Origin: Comamonadaceae bacterium 2PF
Lineage (GTDB): Bacteria; Pseudomonadota; Gammaproteobacteria; Burkholderiales; Burkholderiaceae_C
DNA: 64,000 nucleotides
Direction of reading: 5' to 3'
NCBI GenBank assembly: GCA_005502875.1
Contig: SCMV01000004.1
Span: 1 to 64,000 of the forward strand
The first letter of the stretch is position 1; each line of letters begins with the position of its first letter. Of the stretch, positions 1-64,000 are shown piece after piece. Made by a program: the position numbers and the translations under genes. Below the pieces are notes generated by a model. The model ran no database searches. It was not told the origin of the DNA and saw nothing but the letters and a program-made list of their open reading frames with translations.

Positions 1-256
1 GGTGGGGGGTGAGCGAGGGCTGCTTTGCAGCGATTGCAGTCTTCCGCTTCATCAAACTGGACGCCAGAAAGCTGCTGTTCCAAGTGCCCGCGTAAGGCCG
101 GCAAGGGGGCCGCCGACGATGACGATGTTCGGGGTGTTCCTGGATGAGCTCAGGTTTGGCGGAGGCCTCAACGGGGTGAGCTGCCAACGGTTGAGGGATG
201 GGAAATGAATCACGCCCAAGCGTAGAGAGCCTGGGCGATGGGTGCCGCGAGACGGC
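1..256. other. Non-coding left edge, no gene recognised
   Basis: I see no credible gene here. A short open frame on the plus strand has no family resemblance. Just beyond the stop of the isochorismatase-like gene an imperfect hairpin is visible at 213-237: CGCCCA pairs with TGGGCG, with two more inner GC pairs and a 7-nt loop. It lacks a U tract, so it is at best a weak terminator. Confidence 0.3.
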
Positions 257-862
257 TTACTGGATGCCCGCGCCCAGGGCGGGGAAGACGTCGGTGAACA
301 GCAGCGTGATGAGCTGTTGGCCGGCGGGCGTGGACCAGTCCTGAGCGATTTCCGCCATCAGGGTGTTGGTGGCGGTCAGCACCACACCGGCGTCATGCAT
401 GCGCTGGCGCGAGAACTCCTCGGACAGGTCGCTCGGCGAGCCGGACGCGTCCATCACGGCCTGAACGTTGAAGCCTTCAACGGCGGCGTCGATGGCCGGG
501 AAGATCAGGCAGACGTCGGTGGTCACGCCAGCCATGATGAGGTTCTTGCGGCCGGTGGCTAGCACTGCATCGCGGAACTCGGGATAGGCCCAGGCGTTGA
601 CTACACCAGGGCGCTTGATGCGAGAGGCGTGGGCTTCAGGCAGGATTTGAGCGATTTCCGACAGGATCGGGCCTTGAGCGCGATCCTCCTGGCTGGACGT
701 GATAACGACCGGCAGGTTGAGAATCTTCGCCATCTTGGCCAGTGCGATGGACTGCTTGGCAGCCAGGTCCTTGTCGATGTTCTTGATGAGCTGCATGGTG
801 CCGACTTGGTGGTCGATCAGCAGCAGGGCAGAGTTCTCGGCGGTGAAACGTTCAATCTTCAT
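257..862 (-). CDS. Isochorismatase-family (YcaC-like) cysteine hydrolase
   Basis: A 202-residue cytoplasmic hydrolase of the isochorismatase superfamily. The expected triad is visible: Asp17 in LLLIDHQ, Lys83 in RIKRPG and Cys118 in AGVTTDVC. The length and the TTDVC motif fit the YcaC-like branch, whose substrates are mostly unknown. I chose the ATG at 862 because AGGAG lies about seven bases upstream and the residues after it match the family start; a longer frame reaches 946 but adds an unrelated leader. It lies downstream of the pirin and Old Yellow Enzyme genes on the same strand, so a shared LysR-controlled transcript is plausible. The true substrate cannot be read from sequence. Confidence 0.88.
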   Translation of the reverse strand: MKIERFTAENSALLLIDHQVGTMQLIKNIDKDLAAKQSIALAKMAKILNLPVVITSSQEDRAQGPILSEIAQILPEAHASRIKRPGVVNAWAYPEFRDAVLATGRKNLIMAGVTTDVCLIFPAIDAAVEGFNVQAVMDASGSPSDLSEEFSRQRMHDAGVVLTATNTLMAEIAQDWSTPAGQQLITLLFTDVFPALGAGIQ

Positions 863-923
863 GATGTAGCTCCTAGGTGGGTCGTGATAGGGCACACGCC
901 CCGGGGATTTGTGGCGGGCGGCT

Positions 924-1748
924 TTACAGCCGTCCCATCTCGCCACGTTGGTATGCGGCGGCTGCCGCGATCAGGTGCTCCTGGCTCGCGAAAGCCATGG
1001 GCCCATTCGAAAGGACGGGTTGGCGCAGAGGCTCACCAATGAAGACGGCCACCTTGGCTCCGTCCGCGCCGCCAATCAGCTTGTGCGTCGCCGCTTCATC
1101 CGCCGGGGGCAGAATGGGCGCGCCCAAGTCGTCAAGTCCGAAGCCCTCGCCATCGAGCGCTGCGCTGCCGTAGATCGGCATCAGGAAGGCGCGCTTTCCG
1201 GCTGGCACCGTGAGGTCCAGCTCGGCACCGGCCTCCAGGGAGATGTCCAGTAGCGTCACCTCGGTCGGTGGCTTCAGAGGCGAGTGCACACCTTCGAAGC
1301 TGCCCAGGGGCACGCGGACCTTCACCCCGGGCTGCGTTACGACAGGCACGTCCTGCGGTGCCAGAGTCAACGCGAACGGCGTGTCGTTCTGACGTTCACG
1401 AGGCAGGTTGACGAAGATTTGCAGCAGGTGCGTGGTGCTGCCCAGCACTGCGGGGTTCTCCTCATGCACGACACCCCGCCCGGCCGCGGTCCAGTGCAGG
1501 CCACCAGGCTGGATCAGCGTGCGGTTCCCGTTGGAATCGCGGTTCGCAATGCCGGTCTCCGAATCCAGGAACAAGTAGGTCACTGCGGAGAAGCCCGCGT
1601 GCGGATGCGGCGGGAACGTCGGCTCGCTCATCCACGCGTGGTCGATGCCCATGAAGGGATCGAGCTGCGTCGGGTTCGCGCCATGCAGCCGGTAGGCTCG
1701 GAAGTGGGCTCCCCGGTTGGCGCGCTGCATGCGGACGGTGGTCATCAT
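924..1748 (-). CDS. Pirin family protein
   Basis: A 274-residue bicupin of the pirin family. The metal-binding set is recognisable: His48 and His50 in HPHAGFS, then His95 and Glu97 in the GRGVVHEEN stretch. The C-terminal half carries the second cupin. Bacterial pirins often act as quercetin-dioxygenase-like or redox-responsive proteins, but the role of this one is not determined. It sits 22 bp after the Old Yellow Enzyme gene and 61 bp before the isochorismatase-like gene, all on the minus strand. That grouping with a LysR regulator suggests response to electrophiles or aromatic compounds (inference). Confidence 0.9.
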   Translation of the reverse strand: MMTTVRMQRANRGAHFRAYRLHGANPTQLDPFMGIDHAWMSEPTFPPHPHAGFSAVTYLFLDSETGIANRDSNGNRTLIQPGGLHWTAAGRGVVHEENPAVLGSTTHLLQIFVNLPRERQNDTPFALTLAPQDVPVVTQPGVKVRVPLGSFEGVHSPLKPPTEVTLLDISLEAGAELDLTVPAGKRAFLMPIYGSAALDGEGFGLDDLGAPILPPADEAATHKLIGGADGAKVAVFIGEPLRQPVLSNGPMAFASQEHLIAAAAAYQRGEMGRL

Positions 1749-1770
1749 GGCGGTCAGCCTCTCTTGAGAT

Positions 1771-2844
1771 TTAAGCGGTTTCGGCCACCGGAAGCGAGGG
1801 GTAGTCGATGTAGCCCTGCGCAGTCGGCGGTGCGAAGAAGGTGTTGCGGTCCGGCGTGTTGAGCGCCGAGCCCAGACGGAAACGCTCAGGCAGGTCCGGG
1901 TTGGCCAGGAACGCGCTGCCGAAAACGGTGGCGTCGGTCCTGCCTTCGGTCACAGCTGCCTCCGCGCTGTCTTGCGTCAGGCCGCTGCCCATGAGGTAGG
2001 CGCCTTCGAAGCGAGGACGCAGCAGGGCGTGGTAGTCCGTCTTCGGCTCACCGAACAGGGCCACGTGCAGGTAGGCCAAGTCCCAGCCCTTGAGCTGGTC
2101 CACCAGGTAGGTGTAGGTCTCCTGCGGGTTGGCATCGGTGATGCTGTTGTAGTTCATCTCCGGCGAAATCTTGATGCCCACGCGGTCAGCGCCAGCCTCC
2201 GAAGCCATCGCGTCCAGCACGTCCAAGACGAAGCGGGCGCGGTTCTCCACGGAGCCGCCGTAAAGATCCTGCCGCTGGTTGCTGCCCGAGGACAGGAACT
2301 GTTCCGGCAGGTAGCCCGATGCGGCATGCAGTTCGACCCCGTCAAAGCCGGCCTCGATGGCACGGCGGGTGGCCATGCGGTAGTCCTCCACCACAGCGAC
2401 GACCTCGGCAACGGTCAGCTCGCGGGGCGCCTCGAAGTCGACTTGCCCCACCGGCGTCCACGCCTGGCCGGCCGGCTTGATGGCAGAAGGCGCGACCGGC
2501 GTTTCGCCGTTCAGCAGCGACGGGTGCGAGACGCGGCCACAGTGCATGACCTGCATGAAGATGCGGCCGCCGCGGGCGTGCACCGCCTCGGTCACCTTCT
2601 TCCAGGCCGCAACTTGCGCTTCAGTCTCGATTCCGGGCGTGTAGACGTAGCCCTTGCCCATCGCCGACGGGAAGACGCCTTCCGTGATGATGAGACCGGC
2701 CGTGGCACGCTGCGCGTAGTACGTGACGGTCATGTCGCTGGGGACGCCATCACCATCAGCTCGAGAGCGGGTCATCGGCGCCATCACCAGGCGGTTGGGT
2801 GCGACGTAGCGGCCGATGCGGACCGGCGTAAGCAGTTGGGACAT
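1771..2844 (-). CDS. Old Yellow Enzyme family alkene reductase, divergent active site
   Basis: A 357-residue FMN-dependent ene-reductase of the NemA/Old Yellow Enzyme family. The N-terminal PNRLVMAPMTR and the central DRVGIKISP stretch are typical. Two usually fixed positions differ. The substrate-binding His-x-x-Asn/His pair reads HAAS (His173, Ser176). The FMN-phosphate segment reads FGSAF where GRPF or GRAF is usual. Both were checked against the codons. The enzyme would reduce activated C=C bonds with NAD(P)H, but the substitutions could change substrate or cofactor binding. It is divergent from the LysR gene at 3048 and leads the pirin and isochorismatase genes. Confidence 0.9.
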   Translation of the reverse strand: MSQLLTPVRIGRYVAPNRLVMAPMTRSRADGDGVPSDMTVTYYAQRATAGLIITEGVFPSAMGKGYVYTPGIETEAQVAAWKKVTEAVHARGGRIFMQVMHCGRVSHPSLLNGETPVAPSAIKPAGQAWTPVGQVDFEAPRELTVAEVVAVVEDYRMATRRAIEAGFDGVELHAASGYLPEQFLSSGSNQRQDLYGGSVENRARFVLDVLDAMASEAGADRVGIKISPEMNYNSITDANPQETYTYLVDQLKGWDLAYLHVALFGEPKTDYHALLRPRFEGAYLMGSGLTQDSAEAAVTEGRTDATVFGSAFLANPDLPERFRLGSALNTPDRNTFFAPPTAQGYIDYPSLPVAETA

Positions 2845-3047
2845 GTTCGATTCCTTGAAGACGTTGAGGATTGGGCGGTTCAGAGGCGTGCATGGCCGCC
2901 GCAGGTGGCATCGCCGGTGATGACTGCAGTTCCCTTGGGCATGTTGTTTCTCCAGTTGGTTGATGCAATGGACGTATCTTTAATTAATGCAACGAATAGA
3001 TAAAGACGGTAAACTGGCATTCATTAATCCAAAAATGGCATAGTTAG
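2845..3047. promoter_or_regulatory. Divergent promoter region with AT-rich inverted repeat (LysR operator candidate)
   Basis: Between the divergent LysR and ene-reductase genes, ATTAATGC at 2983-2990 faces GCATTCATTAAT at 3017-3028 as an imperfect inverted repeat. This AT-rich patch stands out from the surrounding GC-rich sequence. LysR-type regulators commonly bind such sites in the shared intergenic region. The assignment is inference. Confidence 0.5.
2880..2942 (-). pseudogene. 20-codon remnant of a short-chain dehydrogenase start, or leader peptide
   Basis: A 20-codon frame starting at 2942 with a strong ribosome binding site (CTGGAGAAACAAC before the ATG). It begins MPKGTAVITGDAT, which closely matches the first residues and nucleotide-binding glycine motif of short-chain dehydrogenases, then runs into unrelated CGGHARL and a stop. 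The simplest reading is a gene whose body was deleted, joining its start to the leader of the Old Yellow Enzyme gene 36 bp downstream. Since it is the first frame on that transcript and keeps a good start, it may still be translated. Confidence 0.5.
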
Positions 3048-3917
3048 ATGGAGTTGCTCAACGACATGGCGTTGTTCGTGGAGGTCGCTCAAGCCCGCAG
3101 CTTCACTCGCGCGGCCGAAGCGTCAGGCGTACCCAACTCGACCCTTTCCCGGCGAATCAGCGCGTTGGAGAAAGCCATCGGCCTTCGGCTGTTGCATCGC
3201 ACGACACGCAAGGTGGAACTCACCGAGGCAGGTCAGCTCTATTTCGAACGTTGCCGGCGAATCGTTGACGAGGCTCGACTGGCCCACGAGCAACTCGGGG
3301 AGATGCAGGCGCAGCCCAGCGGGGTGCTGCGGGCGTCCTTGCCTGTCGATTTCGCCACCATCTACCTGGCGCCCCTGATTTCCGAGTTCGCCGGGCGCTA
3401 CCCGGGCATCACCTTTGACTTCGACCTCACGCCGCGGCGGGTGGACCTTGTATCCGAGCCGTTTGATGTGGCAATCCGCATGGGGGAACTGAGCGACTCG
3501 AACCTCGTGGCTCGGTTGTTGGCGCGGTTGTCAGTGCGGGCGTACGCGTCACCTGGCTACCTCGCTCGCTCGGGCGAACCGATGCATCCTTCGGAGCTCG
3601 AACAGCATGAATGCCTAGGCTTTTCCAAATCGGGGAAATGGGTGCTGCAGCGGCCAAGCGAAGTCATCGAAGTCAACGTTGGGGGGCGTTTTCAGGTCAA
3701 TAGCGTCGGCATGTTCAGGCGCCTGGCGACCCTGGACTTGGGCATCGTATTGCTGCCCGAGCAGATAGTCGCGGACGACGTCGCGGCAAGGCGACTCAAG
3801 CCCATTCTTGAAGCCTGGCAGGGCCGCGCCACGCCGGTCTACGCTCTCACAGAGACGCGGCTCTTACCGGCAAAGACGCAGCGCTTCATCGAGTTTCTTC
3901 AGGAACGCCTCAGCTAG
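3048..3917 (+). CDS. LysR family transcriptional regulator
   Basis: A 289-residue LysR-type regulator. The first 60 or so residues hold the winged helix-turn-helix (AEASGVPNSTLSRRISALEK), followed by the periplasmic-binding-protein-like effector domain with PSGVLRASLP at its start. It is transcribed away from the ene-reductase, pirin and isochorismatase-like genes and most likely controls them and itself. The effector is unknown; LysR neighbours of Old Yellow Enzymes often respond to quinones or other electrophiles. Its 3' end faces the Lif-like gene with a 29-bp gap. Confidence 0.93.
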   Translation: MELLNDMALFVEVAQARSFTRAAEASGVPNSTLSRRISALEKAIGLRLLHRTTRKVELTEAGQLYFERCRRIVDEARLAHEQLGEMQAQPSGVLRASLPVDFATIYLAPLISEFAGRYPGITFDFDLTPRRVDLVSEPFDVAIRMGELSDSNLVARLLARLSVRAYASPGYLARSGEPMHPSELEQHECLGFSKSGKWVLQRPSEVIEVNVGGRFQVNSVGMFRRLATLDLGIVLLPEQIVADDVAARRLKPILEAWQGRATPVYALTETRLLPAKTQRFIEFLQERLS

Positions 3918-3946
3918 CCTGAGCGATTCAGCTGTCGCAATCGTGC

Positions 3947-4645
3947 TCATGGCCCCTGAGAGCTGCCCCCCACCCCACCGAGCATCTCGCGAGCCAGCTT
4001 TTCTTGAGCATGCTCGATGGCTTTGGACTGCGAAATGTTCGGGGTAGCTACGGCATTTGCCGCATCTTCAAGCAGCTGTTGCTGCATCGACTCTTCCAGT
4101 CCAAACATGGTCTGGGCCTTGGCCGTGCCAAAGTATTGCGCGCGAAGGTCCCTTAGGGTCTGCAGCTGTCGGCGAGCCTCTTCAAGCGTCACTTCTTCAT
4201 GTGAGCTTGACGGAAATGCGGCGGTGAGTGCCTGATTGTACTGAGCGAACTGTTGATAGAGTTCGCGCACTTCCCGCTGGGCTTGAGGTGGCATCTCTAG
4301 CGTTGCGGCATTGAGTCGAGAGAGTGCTTCCTCACTCGAATACAAGGCTGCCATGCGTTCCATGTTCGACCGAGTTTCTGCGTTGAGAACAAGGTGGCCT
4401 CGAGAGACCTGGAAAGCTGGCAATGGCAATTCGTCGAGGGGCGATGGAGCGTCATTGGCTGCCGATAATGGTGCAGCTTGGCTCGGCAGCATGGCAACTG
4501 CCGGCCAAGCATCCCCCTGCCCCGACCGCTGAGGCAATGAGGCGCCTGCAACCGTGGTCGGCGCCGGACCTGACTGCCAAGTAAAGGCGATTGCCGTGAG
4601 CGTACAGGCCATGGCAATCGCGACAAGAGCTGTTTTCATTTTCAT
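3947..4645 (-). CDS. Short lipase-chaperone (Lif/foldase)-like membrane-anchored protein
   Basis: A 232-residue protein with the layout of a lipase-specific foldase: an N-terminal membrane anchor (residues 3-22), a Pro/Ala-rich linker to about residue 75, then helical segments. The stretch from FQVSRGHLVLN through LRAQYFG to MFGLEES lines up by eye with LipH/Lif proteins. It is shorter than the usual 320-350 residues, and the Lif signature RxxFDYCLSAxGE is degenerate (RSNMERMAALYSSEE). It is the last gene of an operon whose upstream members are exported hydrolases, so one of them is the likely client. Start uncertain: ATG 4645 or GTG 4660; no strong ribosome binding site. Confidence 0.65.
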   Translation of the reverse strand: MKMKTALVAIAMACTLTAIAFTWQSGPAPTTVAGASLPQRSGQGDAWPAVAMLPSQAAPLSAANDAPSPLDELPLPAFQVSRGHLVLNAETRSNMERMAALYSSEEALSRLNAATLEMPPQAQREVRELYQQFAQYNQALTAAFPSSSHEEVTLEEARRQLQTLRDLRAQYFGTAKAQTMFGLEESMQQQLLEDAANAVATPNISQSKAIEHAQEKLAREMLGGVGGSSQGP

Positions 4646-4691
4646 GAGATGAGGCAGCACTTCACTGCTTCAGTTGTACTGTTCGCAAGCC

Positions 4692-5519
4692 TCAGAACTG
4701 GCCACTTGTCGTGAATGAAGACCAAACGGCTTCCCGTTCACGAAGGAATTGGCTGTAGCTGCCATCCTGGTTCACGAAGCGCTTGAACCAGGAAATCTGG
4801 GTATAGCTGGTCGGCTCGTTGGGAGGCAGGGTCAGGTCGTGCGACTCGGGGAAGTTGTGGTCAGCCCCCGCGATGACCGCCAACATCTTCTGCGTCGTGG
4901 TGGGTATGGCGTTGTAGAACGGTTGGGCGAAAGTCTTGACCGGCGCGACGGGGTCTGCCGCCCCGCCGATGATGGCAGCAGGAACGGTCAGCTTGCGGTA
5001 CGGCGTAGACCAAAGGTTCCAAGGCGTGATAGCAAAGACAGCTTTCAGGCCGGGCGCTGCGGCCGCGGCCTCTAGGGCACCTCCGCCACCCATGGAGTGG
5101 CCGGCCACGGCTTGCCGAGTGACATCAATCTTGCCAGCTGCTGGGCCTGTGGTAACAGCAGCCGTCGCTTTCAGTGCAGCCAGGAGCTGCGTTGCCCTGC
5201 TGGATGGGAAATCCAGCACGGTCTTTGTATCAATGATGACGACCACGAAGCCATGAGTCGCAAGGCGACGGCCTAAACCAGTCATGAGCTTTTGTTTTGC
5301 CGTAAAGCCTGGAGTGATCGCAATCAGGGCGTATTTGCCAGGCTTGTCGGGCGAATAAACCGTCGCTGCGCCAAAGCCTGCAGGAGGCAGCGTCTGCGTG
5401 GATACCGTGAACGGCCCATCGCTCTTGACTTCTTCAATCGTGACAGCTCGGGCTGAGGATGCGTATGCCAAGGCGAGTGTGAGGCTCAATGCTGCAAGCG
5501 GTCGATTCAGCGTGAACAT
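4692..5519 (-). CDS. Secreted PETase/cutinase-like polyester hydrolase
   Basis: A 275-residue alpha/beta hydrolase with a signal peptide (about residues 1-25, ending SARA). Its order of motifs matches the bacterial cutinase and PETase group: GPFTVST at the start, oxyanion PGFTA with Phe72, nucleophile Ser142 in GHSMGGGG, ATPWN with Trp167, Asp189 in AADPVAPV, His221 in AGADHN and a C-terminal WFKRFV. Known relatives hydrolyse polyesters or short-chain triglycerides outside the cell. Unlike the IsPETase group, it has no cysteine at all, so neither disulfide can form. GGAGACAAC precedes the ATG. It lies 41 bp after the discoidin-hydrolase gene and 46 bp before the chosen Lif-like start. Confidence 0.82.
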   Translation of the reverse strand: MFTLNRPLAALSLTLALAYASSARAVTIEEVKSDGPFTVSTQTLPPAGFGAATVYSPDKPGKYALIAITPGFTAKQKLMTGLGRRLATHGFVVVIIDTKTVLDFPSSRATQLLAALKATAAVTTGPAAGKIDVTRQAVAGHSMGGGGALEAAAAAPGLKAVFAITPWNLWSTPYRKLTVPAAIIGGAADPVAPVKTFAQPFYNAIPTTTQKMLAVIAGADHNFPESHDLTLPPNEPTSYTQISWFKRFVNQDGSYSQFLREREAVWSSFTTSGQF

Positions 5520-5560
5520 GTTGTCTCCTAAACGTGGGTTGCCGTCATCTCGGCTGGTGG

Positions 5561-7387
5561 TCAGGGTCTGATGGGTGCTTCTTTCTGAATCTTCAGTGGC
5601 TTGATGGGGGTGCCGTCACTCCACGTGCCCATGGAACGGTGTTCGGGCGTGTCTCCAATCGCGTAGGCGCTGTTGGCGCCTTCGAATGCGGTATCACGCA
5701 GCGCGTCCCATACCTTCCAGACAAAGTTCCAGTCATAGGCGTCCAATCGAGACACGATGTTTTGGCCTGAGCTGACACCGCTGTCGCCGGATGAGACTCC
5801 GTGTCCGGACGACAGGTCCGGGTTTCCGTACGCATCGGTGTAGCTCAGCACCAGGGCCTTGTTCTGGCTGGGTATGTGGGCCAACCGGGGAAACAGTGCG
5901 TTGCAGGTACTGTTCTCGAATCCGGGCTTTTCATCGTTCACACCGTTGGCGCCGACATGGCACTCAACCAACGTGGTTGAAGGAATGCCTCCCAACGATT
6001 TGTCCAGCGCTGGCTCGCTGGCCCCGAGGAACCCACCGTCGTGCGGCTCATCGAGGAACATGACTCGAGGCTGTGGCAACCCGAGTGCGACATGGCGGTT
6101 CAGCAAGTTGGCGGTGATGATTCCGCCAAAGGAGAAGCCGAAATAGCTCGCTTTATCCAGTTCTGGTTGTACGCGGCTGGCGTCTGCCTGCAGGTAGTCG
6201 ATGCCGCCCTTGATGCCCTGAGTGGCGGAGTTCAGGCATGGCTGGATGTAAAACGGCCCCAGGCAAGGCGATATCACACTGGTCTGCCAGCGCGGATAGA
6301 TCACCACGTTCCCCTTGAGCACGGTGTGGCGGATTAGCTCCTCATGCATGCCATAGCCGGAGAAGTCGCCAAAGCCATGGATGATTACCGCCAAGGGCGC
6401 CGAAGATGGCTTTGGGGCGATGGGCTCAAAGACGTAATACTCATTGGCGCCTTTGCCGCCAACGCTGACCTGCATATCCCCATGGCGGTAGTCGCTGCCA
6501 CCTGGCCCTGACGAAGGCTGGGACGGTTGTGTGATGGCGGAGAACTCTCGCACGGCCAGTGGCTTGGTCTGCGGGATGGTGGGCCTGACTCGGACATATC
6601 GAGCGACAGTCCCCGCCGGCGCGCTCAGTTGCACATCACTCGTCTCAGCAAACGAGCCTACGGTGGTCCAAGACGTGTTGTCATTCGAGACCTCCAAGAT
6701 GCCTTGCTCAATCCGATGGTCAGGGTTTTTGGGCTCCCCCATCCGCAGGTCGATACGCCCAAGACGCGCAGGTCGTCCTTGGTCCAGCACCACAGCTTCA
6801 TTCAGCATTGGCGCACGAGAACTGCGCCAGAACGACTTCACGTCGCCGTCACTAGCGGAGCCCACGCCGGATAGAAGCATGGATGGGGTACTGGCATTGA
6901 CCAGTTGACGGTCCACGGCCAGTTCCCGAATCAGGAAGCTCTTTGTCTGCGCGACGGTAGGGCGAACGCGAACATAGCGTGCCTGCGTGCCCGGTGCCGC
7001 CGTCAAATGCACTTCATTGGACTGGGAGAAACGGCCAATGGGGGTCCAGGCGACCTTGTCCCACGAAACCTCCACCACGCCTTGGTCGATTCGAGCGTCA
7101 GATGCGCTGGCATTCGCCATGTAGAGGTCGACAGACGTGAGCGTCTTCAGAACCCCTCGGTCGAGCACGACGGAGTCGGCCAGCCCTGCACCTGCGACAC
7201 TGCGCCAAAACGTGGTGGCATCACCATCCACCATGAAACCGACAAATGTTCCCAAGCGGGTGCCCAGCGAGGTGGAAGCCGCGTCCGCGGCGGCTGCCTT
7301 ACCCATCATCCCCAGCATGGCGCCAGCAGCTGCCAGGCTTGCGGAAAACCTCTTGACCCAGCGGGCGCGATTCGTCTGTTGTTTCAT
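5561..7387 (-). CDS. Exported alpha/beta hydrolase with two tandem discoidin-like repeats
   Basis: A 608-residue exported protein. After a signal peptide (about residues 1-34) come two related modules of roughly 105 residues (about 52-158 and 178-286). Both contain DGD..FWRS, a VVLD strand, VEVS or LEVS with a following W, and ARYVRVRPT before an RE motif, as in F5/8 type C (discoidin) folds. After a Pro/Ser/Gly linker, the C-terminal domain has an HGFGD oxyanion strand and GFSFGG with Ser419 as probable nucleophile. Discoidin modules usually bind carbohydrates or surfaces, so this may be a surface-targeted esterase. The exact reaction is unknown. It is the second gene of the four-gene secreted operon. 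Confidence 0.7.
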   Translation of the reverse strand: MKQQTNRARWVKRFSASLAAAGAMLGMMGKAAAADAASTSLGTRLGTFVGFMVDGDATTFWRSVAGAGLADSVVLDRGVLKTLTSVDLYMANASASDARIDQGVVEVSWDKVAWTPIGRFSQSNEVHLTAAPGTQARYVRVRPTVAQTKSFLIRELAVDRQLVNASTPSMLLSGVGSASDGDVKSFWRSSRAPMLNEAVVLDQGRPARLGRIDLRMGEPKNPDHRIEQGILEVSNDNTSWTTVGSFAETSDVQLSAPAGTVARYVRVRPTIPQTKPLAVREFSAITQPSQPSSGPGGSDYRHGDMQVSVGGKGANEYYVFEPIAPKPSSAPLAVIIHGFGDFSGYGMHEELIRHTVLKGNVVIYPRWQTSVISPCLGPFYIQPCLNSATQGIKGGIDYLQADASRVQPELDKASYFGFSFGGIITANLLNRHVALGLPQPRVMFLDEPHDGGFLGASEPALDKSLGGIPSTTLVECHVGANGVNDEKPGFENSTCNALFPRLAHIPSQNKALVLSYTDAYGNPDLSSGHGVSSGDSGVSSGQNIVSRLDAYDWNFVWKVWDALRDTAFEGANSAYAIGDTPEHRSMGTWSDGTPIKPLKIQKEAPIRP

Positions 7388-7440
7388 GTCGATGCCTCAG
7401 TTGATGTTCTCGTTTCCGCTTGGCAGCTCAAAGCGGGCCA

Positions 7441-9087
7441 TCAAGGAGCTTCGTCAGGAGCCAACTGTAGGAGTGACGTACACCCGGCTGCACCGGCCGC
7501 ACGTTGCTCACGGTATTTCAGATAGTTGCCGGCAATTGCTGTCCTGGAGTATTTGCCCGAGGCGAGAATGACGTCGCCAGCAACGAGCAGTTGCTTGCGC
7601 ATGCGCTCAAAGTCCACTGCGGACTCGCCGTACGAGGGGGCCCACAGCGACCAGGGGCCGGAGATGGTGGAGACGACAGGCACCATGAAGGAGTTGAAGT
7701 AGCCACCAATGCCGCCGAATCCGCAGACGGCCGGGACGTGGGAGAAGTTCGGTATGTCTATGCCTCGTGCCACGGTTGTGCGACCAACTTGGCGACGCTT
7801 GACAGCTTCAACGGTGGCAGTAGCAAGTGGCGGCGTGGCTGTTGCCCAGATGGCTGGCTCCGCTTGACCGCTGAACTTGAGTGTTTTGCCCGGAAGAGGC
7901 CAGCGCGAGTAAGGCAGCAGTTCCTTGGTACCCAGATGCTCCAGGACCATGGCGAAGGCCACGCTGCCGCCGTCATATTCGCTGTCGAGCTTCTTGGCGA
8001 TGGCGTGGTTGCCCTCGTGAGACATGTGCGTGTGCCCCGAGCCGAAGGTGAATTCGATGGTGCGGGGACGGCACTGCTGAGGCAGGCTGGCGAAGTATTT
8101 GGCCAGCGTCAGCAAGCCCACTGTTCCGTTTTCTTGCACCCAGCCAATGCCATCGGAGTTGGTGTTCAACACCACCCGCTCTGCGCTACCGCCCGGAAGG
8201 GTTGCGAACAAGTTCCGGGTTGTCGCAACGTCACGTTCTGCCAGCACGGAGACGTTGGCGGTGGCACCGGCGGCCGCCAGCTTCTTGAGAGCCTCGCCCT
8301 CGTCCACGCCCACATAAACTGCGGGAAGCTTCAGGTGCGTGCCCCAATGTGGGTCGTAGTAGCCTCGGATTTGTGCGCGTGGCACGTTGAAAACGGAGAT
8401 ATAGCCTGCGGCACCGGCTTGTCCAGCAACAATCAGCTCTTCGGCCAGTGGCCCATCCGTGCCAAGGAACGGACGTTCGAAGGGGCTGAACAGGTTGGCA
8501 TAGAGGTCCGGCGTGATGTGATAGGCCAGGAGCGCCAGCCCAATGAAAGGCAAGGACGCCTTTGGAACCTCACGCACAATGATTTTGCCGCGCGAGTTCT
8601 CCGGCGTGATGGCCGTGCCCTCCGCCAAGTACACGAGTTCACCCGATTGACCAGCGGTGCCGGTGGGCAATGAAAAGGGGATGGCACCACCGATGGCAAC
8701 CTTTTGCACCCGGCCTGCCGATGTGACGTCCACGCCGCCTGCGAGCTCGAGGGTGCGGCCAGGCCCCTTGGGATTCAGTGTGGTCGGTTGCCATCGAGGC
8801 AGTTCGAACGCTTCAGTTCGCACTGTCATACCCGGAATCTTGCGCAACTCGCTGGCCAGCCAGTCAATGGTCTTTTCACCGCCCTCGCTGCCAGCGCTAC
8901 GCAACTCACCGAAACCGACGATGGTGCTCATCATCTGACGCAGGTCGGCGGCCGTGGTGAACTTCGTCTCGTCAACGACCGTAGGGCAAGTTGCTTGGGC
9001 GGATGTGGCTAGCATCAGCGCTGTGGCCAACAGAGTGCGAGCCATATAGGGGCTGCGGGGCCTCGAGCAGGCGTGTGTGAATTTCAT
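7441..9087 (-). CDS. Exported M28-like protein with PA-type insert
   Basis: A 548-residue exported protein whose signal region includes the hydrophobic ARTLLATALMLATSAQA. A protease-associated (PA)-type segment spans roughly residues 110-280, followed by an M28-like peptidase fold (TIEFTFGSGHTHM, then VLEHLG). The usual first zinc motif with His and Asp is replaced by NTNSDGIG and the second by QENG, so metal binding and peptidase activity are doubtful. It opens the operon, 53 bp ahead of the discoidin hydrolase. A plausible promoter lies 34-62 bp upstream of its ATG. It may process or bind polymer fragments, but no function can be proven. A second candidate start is Met15 at 9045. Confidence 0.65.
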   Translation of the reverse strand: MKFTHACSRPRSPYMARTLLATALMLATSAQATCPTVVDETKFTTAADLRQMMSTIVGFGELRSAGSEGGEKTIDWLASELRKIPGMTVRTEAFELPRWQPTTLNPKGPGRTLELAGGVDVTSAGRVQKVAIGGAIPFSLPTGTAGQSGELVYLAEGTAITPENSRGKIIVREVPKASLPFIGLALLAYHITPDLYANLFSPFERPFLGTDGPLAEELIVAGQAGAAGYISVFNVPRAQIRGYYDPHWGTHLKLPAVYVGVDEGEALKKLAAAGATANVSVLAERDVATTRNLFATLPGGSAERVVLNTNSDGIGWVQENGTVGLLTLAKYFASLPQQCRPRTIEFTFGSGHTHMSHEGNHAIAKKLDSEYDGGSVAFAMVLEHLGTKELLPYSRWPLPGKTLKFSGQAEPAIWATATPPLATATVEAVKRRQVGRTTVARGIDIPNFSHVPAVCGFGGIGGYFNSFMVPVVSTISGPWSLWAPSYGESAVDFERMRKQLLVAGDVILASGKYSRTAIAGNYLKYREQRAAGAAGCTSLLQLAPDEAP

Positions 9088-9120
9088 GATTTGCGTCTCG
9101 GCTTGTGGTTGTCTCTGGTG

Positions 9121-9149
9121 CTAATAATCCCTGTGACTGGGTTTGACAA
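9121..9149 (-). promoter_or_regulatory. Sigma-70-like promoter of the secreted-hydrolase operon
   Basis: On the minus strand TTGTCA (9149-9144) is followed by a 17-bp spacer and TATTAG (9126-9121). That is 5/6 and 4/6 to the sigma-70 consensus with ideal spacing, and predicts a start about 27 bases upstream of the M28-like ATG. The divergent Crp/Fnr gene begins at 9297, so a regulator bound between could govern both sides (inference). Confidence 0.45.
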
Positions 9150-9296
9150 CTGCCCACGCGTAGGCAATCACCGGACGGGAATTCCCCAGCAGGGGCCCAG
9201 CGGCCCCACAGGTGAGTGGTAGTGAAAACCCATGAGCATGTCTGCTGGAATCCTCAATAATCTGGCGCCGCTTGAGTTGCCCGAGGTTTTCCCCCC

Positions 9297-10037
9297 ATGA
9301 CATCTTTAACCGCCAAATTTCTCCAGCCCCTTGGCGCGGCCGAGCAAGCTGCGGTGATGGCCGTGGCGCAGCCCTGGAAGGCTGGGGCTGAGGAAGTGCT
9401 CTATCGGCCGGGTCATCCTGTGCCCGGTATCTGGCTCTTGGATGTAGGCATGGTGAGGTATGAGGTCATCACCGCTGAAGGGCGTCAGGTAATCCCGGCG
9501 TTCTCTTTGCCGGGAGCGTGCTTCGGCGAGCTTGAAATCCTTGAGCAACGTGTCTCTGAAGTCGCTGCTGTGACGTCCATGCCATGTGAGGGATGGGTCT
9601 TGTCTGCCGCTTCAATGCTGGAAGCGGTGGAGTCCGTACCCGGATTCAGCAAGCTCATGTTGTTGAAGCTTGCCCGCAATGTTCGTGTCAGCCAATCGCT
9701 GTACCGAATGGCACTGGTCATGGGGCAGCACGAGCGCCTGGTCTTGGCCCTATTGAACCTGGCGCAACAAGTGGTCGGGCATGATGGCCAAGCTAAGTTG
9801 GTCTTTCCTTTTACGCAAGAAACGCTTTGCCAAGTCACAGGGTCCAGTCGACAGGTCGTTAGCAAGTACCTGCGTCAATGGGGGGAGCGTGGCTGGATTG
9901 CGCCCCGATATCGGTCCTTGGAAATCCTTGATTCAAAGGGGCTGAAATCGGTGTTTCCGCAGACAGTAGATCCTGAGCTTTTCGTACTGCTGCATAGGAC
10001 TGCCCTTGGTGTGCTGCCTGCGCTCACGGTGAAGTAG
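9297..10037 (+). CDS. Crp/Fnr family transcriptional regulator
   Basis: A 246-residue regulator with an N-terminal cyclic-nucleotide-binding-type beta barrel (PGHPVPGIWLLDVGMVRYE, then LPGACFGELEIL) and a C-terminal winged helix-turn-helix (FTQETLCQVTGSSRQVVSKYLRQ). No cysteine cluster like that of Fnr is present, so an oxygen-sensing iron-sulfur cluster is unlikely. It is divergent from the secreted-hydrolase operon, the obvious candidate target. The last codons overlap the end of a broken IS element on the other strand, so its natural C-terminus may have been altered by that insertion. Confidence 0.88.
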   Translation: MTSLTAKFLQPLGAAEQAAVMAVAQPWKAGAEEVLYRPGHPVPGIWLLDVGMVRYEVITAEGRQVIPAFSLPGACFGELEILEQRVSEVAAVTSMPCEGWVLSAASMLEAVESVPGFSKLMLLKLARNVRVSQSLYRMALVMGQHERLVLALLNLAQQVVGHDGQAKLVFPFTQETLCQVTGSSRQVVSKYLRQWGERGWIAPRYRSLEILDSKGLKSVFPQTVDPELFVLLHRTALGVLPALTVK

Positions 10038-10695
10038 GTGGCCGGTTCAGCTCCTGGCGGAAGCTGCTGTTGAAGCGCTCGATGAGCGCGTTCTGGTTGG
10101 GCTTGCCGGGCTGGATGAACAGCAGCTTCACACCGCTCCTCTCGGCCCAGTCGACGAAGGCCTCTGCGGTCAGTTCGGGGCCGTTATCCAGGCGGATCGC
10201 CTCAGGCCGACCGAACATCTCCACCTGTTGCCCCAGCACGCGAACCACGCGCGACGACGGGATCGACGTGCCGCATTCGATGCGCAGCGCCTCCCGGTTG
10301 CCCCCGTCGATCACGTTCAGCGTCCGGAAAGACCGGCCGTCGTAGAGCGTGTCGCGCATGAAGTCCAGCGCCCAGACGCGGTTGAGCTCCGAGCTGGCCA
10401 GCAGCGGCTGGCGCTCGCACGTCAGCACGCGGCGCCGAACCTTGCGCTTGAGGTTCAGCCGCATCGCGCAGTACACGCGATACACCCGCTTGTGGTTACA
10501 GCCGCGCCCGCCTTGCCGAAGCCGGTCGAAGCACTTCCAAAAGCCCCAGCGCGGGCGCTTTTCCGGCATCCGGTGAGCGCGTCAAGACCGGCACACCTTG
10601 GCCGCCCGATCCGTCGTGGGCGTGTACAGCGCCGGCCGAGGGAGCTACACGTCCTAGCAGGCGCGCACATGGGACAAGTGACGTTCGTCGACCAT
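10024..10695 (-). pseudogene. Degenerate IS3-family (IS407-group-like) transposase fragment
   Basis: Remnant of an OrfB transposase. The readable part has GFWKCFDRLR, NHKRVYRVYCAMRLNLKRK, WALDFMRDTLYDGR and IRLDNGPELT, ending NALIERFNSSFRQEL, so the DDE catalytic motifs can be followed. Upstream, the same frame continues to about 10695 (FMVDERHLSHVRAC) but is broken by stops at 10654-10656, 10645-10647 and 10582-10584. The C-terminus is cut off near 10040, just after RQEL. No OrfA and no terminal inverted repeats were found. It is a dead, two-sided truncation that marks a past insertion between the Crp and lipase genes. Confidence 0.85.
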
Positions 10696-10911
10696 GAACT
10701 CCAACGCTTGATTGTTCTGATTGCTTTTAGCTGTCGACGTAGTCTGACCCATGGTTTCCCCCAGGAAACCCAGAGAAATTAGTTCGCCCTTGCAGTGCGG
10801 ATTAACCCTGCAGTTGCGTCTTCAAGCAATGAACCTGCGTGCAGCTTCAATGGGCCCCTGACTCCTCAAAAAACAATAAAGCCCCAATCAAGCACACATA
10901 GCGGAGATAAC

Positions 10912-12159
10912 ATGAGCACCCTACTTCGGACCATCCATCTGGCGGCAGTCACGAGCACTGCTTTCTGCGTTTCTTTGGCATGCCAGCAGTCGTTTGCCTC
11001 TAGTGCCCCCGAACTCTACCCGACCGCCACGGCAAGCACGACGCCGTCTCCGACGGTTGACCCGTTCTATCAGCCTCCTAGCGATGCGGTGCTGCGCCAG
11101 GCTTCACCAGGTACGGTCCTGAGGTATCGCCCAATCGTCCCGATGGCTTCCTCCACAAAGCAGATTGCGGCGAAGGCCTGGCAATTGATGCTGCGCTCGA
11201 CCGACCACAAGGGGCAGGCCGTAGCGTCGGTCGCGACGGTCTTTCTTCCTGCCAATGCACCTGCAAAAGGCAAGAAGGTCGTGGCTTACAACCCGGCCTA
11301 TGACTCGCTGACCATCGAGTCCGCCCCCTCATATGCCTACGTGAAAGGTGGTGTCGCCGGTGAACAGGGCAGCTTCCAGTCGTACCTAAGCAAAGGCTAC
11401 GTTGTTTTAGTCTCTGACTATGAAGGGCTCAAGTCTCTGTGGGCGGTTGGTCGAAACTCTGGTCAAGGTGTCCTCGACGCCATTCGAGCGGCGGAATCTT
11501 TTCCCGAACTCGGTCTGAGTGGTACGTCCACGCCAGTGGCCATCACCGGATATTCGGGTGGTGCTATCGCGGCCACATGGGCCAATGAACTCTATGAGCA
11601 ATATGCCCCTGAGCTCAACATCCGCGGGGTGGCTGCGGGCGGAATTGCTGTCGATGTGAGGAACGTGGCGAGGAAAGTAAACAAGAAGCTTTTTGCGGGT
11701 CTGTACTTTGGTGTGGTGGCAGCTTATGCCCGCGCCTATCCAGAAATAAACGTAGAGGCATTGACCAACGCCAATGGAAAGGCCATGCTGGAGGAAGTGG
11801 GGGAGATGTCCAATTACACCAAACCCAATTTCTTCAAGTACGCTTACAAAGACTTGCAGAGCTATGTCACTGTTCCGAATATTCTCGATTTGCCGGAGGT
11901 CAAAGCGGTGATAGAAGAAAACCGGCTCGGTCAGGCCAAACCAGGCGCCCCCACTTATCTCTATAACGGAACAACAGACCAAGTGATGCCCTGGGAAGAT
12001 GTGCAGGCCTTGCGCACGAAGTATTGCTCACAAGGGGTGAAAGTCAAGCTGTCGGGCATCTTAGGCGAACACATCCTCGGCTTGGTGCTGGGCGCACCCT
12101 CAGCAAAAACTTATGTGGATGACATCTTCAGTGGCAAAGTGCCCAATGACTGCCCCTGA
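10912..12159 (+). CDS. Secreted LIP-family lipase
   Basis: A 415-residue secreted alpha/beta hydrolase of the LIP (secretory lipase) family, related to fungal CalA-type lipases and their bacterial counterparts. A signal peptide ends near FASSAP (residue 30). The nucleophile is Ser215 in GYSGGA; Asp in NGTTDQVMPWED and His in GEHILG complete the probable triad. It should cleave acylglycerols or other esters outside the cell. I chose ATG 10912 because GGAG lies 5 bases upstream and a signal peptide follows directly; a longer frame from 10795 adds an unlikely leader. It stands alone, between the IS remnant and an AraC regulator. Confidence 0.85.
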   Translation: MSTLLRTIHLAAVTSTAFCVSLACQQSFASSAPELYPTATASTTPSPTVDPFYQPPSDAVLRQASPGTVLRYRPIVPMASSTKQIAAKAWQLMLRSTDHKGQAVASVATVFLPANAPAKGKKVVAYNPAYDSLTIESAPSYAYVKGGVAGEQGSFQSYLSKGYVVLVSDYEGLKSLWAVGRNSGQGVLDAIRAAESFPELGLSGTSTPVAITGYSGGAIAATWANELYEQYAPELNIRGVAAGGIAVDVRNVARKVNKKLFAGLYFGVVAAYARAYPEINVEALTNANGKAMLEEVGEMSNYTKPNFFKYAYKDLQSYVTVPNILDLPEVKAVIEENRLGQAKPGAPTYLYNGTTDQVMPWEDVQALRTKYCSQGVKVKLSGILGEHILGLVLGAPSAKTYVDDIFSGKVPNDCP

Positions 12160-12617
12160 AAAGAGCGATTCTGCGCTGCTCTGATGATGTAGAGCGCAAG
12201 AAGCCGAAAGGAAAGCTTCAGCCTTGACCATGTTCTGTTCGTACGTTGAGTGCTGAAGCGTCGCACACCAGCGCAAATGCTGGCTCGATTCAATTCCGAA
12301 TGCACTTTGACATGGGGCACCCACGAATGGCGGCAGCCGCTATGCGGCTACGCACCGCCATCCCACTGTCCGTGGATTCGCTGAGGTTGCCTGCGACCAT
12401 CGGCACAGCCGGGAAAACCCCATTCGCAATTGCCTTTGCATGGGTAGTCTCAGCAGTTGCCTGGGTTCAGTATGCGCTCACCTAGTGTCCGATAAATGCA
12501 ATAAGGGCATGCCGGCCAATTGACAAATAGATGTCGCCCTCGGTTGGTGGAGGTGTAGTGGCGTGAGATGCTGCTATTAACTAACGGAACCTTGTCGCAA
12601 TTAACACCGAAATCCAA
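12160..12617. other. 458-bp intergenic stretch with a compound hairpin
   Basis: No gene is supported. The one clear structure is at 12327-12361: ATGGCGG pairs with CCGCCAT, and inside it AGCCGC pairs with GCGGCT around a TAT loop, separated by an asymmetric internal loop. No U tract follows, so it is not an obvious terminator. It may be an RNA structure, a mobile repeat unit or a protein-binding site. Confidence 0.4.
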
Positions 12618-13637
12618 ATGCGCGAAGGCATGCCAGCATCGGCCAGTATCAAATATGTGATTGCAGTAATCGAGTACCTGGAGCAGCATGGCCGAGACCC
12701 TGTCTCGCTGTTTGACCCAGAACTCATGAGTAAAATTATCAGGCATGAGTCCGCACGCGTGTCCGTAGAGCAGTGGAAGGCAATACTGCAGACAGCCTGT
12801 CGCTGCCTGAATGACCCCGCATTTCCGTTGAAATTGGCTGCAACCATCAAGCCTCGCCACCTGGGAATACTGGGCTATCTTCTAATGTCCTGCGACACGC
12901 TGGCATCGGCCGCGTTCACCTTGCAGCAATATGAGAGATTGGTCGATGACGTGAATGAGGTGAAGTTCAATGTGGATGGGCGAAATGCAAATGCAGCCTG
13001 GATCCCGACGATGCCCAACCCACCGGTTGAGTTCATCATGTTGTCGATGTCACTATGGGCACACTATGCGCGCTGGCTGACCGAGACACCCGAGCTAGTT
13101 TGCGATGCAAAGTTCAGCTTCCCTAAACCCAGTGATCAAAAGGTAGCCTCCTGCTTCGAAAATATATTTGGCGGCAGAGTCGATTTTGAACAAGACATCA
13201 ATTCCCTGAGCTTCCCTGTGCGATATCTCAAACTTCAGATTGCACAGCGAGACAGTCATGTGCACCAGTCACTTAAGAAGCGAGCTGACCTCGACTTGCG
13301 GCAGACCGCGAGCAGGTCTAATGAGTTTGTCGCCCAGCTGGAGGTGGTCATTGCCGACAACTTGGAGAGCGGAGACATCTCGTTGGTCGACATGGCCAAG
13401 GCGATGAAAATATCCCCGCGAACACTGCAGAACCGTCTTGAACTGCTCGGAGTTACCTATAGGCAGGTTTTGGACAGAGTGCGCATGCGGCAGGCTCAAC
13501 TGCACTTGAGCGACCCCGCGATGAGCTTGCTCGATGTGACGGTTTTGCTTGGTTTTACGCAGCAGAGTGCTTTCCAGCACGCGTTCAAACGTTGGACTGG
13601 AGCCTCCCCCGGCAGCTATCGACGTCGATTTGCATGA
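12618..13637 (+). CDS. AraC family transcriptional regulator (arabinose-binding-like N-terminus)
   Basis: A 339-residue regulator. The N-terminal 200 residues resemble the AraC-type arabinose-binding domain family (PF12625-like: IIRHESARVSVEQW, then HLGILGYLLMSCDTL). The C-terminal 90 residues form the double helix-turn-helix (VDMAKAMKISPRTLQNRLE, later LGFTQQSAFQHAFKRWTG). Relatives often sense hydrophobic or small organic ligands. The response-regulator gene starts 19 bp downstream, so the two are probably co-transcribed. The nearby lipase is a candidate target; this is inference from position. Confidence 0.9.
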   Translation: MREGMPASASIKYVIAVIEYLEQHGRDPVSLFDPELMSKIIRHESARVSVEQWKAILQTACRCLNDPAFPLKLAATIKPRHLGILGYLLMSCDTLASAAFTLQQYERLVDDVNEVKFNVDGRNANAAWIPTMPNPPVEFIMLSMSLWAHYARWLTETPELVCDAKFSFPKPSDQKVASCFENIFGGRVDFEQDINSLSFPVRYLKLQIAQRDSHVHQSLKKRADLDLRQTASRSNEFVAQLEVVIADNLESGDISLVDMAKAMKISPRTLQNRLELLGVTYRQVLDRVRMRQAQLHLSDPAMSLLDVTVLLGFTQQSAFQHAFKRWTGASPGSYRRRFA

Positions 13638-13656
13638 CGGCTCTTTCCACCTAGAT

Positions 13657-14298
13657 ATGACGCCGAAAACCATCCGTATTGCCCTGGTGGACCCTCGGGA
13701 TGTGGTGCGTGCCGGTTTCAAGTTGCTACTCGAAAACACAGCGTGCATGCAAGTGGTCGGAGAAGCCGGTCAGGGCGAGGCCGCATGCGAGCAATATGCT
13801 GCATGGCGGGCGGACATCATCGTCCTGGACATCTCCTTGCCTGGTATTGGAGGAGTCGAAACATTGCGCAGACTGCGCAGGCAAGACAAGAAGGCCAAGG
13901 TGTTGGTGCTCTCAGCCTGTGAGGACTTGAGCCATCCGAGGCGAGTTCTGCGAGCCGGTGCCGCAGGCTATTTGTCCAAGAGAGCCGCCCCGCAAGAATT
14001 GGTCGACGCAGTACGCAAGGTGGAGGCCGGCCAAATTGTTCTCGACCCGCATCTTGCAAATCTTCTATTCACTGCAGCCAACACAGAAGCTTCAGTTCTG
14101 GACCGGCTCTCCGAACGCGAGTTCGACTACTTTCTGGGATTGATCCGCGGGCTATCTATCTGTCAGCTGGCGACCCAGATGGGAGTCAGCGAGTGGACCG
14201 CCGGTTGTCATCTGCGCCACATCAAGCGAAAGCTGCGCGTGGAGAGTCAATCAGAGATGGCCTTGCTTGCTCTCAGGGAAGGCGTCGCTGCACTCTAA
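13657..14298 (+). CDS. NarL/FixJ-type response regulator, no partner kinase nearby
   Basis: A 214-residue response regulator. The receiver domain (IRIALVDPRDVVRAGF) has the phosphoacceptor Asp in IIVLDISLPG and the conserved Lys in GYLSKRAAP. A C-terminal LuxR-type helix-turn-helix follows (LSEREFDYFLGLIRGLSICQLATQMGVSEWT), rather divergent in its recognition helix. The ATG at 13657 is chosen because the family start aligns there. No histidine kinase is encoded in the window. Co-transcription with the AraC regulator is likely. Confidence 0.88.
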   Translation: MTPKTIRIALVDPRDVVRAGFKLLLENTACMQVVGEAGQGEAACEQYAAWRADIIVLDISLPGIGGVETLRRLRRQDKKAKVLVLSACEDLSHPRRVLRAGAAGYLSKRAAPQELVDAVRKVEAGQIVLDPHLANLLFTAANTEASVLDRLSEREFDYFLGLIRGLSICQLATQMGVSEWTAGCHLRHIKRKLRVESQSEMALLALREGVAAL

Positions 14299-14681
14299 GT
14301 CAGTGAGGCTCGCGATCCAAGCAGCTTATCGCTTGGGACCGAATCAAGAGTGAATCGCGCCAGTATCAGTCGCGTCTATCCGCGCCGCCGATTGACCGCT
14401 CGGGGTCGGGAGTTCTGGTTCGTCCGAGCCTAGACCGGTCATTCTCAGCAAAGCCGCATGGACCCGCCGGAGGGCTTCCGGTCTTGAGGCTTAAGCGGTC
14501 GTAGCTGGTTGCCTGCGTCGAATGACTGGTAACGGCTGCAGCTGACATACAGCTGGCCATCAGCGAATGACTCTGCCCAGCCTGAAGCGGCCCATCGCCA
14601 GATCAGGCATTCGGTGGTGACGTGGCGCACATCCCTGTCATGGTCATACTGCCCACCACCCACCCAACCCAGGAGCCCCCC
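14299..14681. other. 383-bp intergenic stretch with short repeats
   Basis: No gene is supported. GAATGACT occurs at 14520-14527 and 14565-14572, and CAGCTG at 14539-14544 and 14550-14555. The texture resembles degenerate intergenic repeats common in Burkholderiales, but I cannot assign a family. A GGAG just before ATG 14682 serves the glutathione S-transferase. Confidence 0.35.
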
Positions 14682-15341
14682 ATGCCCACCTTCCGCCTCA
14701 TCGGCATGCTCGACTCCCCCTACGTCCGCCGCGTGGCCATCTCCCTGCACTGCCTGGGCGTGCCGTTCGAGCACGAGGCCGTCTCCGTCGTCAGCACCTT
14801 CCCGCAGTTCCAGCGCATCAACCCCGTCGTCAAGGCACCCACCCTGGTCTGCCCGGATGGCGAGGTGCTGATGGACTCGTCGCTCATCCTGCAGTTCATC
14901 GAGGCGGCCCACAGCCAGGGCCGGCACCTGTGGCCCACCGATGCCCAAGCGCTGCAGCAAGACTTCTGCGTCTTGAGCCTGGCCACGGCCGCGTGCGACA
15001 AGGGCGTGCAGTCCATCTACGAGCGCAAGCTGCGCCCCGCCGACAAGCAGCACGGCCCCTGGCTCGAGCGTGTTCGGGGTCAGCTCGTGGCCGCGCTCGC
15101 GGGCCTGGAGCAAGCGGTGGCTAGGCAGCCCGAGGCGTTGGCGCCCTCTCAGGGCCAACCCACCAGGCAGGCCGGCATCACCGCCGCCATCGCCTGGCAG
15201 TTTGTGGGCGAGGTCGAGCCTGGCTTGGCTTTGGCTGACCAGCACCCGGCGCTGGCCACCTTGGCCGCGCAGATGGAATCCACCGAGGCCTTCAGGCGGT
15301 TTCCACCTGTGGGGCCGGGGGTGAGCCCGCCTGCGGCGTGA
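14682..15341 (+). CDS. Glutathione S-transferase family protein
   Basis: A 219-residue cytosolic glutathione S-transferase. The thioredoxin-fold N-terminus shows MLDSPYVRRVAISL, the cis-proline region VKAPTLV and the glutathione-binding MDSSLIL with its conserved Asp-Ser pair; a helical C-terminal domain follows. The catalytic Ser is probably in SPYVRR. The ATG at 14682 has GGAG upstream, and the family start aligns there. It would conjugate or reduce electrophiles with glutathione; the substrate is unknown. It runs convergent to the PAAR-Tae4 cassette. Confidence 0.9.
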   Translation: MPTFRLIGMLDSPYVRRVAISLHCLGVPFEHEAVSVVSTFPQFQRINPVVKAPTLVCPDGEVLMDSSLILQFIEAAHSQGRHLWPTDAQALQQDFCVLSLATAACDKGVQSIYERKLRPADKQHGPWLERVRGQLVAALAGLEQAVARQPEALAPSQGQPTRQAGITAAIAWQFVGEVEPGLALADQHPALATLAAQMESTEAFRRFPPVGPGVSPPAA

Positions 15342-15409
15342 GCAAAAGTCGCCCGCTGTTGGCCCGCATCGTGTAGCGCCGTGTTGGCTTGAGGCCAGGC
15401 GCAGCAAAG

Positions 15410-15625
15410 TCAGCGGAGCGTGCTTCTCGAAGCCCGCAGACCGATGACCGACCCCAGCATCGCCAAAACCAGCCAGCCAGCCAGGAACAGATCCAAGGTT
15501 TGAGGATCTCTGTCAAACAAGCTGTCTGTCGGCGACAGATTCAGGGCCGCCCAGGACAACAGACAAGCCCAAGCCAGCGCGGAGCCAGCCAGAACGCCCA
15601 GTACGGTGAAGAGAACTCGCTTCAT
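15410..15625 (-). CDS. Small two-helix membrane protein, putative Tae4 immunity protein
   Basis: A 71-residue protein with two membrane spans (about residues 4-27 and 45-64) joined by a short acidic loop (SPTDSLFDRDPQ). No family is recognised. Its ATG overlaps the Tae4 stop by one base (TGATG), so translation is coupled to the toxin. Tae amidases need a periplasmic antidote, and the known Tai4 immunity proteins are soluble, exported and longer. Position and coupling suggest this is the antidote, but of a different, membrane-bound kind. That role is inference; an accessory secretion role is the alternative. Confidence 0.6.
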   Translation of the reverse strand: MKRVLFTVLGVLAGSALAWACLLSWAALNLSPTDSLFDRDPQTLDLFLAGWLVLAMLGSVIGLRASRSTLR

Positions 15626-16200
15626 CAGACGATGGGGAAGAATCGAATCTTCTTTGCCTTGCGCAAATCAGACCAGACGCCGAACGGGATGACGATGCCA
15701 AATCGCGCCCGAAGTCCTGACCCTGTCGCCGTCATCTTGCTGCCATTCCACAGGTCGATGTGATCGCCGCCAGAGCCTCCCGATGGCGTGTAGTAGTCCT
15801 CAAAGCAAATGATGCCAGTGCGGCCTGCCACCTTGTCATGCCAATCAGTGCCAGTGACTTGCTCCGACTTCTTGCAACCGACGAAGGGCTGCAACTCCAG
15901 CCAGTCGGCCAACTCTGCTGCCGACAAAATGTGATCAGCGTCCAGATGCACCCAGCACTTGCGCTTAGCGGGGTATGACTTGAAAGTCACGCCCGACTTC
16001 TTCAGGGCGTGGCTGACCCTGATGGCGCATTGATTGGCGAACAACTTCTTGCCTTCCTTGTCCTTGGCGTCGCAGGGATCGCTACCTGGGTAGTTTTGCC
16101 ACAGGTCCTCAAACCTGACAGCTGGTACGTTGATGTGGCAGATCGATCCCGTTTTTGGGTTGGTCTTGACCTTGGCCGTTTGCGTGAGTGCGGTGGTCAT
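15625..16200 (-). CDS. Type VI secretion amidase effector, Tae4 family
   Basis: A 191-residue peptidoglycan amidase toxin. Family marks are the W-x-NYP stretch, Cys58 in NQCAIRVSHAL and His147/Asp149 in GDHIDLWNG, which form the NlpC/P60-like triad; GRTGIICFED lies between. Tae4 enzymes cut the peptide stem of peptidoglycan in rival cells after type VI delivery. Its start overlaps the PAAR stop (ATGA), and the small membrane protein gene overlaps its own stop. No signal peptide is present, as expected for delivery by the secretion spike. No type VI structural genes lie in this window. Confidence 0.88.
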   Translation of the reverse strand: MTTALTQTAKVKTNPKTGSICHINVPAVRFEDLWQNYPGSDPCDAKDKEGKKLFANQCAIRVSHALKKSGVTFKSYPAKRKCWVHLDADHILSAAELADWLELQPFVGCKKSEQVTGTDWHDKVAGRTGIICFEDYYTPSGGSGGDHIDLWNGSKMTATGSGLRARFGIVIPFGVWSDLRKAKKIRFFPIV

Positions 16201-16775
16201 GCTTTGACACGCCCCAGCTCAACAATCGCCGCATCACCCCAGAAGACCTCGTAGTCCTCCTCCGCGTCCGTCAAGATGCGTGGCAGCTTGCCGCTCTGAT
16301 CCAGCCGTCCCGAGTGTGTCTGACCGGACAGCGTCTTCGCAAACCAAGGCAGACCAACGAGCATGGCCATGTCGCCAGTGACCTCAAGCTTGGTCATTTC
16401 ATCGTAGGTGATGCGGACATCAGGCTTTGGGGCCGCAGCGAACCCGGCTGCTGCTGCTTTCGTCGCTTGCTCGGCGCTGGCTGCAGCAGGGTTGGATGCT
16501 CCGCCGTCCGATGTGGTGGACACGGACTGGCTGGCGATGAGCGTCGCTCCGCATGCGCACTTGTCGCCGTGCCGCGCAGCCGGCTGGCCGTCGATGATCA
16601 TCGTCGGGTCACCTGTGACGATCACCGTGGTGCCGCCGTGACCCTTCTTCGGGCAGGTGACCTGGTCACCCACGCGAGCGATGCGCTTGCCGTGGGTTTC
16701 AGATGTGCCTGAGGCGCCCACCACCACGCCGCCGTGGTCGGTGCGGTCGCCCAGGACGATGAAAGGCCGTCCCAT
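16197..16775 (-). CDS. PAAR-domain protein (type VI spike tip/effector adaptor)
   Basis: A 192-residue protein. Residues 1-95 form a PAAR domain (GDRTDHGG, RVGDQVTCPKKGHGG, GDPTMIIDGQPAARHGDKCACGA) that caps the VgrG spike. The remaining residues form an Ala-rich linker and a roughly 75-residue C-terminal segment (VRITYDEMTKLEV to VELGRVKA) of unknown role, possibly an effector dock. It is the first gene of the three-gene overlapping cassette with Tae4 and the small membrane protein, so it most likely carries the amidase. Confidence 0.9.
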   Translation of the reverse strand: MGRPFIVLGDRTDHGGVVVGASGTSETHGKRIARVGDQVTCPKKGHGGTTVIVTGDPTMIIDGQPAARHGDKCACGATLIASQSVSTTSDGGASNPAAASAEQATKAAAAGFAAAPKPDVRITYDEMTKLEVTGDMAMLVGLPWFAKTLSGQTHSGRLDQSGKLPRILTDAEEDYEVFWGDAAIVELGRVKA

Positions 16776-16844
16776 GAATGCCCCTGAGTTTGTGTGTTGG
16801 CACGCACTCTAGCAGGAGCAGGGGGGCCTGAAGCCCACCCTTTT

Positions 16845-18035
16845 TCAGGCCGAAGCCCCAGCCTCGTCCTTCATCCCGAAGGCCTTGACCAGCCGCTTGC
16901 GCTGCGCCGGCAGGAAGTTGATGCGCGAGGCATCGCCACCCGTGGCCTTGACCACCCGCTTGTCCATCACGGCAAACCAAAGGGAGGGCACGTAGGCCAC
17001 CAGGAACATGCCCGTGTAGCCCAGCGGCAGGAAGGTCGGGATGTCGTGGAAGCTGCGCAGCGACTGGTAGCTGCGGGTGGGGTTGGCGTGGTGGTCGGAG
17101 TGGCGCTGCAGCTGGAAGGTCAGGATGTTGGACAGCACGTGGTTGCTGTTCCACGAGTGGTGCGGCTGGCAGTGCTCGTAGCGGCCATCGGCCTTCTTCT
17201 GGCGCACCAGGCCGTAGTGCTCGATGTAGTTGGCCGAGGTCAGCATGAAGGCGCCCAGGAAGGCCAGCACCATCAGCAGCACCAGGGCCTGCGTGCCCAG
17301 CCAGAAGGTCATGCCGCCCCAGATGATGGCGGTGCCGATCCAGCCCTGCACGATCTCGTTGTCCAGGCTCCAGGCCGACTTGCCCTGGCGTTCCAGTCGT
17401 TCGACTTCCAGGTCCCAGCCGCGGAAGTAGGCGCCGGGCATCTCGCGGAACATGAAGCGGTAGATCGTCTCGCCCATCTTGGACGAAGCCGGGTCTTCCG
17501 GCGTCGCCACATGGCGGTGGTGGCCGCGGTTGTGCTCGATGCAGAAGTGCACGTAGGCGCCCAGCGAGAGGTTGAACAGCGCGGCCTTGCGCGGCAGCCA
17601 TTCCTTCTTGTGTCCGAGCTCGTGGCTCATGTTCATCACCAGGCCCAGCATGAAGCCGTTGATGATGACCGTGGTGACCACGCCATACCAGGGCACCGCG
17701 TGCGTGCTCAGGAACCACACGTTGAACAGCGTGGTGGCCCAGCCCACGGGGATGGCCAGGTAGATCATCCAGCGGTAGAAGCTGCGGCGCTCCAGGTCGG
17801 GCACGGCGGCTTCAGGCGGGTTGCTGGTGTCGTCGCCGATCAGCCAGTCGAGGATGGGCACCAGCACGAACAGCACCAGGAAGGGCAGGATGTACCAGGC
17901 GGCGTGGTCCTGGCCCATCAGGTGCGCGACGGGGCCCGTGGCGACGATGGCAGGGATCAGGGCTGGCAGCAGCCACAGCGGTTTCTTCGGGTCCCGGTAG
18001 GACGTGGCCAATGGGTCGGGCAGCACGGCGCTCAT
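16845..18035 (-). CDS. alkB: Alkane 1-monooxygenase AlkB
   Basis: A 396-residue integral membrane di-iron hydroxylase that converts n-alkanes to 1-alkanols, using electrons from rubredoxin. The histidine boxes are complete: His138 and His142 in HELGH, EHNRGHHRH at 167-175, His312/315/316 in RHSDHH, and NYIEHYG at 269-275. Several membrane spans alternate with them. Neither rubredoxin nor rubredoxin reductase lies in the window. The gene is divergent from an AraC regulator with repeated operator-like sites between. Chain-length preference cannot be read from the sequence by eye. Confidence 0.95.
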   Translation of the reverse strand: MSAVLPDPLATSYRDPKKPLWLLPALIPAIVATGPVAHLMGQDHAAWYILPFLVLFVLVPILDWLIGDDTSNPPEAAVPDLERRSFYRWMIYLAIPVGWATTLFNVWFLSTHAVPWYGVVTTVIINGFMLGLVMNMSHELGHKKEWLPRKAALFNLSLGAYVHFCIEHNRGHHRHVATPEDPASSKMGETIYRFMFREMPGAYFRGWDLEVERLERQGKSAWSLDNEIVQGWIGTAIIWGGMTFWLGTQALVLLMVLAFLGAFMLTSANYIEHYGLVRQKKADGRYEHCQPHHSWNSNHVLSNILTFQLQRHSDHHANPTRSYQSLRSFHDIPTFLPLGYTGMFLVAYVPSLWFAVMDKRVVKATGGDASRINFLPAQRKRLVKAFGMKDEAGASA

Positions 18036-18072
18036 GTTGTTGTCTCCTCGGTGTGTCGCTGTGTGAATCGGT

Positions 18073-18116
18073 GAAATGGGGTGATGCGATCTTGCGAGGG
18101 CAGGGCGAAATGGGGT
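18073..18116. promoter_or_regulatory. Tandem direct repeats in the alkB/araC intergenic region
   Basis: GAAATGGGGT occurs twice in the same orientation, at 18073-18082 and 18107-18116, with starts 34 bp apart, close to three helical turns. Tandem direct repeats are the usual binding layout of AraC/XylS activators, and the divergent regulator gene adjoins them. Regulation of alkB through these sites is inference. Confidence 0.6.
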
Positions 18117-18144
18117 ACCGTCTGCGCTGGCAACTTATCGTCAT

Positions 18145-19224
18145 TTGGTGACATTCCCTGTGAACCCCCGAACCGCTCCCACGCAGGCGGCCGATTGGCT
18201 GGCGCCCGCGCTGCACCCCATCTACGCCCGGCTGATCTGCGCCGAGATGCGCCGCCGTGGCTTTGACGAGGCGCAGATCCTGGCCGGCACGCGGCTGAAC
18301 TGGGCCGCGCTGCACGAGGGCAACCGCTACCTGAGCTTCGACGAGGTGACCCGCCTGATCCGGCGCGCGGTGGCGCTCACGCAAGAGCCCTGGCTGGGCA
18401 TCACCGTGGGTTGGGGCACGCAGCTGTCGGCGCACGGGCCGGTGGGCGTGGCGGCCATGTCGTGCGACAACGTGGGGCAGGCGCTGGCCTTGATCCAGCG
18501 GCACGCCGGCTTGCGACAAAGCCTGATCTCGCTGGAGGTGGCCACACAAGGCGAGGAGGTGACCCTGTGGATGCGAGAGCACCTGCAGGCACCTGACGTG
18601 CGCGAGTACATCATGGGCCACTTGATGGGGGCCGGCCTGCGCCTGCTCGACACCCTCACGGGCCTGGACATGACCCGCGTGGCGCGCGTGGAGTTCGCTT
18701 TCCCGGAGCCACCTTGGGCCGATGCCTACCGGCGCTGGTGGCCTTCGGTGCGGTTCGGCATGGAGCGCTCGGCCATGGTGTTGCCTGTGTCCTTGCTCGG
18801 CCACCCGGGCCTGGCCCCGGACCCGCAGACGCACCGCATGGCTCTGCGAGAGTGCGAGCGCCTGTGGTCACAGCAGAACGACCCGCGTGACCGCCTGGGG
18901 CCCGTGGGCGACCGCATCTTGAGGCTCTTGCTGGCGTGCGAGGGCGGCTACCCGACCCTGAGCGAGTTGGCCGAGCGCGAGCACGTCTCCAGCCGCACCC
19001 TCATCCGCAAGCTGGGCGACGAGGGCCTGACCTACCAGCAGCTGCTCGACCGCGTGCGCGAGGACCTGGCCTGCTGGTGGCTGCTGCATTCGGACATGAG
19101 CGTCGAAGCCATCGCCGACCGGCTGGGCTACCAGGACACGTCCAATTTCAGCCGCACCTTCCGGCGCTGGGTGGGCATGCCGCCCGGTGAGTTCCGGCGC
19201 TTGAGAGAGGCGGGCGAGGCCTGA
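18145..19224 (+). CDS. AraC/XylS family regulator, probable alkB activator
   Basis: A protein of up to 359 residues with an arabinose-binding-type N-terminal domain (WLGITVGWGTQLSAHGPVG) and a C-terminal double helix-turn-helix (LAEREHVSSRTLIRKLGDEG, then LGYQDTSNFSRTFRRWVG). It is divergent from alkB, matching the known case of Acinetobacter AlkR, an AraC-type activator of an alkane hydroxylase. The start is uncertain: TTG 18145, GTG 18148 or GTG 18160, none with a strong ribosome binding site. Induction by alkanes is inference. Confidence 0.88.
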   Translation: MVTFPVNPRTAPTQAADWLAPALHPIYARLICAEMRRRGFDEAQILAGTRLNWAALHEGNRYLSFDEVTRLIRRAVALTQEPWLGITVGWGTQLSAHGPVGVAAMSCDNVGQALALIQRHAGLRQSLISLEVATQGEEVTLWMREHLQAPDVREYIMGHLMGAGLRLLDTLTGLDMTRVARVEFAFPEPPWADAYRRWWPSVRFGMERSAMVLPVSLLGHPGLAPDPQTHRMALRECERLWSQQNDPRDRLGPVGDRILRLLLACEGGYPTLSELAEREHVSSRTLIRKLGDEGLTYQQLLDRVREDLACWWLLHSDMSVEAIADRLGYQDTSNFSRTFRRWVGMPPGEFRRLREAGEA

Positions 19225-19282
19225 GAGGCCACCCCGGCAGGATCGTCCCGATGAGGGCCAACAGGCTCCCTACAATCGGCCC

Positions 19283-22200
19283 ATGCCTTTTGTACACCTG
19301 CGCGCCCACACCGAGTTCTCCGTCGTCGACGGCACCGTCCGCATCGACGACCTGGTCAAGCTGGCCGCCAAGGACAACCAGCCCGCCGTGGCGGTGACCG
19401 ACCTGTCCAACCTGTTCGGCGCGGTCAAGCTGTATTCCGCTGCGCGCAAGAAGGGCGTGCAGCCCATCATCGGTGCCGACATCTGGCTGGAGCCCGAGGA
19501 GGCGGGCCGCGCACCCCAGCGCGTGCTGCTGCTGATCCAGAACCGAGCCGGTTACCTGCGCCTGTGCGAGCTGCTGGGAGAGGCCTGGACGGCGCCGGGC
19601 CAGCGCACGCACGCCTGGGTGAGCTGGGCTTCGCTGACCGAGCGCAACGAGGGCCTGATCTGCCTGTCCGGCGCCGAGCTGGGGCCGGTGGGCCAGGCCA
19701 TCTTGATGGGTGACGTGGCCAAGGCCGAGGCCTGGGCGAAGAAGCTGGCCGAGGCCTTTCCCGGGCGCTTCTACATCGAACTGCAGCGCGGGGGGCACCC
19801 CACCAACGAGCCGCACATCCGTGCCGCCGTGCCCCTGGCCGCCAAGCTCAAGCTGCCGGTGGTGGCCACCCACCCCATCCAGTTCCTCGCGCCCTCGGAC
19901 TTTGAGGCGCACGAGGCGCGCGTGTGCATCGCCGAGGGCGAGGCCCTGGGCAACCCCAAGCGCATCAAGCGCTTCACCAAAGAGCAGCATTTCAAGACCA
20001 CGGCCGAGATGGCCGCGCTGTTCGCCGACATCCCCTCGGCGATCGCCAACACGGTGGCGATCGCGCGGCGCTGCTCGCTGACGCTGGTGCTGGGCAAGCC
20101 TCAACTGCCCGACTTCCCGACGCCGATCATGCCGGACGGCAAGCCGCAGCCCATGGACGCGTTCTTCCGCGAGCTGTCGCACCAGGGCCTGGAAGAGCGG
20201 CTCTTGCACCTTTTCCCGGACGAGGCCGAGCGCAACGCCGAGCGCCCACGCTACGTCGAGCGCCTGGAGTTCGAGATCAACACGATCCTGAAGATGGGCT
20301 TTCCGGGCTACTTCCTGATCGTGCAGGACTTCATCAACTGGGCCAAGAACAACGGCTGCCCGGTGGGCCCGGGCCGGGGCTCGGGCGCCGGCTCGCTGGT
20401 GGCCTACGCGCTCAAGATCACCGACCTCGACCCGCTCAAGTACAACCTGCTGTTCGAGCGCTTCCTGAACCCGGAGCGGGTGTCGATGCCCGACTTCGAC
20501 ATCGACTTCTGCCAGGGCAACCGCGACCGCGTCATCGACTACGTGAAAGACCGCTACGGCCGCGCAGCCGTCTCGCAGATCGCCACCTTCGGCACCATGG
20601 CCGCCAAGGCCGCGCTGCGCGACGTGGGCCGCGTGCTGGGCATGGGCTACGGGCATGTGGACAGCATCGCCAAGCTGATCCCGGCGCCGCCGGGCAAGAC
20701 GGTGACGCTGGCCAAGCTCCCCCCCGACTTCGACCCCGAGAAGGCGAAGGTGATCTACGCTCGTCACGAGGCTCCCGAGATCAACGAGCGCGAGAAGGCC
20801 GAAGAAGAAGTGGCCGCGCTGCTCGAACTGGCCGAGAACGTCGAAGGCCTGGTGCGCAACATCGGCATGCATGCCGGGGGCGTGCTGATTGCGCCGGGCA
20901 AGATCACCGACTTTTGCCCGCTGTACCAGCAGCCCGGCAGCGACTCGGCCGTGAGCCAGTACGACAAGGACGACGTCGAAGCCATCGGCCTGGTGAAGTT
21001 CGACTTCCTGGGCCTGGCCACGCTGACCATCCTGGAGACGGCCAAGGAGTTCATCATGGCCCGCCACCCGGACCAGAAGGACTTCGACTTCGCCAAGATC
21101 CCGCTGGACGACGCACCCACTTATCGCTTGCTGTCAGAAGGCAAGACCGTGGCCGTGTTCCAGCTTGAATCACGCGGCATGCAGGGCATGCTGCGAGACG
21201 CCAAGCCCAGCGTCTTCGAGGACATCATCGCGCTGGTGGCGCTGTACCGTCCGGGCCCGATGGACCTGATCCCGTCTTTCTGCGCTCGCAAGCACGGCAA
21301 GGAGCCGGTCGAGTACCCGCACCCCCTGATGAGCCAGGTGCTGGAGGAGACCTACGGCATCATGGTCTACCAGGAGCAGGTGATGCAGGTGGCCCAGATC
21401 GTGGGCGGCTACTCGCTCGGTGGCGCCGACCTGCTGCGCCGCGCCATGGGCAAGAAGAAGGTCGAGGAGATGCAGCACCACCGCGGCCTGTTCGCCGAAG
21501 GTGCCGCCAAGAACGACATCAAGCCCGAGCTGGCCAACGAGATCTTCGACCTGATGGAGAAGTTCGCGGGCTACGGCTTCAACAAGTCGCACGCCGCCGC
21601 CTACGCCTTGCTGGCCTATCACACGGCCTGGCTCAAGCACCACTACACGTCCGAATTCTTCGCAGGCAACATGACGATCGCCAGCGACGACACGGACAAG
21701 CTCAAGATCTTCCACGACGATGCCACGCAGAACTTTGGCATCACCTTCTCGCCGCCCAACGTCAACGAAGGCGAGTGGCGCTTCATCCCGACGGGCGACA
21801 AGTCCATCTGCTACGCGCTGGGCGCGGTCAAGGGCACGGGGCAGGGCGCCATCGAGGCCATCGTGGCCGAGCGCCGGGCCAACGGCCCCTTCAAGAGCTT
21901 CTTTGATTTCTGCACGCGCGTGGACCGCAAGCTGGTCAACAAGCGCGTGGTCGAGGCCCTGATCAAGGCCGGTGCCTTCGACACCATGGTGGAGAACCGC
22001 GCGGCCCTGCTGGCCAGCGTCTCGCTCGCGTTCGAATACGCCGACACGCTGGCGGCCAACGCCGACCAGGGCGGCCTGTTCGACTTCGGCGACAGCCACG
22101 CCGCGTCCACCAACGAGCCCGACCTGGTGCCCACCGACCCGTGGTCGCTCAAGGAGCAGCTTGGCCTGGAAAAAACCGCGATTGGCTTTTTCCTGACCGG

Positions 22201-22825
22201 GCACCTGTTCGACGAAGCCGAGAGCGAGATCCGCCGTTTCTGCAAGCAGCGCATCGCCGACCTGCGCGACAGCCGCGACCCGCAGTTCATCGCCGGCATC
22301 GTCAGCGAGCTGCGCGTGATCAACGGTGCGCGCGGCCGCGTGGGCCTGTTCAAGCTCGACGACAAGAGCGACGCCATCGAGGCCGTGGCCAACCAGGACA
22401 CGCTCGACGCCAACAAGGACGTGCTGAAAGACGACGAGCTCGTCATCATCCAGGGCAAGGTGCAGAACGACCGCTTCTCGGGCGGCCTGCGGCTGAACGT
22501 GCAGCAGGTCTTCAGCCTGGCGCAGGCGCGCTGCCGTTTCGCCCGATTCGTGCGCCTGCATGCGCCAGGGCAGCAATTGCCGGTGGCCGAGTGGTTGCGC
22601 GAGTTCCCGGGGCGGCGCGTGGCGGCGCCTCAACCCGACCTGCCCGACACCGTGCAGGGCCTGCCCGTGCGCGTGGTGATCGAGCGCCACACCGAGGGGC
22701 TGTCGGCGCGTGGCGAGGTGGAGCTGGGCGAGGCCTCACGCGTGTTCCCCAGCGACGAGGCCATGGTGCGCATGCGGGAGCTGATGCCGGACGCCAAGCC
22801 GCAGGTGGTGTACGGGGAGGGGTGA
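19283..22825 (+). CDS. dnaE: DNA polymerase III alpha subunit
   Basis: The 1180-residue replicative polymerase subunit. The N-terminal PHP domain begins HLRAHTEFSVVDG; the polymerase active-site segment has VGPGRGSGAGSLVAYAL and MPDFDIDFC (near residue 405). An OB-fold and a C-terminal clamp/tau-binding region follow. The length is normal for DnaE1, and the gene looks intact. It begins 58 bp after the AraC gene and is convergent with the tad operon end. Confidence 0.97.
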   Translation: MPFVHLRAHTEFSVVDGTVRIDDLVKLAAKDNQPAVAVTDLSNLFGAVKLYSAARKKGVQPIIGADIWLEPEEAGRAPQRVLLLIQNRAGYLRLCELLGEAWTAPGQRTHAWVSWASLTERNEGLICLSGAELGPVGQAILMGDVAKAEAWAKKLAEAFPGRFYIELQRGGHPTNEPHIRAAVPLAAKLKLPVVATHPIQFLAPSDFEAHEARVCIAEGEALGNPKRIKRFTKEQHFKTTAEMAALFADIPSAIANTVAIARRCSLTLVLGKPQLPDFPTPIMPDGKPQPMDAFFRELSHQGLEERLLHLFPDEAERNAERPRYVERLEFEINTILKMGFPGYFLIVQDFINWAKNNGCPVGPGRGSGAGSLVAYALKITDLDPLKYNLLFERFLNPERVSMPDFDIDFCQGNRDRVIDYVKDRYGRAAVSQIATFGTMAAKAALRDVGRVLGMGYGHVDSIAKLIPAPPGKTVTLAKLPPDFDPEKAKVIYARHEAPEINEREKAEEEVAALLELAENVEGLVRNIGMHAGGVLIAPGKITDFCPLYQQPGSDSAVSQYDKDDVEAIGLVKFDFLGLATLTILETAKEFIMARHPDQKDFDFAKIPLDDAPTYRLLSEGKTVAVFQLESRGMQGMLRDAKPSVFEDIIALVALYRPGPMDLIPSFCARKHGKEPVEYPHPLMSQVLEETYGIMVYQEQVMQVAQIVGGYSLGGADLLRRAMGKKKVEEMQHHRGLFAEGAAKNDIKPELANEIFDLMEKFAGYGFNKSHAAAYALLAYHTAWLKHHYTSEFFAGNMTIASDDTDKLKIFHDDATQNFGITFSPPNVNEGEWRFIPTGDKSICYALGAVKGTGQGAIEAIVAERRANGPFKSFFDFCTRVDRKLVNKRVVEALIKAGAFDTMVENRAALLASVSLAFEYADTLAANADQGGLFDFGDSHAASTNEPDLVPTDPWSLKEQLGLEKTAIGFFLTGHLFDEAESEIRRFCKQRIADLRDSRDPQFIAGIVSELRVINGARGRVGLFKLDDKSDAIEAVANQDTLDANKDVLKDDELVIIQGKVQNDRFSGGLRLNVQQVFSLAQARCRFARFVRLHAPGQQLPVAEWLREFPGRRVAAPQPDLPDTVQGLPVRVVIERHTEGLSARGEVELGEASRVFPSDEAMVRMRELMPDAKPQVVYGEG

Positions 22826-22876
22826 GGGGGCAGCCACTGGCGCCATGCCGGTGTGGCGTGGCGCGCGCTGCGTCGC

Positions 22877-24520
22877 TCAGATGATGAGCAGCGGCTTGGC
22901 GCTCTCGACGTCGATCAGGCGCACGCGCACCAGGCCGATGTCGAAGCCGAAGACCTGCAGCAGCGGCTCGACCACCAGGTCGGCGATCAATTTCAGCGGC
23001 GCCATGATCACGCCCTGAAGCCAGCTCAGGTCAAAAGGCAGGAAGCCCAGCACCACGAACTTGATGGTGGTGTCGTCACCCAGCAGTCCGCCGAGGGTGC
23101 CGCTGCCCACGCCTTGTGTGGCCACGGCGCGGGGGAGTTGAGCGGTGCTCTGGATGGTGAAGGGCGCGCTGGCGTTGCTGGCGCTCAGCAGGGGCAGCTT
23201 CAGGTCGATGCCCACCACCGGGATGCCCAGCACGGACACGGTGGCGCGCTTGCTGCCATCGGTGGTCTTGGCGTCGTTCAGGCGCAGCACGATCACGTCG
23301 CTGGCGATGCTGAAGTTGCCCGTGGTGTTGCCGGGTGCGATCGCCAGGCTGGACAAGCGGCCTGCCGTTTGCAGCGTGTCCACGTAGAGGGCCATGTCCA
23401 GCGCAGCGACCACGAGGTTGAGGTTGAGCCCGACCTTCAGCGAGAACTGCGCCGACTTGGCTTCGGTGCACCACGCGCCAGCCAGCGATTTGCCTGCGGG
23501 CCCCACGGCGATCTTCGGCGGGTTGAGCAGGTTCAGCGAGATGTTGCCCACGCCCAGGATGTTCAAGCCCAGGTTGATGGTGCCCTTGCCTTTGCCCACC
23601 AGCAGGCTGGTCTGCAGCAGGTCGAGCACGTTGATGTCCACGGTGGCCGATGCGGCCGAGGCCGGCACCTGGATGTTGAGCACGTCACGCAGGCGCACCT
23701 TCAAGCCGGAGTTGACCGAGATCGACCCCAGTTGGTTGAGCTGCGTGGCCGCTGCGGCCGACGGAGAAGCGGTGGCCAGCCAGCGCAGGAGCTCGTCGAT
23801 GGGCACCTGCCGCTCCAGCAGCTCTTCGATGGTGGCGGCGCCCGCAGCGGCTTGCAGCGCCAGCAGGTTGACCGATGTGCCAGCCAGATCGGTCAGCGCA
23901 GCCACACCCAGGTTCAGGCTGCTGTTGCCCAGCAAGGCGCGGAACAGCGCGGTCGTGAAGTCAGCCTGGCGTTGCGTGATGCTGGCGAAGCTGGCAATGG
24001 AGTAGGTGGCCTGTGGCGGCCCCCCCTTGGCCGTGGCCGTCACCTTCATCACCGTCGAGTTCGATGACAACAAACCGCTGGCCAGCACGCTGGGCTCGAC
24101 CGTGCGCGTGAGGGTGACCTGTGCGGCGTTGCTGCTCTCGGACTCGTTGGCTTGAAAGGTGTTGACCCGCGTGGTGGCGTCGCGGCCGTGGATGCCTCGC
24201 TGCAAGTCCAGGCTGTAGCCCGACGTCAAGCCATTGGCCACCACCACCGATTGGGCGGCCTGCAGGGCCGAGGTCCGGGTGCTGCCACAACCGGTGTGGC
24301 GCGCCGCCGCCATGGCGGCCATGTCGGCGGTGGACTGCAACTCGCGCTTGGTCAGCCACAGGCGCGCCGTCTCCAGGGTCAGGCCGGTGAGCATCAGCGC
24401 CAGCAGCAGCGTGAACACGCCCAGCAAGGTGACCATGCCACGCTCAAGCCGAGCGCGAGCGACCGGGCGACGCGCGGTGTGGCGGGCGCGTGGGTGCGTG
24501 GCGTGGCGGTGGGTCGGCAT
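22877..24520 (-). CDS. tadG: TadG-like pilus-assembly protein
   Basis: A 547-residue protein with one N-terminal membrane span (about residues 30-50) in the TadE/TadG manner: GMVTLLGVFTLLLALML followed by ETARLWLTKRELQSTADMAAMAAA. The rest is predicted extracytoplasmic and rich in Leu/Asn/Ser. It is the last gene of the tad operon, after the DUF3613 gene. TadG proteins are minor components needed for Flp pilus biogenesis. The body is highly diverged, so the call rests on the N-terminus and on position. Confidence 0.75.
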   Translation of the reverse strand: MPTHRHATHPRARHTARRPVARARLERGMVTLLGVFTLLLALMLTGLTLETARLWLTKRELQSTADMAAMAAARHTGCGSTRTSALQAAQSVVVANGLTSGYSLDLQRGIHGRDATTRVNTFQANESESSNAAQVTLTRTVEPSVLASGLLSSNSTVMKVTATAKGGPPQATYSIASFASITQRQADFTTALFRALLGNSSLNLGVAALTDLAGTSVNLLALQAAAGAATIEELLERQVPIDELLRWLATASPSAAAATQLNQLGSISVNSGLKVRLRDVLNIQVPASAASATVDINVLDLLQTSLLVGKGKGTINLGLNILGVGNISLNLLNPPKIAVGPAGKSLAGAWCTEAKSAQFSLKVGLNLNLVVAALDMALYVDTLQTAGRLSSLAIAPGNTTGNFSIASDVIVLRLNDAKTTDGSKRATVSVLGIPVVGIDLKLPLLSASNASAPFTIQSTAQLPRAVATQGVGSGTLGGLLGDDTTIKFVVLGFLPFDLSWLQGVIMAPLKLIADLVVEPLLQVFGFDIGLVRVRLIDVESAKPLLII

Positions 24521-24571
24521 GGGAGGCGCGGTGATGGCAGGTGCCTGTTTAACGACGGTTGTTCAGGGTAC

Positions 24572-24958
24572 TCATTTGTTGGCCGGCAGGCTTTCCCTCA
24601 ATTGCTGGGGAATGTCGACTTCGAAGGTGCGCAGGTAGCGGTCGTGAACACGGCGCAAGGCCGGGCCGGACAGGGTCGGGCGGGTCGCAGAGGCCTGTTC
24701 CCGGCTGCTTTGGCTTTGCAACCATTGGCGGGTGGCCCGACCGGTTTCCGGCAACTGGCGTTTTTGCTCCAGCTGCCATTCCTCGGTGCTGAAGGGCTCG
24801 GCAGCGGCGTTGGTGGCGGGCGCTGGCGGTGCCTCGGCCTGTGTGGCGCGTGCGCTGGGGCATGCGAGCAGCGTTGTCAGCAAAGCTGCAGCCAGCGCCC
24901 CTGGCAGGTGGGTCCAGGCGCGTGAGGCACGGCGGCGGGAGGCGGTTGGCAGGTTCAT
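24572..24958 (-). CDS. DUF3613 family exported protein of the tad locus
   Basis: A 128-residue protein with a signal peptide (hydrophobic LPGALAAALLTTLLACPSARA) and a conserved C-terminal part (TRQWLQSQSSREQAS, LSGPALRRVHDRYLRTFEVDIP) matching the DUF3613 family found in many Burkholderiales tad loci. Its ATG overlaps the tadD stop (ATGA), so it is translationally coupled. The function is unknown. Confidence 0.75.
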   Translation of the reverse strand: MNLPTASRRRASRAWTHLPGALAAALLTTLLACPSARATQAEAPPAPATNAAAEPFSTEEWQLEQKRQLPETGRATRQWLQSQSSREQASATRPTLSGPALRRVHDRYLRTFEVDIPQQLRESLPANK

Positions 24959-25728
24959 GGTTGGGCAGCGGTGGAGGCAGGGGCGCCCACGGGGGCGGAA
25001 AAAGGCTGGACGGTTGCGGGCATGTCGGCGCTGGCTTGTGCCAGTCGAGCCACCGTGGCCGCATCCAGCCCCAGTGATGTCGCGAGTTCGCGGGCTTTGT
25101 CGGCGCGCCCCTCGCGGAGGGTCAACAGCACCAGGTTGCGTGCGGCTCGGGCGTCACCCGGGGCCAACTCCAGCACCGTGAGGAACTCGAAGCGGGCGTC
25201 GTCAAAGCGCTGGGCCAGCAGCAGGGCGTAGCCGAGGTCGTTGCGCACGCGGGCATCGGTGGGCTGCAGGTTGCGGGCGCGCTCCAGCGAGGCGATGCTG
25301 TCGGCTTGTTGGCCCCGTTGCGCTTGCAAGAGGCCCAGGCCATGCCAGGCGCGCCCTTGCAGGCAGCCGCCAAGCAGGCTGCGGTACAGGGCCTCGGCCT
25401 GATCCGGGCGGTCGATGCGGCGCAGGGCGTCGGCGCGAGCAAGGTCGACTTGCGGCGGGCGCATGCCTTGTGCCGCGAGGGCATCGAGCTGGGCCAGCGC
25501 CGCGTAGGGCTTGCCCTCGCGCAACAGCTGCTCAATGCCCGCCAGGCGGGTGTTGTCGGTTGGGTTGAGGTCGCTGCTGCAGGACCCGTCGGCCGCGGTG
25601 CCGCCAGGCGCGCGCGGGGGCAGGTTGCAGCCGCTGAGGCCACCGATCAGCGCCACCAGGCAAATCAGGGCGCCAAGGCGGCCAAGGGCCTGGCCGGGGC
25701 AGGGCGTGTCGAAGAGGCGGGCGCTCAT
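24955..25728 (-). CDS. tadD: TadD-like tetratricopeptide-repeat lipoprotein
   Basis: A 257-residue lipoprotein with lipobox LSGC (Cys34) and TPR helices over about residues 60-225 (DLGYALLLAQRFDDARFEFL, ARNLVLLTLREGRADKARE). TadD acts as the outer-membrane pilotin that helps place the secretin RcpA/CpaC in Flp pilus systems. It overlaps both neighbours (TadC stop region at 25725-25728 and DUF3613 start), showing a tight operon. Confidence 0.85.
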   Translation of the reverse strand: MSARLFDTPCPGQALGRLGALICLVALIGGLSGCNLPPRAPGGTAADGSCSSDLNPTDNTRLAGIEQLLREGKPYAALAQLDALAAQGMRPPQVDLARADALRRIDRPDQAEALYRSLLGGCLQGRAWHGLGLLQAQRGQQADSIASLERARNLQPTDARVRNDLGYALLLAQRFDDARFEFLTVLELAPGDARAARNLVLLTLREGRADKARELATSLGLDAATVARLAQASADMPATVQPFSAPVGAPASTAAQP

Positions 25729-26636
25729 GACATCCTCTTGAGGGCATTGATCAGCGCCAGGAAGCCCGGGCCGGCCAGGAACAGCAGCAAGGCCGGGAAC
25801 ATGAACAGCATCATCACGATGCTGAGCTTGGCCGACATCTTGCCCACCTTGTCGCGCAGGCTGGTCATGCGACGCTCTTCCATCATCTTGACGTAGCGCA
25901 TCAGCGATTCGCGCAGGTTGCCGCCATAGCGCGCGGCCTGCTTGAGCATGGCCACGGTTTCCGTCAGCTCGTCGACGTCGAGGCGGCGGGCGAGTTCTTC
26001 CAGCGCGTCGCCGCGCTCCTGCCCGTGCTGGATGCGCTGCAGCACCCAGGCGAATTCGTCGGCCAGGTTGGGCGTGACCTGCCGGCCCTGTTCGCTGATG
26101 GCCTTGAGCGTGTGCTCCAGAGAGAGCCCCGCATCAAAGAGCAGGCGCATCAGGTTAAGCGCCACCGGCATCTCTTCGCGGATGGCCAGCCGGCGCCTCT
26201 CGGCCAGGTTGCGCAGGATGGCGCGTGGGGCGATGTAGCCCACGGTCAGGCCGGCGAAGGCAGAGTGGAACATGGGCCAGCCCTTGGCCGAGCCGATCAA
26301 CGCGCTCAGCACGGCCAGCACCAGCGGCGCGACCCACAACGAGGTGTAGACGCGCGATCGAAGCGCGTCGTCCATCAGCGCAGCCTGGCGTATCAGCCGT
26401 TCGATCTCCTGCATGTCCGAGCCGGGCAGGCGCTCGAGCATGCGGCGAAAGCGCCGCGTCAGGCGGGCCATGCCGCTCACACGGCGCTGTTGGAGCCAGG
26501 CGCTTTCGTCGTCGGCTTCGAGCACTTCGTTGAAGCGCTTTTCGGCCTCGGGCACCGTGCCTTCGTCGCGCGTGAGGCTCACCAGCACCCAGGCCAGGGC
26601 CAGGAGCATCGCTGCGAGCAACCACCAGATCGTCAT
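25725..26636 (-). CDS. tadC: TadC, type II/IV secretion system F-domain membrane protein
   Basis: A 303-residue inner-membrane platform protein with the T2SF/GspF domain (NLMRLLFDAGLSLEHTLKAI, later LKQAARYGGNLRESLMRYV) and membrane spans near residues 3-15, 100-140 and at the C-terminal end. With TadB it forms the platform on which the TadA ATPase extends the Flp pilus. Ten bases separate its start from the TadB stop. Confidence 0.92.
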   Translation of the reverse strand: MTIWWLLAAMLLALAWVLVSLTRDEGTVPEAEKRFNEVLEADDESAWLQQRRVSGMARLTRRFRRMLERLPGSDMQEIERLIRQAALMDDALRSRVYTSLWVAPLVLAVLSALIGSAKGWPMFHSAFAGLTVGYIAPRAILRNLAERRRLAIREEMPVALNLMRLLFDAGLSLEHTLKAISEQGRQVTPNLADEFAWVLQRIQHGQERGDALEELARRLDVDELTETVAMLKQAARYGGNLRESLMRYVKMMEERRMTSLRDKVGKMSAKLSIVMMLFMFPALLLFLAGPGFLALINALKRMS

Positions 26637-26646
26637 GGCATCGTCC

Positions 26647-27549
26647 TCACAGGCTCTTGATCATGCGCCACATCACGAGCGCGCCCAGGGCCTGCAGGCC
26701 CGCCGCCACCACGAGCACGACCTGCCCGGTGCTGCTGTCCCACATGGTCATCATGTACTTGGGGTTCTGCCAGAGCATGTAGGCCACCAGCACGCCGGGC
26801 GTCATGCCCAGCACCCAGGCCGTCACGCGCGTCTCGCCTGTCAAGGCCTTGAGCTCTTCCTGGGCCTGCTGGCGCTGGCGGATCATGCTGACGATGCTCT
26901 CGAGCATTTCACGTGGGCTGCCACCGTACACGCGTGAGCTGTGGATGGTCAGGGCCAGCAGGTGCAGCTCCTTGATGTCGTAGAACTGCGCCGCTTCGCG
27001 GAAGGCGTCACCCAGGTCCACGCCGAGCTCGACGTTCTGCTGCGCGCGCATCACCACGCTGCGCAGGGGCTCGCGCAGGTCTTCGTTGGCCATCTTGATG
27101 GCGCCTTCGATGTTGCGGCCCGTCACCAGGCCACGCACCACCTGGTCGATGAACAGCGGGATCTGCTCGACCAGGCGGTTGACCTTCTGGCGGTAGCGTA
27201 CCTGCGGCACCAGCACGATCACCACGGTGGCCAGCACCCACCAGCCGACGCCGAACAGGGCGCCCAGGTTCTGCCACAGCAGCACGCCCATCAGAACCAC
27301 ACCGGCCAGCATGACCAGCGCCATGTTGGGCGACAGGTTCAGCCCCACGCGCTTGAGCCACAGGTCGAGTGCGGCCGTCATGGTGCCGAGTTGGGCGTCG
27401 GGCTTGCCCATGTCGTGGGGCAGGAAGGCCACCGCCGCCAGGCGCTGGTGCACCTTGGCGATCTGCTCCTGCCGCTGCGCCCGGATCATCGAGAGCACGG
27501 CGCCCAGCATCATCAGCAGGGCGATCAGGAAGAAGATGGCGCTCAGCAT
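26647..27549 (-). CDS. tadB: TadB, Flp pilus assembly platform protein
   Basis: A 300-residue membrane protein with the T2SF domain (QIPLFIDQVVRGLVTGRNIE, then IHSSRVYGGSPREMLESI). Spans lie at residues 2-20, about 75-110 and near the C-terminus. It is the partner of TadC in the inner-membrane platform of the pilus machine and follows the TadA gene by 18 bp. Confidence 0.92.
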   Translation of the reverse strand: MLSAIFFLIALLMMLGAVLSMIRAQRQEQIAKVHQRLAAVAFLPHDMGKPDAQLGTMTAALDLWLKRVGLNLSPNMALVMLAGVVLMGVLLWQNLGALFGVGWWVLATVVIVLVPQVRYRQKVNRLVEQIPLFIDQVVRGLVTGRNIEGAIKMANEDLREPLRSVVMRAQQNVELGVDLGDAFREAAQFYDIKELHLLALTIHSSRVYGGSPREMLESIVSMIRQRQQAQEELKALTGETRVTAWVLGMTPGVLVAYMLWQNPKYMMTMWDSSTGQVVLVVAAGLQALGALVMWRMIKSL

Positions 27550-27567
27550 GGCTTCAGTCCGTCACCG

Positions 27568-28851
<1,284 letters not shown>

Positions 28852-28861
28852 GGCGCTCGGC

Positions 28862-30082
28862 TCAGGTGGTCTTGAAACGGCTGGTCAACTGGTTGAGCCA
28901 GCCAGAGCCCACATCGATGGGCTTGAGCGGTGCACGCGGGTCGTCGCCCAGGCCGATCGCGATCTTGCGGATGGCCACGGTGTACGGATCGCGCGGGGCC
29001 GAGGTGAACAGGCTCTCGCCCGAGTTCATCATCGTCAGGCGCGCCATGCCCGAGGAGGGCAGCGTGCTCAGCAGCGGGATGCCAAAGCCCTTGGCGATGG
29101 TCTCGGCATCGGGCGGCACGCTGGGCAGGTAGCGATCGACCACCAGGCTGATCTGGCCCGAGCCCATCTTGTCGACCTTGGCGTCGCGCAGCTTTTGCAG
29201 CAGGTTGCGGTTTTGCTTGCAGCTGGGCACGCTTTGCTCGACCAGCAGCAGGGTGCGGTCGGTGCGGCCCAGCAGCACGTACAAGAACTCGGAAGCTGGC
29301 ACGCCGCCCAGGTTGACCACGATCTGCCTGAAGTGGCGCTTGAGCGCGCTCAGCAGCACGTACAGGTCGGCCGAGGTGATGCGGCTCATCTCCAGCGCGT
29401 CCTCCGGCATGGCCAGGATGCGCAGGCCGGTCTCGTGCTTGGGAAACGCCGTGTTGATCAGGGTTTCGTCCAGACGCCGCAGGCTGCGGATGGCGTCGAC
29501 GAAGGTGTAGGTCGGCTCGATGCCCAGGTACTGCAGGCTGTCGCCCGCGGGCACGCCCAGGTCGAGCAGCAGGATCTCGTCCTTGGGGGCCTGCTCTTGC
29601 AGGGCCAGCGCCAGGTGCAGGGCGAACATCGTGGTGTCACCACCCGGGCGAGCGCTGGCCACGGCGGTCATCGCGCCTTCGCTGCCACCGTTGCCTCGTT
29701 GCGGGTCGCTCACCTCGCGCTGGGCGGCGCGGCGCACCAGGCTGATGACCTCACCGGGGCGCATGTCGGGCGAGATGAAGTCGCGCGCTCCCGAGCGCAG
29801 CGCGGTCAGCACCGACTGGCGGTCGGCGGTTTCGGCCAGCGCGATGACGGGCAGCAAAGGCTTGGCCGCGGTCAGGCCTTCCATGAAGCTGGCGTCTTGC
29901 GACAGGCGGCTGCCCTGCAGCTCGCACAGCACCACGCGGGCGTGCACGGCGTCGATCAGTTGCACCACGCGCTCGAGGTTATCCGAGTCGGCCATGACGA
30001 TCTCGGCCTCGTCCTGCAGGGTGGTCTGCACCCAGTGGGCCACGTCCTTGTTGTGCGTGATCAGGAGGAAGTGTTGGCTCAT
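28862..30082 (-). CDS. tadZ: TadZ/CpaE pilus-localisation protein
   Basis: A 406-residue protein with an N-terminal receiver-like domain (MSQHFLLITHNKDVAHW, IALAETADRQSVLTALRSGA) and a MinD/ParA-like ATPase domain. The Walker A segment reads SARPGGDTTMF: the canonical KGGVGKTT lysines are gone, in keeping with the atypical ATP sites described for TadZ proteins. LLLDLG and VVNLGG match the other conserved segments. TadZ places the pilus machine in the cell. It lies between tadA and the secretin gene. Confidence 0.88.
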   Translation of the reverse strand: MSQHFLLITHNKDVAHWVQTTLQDEAEIVMADSDNLERVVQLIDAVHARVVLCELQGSRLSQDASFMEGLTAAKPLLPVIALAETADRQSVLTALRSGARDFISPDMRPGEVISLVRRAAQREVSDPQRGNGGSEGAMTAVASARPGGDTTMFALHLALALQEQAPKDEILLLDLGVPAGDSLQYLGIEPTYTFVDAIRSLRRLDETLINTAFPKHETGLRILAMPEDALEMSRITSADLYVLLSALKRHFRQIVVNLGGVPASEFLYVLLGRTDRTLLLVEQSVPSCKQNRNLLQKLRDAKVDKMGSGQISLVVDRYLPSVPPDAETIAKGFGIPLLSTLPSSGMARLTMMNSGESLFTSAPRDPYTVAIRKIAIGLGDDPRAPLKPIDVGSGWLNQLTSRFKTT

Positions 30083-30095
30083 GCGAGTGCCCCCT

Positions 30096-31496
30096 TCACT
30101 GCGAGAAGCCGGATTCGCTGCCGTCGAAGCGGCCGCGCTCCATCAGCAGCATGTGCAGGAAGCCCGGGTCGTAGCGTTTGAGTTCTTCGCCAGGCATGTC
30201 GGGCAGCTTGGCCTTGGCCGCGAACGGGCGCACCAGGCGCGGCGTGACGATCATCAGCAGTTCCTTGTCGTTGCGCTCGATGCGATTGGACTTGAAGAAG
30301 GCGCCGAGCACGGGGATGTCGCCCAGGAAGGGGAACTTGTCGATGGTGCCAACGCTGTCGCGGCTGACCAGGCCGCTGATGACGAAGGTCTCGCCATCGC
30401 CCAGGGCCACGGTGGTTTCGGTGCGGCGCACGCGCAGGCCAGGGATGTTGAAGCCGCCGATTTGCACCGACAGGGCGGGGTCGATTTCGCTGACTTCGGG
30501 CGCCACCTTCAGGGCGATGCGCTGCTGGTCAAGCACCGTGGGTGCCAGACCCAGGCGGATGCCGAACTCCTTGAACTTGACGGAGACCGAGCTATCGGCT
30601 CCCGAGCCGGTGCGCATCGGGATGGGCAGCTCGCCGCCAGCCAGGAAGGTGGCGGTCTGGCCGCTGAGTGCCGTCAGGCTGGGCTCGGCCACGGTGTAGG
30701 CGAAGCCGTTGCTTTCGAGGGCGCTGAACACCGCCAGGGCGTTGCTGCTCCAGGTGAAGATGTTGAAGGCGTCGGTGCGCGGCAGGAAGCCGCTGGTGCT
30801 GGAGATGGTTCGGATCGGGTCTGACCCTGCGTTCTGGGTTTGCTCGAAGCCCGACAGGTTGTTGGGGCCAGACAGGCCCGAGGCGCGGCCGCCATAGCCG
30901 CTGCGCCAATAGAACCCCGACGCCATCAACTTGCTGCGGCTGACCTCGACGATCTTCACGTCGATCTGCACCTGCACATCAAAGCCCGAGGTGGTGGTGT
31001 CGATCACGTTGGCAGAAGGCTTGTCACCCGCTTCGCGCGTGGCCGATTCGAGCGCCGACTGCTGCTCCAGCGAGCGCAACTCGCCCGAGAGCTTGAGCTT
31101 GGTGCCGCTGCCGCTGACCTGCACGCCCGAGCCGCTGCTGGCGATGCCGGCCGGCGTCACCACCACCTGGAACTGCGAAGCCGGTGTGCTGCGCCCGCTG
31201 TTGTCCCAGATCGAGACCATGGCCGAGCCCGGTTTCTTGGCCGTGAGGATGACACCCGAAGGCGGCACCACGTTGATGCCGACGACCTCGTCGTTGGCCG
31301 TGGCCGCGCGCTGAATGGGGCGAGCCAGGCTCCAGGTTTTTTGCTCGCCGACTTCGAGCCGCTGCACGGCCGGCGCGGCCTGCGCGTGGGGGGCGCCCAA
31401 GCCCGTGGCCAGAAGGGCCAGGCCCAGGCAGGCCGCGTGGCGCGGAGCGAGGAGGGCGAAGGGCAGGAAGGCCTGCAAAAGTGGGCGCACGGTCAT
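30096..31496 (-). CDS. cpaC: RcpA/CpaC outer-membrane secretin
   Basis: A 466-residue secretin subunit that forms the outer-membrane channel of the Flp pilus. A signal peptide ends near AQAAPA. A pilus/BON-type N-terminal region (GVILTAKKPGSAMVSIWD) precedes the secretin domain (VQIDVKIVEVSRSKLMASG, later LGDGETFVISGLV and IPVLGAFFKS, the terminal signature). It overlaps the cpaB stop by four bases. C-terminal residues after MIVTPRLVRP form a short tail. Confidence 0.93.
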   Translation of the reverse strand: MTVRPLLQAFLPFALLAPRHAACLGLALLATGLGAPHAQAAPAVQRLEVGEQKTWSLARPIQRAATANDEVVGINVVPPSGVILTAKKPGSAMVSIWDNSGRSTPASQFQVVVTPAGIASSGSGVQVSGSGTKLKLSGELRSLEQQSALESATREAGDKPSANVIDTTTSGFDVQVQIDVKIVEVSRSKLMASGFYWRSGYGGRASGLSGPNNLSGFEQTQNAGSDPIRTISSTSGFLPRTDAFNIFTWSSNALAVFSALESNGFAYTVAEPSLTALSGQTATFLAGGELPIPMRTGSGADSSVSVKFKEFGIRLGLAPTVLDQQRIALKVAPEVSEIDPALSVQIGGFNIPGLRVRRTETTVALGDGETFVISGLVSRDSVGTIDKFPFLGDIPVLGAFFKSNRIERNDKELLMIVTPRLVRPFAAKAKLPDMPGEELKRYDPGFLHMLLMERGRFDGSESGFSQ

Positions 31497-32398
31497 GGCT
31501 GGGCAGGGGCGTCGTTGCGGGTCAGGCGGCGCTCCTTGCTGCCCTCCTGGATGATGATGGCCGGGCCACCTTCGGGCACGGGCGGCTTGGCGCGGACGGG
31601 CGACAGGTCGCTCACCCGCGTGGTCAGTCGGCCGGACGTGGCGTCGGGCGACTCGACGCCCTCGTGTTTGGGGCGCAGGGCCAGCCGCAAAACGCCCGTG
31701 TTGGCCGCCAGCATGAGCGCCGAGGCATCGTTTTCGCGCACGGCCAGCACCGCCGAGCGCAGCGACTGCCGACGCTCGCGAGCCTGCAGGGCAGCCTGGG
31801 CACCGGTCTCGCGCATGGCTTCCTGCGTGGCTTGACCGCCCGTGGATGTCGGCGCCTGATCGATCTGGGTCGCATCACCAAAGGTCAGGATGCGCGCGCG
31901 GCGCACCAGCACCTGCGCGAAGCTGGTGTCCTGGTTCTCTCGCGTCGCGCCCATGAACTGCATCACGTCGACAAAGTCGCCGGGCTTGGCGAAACCGCCC
32001 ACGCCAATCACCTCATCGACCTGCACGGCCACGGCCCGCTCGCCCGGTTGCAGCAGCGCCGAGAGCGACTCGGGCGCGATGGCGTCCAGCAAAACCGGGG
32101 TGCCCTTGGTGATGTCGCGCGAGCTCACCTGCCCGAGCGCCTGCTGGGTCGACGCCAGGCTGCCCTGGGGCGCCGAGGCGGCGGTCTCGAGCTGCACGTC
32201 GGCCGACTCCAGCATGTGGCCAGCACGGATGTCCCGCGCCGCGACGACGAACTGGGCCGATGCGGGCGCTGCAGGTGCCGAGGCAGCTTGCGTGCTTGGG
32301 GTGGCGGGCTCACCGCTCAGGCGCACGCCAATCAGGGCCACCACGACGGCGCCCAGTGCCAGCACGCCAGCGAGGATCTTGAGGACGTTGTTGTTCAT
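31493..32398 (-). CDS. cpaB: CpaB/RcpC pilus assembly protein
   Basis: A 301-residue protein with an N-terminal anchor (NVLKILAGVLALGAVVVALIG) and an SAF domain (VVAARDIRAGHMLESADVQ), followed by the RcpC/CpaB region (AVAVQVDEVIGVGGFAKPGDFVDV). It works in the periplasm with the secretin. It is translationally coupled to the secretin gene (overlap 31493-31496) and lies 20 bp after tadE. Confidence 0.92.
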   Translation of the reverse strand: MNNNVLKILAGVLALGAVVVALIGVRLSGEPATPSTQAASAPAAPASAQFVVAARDIRAGHMLESADVQLETAASAPQGSLASTQQALGQVSSRDITKGTPVLLDAIAPESLSALLQPGERAVAVQVDEVIGVGGFAKPGDFVDVMQFMGATRENQDTSFAQVLVRRARILTFGDATQIDQAPTSTGGQATQEAMRETGAQAALQARERRQSLRSAVLAVRENDASALMLAANTGVLRLALRPKHEGVESPDATSGRLTTRVSDLSPVRAKPPVPEGGPAIIIQEGSKERRLTRNDAPAQP

Positions 32399-32418
32399 GT
32401 CGGAGGCTTGCCCGGGCT

Positions 32419-32892
32419 TCAGTTCGGACGCAGGGTGGCAGTGCCCACGAGGTCGTCGGGCAGGTTGGGGATGGCGCCGATGAGGGGCAGCGTGAGCACG
32501 GGCATCAGCGGCGACTGGCCATAGCCGGTGTAGCTCACCCTGACCTCCATCGTGCCGGAGGCGCTCCAGGTGACGGTGATGCCGGAGGTGACCTTCGCGC
32601 GGATGTCATCGCTCATCCAGGCCAAGTCCTTTTCCGCTTGCGAGCGCACCACGTTGCGCGCGGCCGTCTGGTAGCTGGCGACGCTGGTGTACGCGGCTGG
32701 CTCGACCTTCACGGCGGCGCGAGCACCCTCTGCGGCCGTGTAGGTCAGCGCCTGTTGGATCAGCATGGCCAGGCCGTAGCTGAAGGTCGCGTAGAAGATC
32801 CCGAAAAACAGGATGAACAAAGGCGCGAATTCGATGGCCACGCCACCCAGTTGCGGCTGGCGAGCCCGCCTGCGCAGGCGGGCAGGCTTCAA
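32419..32892 (-). CDS. tadE: TadE-like pseudopilin
   Basis: A 157-residue TadE-family minor pilin. The class motif is GVAIEFAPLFILFFGIFYA near the N-terminus, with the prepilin-peptidase site before it. I set the start at TTG 32892, which overlaps the TadV stop (TTGA). The same frame stays open far upstream inside tadV, but that part is a shadow of tadV. Another internal start is possible. It is processed by TadV in known systems and sits between tadV and cpaB. Confidence 0.8.
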   Translation of the reverse strand: MKPARLRRRARQPQLGGVAIEFAPLFILFFGIFYATFSYGLAMLIQQALTYTAAEGARAAVKVEPAAYTSVASYQTAARNVVRSQAEKDLAWMSDDIRAKVTSGITVTWSASGTMEVRVSYTGYGQSPLMPVLTLPLIGAIPNLPDDLVGTATLRPN

Positions 32893-33416
32893 AGCAGCGA
32901 ATGCGGGGTGAGAAGCGCGGCGATCAGGCCGACGCTCAGGCACGTGCCCAACGGTATGTGCCTCGCAGGCGGCTGGCGTGCGGCCCAACGAGCCAGCCAG
33001 GAGTCGGGTCGCTGCAGCACGCGTGGCAACGCGAGGTACAGGCTGTGCCTTTGTTTGCTCAACAGACCCACTGCGGCGCCCAGCAAGGCGCCGACGGTGA
33101 AGCAGATCAGGGTGAGCGGCCATGATGACAACAGGCCAATGGCCACGAGGAATTTGACATCGCCGGCCCCCAGGCGCTTGGTCAGGTAACCCGGTAGGGT
33201 CACCAGCAGAGCGCCGGCGGCGGCCAGCAGCGCAGAAGCCGGTTCGGCGCCCAGCAGACTTCGACCGCTGAGCGCCAACACGCAAAAGGCCACCACCCAA
33301 GCCCCCAGCGAGAGCAGGTTGGGGATGCGCCGGTGGCGCCAGTCGCTCCAGGCGATCAACAGTGCCCAGGTGAGCACCAACGCAGCAGCGGGCGAGTTGG
33401 CCCCGGGTACCGGCAT
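32889..33416 (-). CDS. tadV: TadV/CpaA prepilin peptidase
   Basis: A 175-residue type IV leader peptidase of the short TadV type. The two catalytic aspartates are visible in IAWSDWRHRRIPN and LGAGDVKFL. It is nearly all membrane helices. It should remove the leader from Flp and the TadE/TadG pseudopilins. It lies 53 bp after flp, and its stop overlaps the tadE start. Confidence 0.92.
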   Translation of the reverse strand: MPVPGANSPAAALVLTWALLIAWSDWRHRRIPNLLSLGAWVVAFCVLALSGRSLLGAEPASALLAAAGALLVTLPGYLTKRLGAGDVKFLVAIGLLSSWPLTLICFTVGALLGAAVGLLSKQRHSLYLALPRVLQRPDSWLARWAARQPPARHIPLGTCLSVGLIAALLTPHSLL

Positions 33417-33469
33417 GCCTCAGGCGAGAACGCAAACGAGCCTTTGCCGGGCCTCGAAGCCAGGGAGCC

Positions 33470-33655
33470 TCACTTGGGTGCAGCGGTGCTCAGCTTGGTC
33501 TTGACGGCTTCGAAGAAGGTGTTGAGCTGACCGCCAACGCTGGTCATGCCGACGGTGGCAGCCAGGCCGATCAGGGCAGCAACCAGCGCGTACTCGATGG
33601 CGGAAGCGCCTTCTTCGTCCTTCAGGAAAGCCTTGACGTGCGAAACGATGTTCAT
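33470..33655 (-). CDS. flp: Flp-type major pilin
   Basis: A 61-residue pilin precursor. Cleavage is expected after Gly16 (DEEG|ASAIEY); the mature protein starts ASAIEYAL, with Glu at +5 and Tyr at +6 as in the Flp motif, followed by a hydrophobic helix. The ATG at 33655 has GGAG upstream with good spacing. It heads the operon and should be its most abundant product. Confidence 0.95.
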   Translation of the reverse strand: MNIVSHVKAFLKDEEGASAIEYALVAALIGLAATVGMTSVGGQLNTFFEAVKTKLSTAAPK

Positions 33656-33697
33656 GGGGGTCTCCAATCTGGCCTTGAGGCCGAGTCGATCAAGGGC

Positions 33698-33713
33698 GCG
33701 TCACAAATGACGC
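33698..33713. promoter_or_regulatory. Perfect 16-bp palindrome upstream of flp
   Basis: GCGTCA-CAAA-TGACGC is a perfect dyad (6-4-6) 43 bp upstream of the flp ATG. Its size fits a dimeric regulator site and it could control the whole tad operon. No U tract follows, so it is not a terminator. The binding protein is unknown. Confidence 0.55.
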
Positions 33714-33830
33714 AACCCGCCAACAAAATCTAACTCAAAGTGACTGGCATGCCGCGCGTGAAACGACCCCTGATCAGGGGAGGGGCAATCCCGCCTGGAG
33801 GCAATTCGAATCAGCCAGCCAGGCTCCGTT

Positions 33831-33850
33831 TGCTGTATAAAAACACAGCA
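33831..33850 (+). promoter_or_regulatory. LexA (SOS) box overlapping the -10 region and start codon
   Basis: TGCTGTATAAAAACACAGCA is a perfect inverted repeat (TGCTGT-N8-ACAGCA) containing the CTGT-N8-ACAG core of the Escherichia coli-type LexA box. It embeds a TATAAA -10-like element, and its last base is the A of the ATG at 33850. Pseudomonas aeruginosa PA0069, the family namesake, is a reported LexA-regulon gene, which supports the call. Confidence 0.85.
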
Positions 33851-34971
33851 TGAACGAAGCCGAATGGCAGCCATTGCCAGACCCACGCCAGCGGGCCGTT
33901 CCGGTCAAGGGACGCGGCACCGCCACCCGACTGGCCCATCGCTTTGCCTCCACCGACAAGGGGCGAGAAGACGACGGCTGGCCGGGCGATGCCGCCGATG
34001 CCGGTGGGCGTGAGGCCGTGCCGACCGAAGTCTCGCCCGAACACGCCCGCAGCATCCTGGCGCGCAACGACTCGCCCGACATCCCCTTCACCTGGTCCCT
34101 GAACCCCTACCGGGGCTGTGAGCATGGTTGCATCTATTGCTACGCCCGCCCCACCCACAGCTACCTCAACCTCTCGCCGGGGCTGGACTTCGAAACCCGC
34201 CTGGTGGCCAAGGTCAACGCAGCCGAGTTGCTGAAGGCCGAGCTGCAACGCCCGTCGCACACCTGCTCGCCCATCAACATCGGTTCGGCCACCGACGCCT
34301 GGCAGCCGGTCGAGCGTGAATGGCGCCTCACGCGTGGCTTGCTGGAGGTGCTTGACGCCTGCCGGCATCCTTTCACGGCGGTCACCAAGTCATCAGGCAT
34401 CGAGCGGGACATCGACCTGCTGGCGCGCGCCGCCGAGCGTCGGCAGGCCTACGTGATGGTCAGCCTGACCACGCTGGACGGCGAGCTTTGCCGCAAGCTG
34501 GAGCCGCGCGCAGCGGCCCCTTGGCGTCGCCTGCAAACCGTGCGCCGACTGCGCGAGGCGGGCGTGCCGGTGGGCGTCAACGTGGCGCCCATCATCCCTT
34601 TCGTCAACGAGCCCGAGATCGAGCGCCTGGTGGACGCGGCGGCCGACGCCGGTGCCAGCGCCATCCACTACACCATCGTGCGCCTGCCCTGGGAGGTGCT
34701 GCCGCTGTTCCAGAGCTGGCTCGCCGACCACTTGCCTGAGCGGGCCGATCGGGTCATGGCGCGCATCCGCGAGATGCGCGGCGGGCGCGACTACGACGCG
34801 AACTTCAGCCTGCGCATGAAGGGCCAGGGTGTGTGGGCCGACCTCATCCGGCAGCGGGTCAGGGGCGCGGCCGCGAGGCGGGGCATCGGGCATGGTGGTC
34901 CGGCGCTCGATTGCTCGGCGTTCGATCCAGCCTGGTTGCGCGAGCCGGCAGCGCAGGGCAGCTTGTTCTGA
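33850..34971 (+). CDS. PA0069 family radical SAM protein
   Basis: A 373-residue radical S-adenosylmethionine enzyme with the iron-sulfur motif C-x3-C-x2-C in GCEHGCIYCYAR. The SPL-like fold continues with SPINIGSATDAWQPVE and VGVNVAPIIPF. The family is related to spore-photoproduct lyase and is suspected to act in DNA or RNA repair, although the substrate is not established. The SOS box on its start codon fits a DNA-damage role. The predicted promoter leaves almost no 5' leader, and no ribosome binding site is seen, so a leaderless mRNA is likely. Confidence 0.92.
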   Translation: MNEAEWQPLPDPRQRAVPVKGRGTATRLAHRFASTDKGREDDGWPGDAADAGGREAVPTEVSPEHARSILARNDSPDIPFTWSLNPYRGCEHGCIYCYARPTHSYLNLSPGLDFETRLVAKVNAAELLKAELQRPSHTCSPINIGSATDAWQPVEREWRLTRGLLEVLDACRHPFTAVTKSSGIERDIDLLARAAERRQAYVMVSLTTLDGELCRKLEPRAAAPWRRLQTVRRLREAGVPVGVNVAPIIPFVNEPEIERLVDAAADAGASAIHYTIVRLPWEVLPLFQSWLADHLPERADRVMARIREMRGGRDYDANFSLRMKGQGVWADLIRQRVRGAAARRGIGHGGPALDCSAFDPAWLREPAAQGSLF

Positions 34972-35040
34972 AAGGGTCGCTTGGCCTTGCCCGGAGCTCG
35001 CAGCACCGCAAGGTGTGTGCGCCAGCCCCCGGGCGGGGAT

Positions 35041-36894
35041 TCAGCCGACGATCGGGCTGAAAGCCGAGCGCTTGACCTCGGCCATCGGCACCTCGTCGCC
35101 GATGCACAGCGGGATGGCCGGGCCGGGCAGGTCCAACTGGTGGATCAGCTGCTGGCACAGGCCGGCGCGCTGCGCGTTGTTCAGCTCGGGCACATCCACG
35201 AAGAGCAGGTAGGCGCGTCGGTCGCTGTGTTCCGGCAGGCGCCGGCGGCACAACCAGGCCTGGCGGATGGCTGGGTGCCAGCCGAGCACTTCACGGGTGT
35301 CTTCGAGTTGCACCTCGTCGAGGTCATGTCGCTGCAACTGGGTGAACCAGGGCGGCTCGGTCAGGGCTTGCCACACGGCGTCGTCGGCCGCCTGAGCGTC
35401 TTTCACCCTTTGGCGCCATTGCTTTAGGGCGATGGCGTCGGGCTCGGTGCCTCGTGGCGGCCGCTCCAGCCAGGTCACGGCCTTGCGCGCAGCGAAGTGC
35501 CGGTGGTCGGGCGAGCGCGACCAAAGTTGATCGAGCCAGCTCAGGCGCAGGGCCAGCGGCGCGTCTTCACAGGCTTGCACCAGGCCCAGCAAGGCATCGG
35601 CGTGGGCGGGGTTGCGCTCCAGGGCCTGCTGGTAGAGCTTGACGACGTCGATGTTGCTGTGCAGGCGGCGCTCGCAGCGCGCCCACAGCACCAGCTCGTC
35701 GGTGCCCAGGGTCTCGGCGCGGGCGCGCCAGCCTTCGACGCGCTGCTTGAGTGCCTGCTGCCGCTGGTGCTGGGCCTTCCAGGCCTTCGCCTGGTCCTTG
35801 CACCAGGCCTGATCGAAGCGCTGAACCCAGGTTTCGGCCTCGGTGCCCAGCAGCGCCAGGGCGCCCTTGTTGGACCAATCGGGCAGGTTGGCGGGCACCT
35901 TGAGCGCACCCAGGCGCTCTTTGAGCACAGGGTGGGTGTCGTCGATGTTCGAGACCTCCTTGAGCGAGCGGCGCAGGGCTTCGCGCGCGAAGCCATCTTC
36001 CGGCGGGCTCAGCAGCAGGTGGCGCAAGGCTTTGAAGGGCCCGACGGGCAGGGCGTGGTCGGTGGCGCCTTGCCAGTGCTGGCGCCAGAAGTGCTCGCCC
36101 ATCCAGGCGCCCTTGATGTCGATCTCGACCAGCGCAGCGCCAGCCGTGGCCGCGCCCACCAGCCGCGCCGAGATGCGGTCGGCCTCGTACTCGTCCTGAC
36201 GGGCCAGCGCGAAGCTGCGTGCCAGAAAGCGCGGCACGTACCAGTTCATGAAGCGCGCGTTCAGCCAGCCGCTGATGCTGTCGTCTTCGCCCAGGCGCTC
36301 GTTCATGCGCAGCCAGCTCAGGCGGGTGCGGTAGATCCAGGCCGCAAAGCGGCCGTGGTTGCCGCGCAGGTGGCCATATTCGTGGGCCAGCACGGCACTC
36401 AGGCGTGGCACGTCCAGTGCCATCAGCAGGGGCAGGCCAATGGTCAGGCGGTTGACGGGGCGGCCCAGCAGGCCAAAGCGAGGCACCTGCGAGATGCTGG
36501 CGTTGAATCGGTCGTCCAGCCAGACCTCGTCGAGCCTGGGGCCCTTGACCTTGCGCCGCACCTGGCTGATGAGCTTGAACAGCGCTGGGGCCTGCTCCTT
36601 GGTGAGCCGATGGCCGTCGGGCTTGGCATCCATGCGCACCCACAGGGATCGCAGGCTGGTCCAGGCCAAGCCTGCTGCGCCAATCAGCAGGAAGATGGTG
36701 CCGCCGCGGGCGCGGCCGGTCATCAGGTGCTGGATGGCCCAGGTGGCCAGCCAGATGGACACGAGCAGGCAGCCGCCGATCCAGGCGTAACCCAGCCCCG
36801 CGAACCAGGCCACGCGACGCCGGTAGGCGCCGGGGTCTTCTGCGCTGAGGTATTCGCTGACGCGGACGTGGTGGACGAAGTCGGCCTGCTCCAT
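35041..36894 (-). CDS. M48 family metalloprotease, membrane-anchored
   Basis: A 617-residue zinc protease. Two membrane helices occupy about residues 35-58 and 66-86. The active site is HEYGH in VLAHEYGHLRGN, with Glu of RQDEYEADR as third ligand. The C-terminal 300 residues are helical, rich in charge and Trp, with no family I recognise. The start at 36894 is chosen because GGGAGAAG lies upstream; the frame continues to 36930. It is divergent from argG. A role in membrane-protein quality control is inference from M48 relatives. Confidence 0.88.
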   Translation of the reverse strand: MEQADFVHHVRVSEYLSAEDPGAYRRRVAWFAGLGYAWIGGCLLVSIWLATWAIQHLMTGRARGGTIFLLIGAAGLAWTSLRSLWVRMDAKPDGHRLTKEQAPALFKLISQVRRKVKGPRLDEVWLDDRFNASISQVPRFGLLGRPVNRLTIGLPLLMALDVPRLSAVLAHEYGHLRGNHGRFAAWIYRTRLSWLRMNERLGEDDSISGWLNARFMNWYVPRFLARSFALARQDEYEADRISARLVGAATAGAALVEIDIKGAWMGEHFWRQHWQGATDHALPVGPFKALRHLLLSPPEDGFAREALRRSLKEVSNIDDTHPVLKERLGALKVPANLPDWSNKGALALLGTEAETWVQRFDQAWCKDQAKAWKAQHQRQQALKQRVEGWRARAETLGTDELVLWARCERRLHSNIDVVKLYQQALERNPAHADALLGLVQACEDAPLALRLSWLDQLWSRSPDHRHFAARKAVTWLERPPRGTEPDAIALKQWRQRVKDAQAADDAVWQALTEPPWFTQLQRHDLDEVQLEDTREVLGWHPAIRQAWLCRRRLPEHSDRRAYLLFVDVPELNNAQRAGLCQQLIHQLDLPGPAIPLCIGDEVPMAEVKRSAFSPIVG

Positions 36895-36997
36895 GCGGCT
36901 TCTCCCGGGTTTCGGTGTTCTGCCCGACATTCAAGCACGGGCCAAGCGGGCCGCTGGCGTCTAGAATCCGCTGTTTCGTTCTTCTTTTTGCCTGACC

Positions 36998-38428
<1,431 letters not shown>

Positions 38429-38492
38429 GCCCAGCGCTCAACCTGAGGCCGCGGCAGGTGCTGCGGCCTTGTCTGTTCTGAAAGACCTCACC

Positions 38493-38810
38493 ATGACCAC
38501 CACCACCCTGGCTGGCACCGTTGCCACGCAAGCCAATGTGTACTTCGACGGCAAGTGCGTCTCGCACACCGTGACCCTGGCCGATGGCACCCGCAAGTCC
38601 GTTGGCGTGATCTTGCCCGCCACCCTGACCTTCAACACCGGCGCGCCTGAAATCATGGAAACCGTCGCTGGCAAGGCCACCATCAAGCTCGCTGGTTCTA
38701 CCGAGTGGAAGACGTACGGCGCTGGCGAAAGCTTCGACGTGCCGGGCAATTCGTCCTTCGAGATCAAGGTCGAAGGCGAGCCCTATCACTACATCTGCCA
38801 CTTCGGTTGA
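38493..38810 (+). CDS. ppnP: Pyrimidine/purine nucleoside phosphorylase
   Basis: A 105-residue single-domain cupin of the PpnP (formerly DUF1255/YaiE) family, which phosphorolyses several nucleosides. Typical segments are [21 protein letters not shown] and [16 protein letters not shown], ending YHYICHFG. The ATG at 38493 is picked by family alignment; the frame extends upstream into argG. It sits between argG and a strong terminator. Confidence 0.92.
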
Positions 38811-38870
38811 CCCGGTGAGTTGAGCCCGCGCGCAGGCTCCGGGGTTTCCTGGCCTGGGCGTGTGGACATG

Positions 38871-38903
38871 AAAAAAGCCGCTGAGTGATCAGCGGCTTTT
38901 TCT
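38871..38903 (+). terminator. Rho-independent terminator, probably bidirectional
   Basis: AAAAAAGCCGCTGA, a GTGA loop and TCAGCGGCTTTTT make a perfect stem flanked by A and T runs. It ends the argG-ppnP transcript and could also stop transcription from the opposite side, where the exported DUF gene terminates at 38962. Confidence 0.92.
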
Positions 38904-38961
38904 TTGTCGGGGCGGTCGGTCGGGGCGGGCCTGAGCCTTGGCCCGACGCCCCCGGCATGCC

Positions 38962-39453
38962 TCAGAGCTTGGGCTCGGGCAACTCGTCTGGGTCCACCTT
39001 CTCGCACGTCATCTGCAGGGTGCCGATCAGGTCGTCGTTGAAGTCGAGCAGCTCGCCTTCGAGCTCACCCTCTTGGCGATCGATGGCCATGCGGATGGTG
39101 GCCAGGCGCTTGAGGTTGGGCTGCCAGACCACCCAGGTGCCGTTGAGCCAGTCGTGGTAGTAGTGCGTGCCGGGCTGACGCAGCTTGTAGACCATCGTGT
39201 AGTCGGTCGGCGTCTGTGTGTAGACCAGGCGCTCACCCTTGGGCAGCACGTTCGAGCGCTGGATCAGCGCCGTCGTGTTGTTGTCCCGCAGGGCGAGGTC
39301 GAGGTGGGCTGGCTTTGATTTGCCCGAAGCCGACAGCGAGCCCTTGCACTTGACGTACAGGTGGAACTCCGCAGCTTGAGCGGTCGTGGCGTGAGCCCCC
39401 AGAACGAGCAGGGCGCAAGCCACTGCCAGCCGAAAGGGTGTCGGTTGTGTCAT
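38962..39453 (-). CDS. Exported hypothetical protein next to the CsgG-like gene
   Basis: A 163-residue exported protein of no family I recognise. A signal peptide (RLAVACALLVLGAHATTAQA) leads to a mature part with HLYVKCKGSLSASGK, LDLALRDNNTTALIQRS and GTWVVWQPNLKRLATIRMAI, which looks beta-rich. It has two cysteines in the mature chain, in VKCKGS and MTCEK, that could form a disulfide. ATG 39453 is chosen; GTG 39477, overlapping the CsgG-like stop, is possible. It is probably co-transcribed with that gene. Confidence 0.6.
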   Translation of the reverse strand: MTQPTPFRLAVACALLVLGAHATTAQAAEFHLYVKCKGSLSASGKSKPAHLDLALRDNNTTALIQRSNVLPKGERLVYTQTPTDYTMVYKLRQPGTHYYHDWLNGTWVVWQPNLKRLATIRMAIDRQEGELEGELLDFNDDLIGTLQMTCEKVDPDELPEPKL

Positions 39454-39473
39454 GGCGGTGCGAGGCAACGAGG

Positions 39474-40379
39474 TCACTTTTTGGTGGTCGACTTGGTGGT
39501 GGATTTGGCCTTGGGCTTGGCGTCCAACTCCTTCGAGGCAGCGGTCTCGCCACCTTGCACGCCGAGTCGGCCGCCGGTGCCCAGGCCGCCCTTGACCTGT
39601 TGCGCCTTGTAGTTGCGCAGGGCCTTGACCATCTGGTTGAACGAGTCGGCGAAGGCGGCGGTGATGACCTTGCCTTGCGGGGTCTTGGCGTAGCCGCCGC
39701 CACCGCCGCCCAAGCTGCCACCGAAGGCCGCGCCGAAGATGCCGAAGTCGTAGTTGCCGGCCGTGCCTTCGGCGGCGGAGATCTGAACGCCCGAGCGGTT
39801 GTCGATCAGCAGCAGCGTGGTCGAGGCTTCGTTCTTGCTGACGCTGCCGGCCACCAGGCCCAGGATGCCGCCACCGAAGCCACCCAGGCCACCACCGCCG
39901 CCGCCGGTCTTGCCGGAGAACTGGATGGACGGGCTCATGGTGTAGTCGGCCGCGACCATCTGGCCTTTCTGGAAATTGCTGCCGGCACGGCTTTCGTCAC
40001 CACGGGCGAACTCGCGCTCGCGCATCATGTTGTTCATGGCCTTGCCGCGCTCGACGATGACAAAGCAGTTCGACTGCTGGATCATCAGGCGCAGCACCGG
40101 CACGGTCGAGCCCAGTTGGTACTCGCGCAAGGTGATGTACCAGGGGGCGTTGGTGTCTTCGTCGATGGCCAGGGTGCCCAGGGTTTCGTCGCACTTCTCG
40201 AGCTGGCTGTTGTTGTTCTCGGCGGTCGAGCCGCCGGCGGCGCCGCTGACGGTGCCCTTGTTTTCACCCATGGTGGGCGCGGTGGCCAGGCAGCCCGACA
40301 GCAAGGTGGCGCAGGCGGCGGTGATGGCCAGCAGGCTCAGGCGGCCGGCGGTGGAGATGTTGCTGACAGAAGACGACAT
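39474..40379 (-). CDS. CsgG/HfaB-family outer-membrane lipoprotein
   Basis: A 301-residue CsgG-like lipoprotein with lipobox LLSGC. Conserved features are SNCFVIVERGKAMNNMMRERE and AADYTMSPSIQFSG, followed by a Gly-rich run (GGGGGGLGGFGGG), ILGLVAGSVSKNEASTTLLL and a second Gly-rich patch. The tail KPKAKSTTKSTTKK is basic. CsgG proteins form the curli secretion pore, and HfaB helps the Caulobacter holdfast. No csgA/B/E/F partners lie nearby. AGGGAG precedes ATG 40379; the frame runs upstream to 40442. Confidence 0.82.
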   Translation of the reverse strand: MSSSVSNISTAGRLSLLAITAACATLLSGCLATAPTMGENKGTVSGAAGGSTAENNNSQLEKCDETLGTLAIDEDTNAPWYITLREYQLGSTVPVLRLMIQQSNCFVIVERGKAMNNMMREREFARGDESRAGSNFQKGQMVAADYTMSPSIQFSGKTGGGGGGLGGFGGGILGLVAGSVSKNEASTTLLLIDNRSGVQISAAEGTAGNYDFGIFGAAFGGSLGGGGGGYAKTPQGKVITAAFADSFNQMVKALRNYKAQQVKGGLGTGGRLGVQGGETAASKELDAKPKAKSTTKSTTKK

Positions 40380-40497
40380 GAAAGCTCCCTGGGTGCAAAA
40401 ACATGACATGACAACGCGAAGGCCAGCGCAGGGCCTCGCCATGAACGACAGGCAGTTTAGCCCGATCGGCCTGGCGTCGGCGGCGCCCCCCTAGATC

Positions 40498-41526
40498 CTA
40501 GATCACCACCGGCTCCGGCTCCAGCCGGATGCCGAAACGCCCATAAACGCTCTCCTGGATGGCGCGCGCCAGCGTCACCACCTCGGCGCCACGGGCGTCG
40601 CCGCGGTTGACCAGCACCAGCGCCTGCTTCTCGTACACGCCTGCCTGGCCGACGGTTTTTCCCTTCCAGCCGCAGGCGTCGATCATCCAGCCGGCGGCGA
40701 GCTTGAAGCTGCCGTCGGGCATGGGGTAGTGCACGATTTCGGGGTCGCGCTGGATGATGTCGCGGCACTGCTCGGGCGTGACCACCGGGTTCTTGAAAAA
40801 GCTGCCGGCGTTGCCAATGACGGCCGGGTCAGGCAGCTTGGCGCGCCGCACGGCCACGATCCAGTCGAAGATTTGCCGGGCGCTGGGCGCGGTGATGCCG
40901 GTCTCCTGCACCTTGCGCTCGAGTTCGGCGTAGCCCAGCATGGGCGCCCAGGGCCGGGGCAGGCGCAGGCGCACGGTGGTGATCACGCTGCGGCCTGCCA
41001 GGGCCTGCTTGAAGATGCTGTCGCGGTAGTCGAATTGGCACTGCTCGCGGTGGAACGTCACCGTGCGGCCGGTCATCAGGTCAACGGCGTCGAGCGACTC
41101 GAAGCGGTCTTTGAGTTCCAGCCCGTAGGCACCGATGTTTTGCACCGGGGCCGCGCCCACCGTGCCGGGGATGAGCGCCATGTTTTCCAGGCCTGGCAGG
41201 TCGTGCTCCACGCACCATTGGACGAGCGTGTGCCAGGCCACACCCGCACCCGCTTCGACGACCCAGGCATCGCCACGGGTTTCGAGCAGGCGGATGCCCG
41301 GGATCTCGACCTTGAGCACCACGGCCTTGATGTCCTGCGTGAACACCAGGTTGCTGCCGCCACCCAGGATGAACTTGCGTGCCGTGCCCAGTTCGCGGTC
41401 GTCGACCACGCGTTTGACGTCGGCCTCCGAGCGGATGCGCACCAGCGTCTGCGCCACGCTGGGCAGGCCAAAGGTGTTGTAGGGCTTGAGGTTGACGCCG
41501 TTTTCCACGGACAGGGCGGTGTGCAT
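40498..41526 (-). CDS. murB: UDP-N-acetylenolpyruvoylglucosamine reductase
   Basis: A 342-residue FAD enzyme making UDP-N-acetylmuramate for peptidoglycan. The FAD-binding start ([20 protein letters not shown]), [18 protein letters not shown]-like [18 protein letters not shown]-like [10 protein letters not shown] and GSFFKNPVV are all present, the last containing the catalytic Ser region. It is the MurB type I form. Start ATG 41526 chosen by family alignment. It is divergent from yajQ with 32 bp between start codons. Confidence 0.95.
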
Positions 41527-41558
41527 GCGAGAATTTTCGCAGACAAAGGAGAACAACC

Positions 41559-42050
41559 ATGCCCAGTTTTGACGCCAAGCTCGACCCGAACCTCGAATCC
41601 GTCGGCAACGCCGTGGACACGTCCGCCAAGGAAATCGGCACCCGATTCGACTTCAAAGGCACCAGCGCCGCCGTTGAATTCAAGAAAAAGGAAAAGGAAG
41701 TCATCGTCTTCGGCGACAGCGATTTCCAGATCGACCAGGTGCGTGACGTGCTGTTCAACAAGCTGACCAAGCAAAAGGTCGACATCCGCTTCATGGATGT
41801 GGGCAAGGTCGAGAAGATCGGCGGCGACAAGGTCAAGCAGGTGATCAAGGTCAAGGCCGGCATCGAGGCCGAGCTGGCCAAGAAGATCACCAAGCTCATC
41901 AAGGACAGCAAGATCAAGGTCAACGCCAGCATCCAGGGCGAAGAGGTGCGCATCCAGGGCAACAAGCGCGATGACCTGCAGGCCGCCCAGAACCTGCTGC
42001 GCAAGGAAATCACCGACGTGCCGCTGGACTTCGGCAACTACCGCGACTGA
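41559..42050 (+). CDS. yajQ: YajQ family nucleotide/cyclic di-GMP-binding protein
   Basis: A 163-residue YajQ protein. The start [19 protein letters not shown] and the end [10 protein letters not shown] are family hallmarks; two ferredoxin-like repeats make up the chain. Relatives bind ATP/GTP or, in Xanthomonas, cyclic di-GMP and help regulate transcription. AAAGGAGAAC precedes the ATG. The neighbours do not add to its function. Confidence 0.95.
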
Positions 42051-42123
42051 TCGCTCGACGCGGGCACAGCGTCCGCGATCGGCAGCCAACGCATAAAACG
42101 GCAACAAGCAGGGGGACCGGGCT

Positions 42124-42795
42124 GTGAAACACGATCGATCGATGACAAGGTGGGCGGGCCTCGTGATGGCTTTTGCGTGGCTGGCCGGTGTGGCCTTGCC
42201 CGCTGCGGCCCAGAGCGTGGCCATGACCGGCAGCATGGGCAGCAAGGCCTTGCTGGTGGTCGACGGGGGGGCACCCAAGGCCCTGGCCGCTGGCGAAGCC
42301 CACCGAGGCGTCAAGGTGGTGGCCGTGCGCGCCGATCAGGTCACCGTTGAGGTGGGCGGTAAGCGCCAGACCATCGACCTGGGCGGCGCGCCCGTGAGCA
42401 TCGGCGGGGGCGGTGGTGGGTCAGGCGGCACGCAGATCGTGCTGACAGCCAGCTCGGGCGGGCACTTCGTCACCAGCGGCAGCATCAATGGGCGCGCCAC
42501 GCAGTTCATGGTGGACACGGGTGCCACCAGCGTCGCCATGAGCGCCGACGAAGCGCGTCGCATGGGCATCAACTACGAGCAGGGTGAGCGAGGGCAGGGC
42601 AGCACGGCCAATGGCGTGATCCCGATCTGGCGGGTCACGCTCAAGTCGTTGCGCATTCAGGACGTCGAGGTCTACGGCGTCGAGGCGGTGGTGGTGCCTT
42701 CGGGCATGCCGCATGTGCTGCTCGGCAACAGCTTCCTGACGCGTTTTCAGATGAAGCGCGAGAACGACATGCTCACGCTGACGCGGCGGTTCTGA
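42124..42795 (+). CDS. TIGR02281-type retropepsin-like aspartic protease
   Basis: A 223-residue exported protein. After a signal peptide (GLVMAFAWLAGVALPAAA) and a Gly-rich linker (GGGGGGSGG), a clan AA retropepsin-like fold carries the active-site VDTGATSVAMS. A single Asp motif per chain means it must dimerise to be active. The GTG at 42124 or the ATG at 42142 may be the start. It lies 73 bp after yajQ. Its targets are unknown. Confidence 0.85.
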   Translation: MKHDRSMTRWAGLVMAFAWLAGVALPAAAQSVAMTGSMGSKALLVVDGGAPKALAAGEAHRGVKVVAVRADQVTVEVGGKRQTIDLGGAPVSIGGGGGGSGGTQIVLTASSGGHFVTSGSINGRATQFMVDTGATSVAMSADEARRMGINYEQGERGQGSTANGVIPIWRVTLKSLRIQDVEVYGVEAVVVPSGMPHVLLGNSFLTRFQMKRENDMLTLTRRF

Positions 42796-42866
42796 GGCGG
42801 CAAGGGCCGGGACGGGGCAGGCGGGCACTGCATCCCCTGGGCCTGCTGGCCGCACCTGACTGGGTT

Positions 42867-43727
42867 TCAGGCGACGTGTTCAGCCGGGCGCGCAGGCAGG
42901 CGGTGGTCGCGCGTGCGCATGTTCGACAGCTCAACGGGGTCATGGGCGCTGAACAGCGTCACGTCGCTGCCGTGGGCCTGCTTGAGTTCACGCAGGCGCT
43001 TCTGGTTGGCGATGCGGCTGGGGCCATGCATTTGCAGCAGGCTCTGGAACAGCCTCAAGCCGACGGGGCAGTGCGGCTCGGCATCCATCTCGCCACGGAA
43101 GAAGTAGGCGTCGCCACAGTGCAGCAGCCAGCCCCGGTCGGTGCGCACCGCCACGCCGCAATGGCCTCGGGTGTGACCGGTCAGGGGCACGAGCAGCACC
43201 TCTTCGTCGGCGTCGGGCAGGGCGCGCACGGCGTCGAAGCCGAACCAGCTCTCGCCCGTGACCTCGCGTGCAGACCACTTCGGCCCGTGCGCCCACTGCG
43301 CCGGGATGTAGCGGTCGCGTTCGCGGAAGCTGCTGCGCGCCAGGGCCGCGTCCAGTTCGGTGCGGTAGACGTGCACCTGGGCTCCTGGGAAGTCGCTCAA
43401 GCCGCCAGCGTGGTCGAGGTCCAGGTGCGTGGGCACGATGTGGCGCACGTCGCGCGGATCCAGCCCCAGGTCGCGGATCTGCTGGATGGCGGTTTCCTGC
43501 ATCAGCAGGCGGGGGCGCACCACGTTCACAAAGGGCATGCCCAGGCGCCGAGGGTCGGTCACGTCGCCGGTGCCCAGGCCGGTGTCCACCAGGGTCAGGC
43601 CGTTGCGCCCCTCGATCAAAAGGCAGTGGCAGCACATGTGCGCCGACGCAAGCCAGCCGCCTTCACCATTGATCAATCGCTTGCCGATCGGACACATGGA
43701 GCCGCAGTTGAGGTGGTGGATGCGCAT
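42867..43727 (-). CDS. MBL-fold metallo-hydrolase (lactonase-like)
   Basis: A 286-residue metallo-beta-lactamase-fold enzyme. The metal motif reads THLDLDHAGG, an HxDxDH variant of the usual HxHxDH; other ligands are in TGHTRGHCG, HCGDAYF and SAHDPVE. The overall shape resembles N-acyl-homoserine lactonases, but the Asp variant defines a separate subgroup. ATG 43727 starts at MRIHHLNCGSM; the long frame beyond is a shadow. It is divergent from the pseudouridine synthase gene. Confidence 0.85.
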   Translation of the reverse strand: MRIHHLNCGSMCPIGKRLINGEGGWLASAHMCCHCLLIEGRNGLTLVDTGLGTGDVTDPRRLGMPFVNVVRPRLLMQETAIQQIRDLGLDPRDVRHIVPTHLDLDHAGGLSDFPGAQVHVYRTELDAALARSSFRERDRYIPAQWAHGPKWSAREVTGESWFGFDAVRALPDADEEVLLVPLTGHTRGHCGVAVRTDRGWLLHCGDAYFFRGEMDAEPHCPVGLRLFQSLLQMHGPSRIANQKRLRELKQAHGSDVTLFSAHDPVELSNMRTRDHRLPARPAEHVA

Positions 43728-43841
43728 GGTTGGGTGCTTCAGGAGACGCTGCGTGCGCATCATGGCAGCACAATGTCGGCTTGACCAGCGCCATCGCGCC
43801 GCCCCTTTTCGCGTCATCCTTTCTGCCAAACCGCCCGCCCC

Positions 43842-44603
43842 ATGTCTCGCCGAACCCGCCTGCCCGCTGGTCACCAGCACCTCGCCGACATCCTTTTTGA
43901 CCAGGGCTTTGGCGAGCGGCGGGTGTGCGATGGCCTGATCCTCAAGGGCCTGGTGCAGGTCGAAGGTGCGACGGTGGACGACCCGGATGCGGCCTACCCC
44001 GCTGACCGACTGAACCTGGTGGTCGATGGCCAACCCTGGGTGACCCACGTGCAGGCCCTGGTGATGTTGCACAAGCCAGCTGGCTACGAGTGCTCGCTCA
44101 AACCCGGCGCCTGGCCGGGGGTGCACAACCTGCTGCCGGTGCCGCTGCGCCGCCGGGGCCTGCAGCCCGTGGGCAGGCTGGACCAGGACACCACCGGCCT
44201 GTTGCTGCTGACCGATGACGGCCCCCTGCTGCACAAGCTGACCTCGCCCAAGAAGAACGTGCCCAAGGTGTACGAGGTCACCTGCAAGCACCCCATCACC
44301 CAGGCCATGTGCGACAAGTTGCTCAAGGGCGTGGTGCTGGACGATGACCCGGCGCCCGTGGCGGCCCACGCGGCCGAGCGGGTGCTGCCCGACGGTGCGC
44401 CAGCCGATGCGGACAGCGAAACCCTGCATCTGCGCCTGACCCTGCTGCAGGGCAAATACCACCAGGTCAAACGCATGGTGGCGGCGGTGGGCAACCGGGT
44501 CGAAGGCCTGCACCGCAGCAGCATCGGTCGCCTGGTGCTGCCCGCCGACCTGGCTCCCGGCCAGTGGTGCTGGGTCGAGGACCCCGCCATCGTGCTGCCC
44601 TGA
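43842..44603 (+). CDS. RsuA-family rRNA pseudouridine synthase
   Basis: A 253-residue enzyme with an N-terminal S4 domain (LADILFDQGFGERRV) and a catalytic domain with GRLDQDTTGLLLLTDDG, whose first Asp is the nucleophile, then YHQVKRMVAAVGNRV. It should isomerise a single rRNA uridine; the position, as in RsuA (16S U516), is inferred from family. It is followed 17 bp later by ribF. Confidence 0.92.
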   Translation: MSRRTRLPAGHQHLADILFDQGFGERRVCDGLILKGLVQVEGATVDDPDAAYPADRLNLVVDGQPWVTHVQALVMLHKPAGYECSLKPGAWPGVHNLLPVPLRRRGLQPVGRLDQDTTGLLLLTDDGPLLHKLTSPKKNVPKVYEVTCKHPITQAMCDKLLKGVVLDDDPAPVAAHAAERVLPDGAPADADSETLHLRLTLLQGKYHQVKRMVAAVGNRVEGLHRSSIGRLVLPADLAPGQWCWVEDPAIVLP

Positions 44604-44620
44604 GCCGATAATCTGCCCCC

Positions 44621-45607
44621 ATGCAAGTCTTTCGCGGTTTCCACCATGCGGCACTGGCGCCGGCCTGCGCCTTGACGATCGGCAATTTCGACGGCGTCCA
44701 CCGTGGGCACCAGGCCATGCTGGCCCTGCTGCGCAACGAGGCCCAGCACCGAGGACTGCCCGCCACCGTGCTGACCTTCGAGCCGCACCCTCGCGACTAC
44801 TTCGCCGAGCTGGCGGGCAAGCCCGAGTTGGCGCCGGCGCGCATCGCCACGCTGCGCGACAAGCTCTCCGAGCTGGAGCGCTGCGGGGTCGATCAGGTGG
44901 TGATCCTGCCCTTTGATGCGCGACTGGTGGCGCTCAGCCCTCAGGACTTCATCCAGCAGGTGATCGTGGATGGGCTGCACGCCCGCTACGTGCTGGTGGG
45001 CGACGATTTCCGCTTCGGCGCCAAGCGCGCCGGTGACTACGCCACGCTGGACGCCGCAGGCGTGGCCCATGGCTTCGATGTCGCCCGCATGATGAGCTAC
45101 GAGGTGCACGGCCTGCGGGTGTCGTCCTCGGTGGTGCGCGAGGCGCTGACGGCCGGCGACATGGCCCGGGTGACCACGCTGCTGGGGCGGCCTTACACGG
45201 TCAGCGGCCACGTCGTGCACGGCCAGAAGCTCGGCCGCAGCCTCGATTGCCGCACGCTCAACGTGCGCTTCGGCCATGAAAAACCTGCCACCACCGGCAT
45301 CTTCGTGGTCCGCACCCACGGTCTCGCGGGCCACGCGCTCGAAGGCGTGGCCAGCCTGGGCGTGCGCCCCACGGTGACCGAGGCCGGCCGCGTGTTGCTG
45401 GAGGTGCACTGCTTCGATTGGCCCGCCGACCTGGGGCTCGAAGGGGGCTACGGTAAAATCGTGCGCGTGGAACTCCTGCACAAACTCCGAGACGAAGCCC
45501 GCTACGACGGGCTGGACGCGTTGCAGGCCGCCATCCACAAGGACATCGCCGACGCCAAAGGCTTTTTCCAGGCCCAAGGTCGGCAGACCACCCGCGACCG
45601 AATTTGA
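44621..45607 (+). CDS. ribF: Bifunctional riboflavin kinase/FAD synthetase
   Basis: A 328-residue enzyme making FMN and then FAD. The FAD-synthetase domain has TIGNFDGVHRGHQAML (nucleotidyltransferase HxGH-like motif), TFEPHPRDYF and SSSVVREAL. The kinase domain has GRPYTVSGHVVHGQKLGR and GVRPTVTEAGRVLLEVH. ribF, ileS and lspA lie in the order common to many proteobacteria. Confidence 0.96.
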   Translation: MQVFRGFHHAALAPACALTIGNFDGVHRGHQAMLALLRNEAQHRGLPATVLTFEPHPRDYFAELAGKPELAPARIATLRDKLSELERCGVDQVVILPFDARLVALSPQDFIQQVIVDGLHARYVLVGDDFRFGAKRAGDYATLDAAGVAHGFDVARMMSYEVHGLRVSSSVVREALTAGDMARVTTLLGRPYTVSGHVVHGQKLGRSLDCRTLNVRFGHEKPATTGIFVVRTHGLAGHALEGVASLGVRPTVTEAGRVLLEVHCFDWPADLGLEGGYGKIVRVELLHKLRDEARYDGLDALQAAIHKDIADAKGFFQAQGRQTTRDRI

Positions 45608-45802
45608 AGCGGGCGTCGCATCCGCGAGCCGACCGGCCTGGCGCCGACGGCCTTCTGGATGCCCGCAGGTTCTGCCCGCCTGATGTCGCTTTCGCATCGG
45701 CCTGTTGCGCAGGTCGGTGCCCCGAATTCCCCATGACCGTGGCAACCGGGGTGCGTTCAACCTGACGTACGCCTGGTCCGCAGTCGGACCCAAGAGATCG
45801 CC

Positions 45803-48760
45803 ATGAGCCAAGACCACAGCGCCAAGCCCGGCAAGGGCCAACCAGATGCCAAAAAAGGCGGCGGCAAGCCCACCGAGTCGGTGCCCGAGTCCAAGTACCG
45901 CGCCACGCTGAACATGCCCGACACGCCCTTCCCGATGCGGGGAGACCTGCCCAAGCGCGAGCCGGGCTGGGTGGCCGAGTGGGAGAAGAACGACCTCTAC
46001 GGCAAGCTGCGCGCCGCGCGCCAGGGCGCCCCGAAGTTCGTGCTGCACGATGGCCCGCCTTACGCCAACGGCAACATCCACATCGGGCACGCCGTCAACA
46101 AGGTGCTCAAGGACATGATCGTCAAGGCGCGCCAGTTGGCCGGCTTTGACGCCAGCTACATCCCCGGCTGGGACTGCCACGGCCTGCCCATCGAAAACCA
46201 GATCGAAAAGACCTTCGGGCGCAACCTCAGCCGTGACGACGTGCAGGCCAAGGCCCGCGCCTACGCCGCCGAGCAGATCGACGGCCAGCGCACCGACTTC
46301 AAGCGCCTGGGCGTGCTGGGCGACTGGTCCCACCCGTACCTGACGATGAACTTCGGCAACGAGGCCAACGAGATCCGGGCGCTCAAGAAGATCATGGACC
46401 GCGGTTACGTGTACCGGGGCCTCAAGCCCGTGTACTGGTGCTTCGACTGCGGCTCCTCGCTGGCCGAGTTCGAGATCGAGTACGCCGACAAGAAGTCGCA
46501 GACGCTGGACGTGGCCTTCCTGAGCGCCGAGCCCGAGAAGCTTGCCGCCGCCTTCGGCCTGCCTTCGCTGAGCAAAGACGCCTTCGCCGTGATCTGGACC
46601 ACCACCGCTTGGACCATCCCGGCCAACCAGGCGCTCAACGTGCACGCCGAGCTGAGCTACGCCCTGGTAGACACGCCCAAAGGCCTGCTGGTGCTGGCCG
46701 AGTCGCTGGTCGAGAAGGCCTGTGAACGTTACGGCTTCGCGGCCGATGACTGCAAGGTCATCGCGACCACCGCTGGCGCCAAGCTAGAGGGCCTGAGGTT
46801 CAAGCACCCGCTGGCGCACGTGCACCCTGGTTACGACCGCGAAAGCCCGGTCTACTCGGCCGAGTACGTCAGTGCCGAAGACGGCACGGGCATCGTGCAC
46901 GCCGCACCGGCCTATGGCGTGGACGACTTCAACAGCTGCGTGGCCCACGGCATGAAGTTCGACGACATCCTCAACCCTGTGCAGGGCAACGGTGTCTATG
47001 AAGCCGAGCTGCCGCTGTTCGGTGGCCAGCACATCTGGAAGGCCGCACCAGTGGTGCTCGAGACCCTGCGCGAGCACGGCCGCCTGCTGGCCAGCAAGGA
47101 CATCGTCCACAGCTACCCGCACTGCTGGCGCCACAAGACGCCGGTGATCTTCCGCGCGGCCGCACAGTGGTTCGTGCGCATGGACGAAGGCGAGGGTGTC
47201 TTCACCACCGACAAAGCGCCCAAGACCCTGCGCCAGACCGCGCTGGACGCCATCGACCAGACCACCTTCTACCCGGAGAACGGCCGCGCCCGCCTGCGCG
47301 ACATGATCGCCAACCGGCCCGACTGGTGCATCAGCCGCCAGCGCAACTGGGGCGTGCCGCTGCCCTTCTTCCTGCACAAGGTGACGGGCGAGCTGCACCC
47401 CGACACGCCCGCGCTGATGGAGCGCGCCGCGCAACTGGTGGAGCAGGGTGGTGTGGAGGCCTGGTCCAAGCTCGACCCCGCCGAATGGCTGGGCGCCGAG
47501 CAGGCCGCCGAGTACAGCAAGTCCACCGACATCCTCGACGTGTGGTTCGACTCGGGCACGACCTTCTTCCACGTGCTCAACGCGCAGAACGGCAGCCATC
47601 CGAACGCCGGCCACCACCAGGGCCCTGAGGCCGACCTCTACCTCGAAGGCCACGACCAGCACCGCGGCTGGTTCCACAGCTCGCTGCTGGCCGCTTGCGC
47701 CATCTACGGCCGCGCGCCTTACAAGGGCCTGCTGACCCACGGCTTCACCGTCGACGGCCAGGGCCGCAAGATGTCGAAGTCGGTGGGCAACACCGTGGCG
47801 CCGCAAGAGATCAGCAGCAAGATGGGCGCCGAGATCATCCGCCTGTGGGCGGCCTCGACCGACTACTCGGGTGACCTGGGCATCGACGACAAGATCCTCG
47901 CCCGCGTGGTGGACGGCTACCGCCGCATCCGCAACACGCTGCGCTTCCTGCTGGCCAACACGTCGGACTTCAACCCGGACACCGATGCCGTGCCGCTCAC
48001 CGAGCTGCTCGAGATCGACCGCTACGCGCTGGCCCGCGCCTCGCAGCTGCAGGAAGACATCCTGGCCCACTACGAGCGCTACGAGTTCCACCCCGTGGTG
48101 GCCAAGCTGCAGGTCTACTGCTCGGAAGACCTGGGCGCCTTCTACCTCGACGTGCTCAAAGACCGGCTCTACACCAGCGCCGCCAAGAGCCACGCCCGCC
48201 GCGCCGCGCAGACCGCGCTGTGGCACATCACGAACGGCATGCTGCGCTGGATGGCGCCCTTCCTGAGCTTCACGGCCGAAGAGGCCTGGCAGGTCTTCAA
48301 GGGCCCGAACAACCCCAGCATCAGCTTGTTCACCGAGACCTACTGGGACTTCCACGAGGCCGACAAGGACACCGAGCTGCTGGCCAAGTGGTCGCGCATC
48401 CGCGCGCTGCGTGAAGAAGCCAACCGCCGCATCGAAGACGTGCGCACGCGCGGTGAGGTGGGTGCTTCGCTGCAGGCCAAGCTCTTCATCACCGTCGGCA
48501 CGCAGGACGAGCAGGGCACGCGCCTGCTGGCCGACCTGCGCAGCCTGGGCGACGACCTGAAGTTCGTGCTCATCGTCTCCGATGTTGAACTGGCCGAGGG
48601 GCACTCGACGCAAATCGAGGTCAACCCGTCTCATGCCGTCAAGTGCGAGCGCTGCTGGCACTACCGCGACGACGTCGGCGTCAACCCCGAGCACCCGACG
48701 ATCTGCGGCCGTTGCGACAGCAACCTGCACGGCGCCGGCGAACACCGCGAGCACGCCTGA
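45803..48760 (+). CDS. ileS: Isoleucyl-tRNA synthetase
   Basis: A 985-residue class I synthetase. The HIGH motif is in [15 protein letters not shown] and the KMSKS motif in [10 protein letters not shown]; the editing domain ([14 protein letters not shown]) lies between. The C-terminal zinc-binding part has CERCWHYR and CGRCDSN. A Lys/Gly-rich N-terminal lead of about 30 residues precedes the core. It is the bacterial, mupirocin-sensitive-type architecture. The 195 bp upstream contain no obvious leader gene. Confidence 0.97.
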
Positions 48761-48762
48761 CC

Positions 48763-49269
48763 ATGGCCAAGACCTCCAGCAATTCGCTGTGGCCCTGGCT
48801 GGGCATCGCCGCGATCATCATCCTGGCCGACCAGTTCACCAAGGTGCTGGTCATCGGGGCGTTCGACCTCGGCCACAGCCAGCCGGTCACGTCCTTCTTC
48901 AACCTCGTGCGGGTGCACAACACGGGTGCGGCCTTCTCGTTCCTGGCCCACGCGGGGGGCTGGCAGCGCTGGTTCTTCGTGGGGCTGGGCGCGGTGGCCA
49001 CGGGCTTCATCGTCTACATGCTGCGCCAACATGGTGGACAAAAGCTGTTCGCCTGGGCGCTGACGCTGATCCTGGGTGGTGCCATCGGCAACGTGATCGA
49101 CCGGCTCATCCATGGCTACGTCGTCGACTTCCTGGACTTCCACTGGGACTTCCTCTCGCCGATGTTCCCGGGTGGGCACTTCCCGGCCTTCAACATCGCG
49201 GACTGCGGCATCACCATCGGGGCGATGTTGCTGATCCTGGACGAGTTGCGTCGCGTGCGGCGGGGCTGA
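48763..49269 (+). CDS. lspA: Lipoprotein signal peptidase II
   Basis: A 168-residue membrane aspartic protease that cleaves lipoprotein signal peptides. Four spans are visible. The catalytic aspartates are Asp113 in GNVIDR and Asp147 in FNIADC. ATG 48763 follows the ileS stop by two bases, so the two are one transcript. It should process the lipoproteins TadD and CsgG-like found here. Confidence 0.95.
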
Positions 49270-49289
49270 CCAGTCCAAAAGGCTGAAAG

Positions 49290-49323
49290 GGGAGCTTGCG
49301 TGGTGACATGCAAGCTCCCTTTG
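49290..49323 (+). terminator. Terminator-like hairpin after lspA
   Basis: GGGAGCTTGC (49290-49299) and GCAAGCTCCC (49310-49319) form a perfect 10-bp stem with a 10-nt loop, followed by a short T run. It ends the ribF-ileS-lspA transcript before the efflux operon. Confidence 0.7.
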
Positions 49324-49415
49324 CGCATGCCTTTACGCGATCTTTGCATGGTCATGCGTTGAGCAATCGCTTCACGGGCCTTTACGATCAGGCGCCACTT
49401 GATGTCTGACCAACC

Positions 49416-50606
49416 ATGCCTGTCCTGACCTCCCGACGCTGGCTCGCTGGCAGCGTCCTCCTTGCCTGCGGCGCTGCCGCGCTCGTGCTTTGGCCGCACC
49501 GCTCCTCGGTGGCCCAGAACCAAAAGACCGATGCCGGCAAGGCAGCACCCCAGGTGCCCGTGCGCGTGGCCCAGGCTGTGGTGCAAGACCTGCCGCTGAC
49601 CCTCAGCGCCGTCGGGCAGGTGCAGGCGGTGCGCCAGGCGGTGGTGCGCGCGCGCACCGAAGGGCTGCTGACCGAGGTCAACTTCGCCGAAGGGCAACCC
49701 GTCAAGCAAGGCCAGGTGCTGGCCCGCCTGGACGACCGCAGCCTGCAGGCACAGGTGGCCCAGGCCGAGGCCGAACTCAAACGCCTGCAGGCTCAATTGC
49801 AACTGGCCGAGCTTGACCTCAAGCGCTACCAGGGCCTGGCCGAGCAGGCGGCCGTGTCCACGCAGCAGCGCGACCAGCAGCAGGCCCAGGTGGCCCAATT
49901 GCACGCCCAGGTGCAAGGGCAGCAGGCCAGCCTCAGTCAGGTGCGCACCCAGCTGTCCTACACCGTCATCACGGCGCCGTTCAGCGGTCGGGCAGGCCTG
50001 CGGCTGGTGGACGTGGGCAACATCGTGCGTCCCTCTGACGCGCAGGGCATCGTGACCCTGGCGCAGACCGAGCCGTTGAGCGTGGTCTTCAGCGTGCCTC
50101 AGGCCCGCCTGGCCGATGTGCGCAGCGCGCTGGCGCAACCCAAGGGCGCGTTGGTCAGCGTGTCCGAGCGCGAAGGGAGCGCGAGCCTGGCGCAAGGTCG
50201 CCTGCGGTCCGCCGACAACGCGGTGGACGCGGGCTCTGGCACGCTCAAGCTCAAGGCCGAGCTGGCCCCGGCGGGCGACCGCCTGTGGCCCGGCCAGTTC
50301 GTGACGGTGAGCCTCCACACCGGAGCCTTGCCTGGTGCCCTGACGGTGCCCGCCAAGGCGGTGCAGCGCGGGCTCAAGGGCCCTTTCGTGTGGCGCGTGG
50401 TGCAGGGCGAGGCGCAGATGGTGAGCGTGCAGCCAGCCTGGCAGTCCGATGCCGTGGTGGCCGTCAAGCCGGTGGCCGATGGGCTGAAGGCGGGCGATCA
50501 GGTGGTGGTGGACGGGCAGTCGCGCCTCAAGCCCAAGGCCCGCGTCAAGCTGGTGGGCGAGGGCGTGGCGGCAGCTGCCGAACAGGCCTCCGCTGGCAAG
50601 CCTTGA
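49416..50606 (+). CDS. RND efflux periplasmic adaptor (membrane fusion protein)
   Basis: A 396-residue adaptor. After an N-terminal signal (SVLLACGAAALVLW) come the lipoyl halves (VVRARTEGLLTEVNFAEGQPV, then LSYTVITAPFSGRAGLRLVD), a coiled-coil hairpin rich in Gln/Ala (about residues 90-160), and the beta-barrel and membrane-proximal domains. It links the inner-membrane pump to an outer-membrane channel. The RND pump gene starts 25 bp downstream; no outer-membrane factor is encoded here. Confidence 0.93.
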   Translation: MPVLTSRRWLAGSVLLACGAAALVLWPHRSSVAQNQKTDAGKAAPQVPVRVAQAVVQDLPLTLSAVGQVQAVRQAVVRARTEGLLTEVNFAEGQPVKQGQVLARLDDRSLQAQVAQAEAELKRLQAQLQLAELDLKRYQGLAEQAAVSTQQRDQQQAQVAQLHAQVQGQQASLSQVRTQLSYTVITAPFSGRAGLRLVDVGNIVRPSDAQGIVTLAQTEPLSVVFSVPQARLADVRSALAQPKGALVSVSEREGSASLAQGRLRSADNAVDAGSGTLKLKAELAPAGDRLWPGQFVTVSLHTGALPGALTVPAKAVQRGLKGPFVWRVVQGEAQMVSVQPAWQSDAVVAVKPVADGLKAGDQVVVDGQSRLKPKARVKLVGEGVAAAAEQASAGKP

Positions 50607-50631
50607 GTCGGGTTCAGCTCGGTAACTCACC

Positions 50632-53600
50632 ATGACCCAGGACGTTGCTTCTTCTTCCGCTGCGAACGCCGCGACGTCGGTGGGCCGCGGCCTGTCGGCC
50701 TGGTGCATCGCGCACCCTGTGGCCACCACGCTGCTGACCCTGGCGCTCGTGCTGCTGGGCCTGTTCGCCTTCCCGCGCCTGCCGGTGGCGCCACTGCCGC
50801 AGGCCGAGTTCCCCACCATCCAGGTCAGCGCCCGCCTGCCCGGCGCCAGCCCGGAAACCATGGCCTCGGCCGTGGCCACGCCGCTGGAGGTGGGCCTCAG
50901 CGGCATCCCCGGCGTCACCGAGATGTCGTCCACCAGCTCGCTGGGCAGCACCTCGATCACGTTGCAGTTCACGTTGGGCAAGGACATCAACGAGGCCGCG
51001 CAAGAGGTGCAGTCGGCCCTCAACGCCACCGCGGGCAAGCTGCCTGACGACATGCCCTCGCCGCCCACCTGGCGCAAGGTCAACCCGGCAGACGGCCCGG
51101 TGCTCATCCTCAAGATGCAGTCCGAGGTGCTCAGCCTGATAGAGCTCAGCGACCTGGCCGAGACCGTGCTGGCGCGCCGCTTGAGCCAGATCGACGGTGT
51201 TTCCGAGGTGGCCATCTCCGGGCAACGCAAACCGGCCATCCGCATCCAGGCTTCGCCCGCAGCCCTGGCGGCGCGTGGCCTGAGCCTGGCCGACATCCGC
51301 GCGGCGGTGCAAAGGGCCAGCGTCAACCAGCCCAAGGGCGTGTTGCTGGGGCCTGATCGCACCAGCACCCTGGCGACCAACGACCAGCTCTTCAACGCCT
51401 CCGACTACGAGCGGCTCACCATCGTCGACCGCAACGGCGTGCCCGTGCGCATCGGCGATGTGGCCAAGGTCATCGACGGCGCCGAGAACGACTTCGTCGG
51501 GGCCTGGCAGAACGGCCAGCCTGGCCTGGGCATCATCATCCGCCGCCAGCCGGGCGCCAACATCGTCGCCACGGCCGACCGCATCCAGGCCGCCCTGCCC
51601 GAGCTGGCCGCGCGCCTGCCTGCCAGCGTCACGGTCGAGGTGCTCAACGACCGCACGCGCACCATCCGCTCGTCCTTGCACGAGGTCGAGCTCACGCTCG
51701 CGCTGACCTTCGTGCTCGTTGTGGTGGTGATGGGCGCCTTCCTGCGCCAGGTCTCGGCCACCGTCATCGTCACCGCGGTGCTGGGCGTGTCCATGATCGC
51801 CACGGTGGCGGCCATGGACGTGCTCGGCTTCAGCCTCAACAACCTGACGCTGGTGGCGCTCATCATCGCCATGGGCTTCGTGGTGGACGACGCCATCGTG
51901 GTGGTCGAGAACATCCACCGCCACCTCGAAGATGGCCTGCCCATGCGCGAGGCCGCGCTCAAGGGCTCGGGCGAGATCGGTTTCACCGTGCTGTCCATCA
52001 GCGTCTCGCTGGTGGCGGCTTTCATCCCGCTGTTGTTCATGGGCGGGGTGGTGGGGCGCCTGTTCAGCGAGTTCGCGGTCACCGTCACGGCGGCCATCGG
52101 CGTCTCGGTGATCACCTCGCTCACGCTGGCGCCCATGCTCGCTTCGCGCTGGATGTCGCGCGCACCAGCCCACCACGAGGGCGGCTGGGTGCAGAAGCTG
52201 ATAGATGCCTATGGCCGCAGCGTGGGTTGGGCGCTTGACCACAGCCGGCTGATGCTGGGCCTGTTCTTCACGACCATGGGCCTGGCTGTGGCGGCCTACG
52301 CACTCATCCCCAAAGGCTTCTTCCCCCTGCAGGACACGGCCTTCGTGCTGGGCACCACGCTGGCCGCACAAGACGAGTCCTACGAGGCCATGGTCGACAA
52401 GCACGCGGCGCTCGCCCGCATCCTCGACGAGGACCCGGCGGTGCTCGGCTACAACCAGACGGTGGGGGGCTCCAGCGGCAGCGTCTCCGGCGGCCGCTTC
52501 TTCATCGTCCTGAAAGACCGCTCCAAGCGCGACGTCTCGGCCCAGGGCTTCATCGACCGCGTGCGGGCCAAGACCTCGCAGGTGCCCGGCATCACGCTGT
52601 TCATGCGCGCGGCGCAAGACATCAACCTGGGCACCGGCTCGCCGCGCACGCAGTACCAATACGCGCTGCTGGGTGACGACAGCGCCAGCCTGGGCCAATG
52701 GGCCGAAAAGCTGACAGAGCGCCTGGCGCGCCTGCCGCAGTTCCGCGACGTCTCCAACGACCTGCAACTCGGCGCCGGCATCACCCGCCTGACCATCGAC
52801 CGCGTCGCCGCAGCCCGCCATGGCCTGAGCGTGGACGACATCAACCAGGTGCTCTACAGCGCTTACGGCCAGCGCCAGATCGCCGAGACGCAAACCGAGC
52901 AGAACCAGTACCAGGTCATCCTCGAAATCGACCCCGCCCTGCGCGGCCAGACCGACAGCCTGAACTGGCTGCACCTGCGTTCGGCCAAGACCGGTCAGAT
53001 GGTGCCCCTGGCCGAGGTCGCGCGCCTGGAGCCGCCCGAAACCGGCGCCGTCAGCATCGCGCGACTGGCCATGTCGCCCGCGGTGAACCTGTCGTTCAAC
53101 CTGGCGCCGGGCGTGGCCCTGGGTGACGCCGTCAAGCTGCTCGACGACGTCCGCCAGGAGCTGCAGGTGCCCGACAGCATCAGCGGCCGGTTCCAGGGCG
53201 CGGCGCAAGCCTTCCAGGACTCGCTGGCCACCCAGCCCTTCCTGATCCTGGCGGCGCTGCTGGCGGTCTACATCATCCTGGGCGTGCTCTACGAGAGCTT
53301 CGTGCACCCGCTGACCATCCTGTCGACGCTGCCCTCGGCCGGCATTGGCGCGGTCGCTGCCTTGTGGTTCAGTGGGCAGGACTTCTCCATCATGGCGCTC
53401 ATCGGCGTGGTGCTGCTGATCGGCATCGTCAAGAAGAACGGGATCATGATGGTCGACTTCGCCCTGCAGGCCCAGCGCGAACAAGGCCTGAGCCCGCGCC
53501 AGGCCATCGAGCAGGCCTGCGTGGTGCGCTTTCGTCCCATCATGATGACCACGCTGGCCGCCTTGCTGGCGGCCATCCCGCTGATGCTCGGCTTCGGCAC

Positions 53601-53760
53601 GGGCGCCGAGCTGCGCCAGCCGCTGGGTTACGCCGTGGTGGGGGGCCTGCTGCTCAGCCAGGTGCTCACGCTCTACACGACGCCGGTGGTCTACCTCGCG
53701 CTTGACCGCCTGTTCCACAAGCAGGCGAGGGCGGCGTTGCCGCAAGACGCGCCTGCGTGA
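50632..53760 (+). CDS. RND-family efflux pump permease (MdtC/MuxC-like)
   Basis: A 1042-residue proton-driven transporter of the hydrophobe/amphiphile efflux family. Family signs are RLPVAPLPQAEFPTIQVSA, TEMSSTSSLGSTSITLQF, the proton-relay GFVVDDAIVVVENIHRHLEDG in helix 4 and the C-terminal IGIVKKNGIMMVDFALQA. The pattern is closest to MdtB/MdtC and MuxB/MuxC subunits. Only one permease gene is present, so it may form a homotrimer. Substrates cannot be told from sequence alone. Confidence 0.93.
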   Translation: MTQDVASSSAANAATSVGRGLSAWCIAHPVATTLLTLALVLLGLFAFPRLPVAPLPQAEFPTIQVSARLPGASPETMASAVATPLEVGLSGIPGVTEMSSTSSLGSTSITLQFTLGKDINEAAQEVQSALNATAGKLPDDMPSPPTWRKVNPADGPVLILKMQSEVLSLIELSDLAETVLARRLSQIDGVSEVAISGQRKPAIRIQASPAALAARGLSLADIRAAVQRASVNQPKGVLLGPDRTSTLATNDQLFNASDYERLTIVDRNGVPVRIGDVAKVIDGAENDFVGAWQNGQPGLGIIIRRQPGANIVATADRIQAALPELAARLPASVTVEVLNDRTRTIRSSLHEVELTLALTFVLVVVVMGAFLRQVSATVIVTAVLGVSMIATVAAMDVLGFSLNNLTLVALIIAMGFVVDDAIVVVENIHRHLEDGLPMREAALKGSGEIGFTVLSISVSLVAAFIPLLFMGGVVGRLFSEFAVTVTAAIGVSVITSLTLAPMLASRWMSRAPAHHEGGWVQKLIDAYGRSVGWALDHSRLMLGLFFTTMGLAVAAYALIPKGFFPLQDTAFVLGTTLAAQDESYEAMVDKHAALARILDEDPAVLGYNQTVGGSSGSVSGGRFFIVLKDRSKRDVSAQGFIDRVRAKTSQVPGITLFMRAAQDINLGTGSPRTQYQYALLGDDSASLGQWAEKLTERLARLPQFRDVSNDLQLGAGITRLTIDRVAAARHGLSVDDINQVLYSAYGQRQIAETQTEQNQYQVILEIDPALRGQTDSLNWLHLRSAKTGQMVPLAEVARLEPPETGAVSIARLAMSPAVNLSFNLAPGVALGDAVKLLDDVRQELQVPDSISGRFQGAAQAFQDSLATQPFLILAALLAVYIILGVLYESFVHPLTILSTLPSAGIGAVAALWFSGQDFSIMALIGVVLLIGIVKKNGIMMVDFALQAQREQGLSPRQAIEQACVVRFRPIMMTTLAALLAAIPLMLGFGTGAELRQPLGYAVVGGLLLSQVLTLYTTPVVYLALDRLFHKQARAALPQDAPA

Positions 53761-53857
53761 ATGGGCACAGCCAGGAGGGCCAAGGGATAGCCTGACGCGT
53801 GCCTGTCAGGGCGCTGTGCTACGCTGATTTCAATCACTTGACTGCACACGCCATCCC

Positions 53858-54994
53858 ATGTCCGGCCTGCTTCCCAACATCGATCCCGACGGTCTGCTCG
53901 AGTTCTCGGTCGTCTACACCGACCGTGCGCTCAACCACATGTCCAAGCGCTTCCAGGGCGTCATGACCGACATCTCGGCCATGCTCAAGCGCGTCTACAA
54001 CGCCCCCTCGGCGGTGCTGGTGCCCGGCAGCGGCACCTTCGGCATGGAGTCCGTGGCGCGCCAGTTCGCGCAGGGCAAGCACGTGCTGGTCATCCGCAAC
54101 GGCTGGTTCAGCTACCGCTGGACGCAGATCTTCGAGATGGGCTCGATCCCGGCCAGCCACACCGTGCTCAAGGCCCGCCGCGTTGCAGACGGCCCGCAAG
54201 CCGCCTGGGCCCCTGCGCCCATCGAAGAAGTCGTCGCCACCATCCTGCGTGAAAAGCCTGCGCTCGTCTTCGCGCCGCACGTCGAAACCGCAGCCGGCAT
54301 GATCCTGCCCGACGACTACCTCAAGGCCGTTGCCGACGCCGTGCACGAGGTCGGCGGCCTGTTCGTGCTCGACTGCATCGCCTCCGGCGCCATGTGGGTC
54401 GACATGAAAACCACCGGTGTCGACATCCTCATCAGCGCGCCGCAAAAGGGCTGGAGCAGCTCGCCTTGCTGCGCCATGGTCATGCTCAGCGAGCGCGCCC
54501 GCACGGCCATCGACGCCACGCAAAGCACCACCTTCGCCATGGACCTCAAGAAGTGGCTGCAGATCATGGAGACCTACGAAGGCGGTGGCCACGCCTACCA
54601 CTCCACGCTGCCCACCGACGCCTTGCTGCGCCTGCGCGACGCCATGGCCGAAACCGAGGCCTACGGCTATGAGAAGGTGCGCCAGGAGCAAATCGCCCTG
54701 GGCAGCCAGGTGCGCGAACTGATGGTGCGCCATGGCTACCCCAGCGTCGCCGCAGCAGGTTTTCAGGCGCCGGGCGTGGTGGTCAGCCACACCACCGACC
54801 CCGACATCCAGAACAGCAAGAAGTTCCTGGCCCTGGGCCTGCAGACCGCCGCCGGCGTGCCCCTGCAGTGCGACGAGCCCGCCGACTTCCGCACCTTCCG
54901 CGTGGGCCTGTTCGGCCTGGAGAAGTGGCACAACGTTGCCCGTTCGGTGGCCCACCTGTCCGATGCGCTGCAAGCCATCGCGGCCGCACGCTGA
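53858..54994 (+). CDS. Class V aminotransferase, PLP-dependent
   Basis: A 378-residue pyridoxal-phosphate enzyme of the class V aminotransferase group, which includes alanine-glyoxylate and serine-pyruvate aminotransferases. The PLP lysine is in SAPQKGWSSSP; LVPGSGTFGMESVARQF binds the phosphate, and VLDCIASGAMWVD holds the Asp that contacts the ring. GGHAYHSTLPTDAL is typical of the subgroup. The exact substrate is uncertain. It stands alone. Confidence 0.9.
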   Translation: MSGLLPNIDPDGLLEFSVVYTDRALNHMSKRFQGVMTDISAMLKRVYNAPSAVLVPGSGTFGMESVARQFAQGKHVLVIRNGWFSYRWTQIFEMGSIPASHTVLKARRVADGPQAAWAPAPIEEVVATILREKPALVFAPHVETAAGMILPDDYLKAVADAVHEVGGLFVLDCIASGAMWVDMKTTGVDILISAPQKGWSSSPCCAMVMLSERARTAIDATQSTTFAMDLKKWLQIMETYEGGGHAYHSTLPTDALLRLRDAMAETEAYGYEKVRQEQIALGSQVRELMVRHGYPSVAAAGFQAPGVVVSHTTDPDIQNSKKFLALGLQTAAGVPLQCDEPADFRTFRVGLFGLEKWHNVARSVAHLSDALQAIAAAR

Positions 54995-55081
54995 AGCCCC
55001 CTCAACCCCTGGCTTTCACCGATGACGTGAACGTCAGGCGGCTTTAACTTGGGGGCTCCTCATCTTGATGGAGGGGTCTTC

Positions 55082-56050
55082 ATGGGCACGGTCAGCCGCC
55101 TGTCGCAGCACCACGTGGTTTCTCGTCGCCGCTCGACGCGGCGCAAGGCGGTCCTGCGGCGCCACCTCGCTTGGCCGCCAGCCGAAGGCCTTTCGTCGTC
55201 CGCCGACGCGCCTGATCGGGCGCCAGTCGCCGTGGCCCAGCCCAACGCCGATGGCCTGGCCCCATTGGGTTTCGACACCCGCCCCGAGCCCAGCGCCCTC
55301 GACCTGCCGCTCAACACCCTCACTTGGTCCGCGCCATTCACCTGGCTGAGAGCGGGTTGGCGCGACTTCACCCGAGCGCCCGTCATCGGCCTGTTTTACG
55401 GGCTGTGCTTCGTGCTCATGGGTTGGGCCTTGGTGGGCACCTTCCAGCGTGCGCCCGAGTACACCCTGGCCCTGTCCGCAGGTTTCTTGTTGCTGGGCCC
55501 GTTCTTGTGCCTGGGCCTGTACCACGCCAGCCGAGAGCTGGAGCAGGGCCGTCAGCCAAGCCTGCTGCGCTCTCTCGCCGCCTGGCGCATCAGCAGCGCG
55601 CAACTGGCCATCTTCGCGGCCGTGTTGCTCGTGCTCGAGATGCTGTGGGGCCGCGCCGCCATGATCGTTTTCGCCATCAGCTTCGAAGGCGTGCCAGATT
55701 TCAGCGGGCCCTTGTCGAGCTTCCTCACCGAAGAGTTCATCACCTTCGGGGTCGTTTACGCGGTCGTTGGCGCCATCTTTGCCGGGTTGATTTTTGCCAT
55801 CAGCGTGGTGAGCATGCCCATGATCCTTGACCGCTCGGTCGATGCCGTGTCGGCTGGCCTGCTGAGCATGCGCCTGGTGGCCACCCAGCCCGGCGTGATG
55901 TGGCTGTGGGCGGCGCTCATCGGGCTGCTCAGCCTGGTGGCGATGCTGCCCGGCTTCGTGGGCTTGCTGCTGGTGGCGCCGGTGCTGGGTCACGCCTCGT
56001 GGCACGCCTACCGCGCGGCCCTGGCCGACGTGCCCAACAGCCCACCCTGA
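55082..56050 (+). CDS. DUF2189 family membrane protein
   Basis: A 322-residue integral membrane protein. After a basic, possibly cytoplasmic N-terminus (RRSTRRKAVLRRHLA), DUF2189 segments follow (WLRAGWRDFTRAPVIGLFYG, PFLCLGLYHASRELEQG, GHASWHAYRAAL), with about six membrane spans. The ATG at 55082 has GGAGGGG upstream. The function of the family is unknown; it occurs next to cytochrome genes in other bacteria, but not here. Confidence 0.8.
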   Translation: MGTVSRLSQHHVVSRRRSTRRKAVLRRHLAWPPAEGLSSSADAPDRAPVAVAQPNADGLAPLGFDTRPEPSALDLPLNTLTWSAPFTWLRAGWRDFTRAPVIGLFYGLCFVLMGWALVGTFQRAPEYTLALSAGFLLLGPFLCLGLYHASRELEQGRQPSLLRSLAAWRISSAQLAIFAAVLLVLEMLWGRAAMIVFAISFEGVPDFSGPLSSFLTEEFITFGVVYAVVGAIFAGLIFAISVVSMPMILDRSVDAVSAGLLSMRLVATQPGVMWLWAALIGLLSLVAMLPGFVGLLLVAPVLGHASWHAYRAALADVPNSPP

Positions 56051-56166
56051 ACAGGGGGGTGAGCCCGCGTGAGCGGGTGCATCCATCTCGGCAGCTCGGC
56101 CCGTAGTGGGGGTGCGCGCAAGAGAAAGGTCTCTTGCGTGCATCACAAACTACCCGGAGTCCAGCC

Positions 56167-57057
56167 ATGTTCAAGCCTTCCATCCTGGCCCTGGCGGCCA
56201 TCTTCTCTGTGCCCGTTGCGCAAGCCGAAGCCCTCTACGGCCTGACCACCGACAACCGCCTGATCACCTTCGACACCGCCGCACCGAGCATGGGCTCGGC
56301 CGTCGGCCTGAGCGGCCTGGCCGCATCCGAAAAGCTGCTCGGCCTCGACGCGCGTCCCACCAACGGCCAGCTCTACACCCTGAGCAACCTGGGCAACGTC
56401 TACACCCTTGACGCCAGCACGGGCGCTGCCACCTTTGTGGCCTCGCTGAAGGCCCCGATCAACGGCAGCCTGCTCGGCTTTGACTTCAACCCCAATGCCG
56501 ACGTCAGCGGCGCGGCCTCCCTGCGCGTCCTCACCGCGGCGGGCGACAACTACGCCGTCAACGTCAACCCTGGTGCCAACCTGGGCGCCGTCACCAAGCA
56601 GACCAACGTCAGCTCGGCCAGTGGTGCGCTCAAACTCACCGGCGCGGCTTACAGCAACAACGACACCAGCCCTGCCACGCCGACGGTGCTGTTCGCCATC
56701 GACACCGTCAGCAGCAGCCTGTTCTCGACCTCGGCGCCCGGAGGTGGCGTGTACACCCGCGTGGGCAGCCTGGGTGCCAGCTCGCTCAACGTCTTCGGTT
56801 TCGACATCTCGGGCTCGGGCGTGGCGTATGCAGGCCTGACCGGCGACGACAGCTACTCCAGCCTCTACACCATCGACCTGCAGACCGGCGCAGCCAGCCT
56901 GATCGGCGCCTTCGGCATCCAGGGCAACACCGCGCTGCCCACCATCGTGGGCCTGGCCGTGGCCCCTGCCGTGCCCGAGCCCTCGACCGTGGGCCTGATG
57001 CTGGCGGGTCTTGGCGCCGTCGGCTTTGGCCTGCGCCGCGCTCGCGCTCAGGCCTGA
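56167..57057 (+). CDS. DUF4394 protein with PEP-CTERM sorting signal
   Basis: A 296-residue exported protein with a signal peptide (FKPSILALAAIFSVPVAQA) and a DUF4394-type beta-propeller body: EALYGLTTDNRLITFDTAAP, LLGLDARPTNGQLYTL and LLGFDFNPNADVSGAASLRV. It ends in VPEPSTVGLMLAGLGAVGF then LRRARAQA, the PEP-CTERM tripartite signal of motif, membrane helix and basic tail, which an exosortase would process. No exosortase gene is in the window. GGAG lies upstream of ATG 56167. Its role is unknown, possibly at the cell surface or in the matrix. Confidence 0.85.
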   Translation: MFKPSILALAAIFSVPVAQAEALYGLTTDNRLITFDTAAPSMGSAVGLSGLAASEKLLGLDARPTNGQLYTLSNLGNVYTLDASTGAATFVASLKAPINGSLLGFDFNPNADVSGAASLRVLTAAGDNYAVNVNPGANLGAVTKQTNVSSASGALKLTGAAYSNNDTSPATPTVLFAIDTVSSSLFSTSAPGGGVYTRVGSLGASSLNVFGFDISGSGVAYAGLTGDDSYSSLYTIDLQTGAASLIGAFGIQGNTALPTIVGLAVAPAVPEPSTVGLMLAGLGAVGFGLRRARAQA

Positions 57058-57189
57058 AAGCTTCATGGCGCCTGCGTGGCGTCATGGGGCCTGTCGAGTT
57101 GACAAAGAAAAGGGGGCGAGTGGCTTGCCCCCCGAGAGGGGGCTCGGTCGGCCTGCTTTAATGCAGGTTCTTTGTGGAACGCTGCCCAT

Positions 57190-57216
57190 TGGCAGACCGA
57201 GAATAGGCAGACCGAG
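57190..57216. repeat. Direct 11-bp repeat upstream of the EamA gene
   Basis: GGCAGACCGAG occurs at 57191-57201 and again at 57206-57216, separated by AATA. Just upstream, CCTGC-TTTAAT-GCAGG forms a small hairpin. The second copy ends three bases before the TTG start, so the repeat may be a regulatory site or part of the translation start region. No better function is apparent. Confidence 0.45.
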
Positions 57217-57218
57217 CC

Positions 57219-58184
57219 TTGTCACTTGCTTCATCCCTGTCCTGGCGAACCGCCTGGCTGCTCGTGTTGCCGCCCATGCTTTGGGCAGGCAACGCCGTCG
57301 TCGGCCGCATGTTGGTCGGCAGCATGCCGCCCGTGGCGATGAACGGCCTGCGCTGGCTGCTTGTCGCCCTCTTGCTTGCGCCGCTGGGCTGGCGGGTCCT
57401 CAAAGAGCCGTCGGCCATCTTCCAGCGCTGGCGGCACCTTGCCTTGATTGGCTCCTTGGGCGTGGGCACCTACAACGCCCTGCAGTACCTTGCCCTGCAA
57501 ACCTCCTCGCCCATCAACGTCACGCTCATTGGCGCCAGCATCCCTGTGTGGATGATGGTCGTGGGGCGCCTGTGCTTTGGCCAGCCGCTGCTGCGGCGGC
57601 AGTTGTTTGGCGCGGCCTTGTCGGTGGCCGGTGTGCTGCTGGTGATGTCTCAAGGCCAATGGGCCACCCTGGCCAAACTGCGCCTGGTGCCCGGAGACCT
57701 GCTGATGCTGCTGGCCAGCCTGGCCTGGGCTTTCTACAGCTGGTTGCTGGCCCGCCCGCCAGCGTCCATGCAGGGCGCCGCTCGGCCAGATTGGGACTGG
57801 GCCGGTTTCCTTTGGATCCAGGTCGGGTTCGGCCTGCTGTGGGCGACCCTGTGCGCAGGGGCAGAGGCCGCCTGGACACCCGGCTGGAGCGAAGGCTGGC
57901 GACTGGACACCAGCACCGCACTGGGCCTGTTGTTCATCGCCATCGGCCCGTCGATCCTGGCCTACCGATGCTGGGGCCTGGGCGTTCAGGCCGTGGGCCC
58001 GACGGTGGCGGGCTTTTTCAGCAACCTGACGCCGGTTTTCGCGGCCACCTGGTCCACCTTGCTGCTGGGGCAGGGGCCTCGTTGGTACCACCCGCTGGCG
58101 CTGCTCCTCATCGCTGCGGGCATCGTCGTGTCATCGGGCTGGCGCCCTCGACTCAATAGCGGCGACGGGGCCCGCCGCGCTTGA
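57219..58184 (+). CDS. EamA/DMT family transporter
   Basis: A 321-residue ten-helix transporter of the drug/metabolite transporter superfamily, with two EamA repeats (about residues 10-140 and 160-300). Signs are WAGNAVVGRMLVGSMPPVAMNGLRW, LQTSSPINVTLIGASIPVWM and FFSNLTPVFAATWSTLLLGQ. The chosen start TTG 57219 lacks a ribosome binding site; internal starts are possible. The 3' end overlaps the convergent rhomboid gene by 32 bp. Substrate unknown; amino-acid or metabolite export is typical. Confidence 0.85.
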   Translation: MSLASSLSWRTAWLLVLPPMLWAGNAVVGRMLVGSMPPVAMNGLRWLLVALLLAPLGWRVLKEPSAIFQRWRHLALIGSLGVGTYNALQYLALQTSSPINVTLIGASIPVWMMVVGRLCFGQPLLRRQLFGAALSVAGVLLVMSQGQWATLAKLRLVPGDLLMLLASLAWAFYSWLLARPPASMQGAARPDWDWAGFLWIQVGFGLLWATLCAGAEAAWTPGWSEGWRLDTSTALGLLFIAIGPSILAYRCWGLGVQAVGPTVAGFFSNLTPVFAATWSTLLLGQGPRWYHPLALLLIAAGIVVSSGWRPRLNSGDGARRA

Positions 58185-58764
58185 ACGGCGGCTGGCCGCG
58201 CCAGTAACGCAGCATCAACCAGCCACCCAGCATGCCGCCCAGGTGAGCGAAGTGCGCCACACCCGAAGACGTGCCGGTCACGCCCAGGAACAACTCGATG
58301 CCACCGTAGACGGCCACGAACACCTTGGCCTTCATCGGGATGGGTGGGAACAGCGGCATGATCGTGCGCTCGGGGAACATCATCCCGAAGGCGAGCAGCA
58401 GGCCGAACAGCCCGCCCGAGGCGCCCACCGTGGGGTTGTGGTAGCCCGCCAACATCGAAATCAACAGCTGCGTGGCTGCTGCGGTGAGCACGCTGGCGCC
58501 CAGGAACTCGATGTACCGGCGCTGGCCCCAGATGCGTTCGAGCTCGCTGCCGAACATCCACAGGCCCAACATGTTGAAGAAGATGTGGCCGATCGAGCCG
58601 TGCAGGAAGGCGTAGGTCAGCACCTGCCACGGGTAGAACTGGCCGCTCTCAAGTGGCCAAAGCGCCATGTACATGGACAATGCCCCCCCCAGGAGGTCGT
58701 CCAGGAAATACATGGCCACGTTGATCAGGATGAGCGCCTGGGTGATGGGGGGCATCGGTGGCAT
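58153..58764 (-). CDS. Rhomboid-family intramembrane serine protease
   Basis: A 203-residue membrane protease. The catalytic dyad is Ser116 in VGASGGLFG and His174 in AHFAHLGG; HGSIGHIFFNMLGLW holds the family HxxxN region. Six spans are predicted. Start ATG 58764 is favoured, with ATG 58755 possible and a GTG-type extension to 58800 less likely. Its 3' end overlaps the convergent EamA gene. It cleaves single-span substrates inside the membrane; the substrates are unknown. Confidence 0.9.
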   Translation of the reverse strand: MPPMPPITQALILINVAMYFLDDLLGGALSMYMALWPLESGQFYPWQVLTYAFLHGSIGHIFFNMLGLWMFGSELERIWGQRRYIEFLGASVLTAAATQLLISMLAGYHNPTVGASGGLFGLLLAFGMMFPERTIMPLFPPIPMKAKVFVAVYGGIELFLGVTGTSSGVAHFAHLGGMLGGWLMLRYWRGQPPFKRGGPRRRY

Positions 58765-58845
58765 GGGGCAACAGCGGGTGTGTGGTCGACCCCGGATCAT
58801 AGAGGCAAGACCCCTGTGCTATCCTTGCGGCCTTCCTGCATCAGG

Positions 58846-58930
58846 GCCCTGGTGGTGAAATTGGTAGACGCGCCGGATTCAAAATCCGGTTCCGCAAGGA
58901 GTGTCGGTTCGAGTCCGACCCGGGGCACCA
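58846..58930 (+). tRNA. tRNA-Leu (anticodon CAA)
   Basis: An 85-nt tRNA. The acceptor arm pairs GCCCTGG with CCGGGGC, with CCA encoded at 58928-58930. The anticodon arm is CCGGA-TTCAAAA-TCCGG, placing CAA at positions 34-36 (reads UUG). A long variable arm and the T arm GTCGG-TTCGAGT-CCGAC follow, as expected for leucine. cysM starts 63 bp downstream. Confidence 0.97.
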
Positions 58931-58933
58931 AGC

Positions 58934-58953
58934 AGCTTGCACAAGCTTGCACA
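58934..58953. repeat. Perfect tandem 10-bp repeat between tRNA-Leu and cysM
   Basis: AGCTTGCACA is repeated head to tail at 58934-58943 and 58944-58953, directly after the tRNA 3' end. It could influence tRNA 3' processing or cysM expression; nothing else is known. Confidence 0.6.
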
Positions 58954-58993
58954 CAGAGCCGGCACATGCCGTGGGCGATGGCCGCGTGAAGTC

Positions 58994-59896
58994 ATGACCT
59001 ACCCGACTCTCGAAGACGCCATCGGCAAAACCCCGCTGGTTCGCCTGCAACGCGTGCCCGGGGCCGACAACGACGCCCGCGGCAACGTCATCCTCGCCAA
59101 GCTTGAAGGCAACAACCCGGCTGGCTCGGTCAAGGACCGCCCTGCCATCAACATGATCCGCCGCGCCGAAGAGCGTGGCCAGATCAAGCCCGGCGACACC
59201 CTCATCGAAGCCACATCCGGCAACACTGGCATCGCGCTGGCCATGGCCGCCGCCATCCGCGGCTACCGCATGGTGCTGATCATGCCGGAGGACCTCTCCA
59301 TCGAGCGCGCCCAGACCATGAAGGCCTTCGGCGCCGAGCTCATCCTCACGCCCAAGAGCGGTGGCATGGAATACGCCCGCGACCTGGCCGACCAGATGGT
59401 GCGCGAAGGCAAGGGCGTGGTGCTCGATCAGTTCGCCAACCCCGACAACCCGGCGGTGCACTACGACACCACGGGCCCGGAGATCTGGCTGGACACGCAA
59501 GGGCGCATCACCCACTTCGTCAGCGCCATGGGCACCACCGGCACCATCACCGGGGTCTCGAAGTTCCTCAAGGAAAAGAGCCCCGAGGTGCGCATCGTCG
59601 GTGCCCAGCCGCAAGAAGGCTCGCGCATCCCCGGCATCCGCAAGTGGCCCGAGGCCTACCTGCCCAAGATTTACGAGCCCGGCCGCGTCGACGAAATCAT
59701 CCACGTCAGCCAGGCCGATGCCGAAGACATGGCCCGCCGCCTGGCCCGTGAAGAAGGGCTCTTCTGCGGCATCTCGGCCGCCGGCGCCTGCTGGGTGGCC
59801 CTGCAATTGGCCCAGCAACTGAGCAACGCCACCATCGTCTTCATCGTCTGCGACCGGGGCGACCGCTACCTGTCGACCGGCGTCTTCCCCGCCTGA
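58994..59896 (+). CDS. cysM: Cysteine synthase B (O-acetylserine sulfhydrylase)
   Basis: A 300-residue PLP enzyme making cysteine from O-acetylserine and sulfide or thiosulfate. The PLP lysine is in NPAGSVKDRPA, the phosphate loop in ATSGNTGIALA, and GTTGTITGVSKFL follows. It matches the CysM length and the CysM ending YLSTGVFPA. ATG 58994 is chosen; the frame continues upstream into the tRNA. TusA lies 42 bp downstream. Confidence 0.95.
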   Translation: MTYPTLEDAIGKTPLVRLQRVPGADNDARGNVILAKLEGNNPAGSVKDRPAINMIRRAEERGQIKPGDTLIEATSGNTGIALAMAAAIRGYRMVLIMPEDLSIERAQTMKAFGAELILTPKSGGMEYARDLADQMVREGKGVVLDQFANPDNPAVHYDTTGPEIWLDTQGRITHFVSAMGTTGTITGVSKFLKEKSPEVRIVGAQPQEGSRIPGIRKWPEAYLPKIYEPGRVDEIIHVSQADAEDMARRLAREEGLFCGISAAGACWVALQLAQQLSNATIVFIVCDRGDRYLSTGVFPA

Positions 59897-59938
59897 TCAG
59901 CGGATCTCCACCCAGCCCGCAACCTTCGCAGCCCAGCC

Positions 59939-60181
59939 ATGGACCTGATCCACAAGGAACTCGACGCCCGCGGCCTGCTTTGTCCGCTGCCCATCCTCAA
60001 GGCCAAAAAGGCCCTGTCCGACATGCACAGCGGTGAAATCCTGCGCGTGCTGGCCACCGACCCAGGCTCTGTGCGCGACTTCCAGGCTTTTGCCCGGCAA
60101 ACCGGCAACGACCTGGTCGACCAACAGGCCAAAGAGGTCGATGGCAAAGAGGAATACACGCACCTGCTGCGTCGGCGTTGA
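59939..60181 (+). CDS. tusA: TusA-family sulfurtransferase
   Basis: An 80-residue sulfur carrier with the CPLP motif; Cys15 would bear the persulfide. ARGLLCPLPILKAKKAL and VLATDPGSVRDFQAFARQTGN are typical. TusA proteins pass sulfur for tRNA thiolation or sulfur metabolism. Its place next to cysM suggests a sulfur-metabolism pair (inference). Confidence 0.92.
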   Translation: MDLIHKELDARGLLCPLPILKAKKALSDMHSGEILRVLATDPGSVRDFQAFARQTGNDLVDQQAKEVDGKEEYTHLLRRR

Positions 60182-60281
60182 GGGCTGATGGGCTCTGGCG
60201 CCCTCGCCGAGGCAGGGTGCTCACGGCGCGGCAGCGCGTCCATCAGGCTGCTGCCGCGCGCGGTTCAGGGCGCCCAAGCGC

Positions 60282-61391
60282 TCAGGCGTCGCCGAGCAGG
60301 TCGCCGCCCTGAGGAGCGATCAGCCCCAGGTGCCTGAATGCGGCCGACGTCGCCACCCGCCCGCGCGGCGTGCGCTGCAAAAAGCCCTGCTGAATCAGGT
60401 ATGGCTCGATCACGTCTTCGATCGTGTCGCGCTCCTCACCGATGGCCGCTGCCACGTTGTCCAGGCCCACCGGGCCGCCATCGAAGCGGTGGATGATGGC
60501 CTCGAGCAGCTTGCGGTCCATCACGTCAAAGCCGATCGGGTCCACGTCCAGCATCGCCAGGGCCTTGTCCGCCATCTCCTTGGTGATGTGGCCGTCTCCT
60601 TTGACCTCGGCGTAGTCGCGCACCCGGCGCAGCAGCCGGTTGGCGATGCGTGGGGTGCCGCGTGAGCGGCGGGCCACCTCCAGCGCGCCTTCGGCATCGA
60701 TGGGCGCGCCCAGCAGCCCGGCCGAGCGCGTGACGATGCGCTGCAACTCGGGCGCTGTGTAGAACTCCAGCCGCGCCACGATGCCGAAGCGATCGCGCAG
60801 CGGGTTGGTCAGCATCCCGGCTCGTGTGGTGGCGCCCACGAGGGTGAAGGGCTGCAGGTCCAGCTTGATGGAGCGCGCAGCTGGCCCTTCGCCAATCATG
60901 ATGTCGATCTGATAGTCCTCCAGCGCGGGGTAGAGGATCTCCTCCACCACCGGGCTGAGTCGGTGGATTTCGTCGATGAACAGAACGTCGTTGCGCTCCA
61001 GGTTGGTCAGGATGGCCGCCAGGTCCTTCGGCTTTTCCAGCACAGGCCCCGAGGTTTGGCGCAAGTTGACACCCAGTTCGGTGGCGATGATGTGGCTCAG
61101 CGTGGTTTTGCCCAGGCCAGGCGGCCCGAACAGCAACACGTGGTCCAGGGCCTCGCTGCGTTTTTTGGCCGCACCGATGAATATTTCCAATTGCTCACGT
61201 GCCTTGGCCTGCCCGATGTACTCATCCAGGTCTTTGGGGCGCAGTGCGCGCTCGAGCACGTCCTCCTGAGGGGAACTGACGCCAGCCTCCACCACGCGCC
61301 CGGAGGGCACGTTTTCCGTGGCGCCACCCTGGCGCGGGGAGCGGGCGGGCCCGCTGCGGCCGGAGCCGAAATCGTCGGTCTGGATGCTCAT
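60282..61391 (-). CDS. ruvB: Holliday junction branch-migration helicase RuvB
   Basis: A 369-residue AAA+ motor. Walker A is [14 protein letters not shown] and Walker [10 protein letters not shown]; the sensor 1 region ATTRAG and the arginine finger region [12 protein letters not shown] are present. The N-terminus has a Gly/Arg-rich lead ([14 protein letters not shown]) before the core [13 protein letters not shown] 61391. No ruvA or ruvC is adjacent. It is convergent with tusA. Confidence 0.97.
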
Positions 61392-61457
61392 GGCGCGATT
61401 ATCCGGCCCAGGGCGGTGTTGCATCAGGGCAACGATGAGCCGCATGGAGCATCGTTA

Positions 61458-61471
61458 TGACAACCATGTCA
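61458..61471. promoter_or_regulatory. TGACA-ACCA-TGTCA palindrome in the ruvB/porin intergenic region
   Basis: A perfect dyad (5-4-5) located 67 bp upstream of the ruvB ATG and 133 bp upstream of the first porin ATG. It may be an operator for either gene. It does not match the LexA box consensus, so it is not evidence of SOS control of ruvB. Confidence 0.4.
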
Positions 61472-61603
61472 TCAAGCAACTTTGAAAAATCTGGTGCAAT
61501 CCCCAACAGTTCCAGCGCTCGAACGGCGTGGCGGGGTCACCCAGTGACTTGCAGACACGCGCCGGCGAAGCTGGAGCCTCTGGTTCAAACTTTGGAGAAC
61601 TCC

Positions 61604-62656
61604 ATGAAAAAGACTGTGCTGGCTCTGGCCGCCATCGCTGCCTCCTCGGCTGCTTTCGCTCAATCTTCCGTCACCCTGTACGGTGTGGTCGACGCTTCTG
61701 TTGAGTCCGTCAAGGGCGACAAGACCGTCACCCGCGTGTCCTCCGACAACCTGGCTTCTTCGCGCATCGCCTTCAAGGGCGTGGAAGACCTGGGCGGCGG
61801 CCTGAAGGCCACCTTCCTGCTGGACGCCAGCGCCAAGGTCGACACCGGTGCTGCTGACTCCGCTCTGTTCAGCCGCTCTGCTTACGTGGGCCTGTCCGGT
61901 GGTTTCGGTGAAGTCCGCCTGGGTCGTCAAGACTCCCTGATCGGTGCTCAACTGTTCGGCGTGACCGGCACCCAAGCCTACGACGAAGGCAAGATCTCTG
62001 GCGTGCTGGCTGGCAACGACCTGCGTCGCCTGGACAATGCCATCACCTACATCGCCCCGACCCTGGTTCCCGGCCTGGCCTTGGCTGCCCAGTTCTCCAC
62101 CGGTTACAGCGCTTCGGTCACCACCGAAGACACCGGCAATGACGGCCGCACCTACGGCTTCAGCGTCGCTTACGCCAACGGCCCCCTGTCGGCTGGCCTG
62201 GGTTACATCAAGGCCAACACGGACGTGCCCGGTGATGTCGAGAACACCGGCGTGCTGGCATACGGTGCCTACGACTTCGGCGTGGCCAAGCTGACCGCTT
62301 ACTACAACACCGACGATCGCGACGGCAACTTCGACGACCGTGACCTGTACGGCTTCAAGGTTGCTGTGCCCGTGGCCACCGGCGTGACCCTGACCGGCGG
62401 CTACGCCCAGGTTCGCGGCGCCAAGGGCGACGCCACCTCGTCGACTGGCAGCTTCAACAACAAGAACACCCAGGACGACAAGGCCAGCATCCTGACCTTC
62501 CGCGCCCAGTACGACCTGAGCAAGCGCACCGCCCTGTACGCCCTGTTCACGCAAGTGCGCAACGACAAGAACACCGACCTGTCGGTGTCCGGCGTCACCA
62601 CCGCCAACGACAAGTCGTCGCGCGGTCTGGCCGTCGGCGTTCGCCACAGCTTCTGA
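61604..62656 (+). CDS. Gram-negative general porin (Omp32-type)
   Basis: A 350-residue trimeric outer-membrane porin. A signal peptide ending SAAFAQ leads to SSVTLYGVVDASVESV, the family N-terminus; SRIAFKGVEDLGGGLKATF, FGEVRLGRQD and a C-terminal aromatic residue (RHSF) match Burkholderiales porins. GGAG precedes ATG 61604. Small solutes and ions diffuse through. A second porin gene follows. Confidence 0.95.
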   Translation: MKKTVLALAAIAASSAAFAQSSVTLYGVVDASVESVKGDKTVTRVSSDNLASSRIAFKGVEDLGGGLKATFLLDASAKVDTGAADSALFSRSAYVGLSGGFGEVRLGRQDSLIGAQLFGVTGTQAYDEGKISGVLAGNDLRRLDNAITYIAPTLVPGLALAAQFSTGYSASVTTEDTGNDGRTYGFSVAYANGPLSAGLGYIKANTDVPGDVENTGVLAYGAYDFGVAKLTAYYNTDDRDGNFDDRDLYGFKVAVPVATGVTLTGGYAQVRGAKGDATSSTGSFNNKNTQDDKASILTFRAQYDLSKRTALYALFTQVRNDKNTDLSVSGVTTANDKSSRGLAVGVRHSF

Positions 62657-62677
62657 TCGGTTTTCAACCGACTCAGC

Positions 62678-62703
62678 AAAAGGGGGCTTCGGCCCCCTTT
62701 TTT
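62678..62703 (+). terminator. Rho-independent terminator after the first porin
   Basis: AAAA, GGGGGC, a TTCG loop, GCCCCC and a run of T make a classic terminator with a stable UUCG tetraloop. It separates the two porin genes, giving them independent transcripts. Confidence 0.93.
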
Positions 62704-62875
62704 CATGGCCCTTTCGGCCTGCGGCCTGTCCCCTTGTGTTTGATCCATGTCCGCTTCGGAGTGGGCGCCTGTGTCCCGGGCGCAACAACCTAGCGGAAAC
62801 CTGAGTGTCGTGTCCGAACCCCTCAGCAACAATCAGTGACGCCCCCCGTTTCAGGGGGACCATCAGGAGATACAC

Positions 62876-64000
62876 ATGCAAAAGCGCGTTCTGTCCTCGG
62901 CCATCGCTCTGGCCCTGACCGCCCTGGCCTCGGGCACCGCACTGGCCCAGTCCAGCGTCACCATCTACGGCAACATCGACGTTTCGGTTGACCGCGTCAA
63001 GAAGGACGCAGGAACTCGCCTGCTGCCGGCATCGAGCGGCTTTGGCGCTCCTGGTGACGCTGCATACGCCGCGTTGAACAACGGCCTGAGCAACAAAGCC
63101 AGCGTCACCCGCGTGGGCCCTGACCTGAGCTCGCAGTCCGCTTTGGGCTTCAAGGGTGTGGAAGACCTCGGCGGCGGCTACAAGGGCAACTTTGTGCTGG
63201 AAGGTCAGATGGGCGTTGATAACGGCGCGCTGCTCCGCGATAGCCGCATGTTTGGTCGTCAAGCCTATGTTGGCTTGACCACGCCCTTCGGCGAAGTCCG
63301 CTTGGGTCGCCAGTACGCTCCGATCTTTTTCTCCAGCGCCGTGATCACCACCGAGCGCTTTGGCGGCACCGACCAGTTCGTGGAGGGGGGTCTTTCCAAC
63401 ACGCTGAACATCCGCTGGGACAATGCCATCACCTACTCCGCACAGGTTGGTGGTTTCCGTGGTCAGCTGGGTTTCTCGCCCAACGCTGGCGTGGCTGACA
63501 GCGTCAACGGCAACCGCACCACCACGGCTGTGGCCGGCAGTGACTCGACGGGCTCGATCCTGGGTGGCAACAACAGTGGCGCCTCGGGCGAGAAGACGTC
63601 TGGCCGTGGTCGCAGCTGGGGTGCCTTCGGTGCCTACACCGTCAGCGACCTGACCCTCAGCGCCGGTTACGGTTCCACTGCGTTCAAGAACGTGCCGGTG
63701 TACATCGGCACCACCTCCTCTGCATCGCCGACGCCCTCGGCCCTGACCTTGCTCGGCACCTTTGACGATTACAGCGTCTGGAACCTGGGCGCCAAGTACG
63801 TGCTGAAGGACCTGGGCTTGACGTTCAATGGTGCGTTTGGCCGCGGCACCTATGACGTGACGTCGGTGGGCAACATGGCTCAGTACTTTGGCGTTGAGGC
63901 TGGCAAGCTGAAGGTCAGTTCGCTGGTGCTTGGCACCCGCTATGAGATCGGCGCTGTCGCCTTCCTGGCCCAGTGGTCCGAAACCAAGTTCCGCAACGAG
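62876..64000 (+). CDS. Second Gram-negative porin, truncated at window end
   Basis: The first 375 codons of a porin that runs off the window, with no stop reached. The signal peptide ends SGTALAQ, followed by SSVTIYGNIDVSVDRV, LGFKGVEDLGGGYKGNFV and FGEVRLGRQYAPIF. It is longer and carries a larger insert (about residues 195-240) than the first porin. AGGAG precedes ATG 62876. A short CCCCC/GGGGG hairpin at about 62843-62858 in its leader lies close to the ribosome binding site. Confidence 0.9.
   Translation, partial: MQKRVLSSAIALALTALASGTALAQSSVTIYGNIDVSVDRVKKDAGTRLLPASSGFGAPGDAAYAALNNGLSNKASVTRVGPDLSSQSALGFKGVEDLGGGYKGNFVLEGQMGVDNGALLRDSRMFGRQAYVGLTTPFGEVRLGRQYAPIFFSSAVITTERFGGTDQFVEGGLSNTLNIRWDNAITYSAQVGGFRGQLGFSPNAGVADSVNGNRTTTAVAGSDSTGSILGGNNSGASGEKTSGRGRSWGAFGAYTVSDLTLSAGYGSTAFKNVPVYIGTTSSASPTPSALTLLGTFDDYSVWNLGAKYVLKDLGLTFNGAFGRGTYDVTSVGNMAQYFGVEAGKLKVSSLVLGTRYEIGAVAFLAQWSETKFRNE

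Follow-up and report, generated by a model that had tools for sequence, protein, structure and literature searches.

A short Lif-family protein encoded beside PETase-like enzymes of Proteobacteria, IsPETase included, as a candidate folding or secretion partner

Lif, LipB and LipH are lipase-specific foldases (PF03280; PDB 2ES4, 9G8U) whose genes adjoin a LipA-type lipase, whereas the short Lif studied here adjoins a PF12740 enzyme. Which protein does a Lif-family member serve when its neighbour is a PETase-like hydrolase? The question arose from four genes in the window, the whole 64,000-nucleotide stretch of Comamonadaceae bacterium 2PF that was analysed:

7441-9087, minus strand: PA-domain, M28-like protein of 548 aa (open reading frame)
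5561-7387, minus strand: putative hydrolase of 608 aa with two discoidin stretches and a GFSFG motif (open reading frame and PF00754)
4692-5519, minus strand: PETase-like exported serine hydrolase of 275 aa with GHSMGGGG (PF12740)
3947-4660, minus strand: short Lif-family protein of 237 aa with a GTG start (PF03280)

The original prediction of four minus-strand genes agrees with the open reading frames at 3947-9087, and the GHSMG and GFSFG motifs that it named are both present in the translations. Its gaps of about 40-53 bp were right in being short; the actual range is 31-53 bp, with spacings of 53, 41 and 31 bp in order from the 7441-9087 gene. Judged from this spacing, co-transcription of the four genes is plausible. 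Between 3800 and 9400 no consensus sigma-70 site was found, and terminator-like sites occur there at chance level (5 found versus 4.9 in shuffled sequences).

The 4692-5519 protein had been called PETase/cutinase-like. This holds: it matches the PF12740 PETase model of Pfam with 230.3 bits (cut-off 28), and its closest PDB matches, with a best E of 5.8e-56, are PET hydrolases and cutinases. S142, D189 and H221, which are invariant in 22 aligned PETase rows, are by position the residues that we take to be the candidate catalytic triad. Cysteine is absent from the translation. Instead of the GWSMG of IsPETase the protein carries GHSMG; among 51 PETase rows that have a Lif next to them, four duplicate loci included, the serine motif is GWSMG in 23, GHSMG in 25 and a different one in 3. 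As a PF12740 member, the protein may be regarded as a candidate polyester hydrolase.

The comparison of genomes allowed us to define the conserved unit, which is a PF12740 PETase together with a short Lif, IsPETase included. In 42 genomes of the genus, that of strain 2PF among them, a short Lif lies beside 22 of 54 PETases, and the other 32 have no adjacent one. Outside the genus, the pairing was found for 16/16 PETases in the family sample (8 genomes, 6 genera) and, beyond the family, for 2/2 in the class sample, which belong to one genus; in these PF12740 runs matches at E ≤ 1e-60 were taken and at most six candidates were scored per genome, weaker PETases not being counted. The named scan matched at least 595 stretches, and in the best 80 of 478 loci a short Lif is present at 11/11 proteobacterial and 0/69 actinobacterial ones. 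Four of these 11 also belong to the genus set, and locus L170, where the PETase reading frame scored 12.4 bits against the short-Lif profile, was not counted as a Lif.

With the short-Lif alignment, matches were obtained in at least 5 of 399 genomes of the order, own genome included, a lower bound with at most six candidates scored per genome; in the other four, three matches lie in long frames (323-368 aa) and the one in G097 is short. Within the family, the same alignment matched 7 of 150 genomes, own included (at most 17 scored), and the other six comprise four with a short Lif (G498, G489, G483 and G561) and two with long ones only. A plasmid search with the 3947-4660 short Lif gave no match. 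In the tree set, 13 of 57 short Lif-family proteins are without a PETase neighbour, among them L041, L043, L046, L047, L251, L252, L253 and the second of L275.

IsPETase itself was located at G489:C74 (290/290 residues identical to PDB 6qgc). Its neighbour, 217 bp away and divergently transcribed, is a short Lif of 251 aa that matches PF03280 with 60.1 bits, and a protein identical to that of I. sakaiensis on a Piscinibacter plasmid bears the RefSeq label 'lipase secretion chaperone'. The IsPETase locus and the Piscinibacter gummiphilus plasmid NZ_CP136337.1 share a PETase with an adjacent short Lif and an adjacent piece of an AraC-type regulator; their pairs are divergent, whereas the 4692-5519/3947-4660 pair is in tandem. 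On the plasmid, the stretch has transposase genes of IS1071 on one side and an IS91-like transposase gene on the other. Among the papers listed from open PMC full text, none links a PETase with a lipase chaperone, and likewise none names a neighbour tag of ISF6_4831, presumably the locus tag of IsPETase.

The LIF-family assignment of the last gene, also part of the original prediction, is supported by PF03280 (Lipase_chap) with 31.6 bits versus a cut-off of 25.7, the match covering only profile positions 1-87 of 192. The cut-off of the NCBIfam lipase secretion chaperone model was not reached (best 32.4 versus 285 bits), a strict test below which the full Lif of the same genome falls as well (234 versus 285 bits). 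The 3947-4660 protein comprises an inner-membrane helix at about residues 7-28, a low-confidence linker, and MD1 with most of the extended helical domain, which together give a predicted foldase fold. MD2, which the lipase-specific foldases have, is absent from short Lifs: 0-16 residues stand in the MD2 columns of the alignment in 44 short Lifs, versus 82-106 in 12 full Lifs. The RXXFDY(F/C)L(S/T)A signature of MD1 is replaced by RSNMERMAAL. Its F and its Y/F are each found in 0/44 short Lifs and in 12/12 full Lifs; in the short ones F has become aliphatic, D mostly E, and no aromatic residue stands for Y. According to the accessible parts of two papers, MD2 grips the client in LipH of P. aeruginosa (PMC13381987) and mutation of the RxxFDY motif inactivates foldases (PMC7046727).

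Phylogenetic analysis placed 31 of the 32 Lif-less proteobacterial PETases in one clade. This PETase tree is of a quick kind with long-branch warnings; four duplicate loci were left out, the outgroup consists of only three actinobacterial loci (four rows), row L138 is badly trimmed (29% of columns) and placed elsewhere, and the Lif-less L120 lies at a contig end with its downstream side unseen. The 44 paired short Lifs are not strictly one clade in their own tree, where five PETase-less short Lifs and two poorly covered full Lifs stand among them. PETase and short-Lif distances correlate with r 0.78 over 44 pairs, a value that includes shared ancestry and that was reached in 0/2000 permutations. 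We regard it as slightly better than an even chance that proteobacterial PETases, IsPETase included, have evolved together with a dedicated class of foldases lacking MD2 and that one Aquabacterium clade escaped from it.

For the short Lif itself, the role of a dedicated periplasmic folding or secretion partner of the PETase is probable. It rests on the pairing and how widely it occurs, on co-divergence, purifying selection and a predicted Lif-like fold, while we infer binding, chaperoning and secretion route. The PETase-like enzyme, with its signal peptide, would pass through the inner membrane in an unfolded state. Anchored in that membrane by its N-terminal helix, the short Lif would reach into the periplasm through the flexible linker, and with the surface formed by MD1 and the helical arm it might bind the emerging PETase, help it to attain or maintain a fold fit for secretion and deliver it to the type II secretion system. 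This action would resemble that of Lif foldases, but the client family is a different one and the MD2 clamp is lacking. The own genome carries a full gspD. A related case is Lip1-LipO of Burkholderia vietnamiensis, for which the available portion of PMC13101487 describes a lipase-chaperone gene as required for extracellular mcl-PHA hydrolysis, the type II system being needed as well; this enzyme, however, is of the triacylglycerol-lipase type and not a PETase.

A strict need of the PETase for the short Lif is unlikely, because PETases are studied from E. coli. The PDB covers the IsPETase family with 56 distinct sequences at E ≤ 1e-100, and the accessible text of a review (PMC12296185) mentions only general chaperones for the production of IsPETase in E. 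coli; IsPETase thus folds without the short Lif, at least when over-produced. Counted against the role as a dedicated partner were the loss of MD2 and RxxFDY, the unpaired PETases of the genus (32/54) and the short Lifs without a PETase (13/57).

The same availability of PETases without a short Lif (PDB entries and the part of PMC12296185 just cited) would also fit a holdase, inhibitor or secretion adaptor that is not a foldase, the PETase folding spontaneously. Such a protein could block PETase activity in the periplasm, where the enzyme could attack lipid esters, or hand the PETase to the type II system, and the missing MD2 and folding signature together with the retained membrane anchor and linker are in line with this. 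However, the part that remains has the predicted foldase fold, whose known members fold their clients, and no observation specifically favours inhibition or hand-over. We therefore consider this explanation rather unlikely.

Very unlikely is the view of the original prediction that the four genes form a conserved polyester- or lipid-degrading operon whose chaperone serves all three hydrolases. The common strand and the short gaps speak for it. However, the gene order is not conserved among the 42 genus genomes: the discoidin hydrolase is complete in 1/42, the own genome only, and the PA/M28-like protein has merely distant kin (27-31% identity range) in 3 of the other 41, that is, 4/42 counting its own. 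Neither protein gave a phmmer match at 1e-3 across 40 Lif neighbourhoods (3.9-10.7 kb), where the recurring neighbour is the PETase. The conserved four-gene operon was thus rejected, and only PETase and short Lif are left of the joint set.

The two upstream proteins were also described correctly only in part. In the 5561-7387 protein, the two discoidin-like modules are confirmed as N-terminal F5/8 type C stretches (PF00754, 82.2 bits, Pfam) and GFSFG is present, but the C-terminal part has no Pfam hydrolase match at E ≤ 1; residues 323-447 match a chlorophyllase in the PDB weakly (E 0.0015). For the 7441-9087 protein, the PA match is sub-threshold (16.9 versus a Pfam cut-off of 23.9) and PF04389 (M28) is absent at E ≤ 1, whereas its relatives in L152-L154 match M28 above cut-off. 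In alignment with these, the first metal-ligand motifs are altered (HxD to NSD, ED to QE), and a catalytic M28 peptidase is not supported. As judged from sequence, both genes are lineage-specific additions upstream of the conserved pair, with which they would at most share a transcript.

An action in trans on the GHSHG lipases of the genome, with the place beside the PETase being incidental, is most improbable. LipA-like lipases are indeed encoded, but they have adjacent Lifs of their own: on contig C26 a separate full Lif lies between GHSHG lipases, and on C88 two LipA-like lipases have a divergent Lif beside them. Moreover, a position next to a PETase is also seen in other genera. The earlier statement that the partner of the Lif-like gene is not a GHSHG-type lipase is in accordance with our results, its neighbour being the GHSMG PETase. 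A further reading takes the short Lif for what is left of a decaying Lif and persists through linkage, as the missing C-terminal third and signature motif could indicate. It can practically be dismissed and was rejected, since dN/dS is 0.14-0.35 in 7/7 pairs tried (purifying selection), MD2 loss is uniform in all 44 short Lifs (at most 16 residues in its columns) and the protein is retained from Aquabacterium to Steroidobacter and in another family of the class.

Much engineering effort is directed at IsPETase and related enzymes, and the accessible part of the review PMC12296185 cites misfolding and the formation of inclusion bodies in bacterial hosts as limiting. The short Lif beside the IsPETase gene, a pairing that no paper listed from open PMC full text describes, is a natural candidate partner. 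If proteobacterial PETases did evolve with a foldase class of their own, the plastic-degrading enzyme that is known best would have this neighbour as its natural partner in folding or secretion, and the short Lif would represent a minimal steric chaperone able to work without the MD2 clamp and without the RxxFDY motif. Because MD2 and signature are absent and yet selection is purifying, short Lifs would separate the client-folding from the client-gripping parts of Lif. The recurrent pairing beside related enzymes, IsPETase included, suggests that PETase-like enzymes of Gram-negative bacteria have an overlooked dedicated folding partner.

All four minus-strand genes of the original prediction, which had proposed a chaperone-assisted operon of exported ester hydrolases, are present in the window:

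7441-9087 (-), PA/M28-like protein
5561-7387 (-), hydrolase with discoidin-like modules
4692-5519 (-), PETase-like hydrolase
3947-4660 (-), short Lif, a lipase foldase (Lif)-family protein with membrane helix, MD1 and helical arm, without the MD2 of full Lifs

They are separated by 53, 41 and 31 bp. The PETase/cutinase-like hydrolase matches PF12740 (230.3 bits), the discoidin-like modules were borne out, and the last gene is Lif-like (PF03280, 31.6 bits versus a cut-off of 25.7), but only over profile positions 1-87 of 192. For the PA/M28-like protein, the PA match is sub-threshold and an M28 match is absent at E <= 1, but its relatives do match M28. The interpretation is supported in part: instead of a conserved four-gene set, it is the PETase/short-Lif pair that is conserved. 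The only trace of the discoidin hydrolase among the 41 other genomes of the genus, probably Aquabacterium, (E <= 1e-10) is a remnant (G008:C1:38236-38460, L150), 76% identical to its residues 535-608. The nearest plasmid relative of the PA/M28-like protein is a hypothetical protein of Rhodococcus erythropolis R138 (L292, 48% identical), with no PETase annotation within 6 kb.

At 18 related loci, an AraC-type regulator matching the AraC protein of the window (E 2.4e-21 to 2.7e-60) lies directly beside the short Lif in eight, a weaker match in a long frame is found in two (L050, L060; 7e-13, 1e-15) and none in the remaining eight. In the window, a convergent LysR gene occupies the spot where eight related loci carry this regulator. 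Upstream, a CRP-type regulator (9297-10037) adjoins the C-terminal part of an IS3-type transposase (10024-10569, minus strand; NCBIfam positions 146-328 of 369, 128.7 bits, under the cut-off of 160). A PF03583 secretory lipase (10795-12159, plus strand, 194.8 bits) follows 1.7 kb beyond the operon, and elsewhere in the genus such a gene stands directly after a PETase lacking a short Lif (L118, L119 and L122). Judged by their translations, the ORFs at 25725-33435 are Flp/Tad pilus-like (secretin, CpaE-, CpaF-, TadB/TadC-like); the secretin also matches gspD weakly.

Within the genus, 39 of 42 genomes carry PF03280, and 28 carry PF12740 (E <= 1e-20), at 54 places in all. The neighbourhoods of all 54 PETases were fetched and short Lifs called by a short-Lif profile: 21 are in tandem with a short Lif, one is divergent from it (L052) and 32 have none, including one at which the contig ends at the gene (L120). 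Except for one badly trimmed row, these 32 form one clade (SH-aLRT support 99); the label count on the PETase tree is compatible with gain as well as loss of the short Lif. Outside the genus PETases are rare (E <= 1e-60), being found in 11 of 399 family genomes, three of these 11 within the genus, and in 3 of 369 class genomes, our own included. All 16 family-sample PETases outside the genus (eight genomes, six genera) have a short Lif within 1.4 kb, two of them standing second in a PETase array. Both further PETases of the class sample outside the family, which belong to one genus, also neighbour a short Lif. Arrays sharing one short Lif (L278, L276, L277) are arranged as PETase, short Lif, PETase or as two tandem PETases opposite a divergent short Lif. 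Among the best 80 of 478 loci in a scan of named genomes, a short Lif lies directly downstream in all 11 loci classed as proteobacterial by record title (Aquabacterium four, already counted in the genus set; Burkholderiaceae MAG SKYG39 two; Duganella; a Rhodoferax MAG; a Hydrogenophaga MAG; Steroidobacter two) and in none of the 69 actinobacterial ones, Thermobifida fusca included. The actinobacterial loci serve as the control, since a factor acting in the Gram-negative periplasm should be missing there.

The pair also occurs with the best-known enzyme of this kind. One family genome (G489) encodes a protein identical in 290 of 290 residues to PDB sequence 6qgc, IsPETase of Ideonella sakaiensis, on a contig of 4023 bp:

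before the short Lif (+), AraC-like C-terminal piece, from reading and plasmid annotation
379-1134 (-), short Lif (PF03280, 60.1 bits)
ending at 2223 (+), PETase, by identity to 6qgc
after the PETase (-), dihydroorotase-like ORF, from reading and plasmid annotation

The short Lif is 217 bp from the PETase match. Over 3810 bp this contig is 99.4% identical to contig G768:C2. On plasmid NZ_CP136337.1 of Piscinibacter gummiphilus SBD 7-3 a 'poly(ethylene terephthalate) hydrolase' is annotated beside a 'lipase secretion chaperone', which is 100% identical to the short Lif of G489 over 248 residues; the label therefore already exists in a database, and a discussion of the pairing was not found in the literature searched. 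The region (153445-170188, L290) also holds a second short Lif and regulators; a pair of IS1071 transposase genes borders the PETase and short-Lif genes at one end, an IS91-like transposase gene at the opposite end. That an IS-flanked plasmid copy shares 99.4% identity with the IsPETase contig across 3.8 kb suggests that PETase and short Lif were recently transferred together.

Across pairs of loci, PETase distance is correlated with short-Lif distance (r 0.78, 0 of 2000 permutations, 44 pairs after dropping four duplicate loci), at mean identities of 51% and 28%, respectively. Short Lifs have dN/dS values of 0.14-0.35 in seven close pairs, and the PETases 0.07-0.25. Of the 48 short Lifs that are paired, the four duplicates included, 43 have a hydrophobic segment (> 1.6, Kyte-Doolittle); in L052 it is not N-terminal. 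Our genome (4.18 Mb) has four Lif-family loci:

C26, full Lif, between two GHSHG lipases
C88, divergent Lif, adjoining two LipA-like lipases
C44, short Lif, the window locus
C8, second short Lif, directly downstream of a second PETase

Each of the two lipase loci, C26 and C88, thus has a foldase of its own, and the short Lifs accompany the PETases.

In the available part of the respective reports, MD2 and the arm of the Pseudomonas aeruginosa foldase hold the lipase, contacts of MD1 being transient (PMC13381987), and mutation of the MD1 signature, RxxFDY, inactivates foldases (PMC7046727). With only MD1 and the arm, an altered signature and a different presumed client, the short Lif must engage its enzyme in another way than these foldases. 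It would be tethered to the membrane and specific to its client, and would fold or hold the PETase ahead of type II secretion; a full gspD (590 bits) is encoded in our genome. A folding aid is the role we favour, with some reserve. Rather improbable is the main rival, in which the short Lif serves in holding, inhibition or hand-over of the PETase. PET hydrolases of the IsPETase kind have often been solved (56 distinct PDB sequences, E <= 1e-100), and the available part of a review on production in E. coli discusses general chaperones only (PMC12296185). A reference title therein names the A. parvum lipase as a close IsPETase relative expressed in E. coli; this is probably the sole PETase found in A. 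parvum B6 (G007), which adjoins a short Lif (L066). A strict requirement of the short Lif for PETase activity in E. coli is therefore unlikely; its effect may lie in yield, secretion or stability. In a screen, according to the available part of that report (PMC10547765), large clearing zones on PCL were produced by MBI3384080.1, an Aquabacterium enzyme of the family.

We conclude that the PETase/short-Lif pair is a conserved variant of the Lif system, undescribed in the literature searched. In the tree set, 13 of 57 short Lif-family proteins have no PETase neighbour. Some short Lifs overlap or follow a further candidate client, an S15-type (S15/PepX) hydrolase (L046 2493-5324, L047 2391-5314) or a PHB-depolymerase-type esterase (PF10503; L252 4650-6265), the Pfam basis (PF10503; PF02129, PF08530) covering L252 and L046 only. 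A divergent Lif in G014 (L069 2-1929) overlaps a frame labelled GDSL-type hydrolase from its motif (GDSMSDTGN). Given the S15-type and PHB-depolymerase-type neighbours, short Lifs may therefore serve several exported hydrolases.
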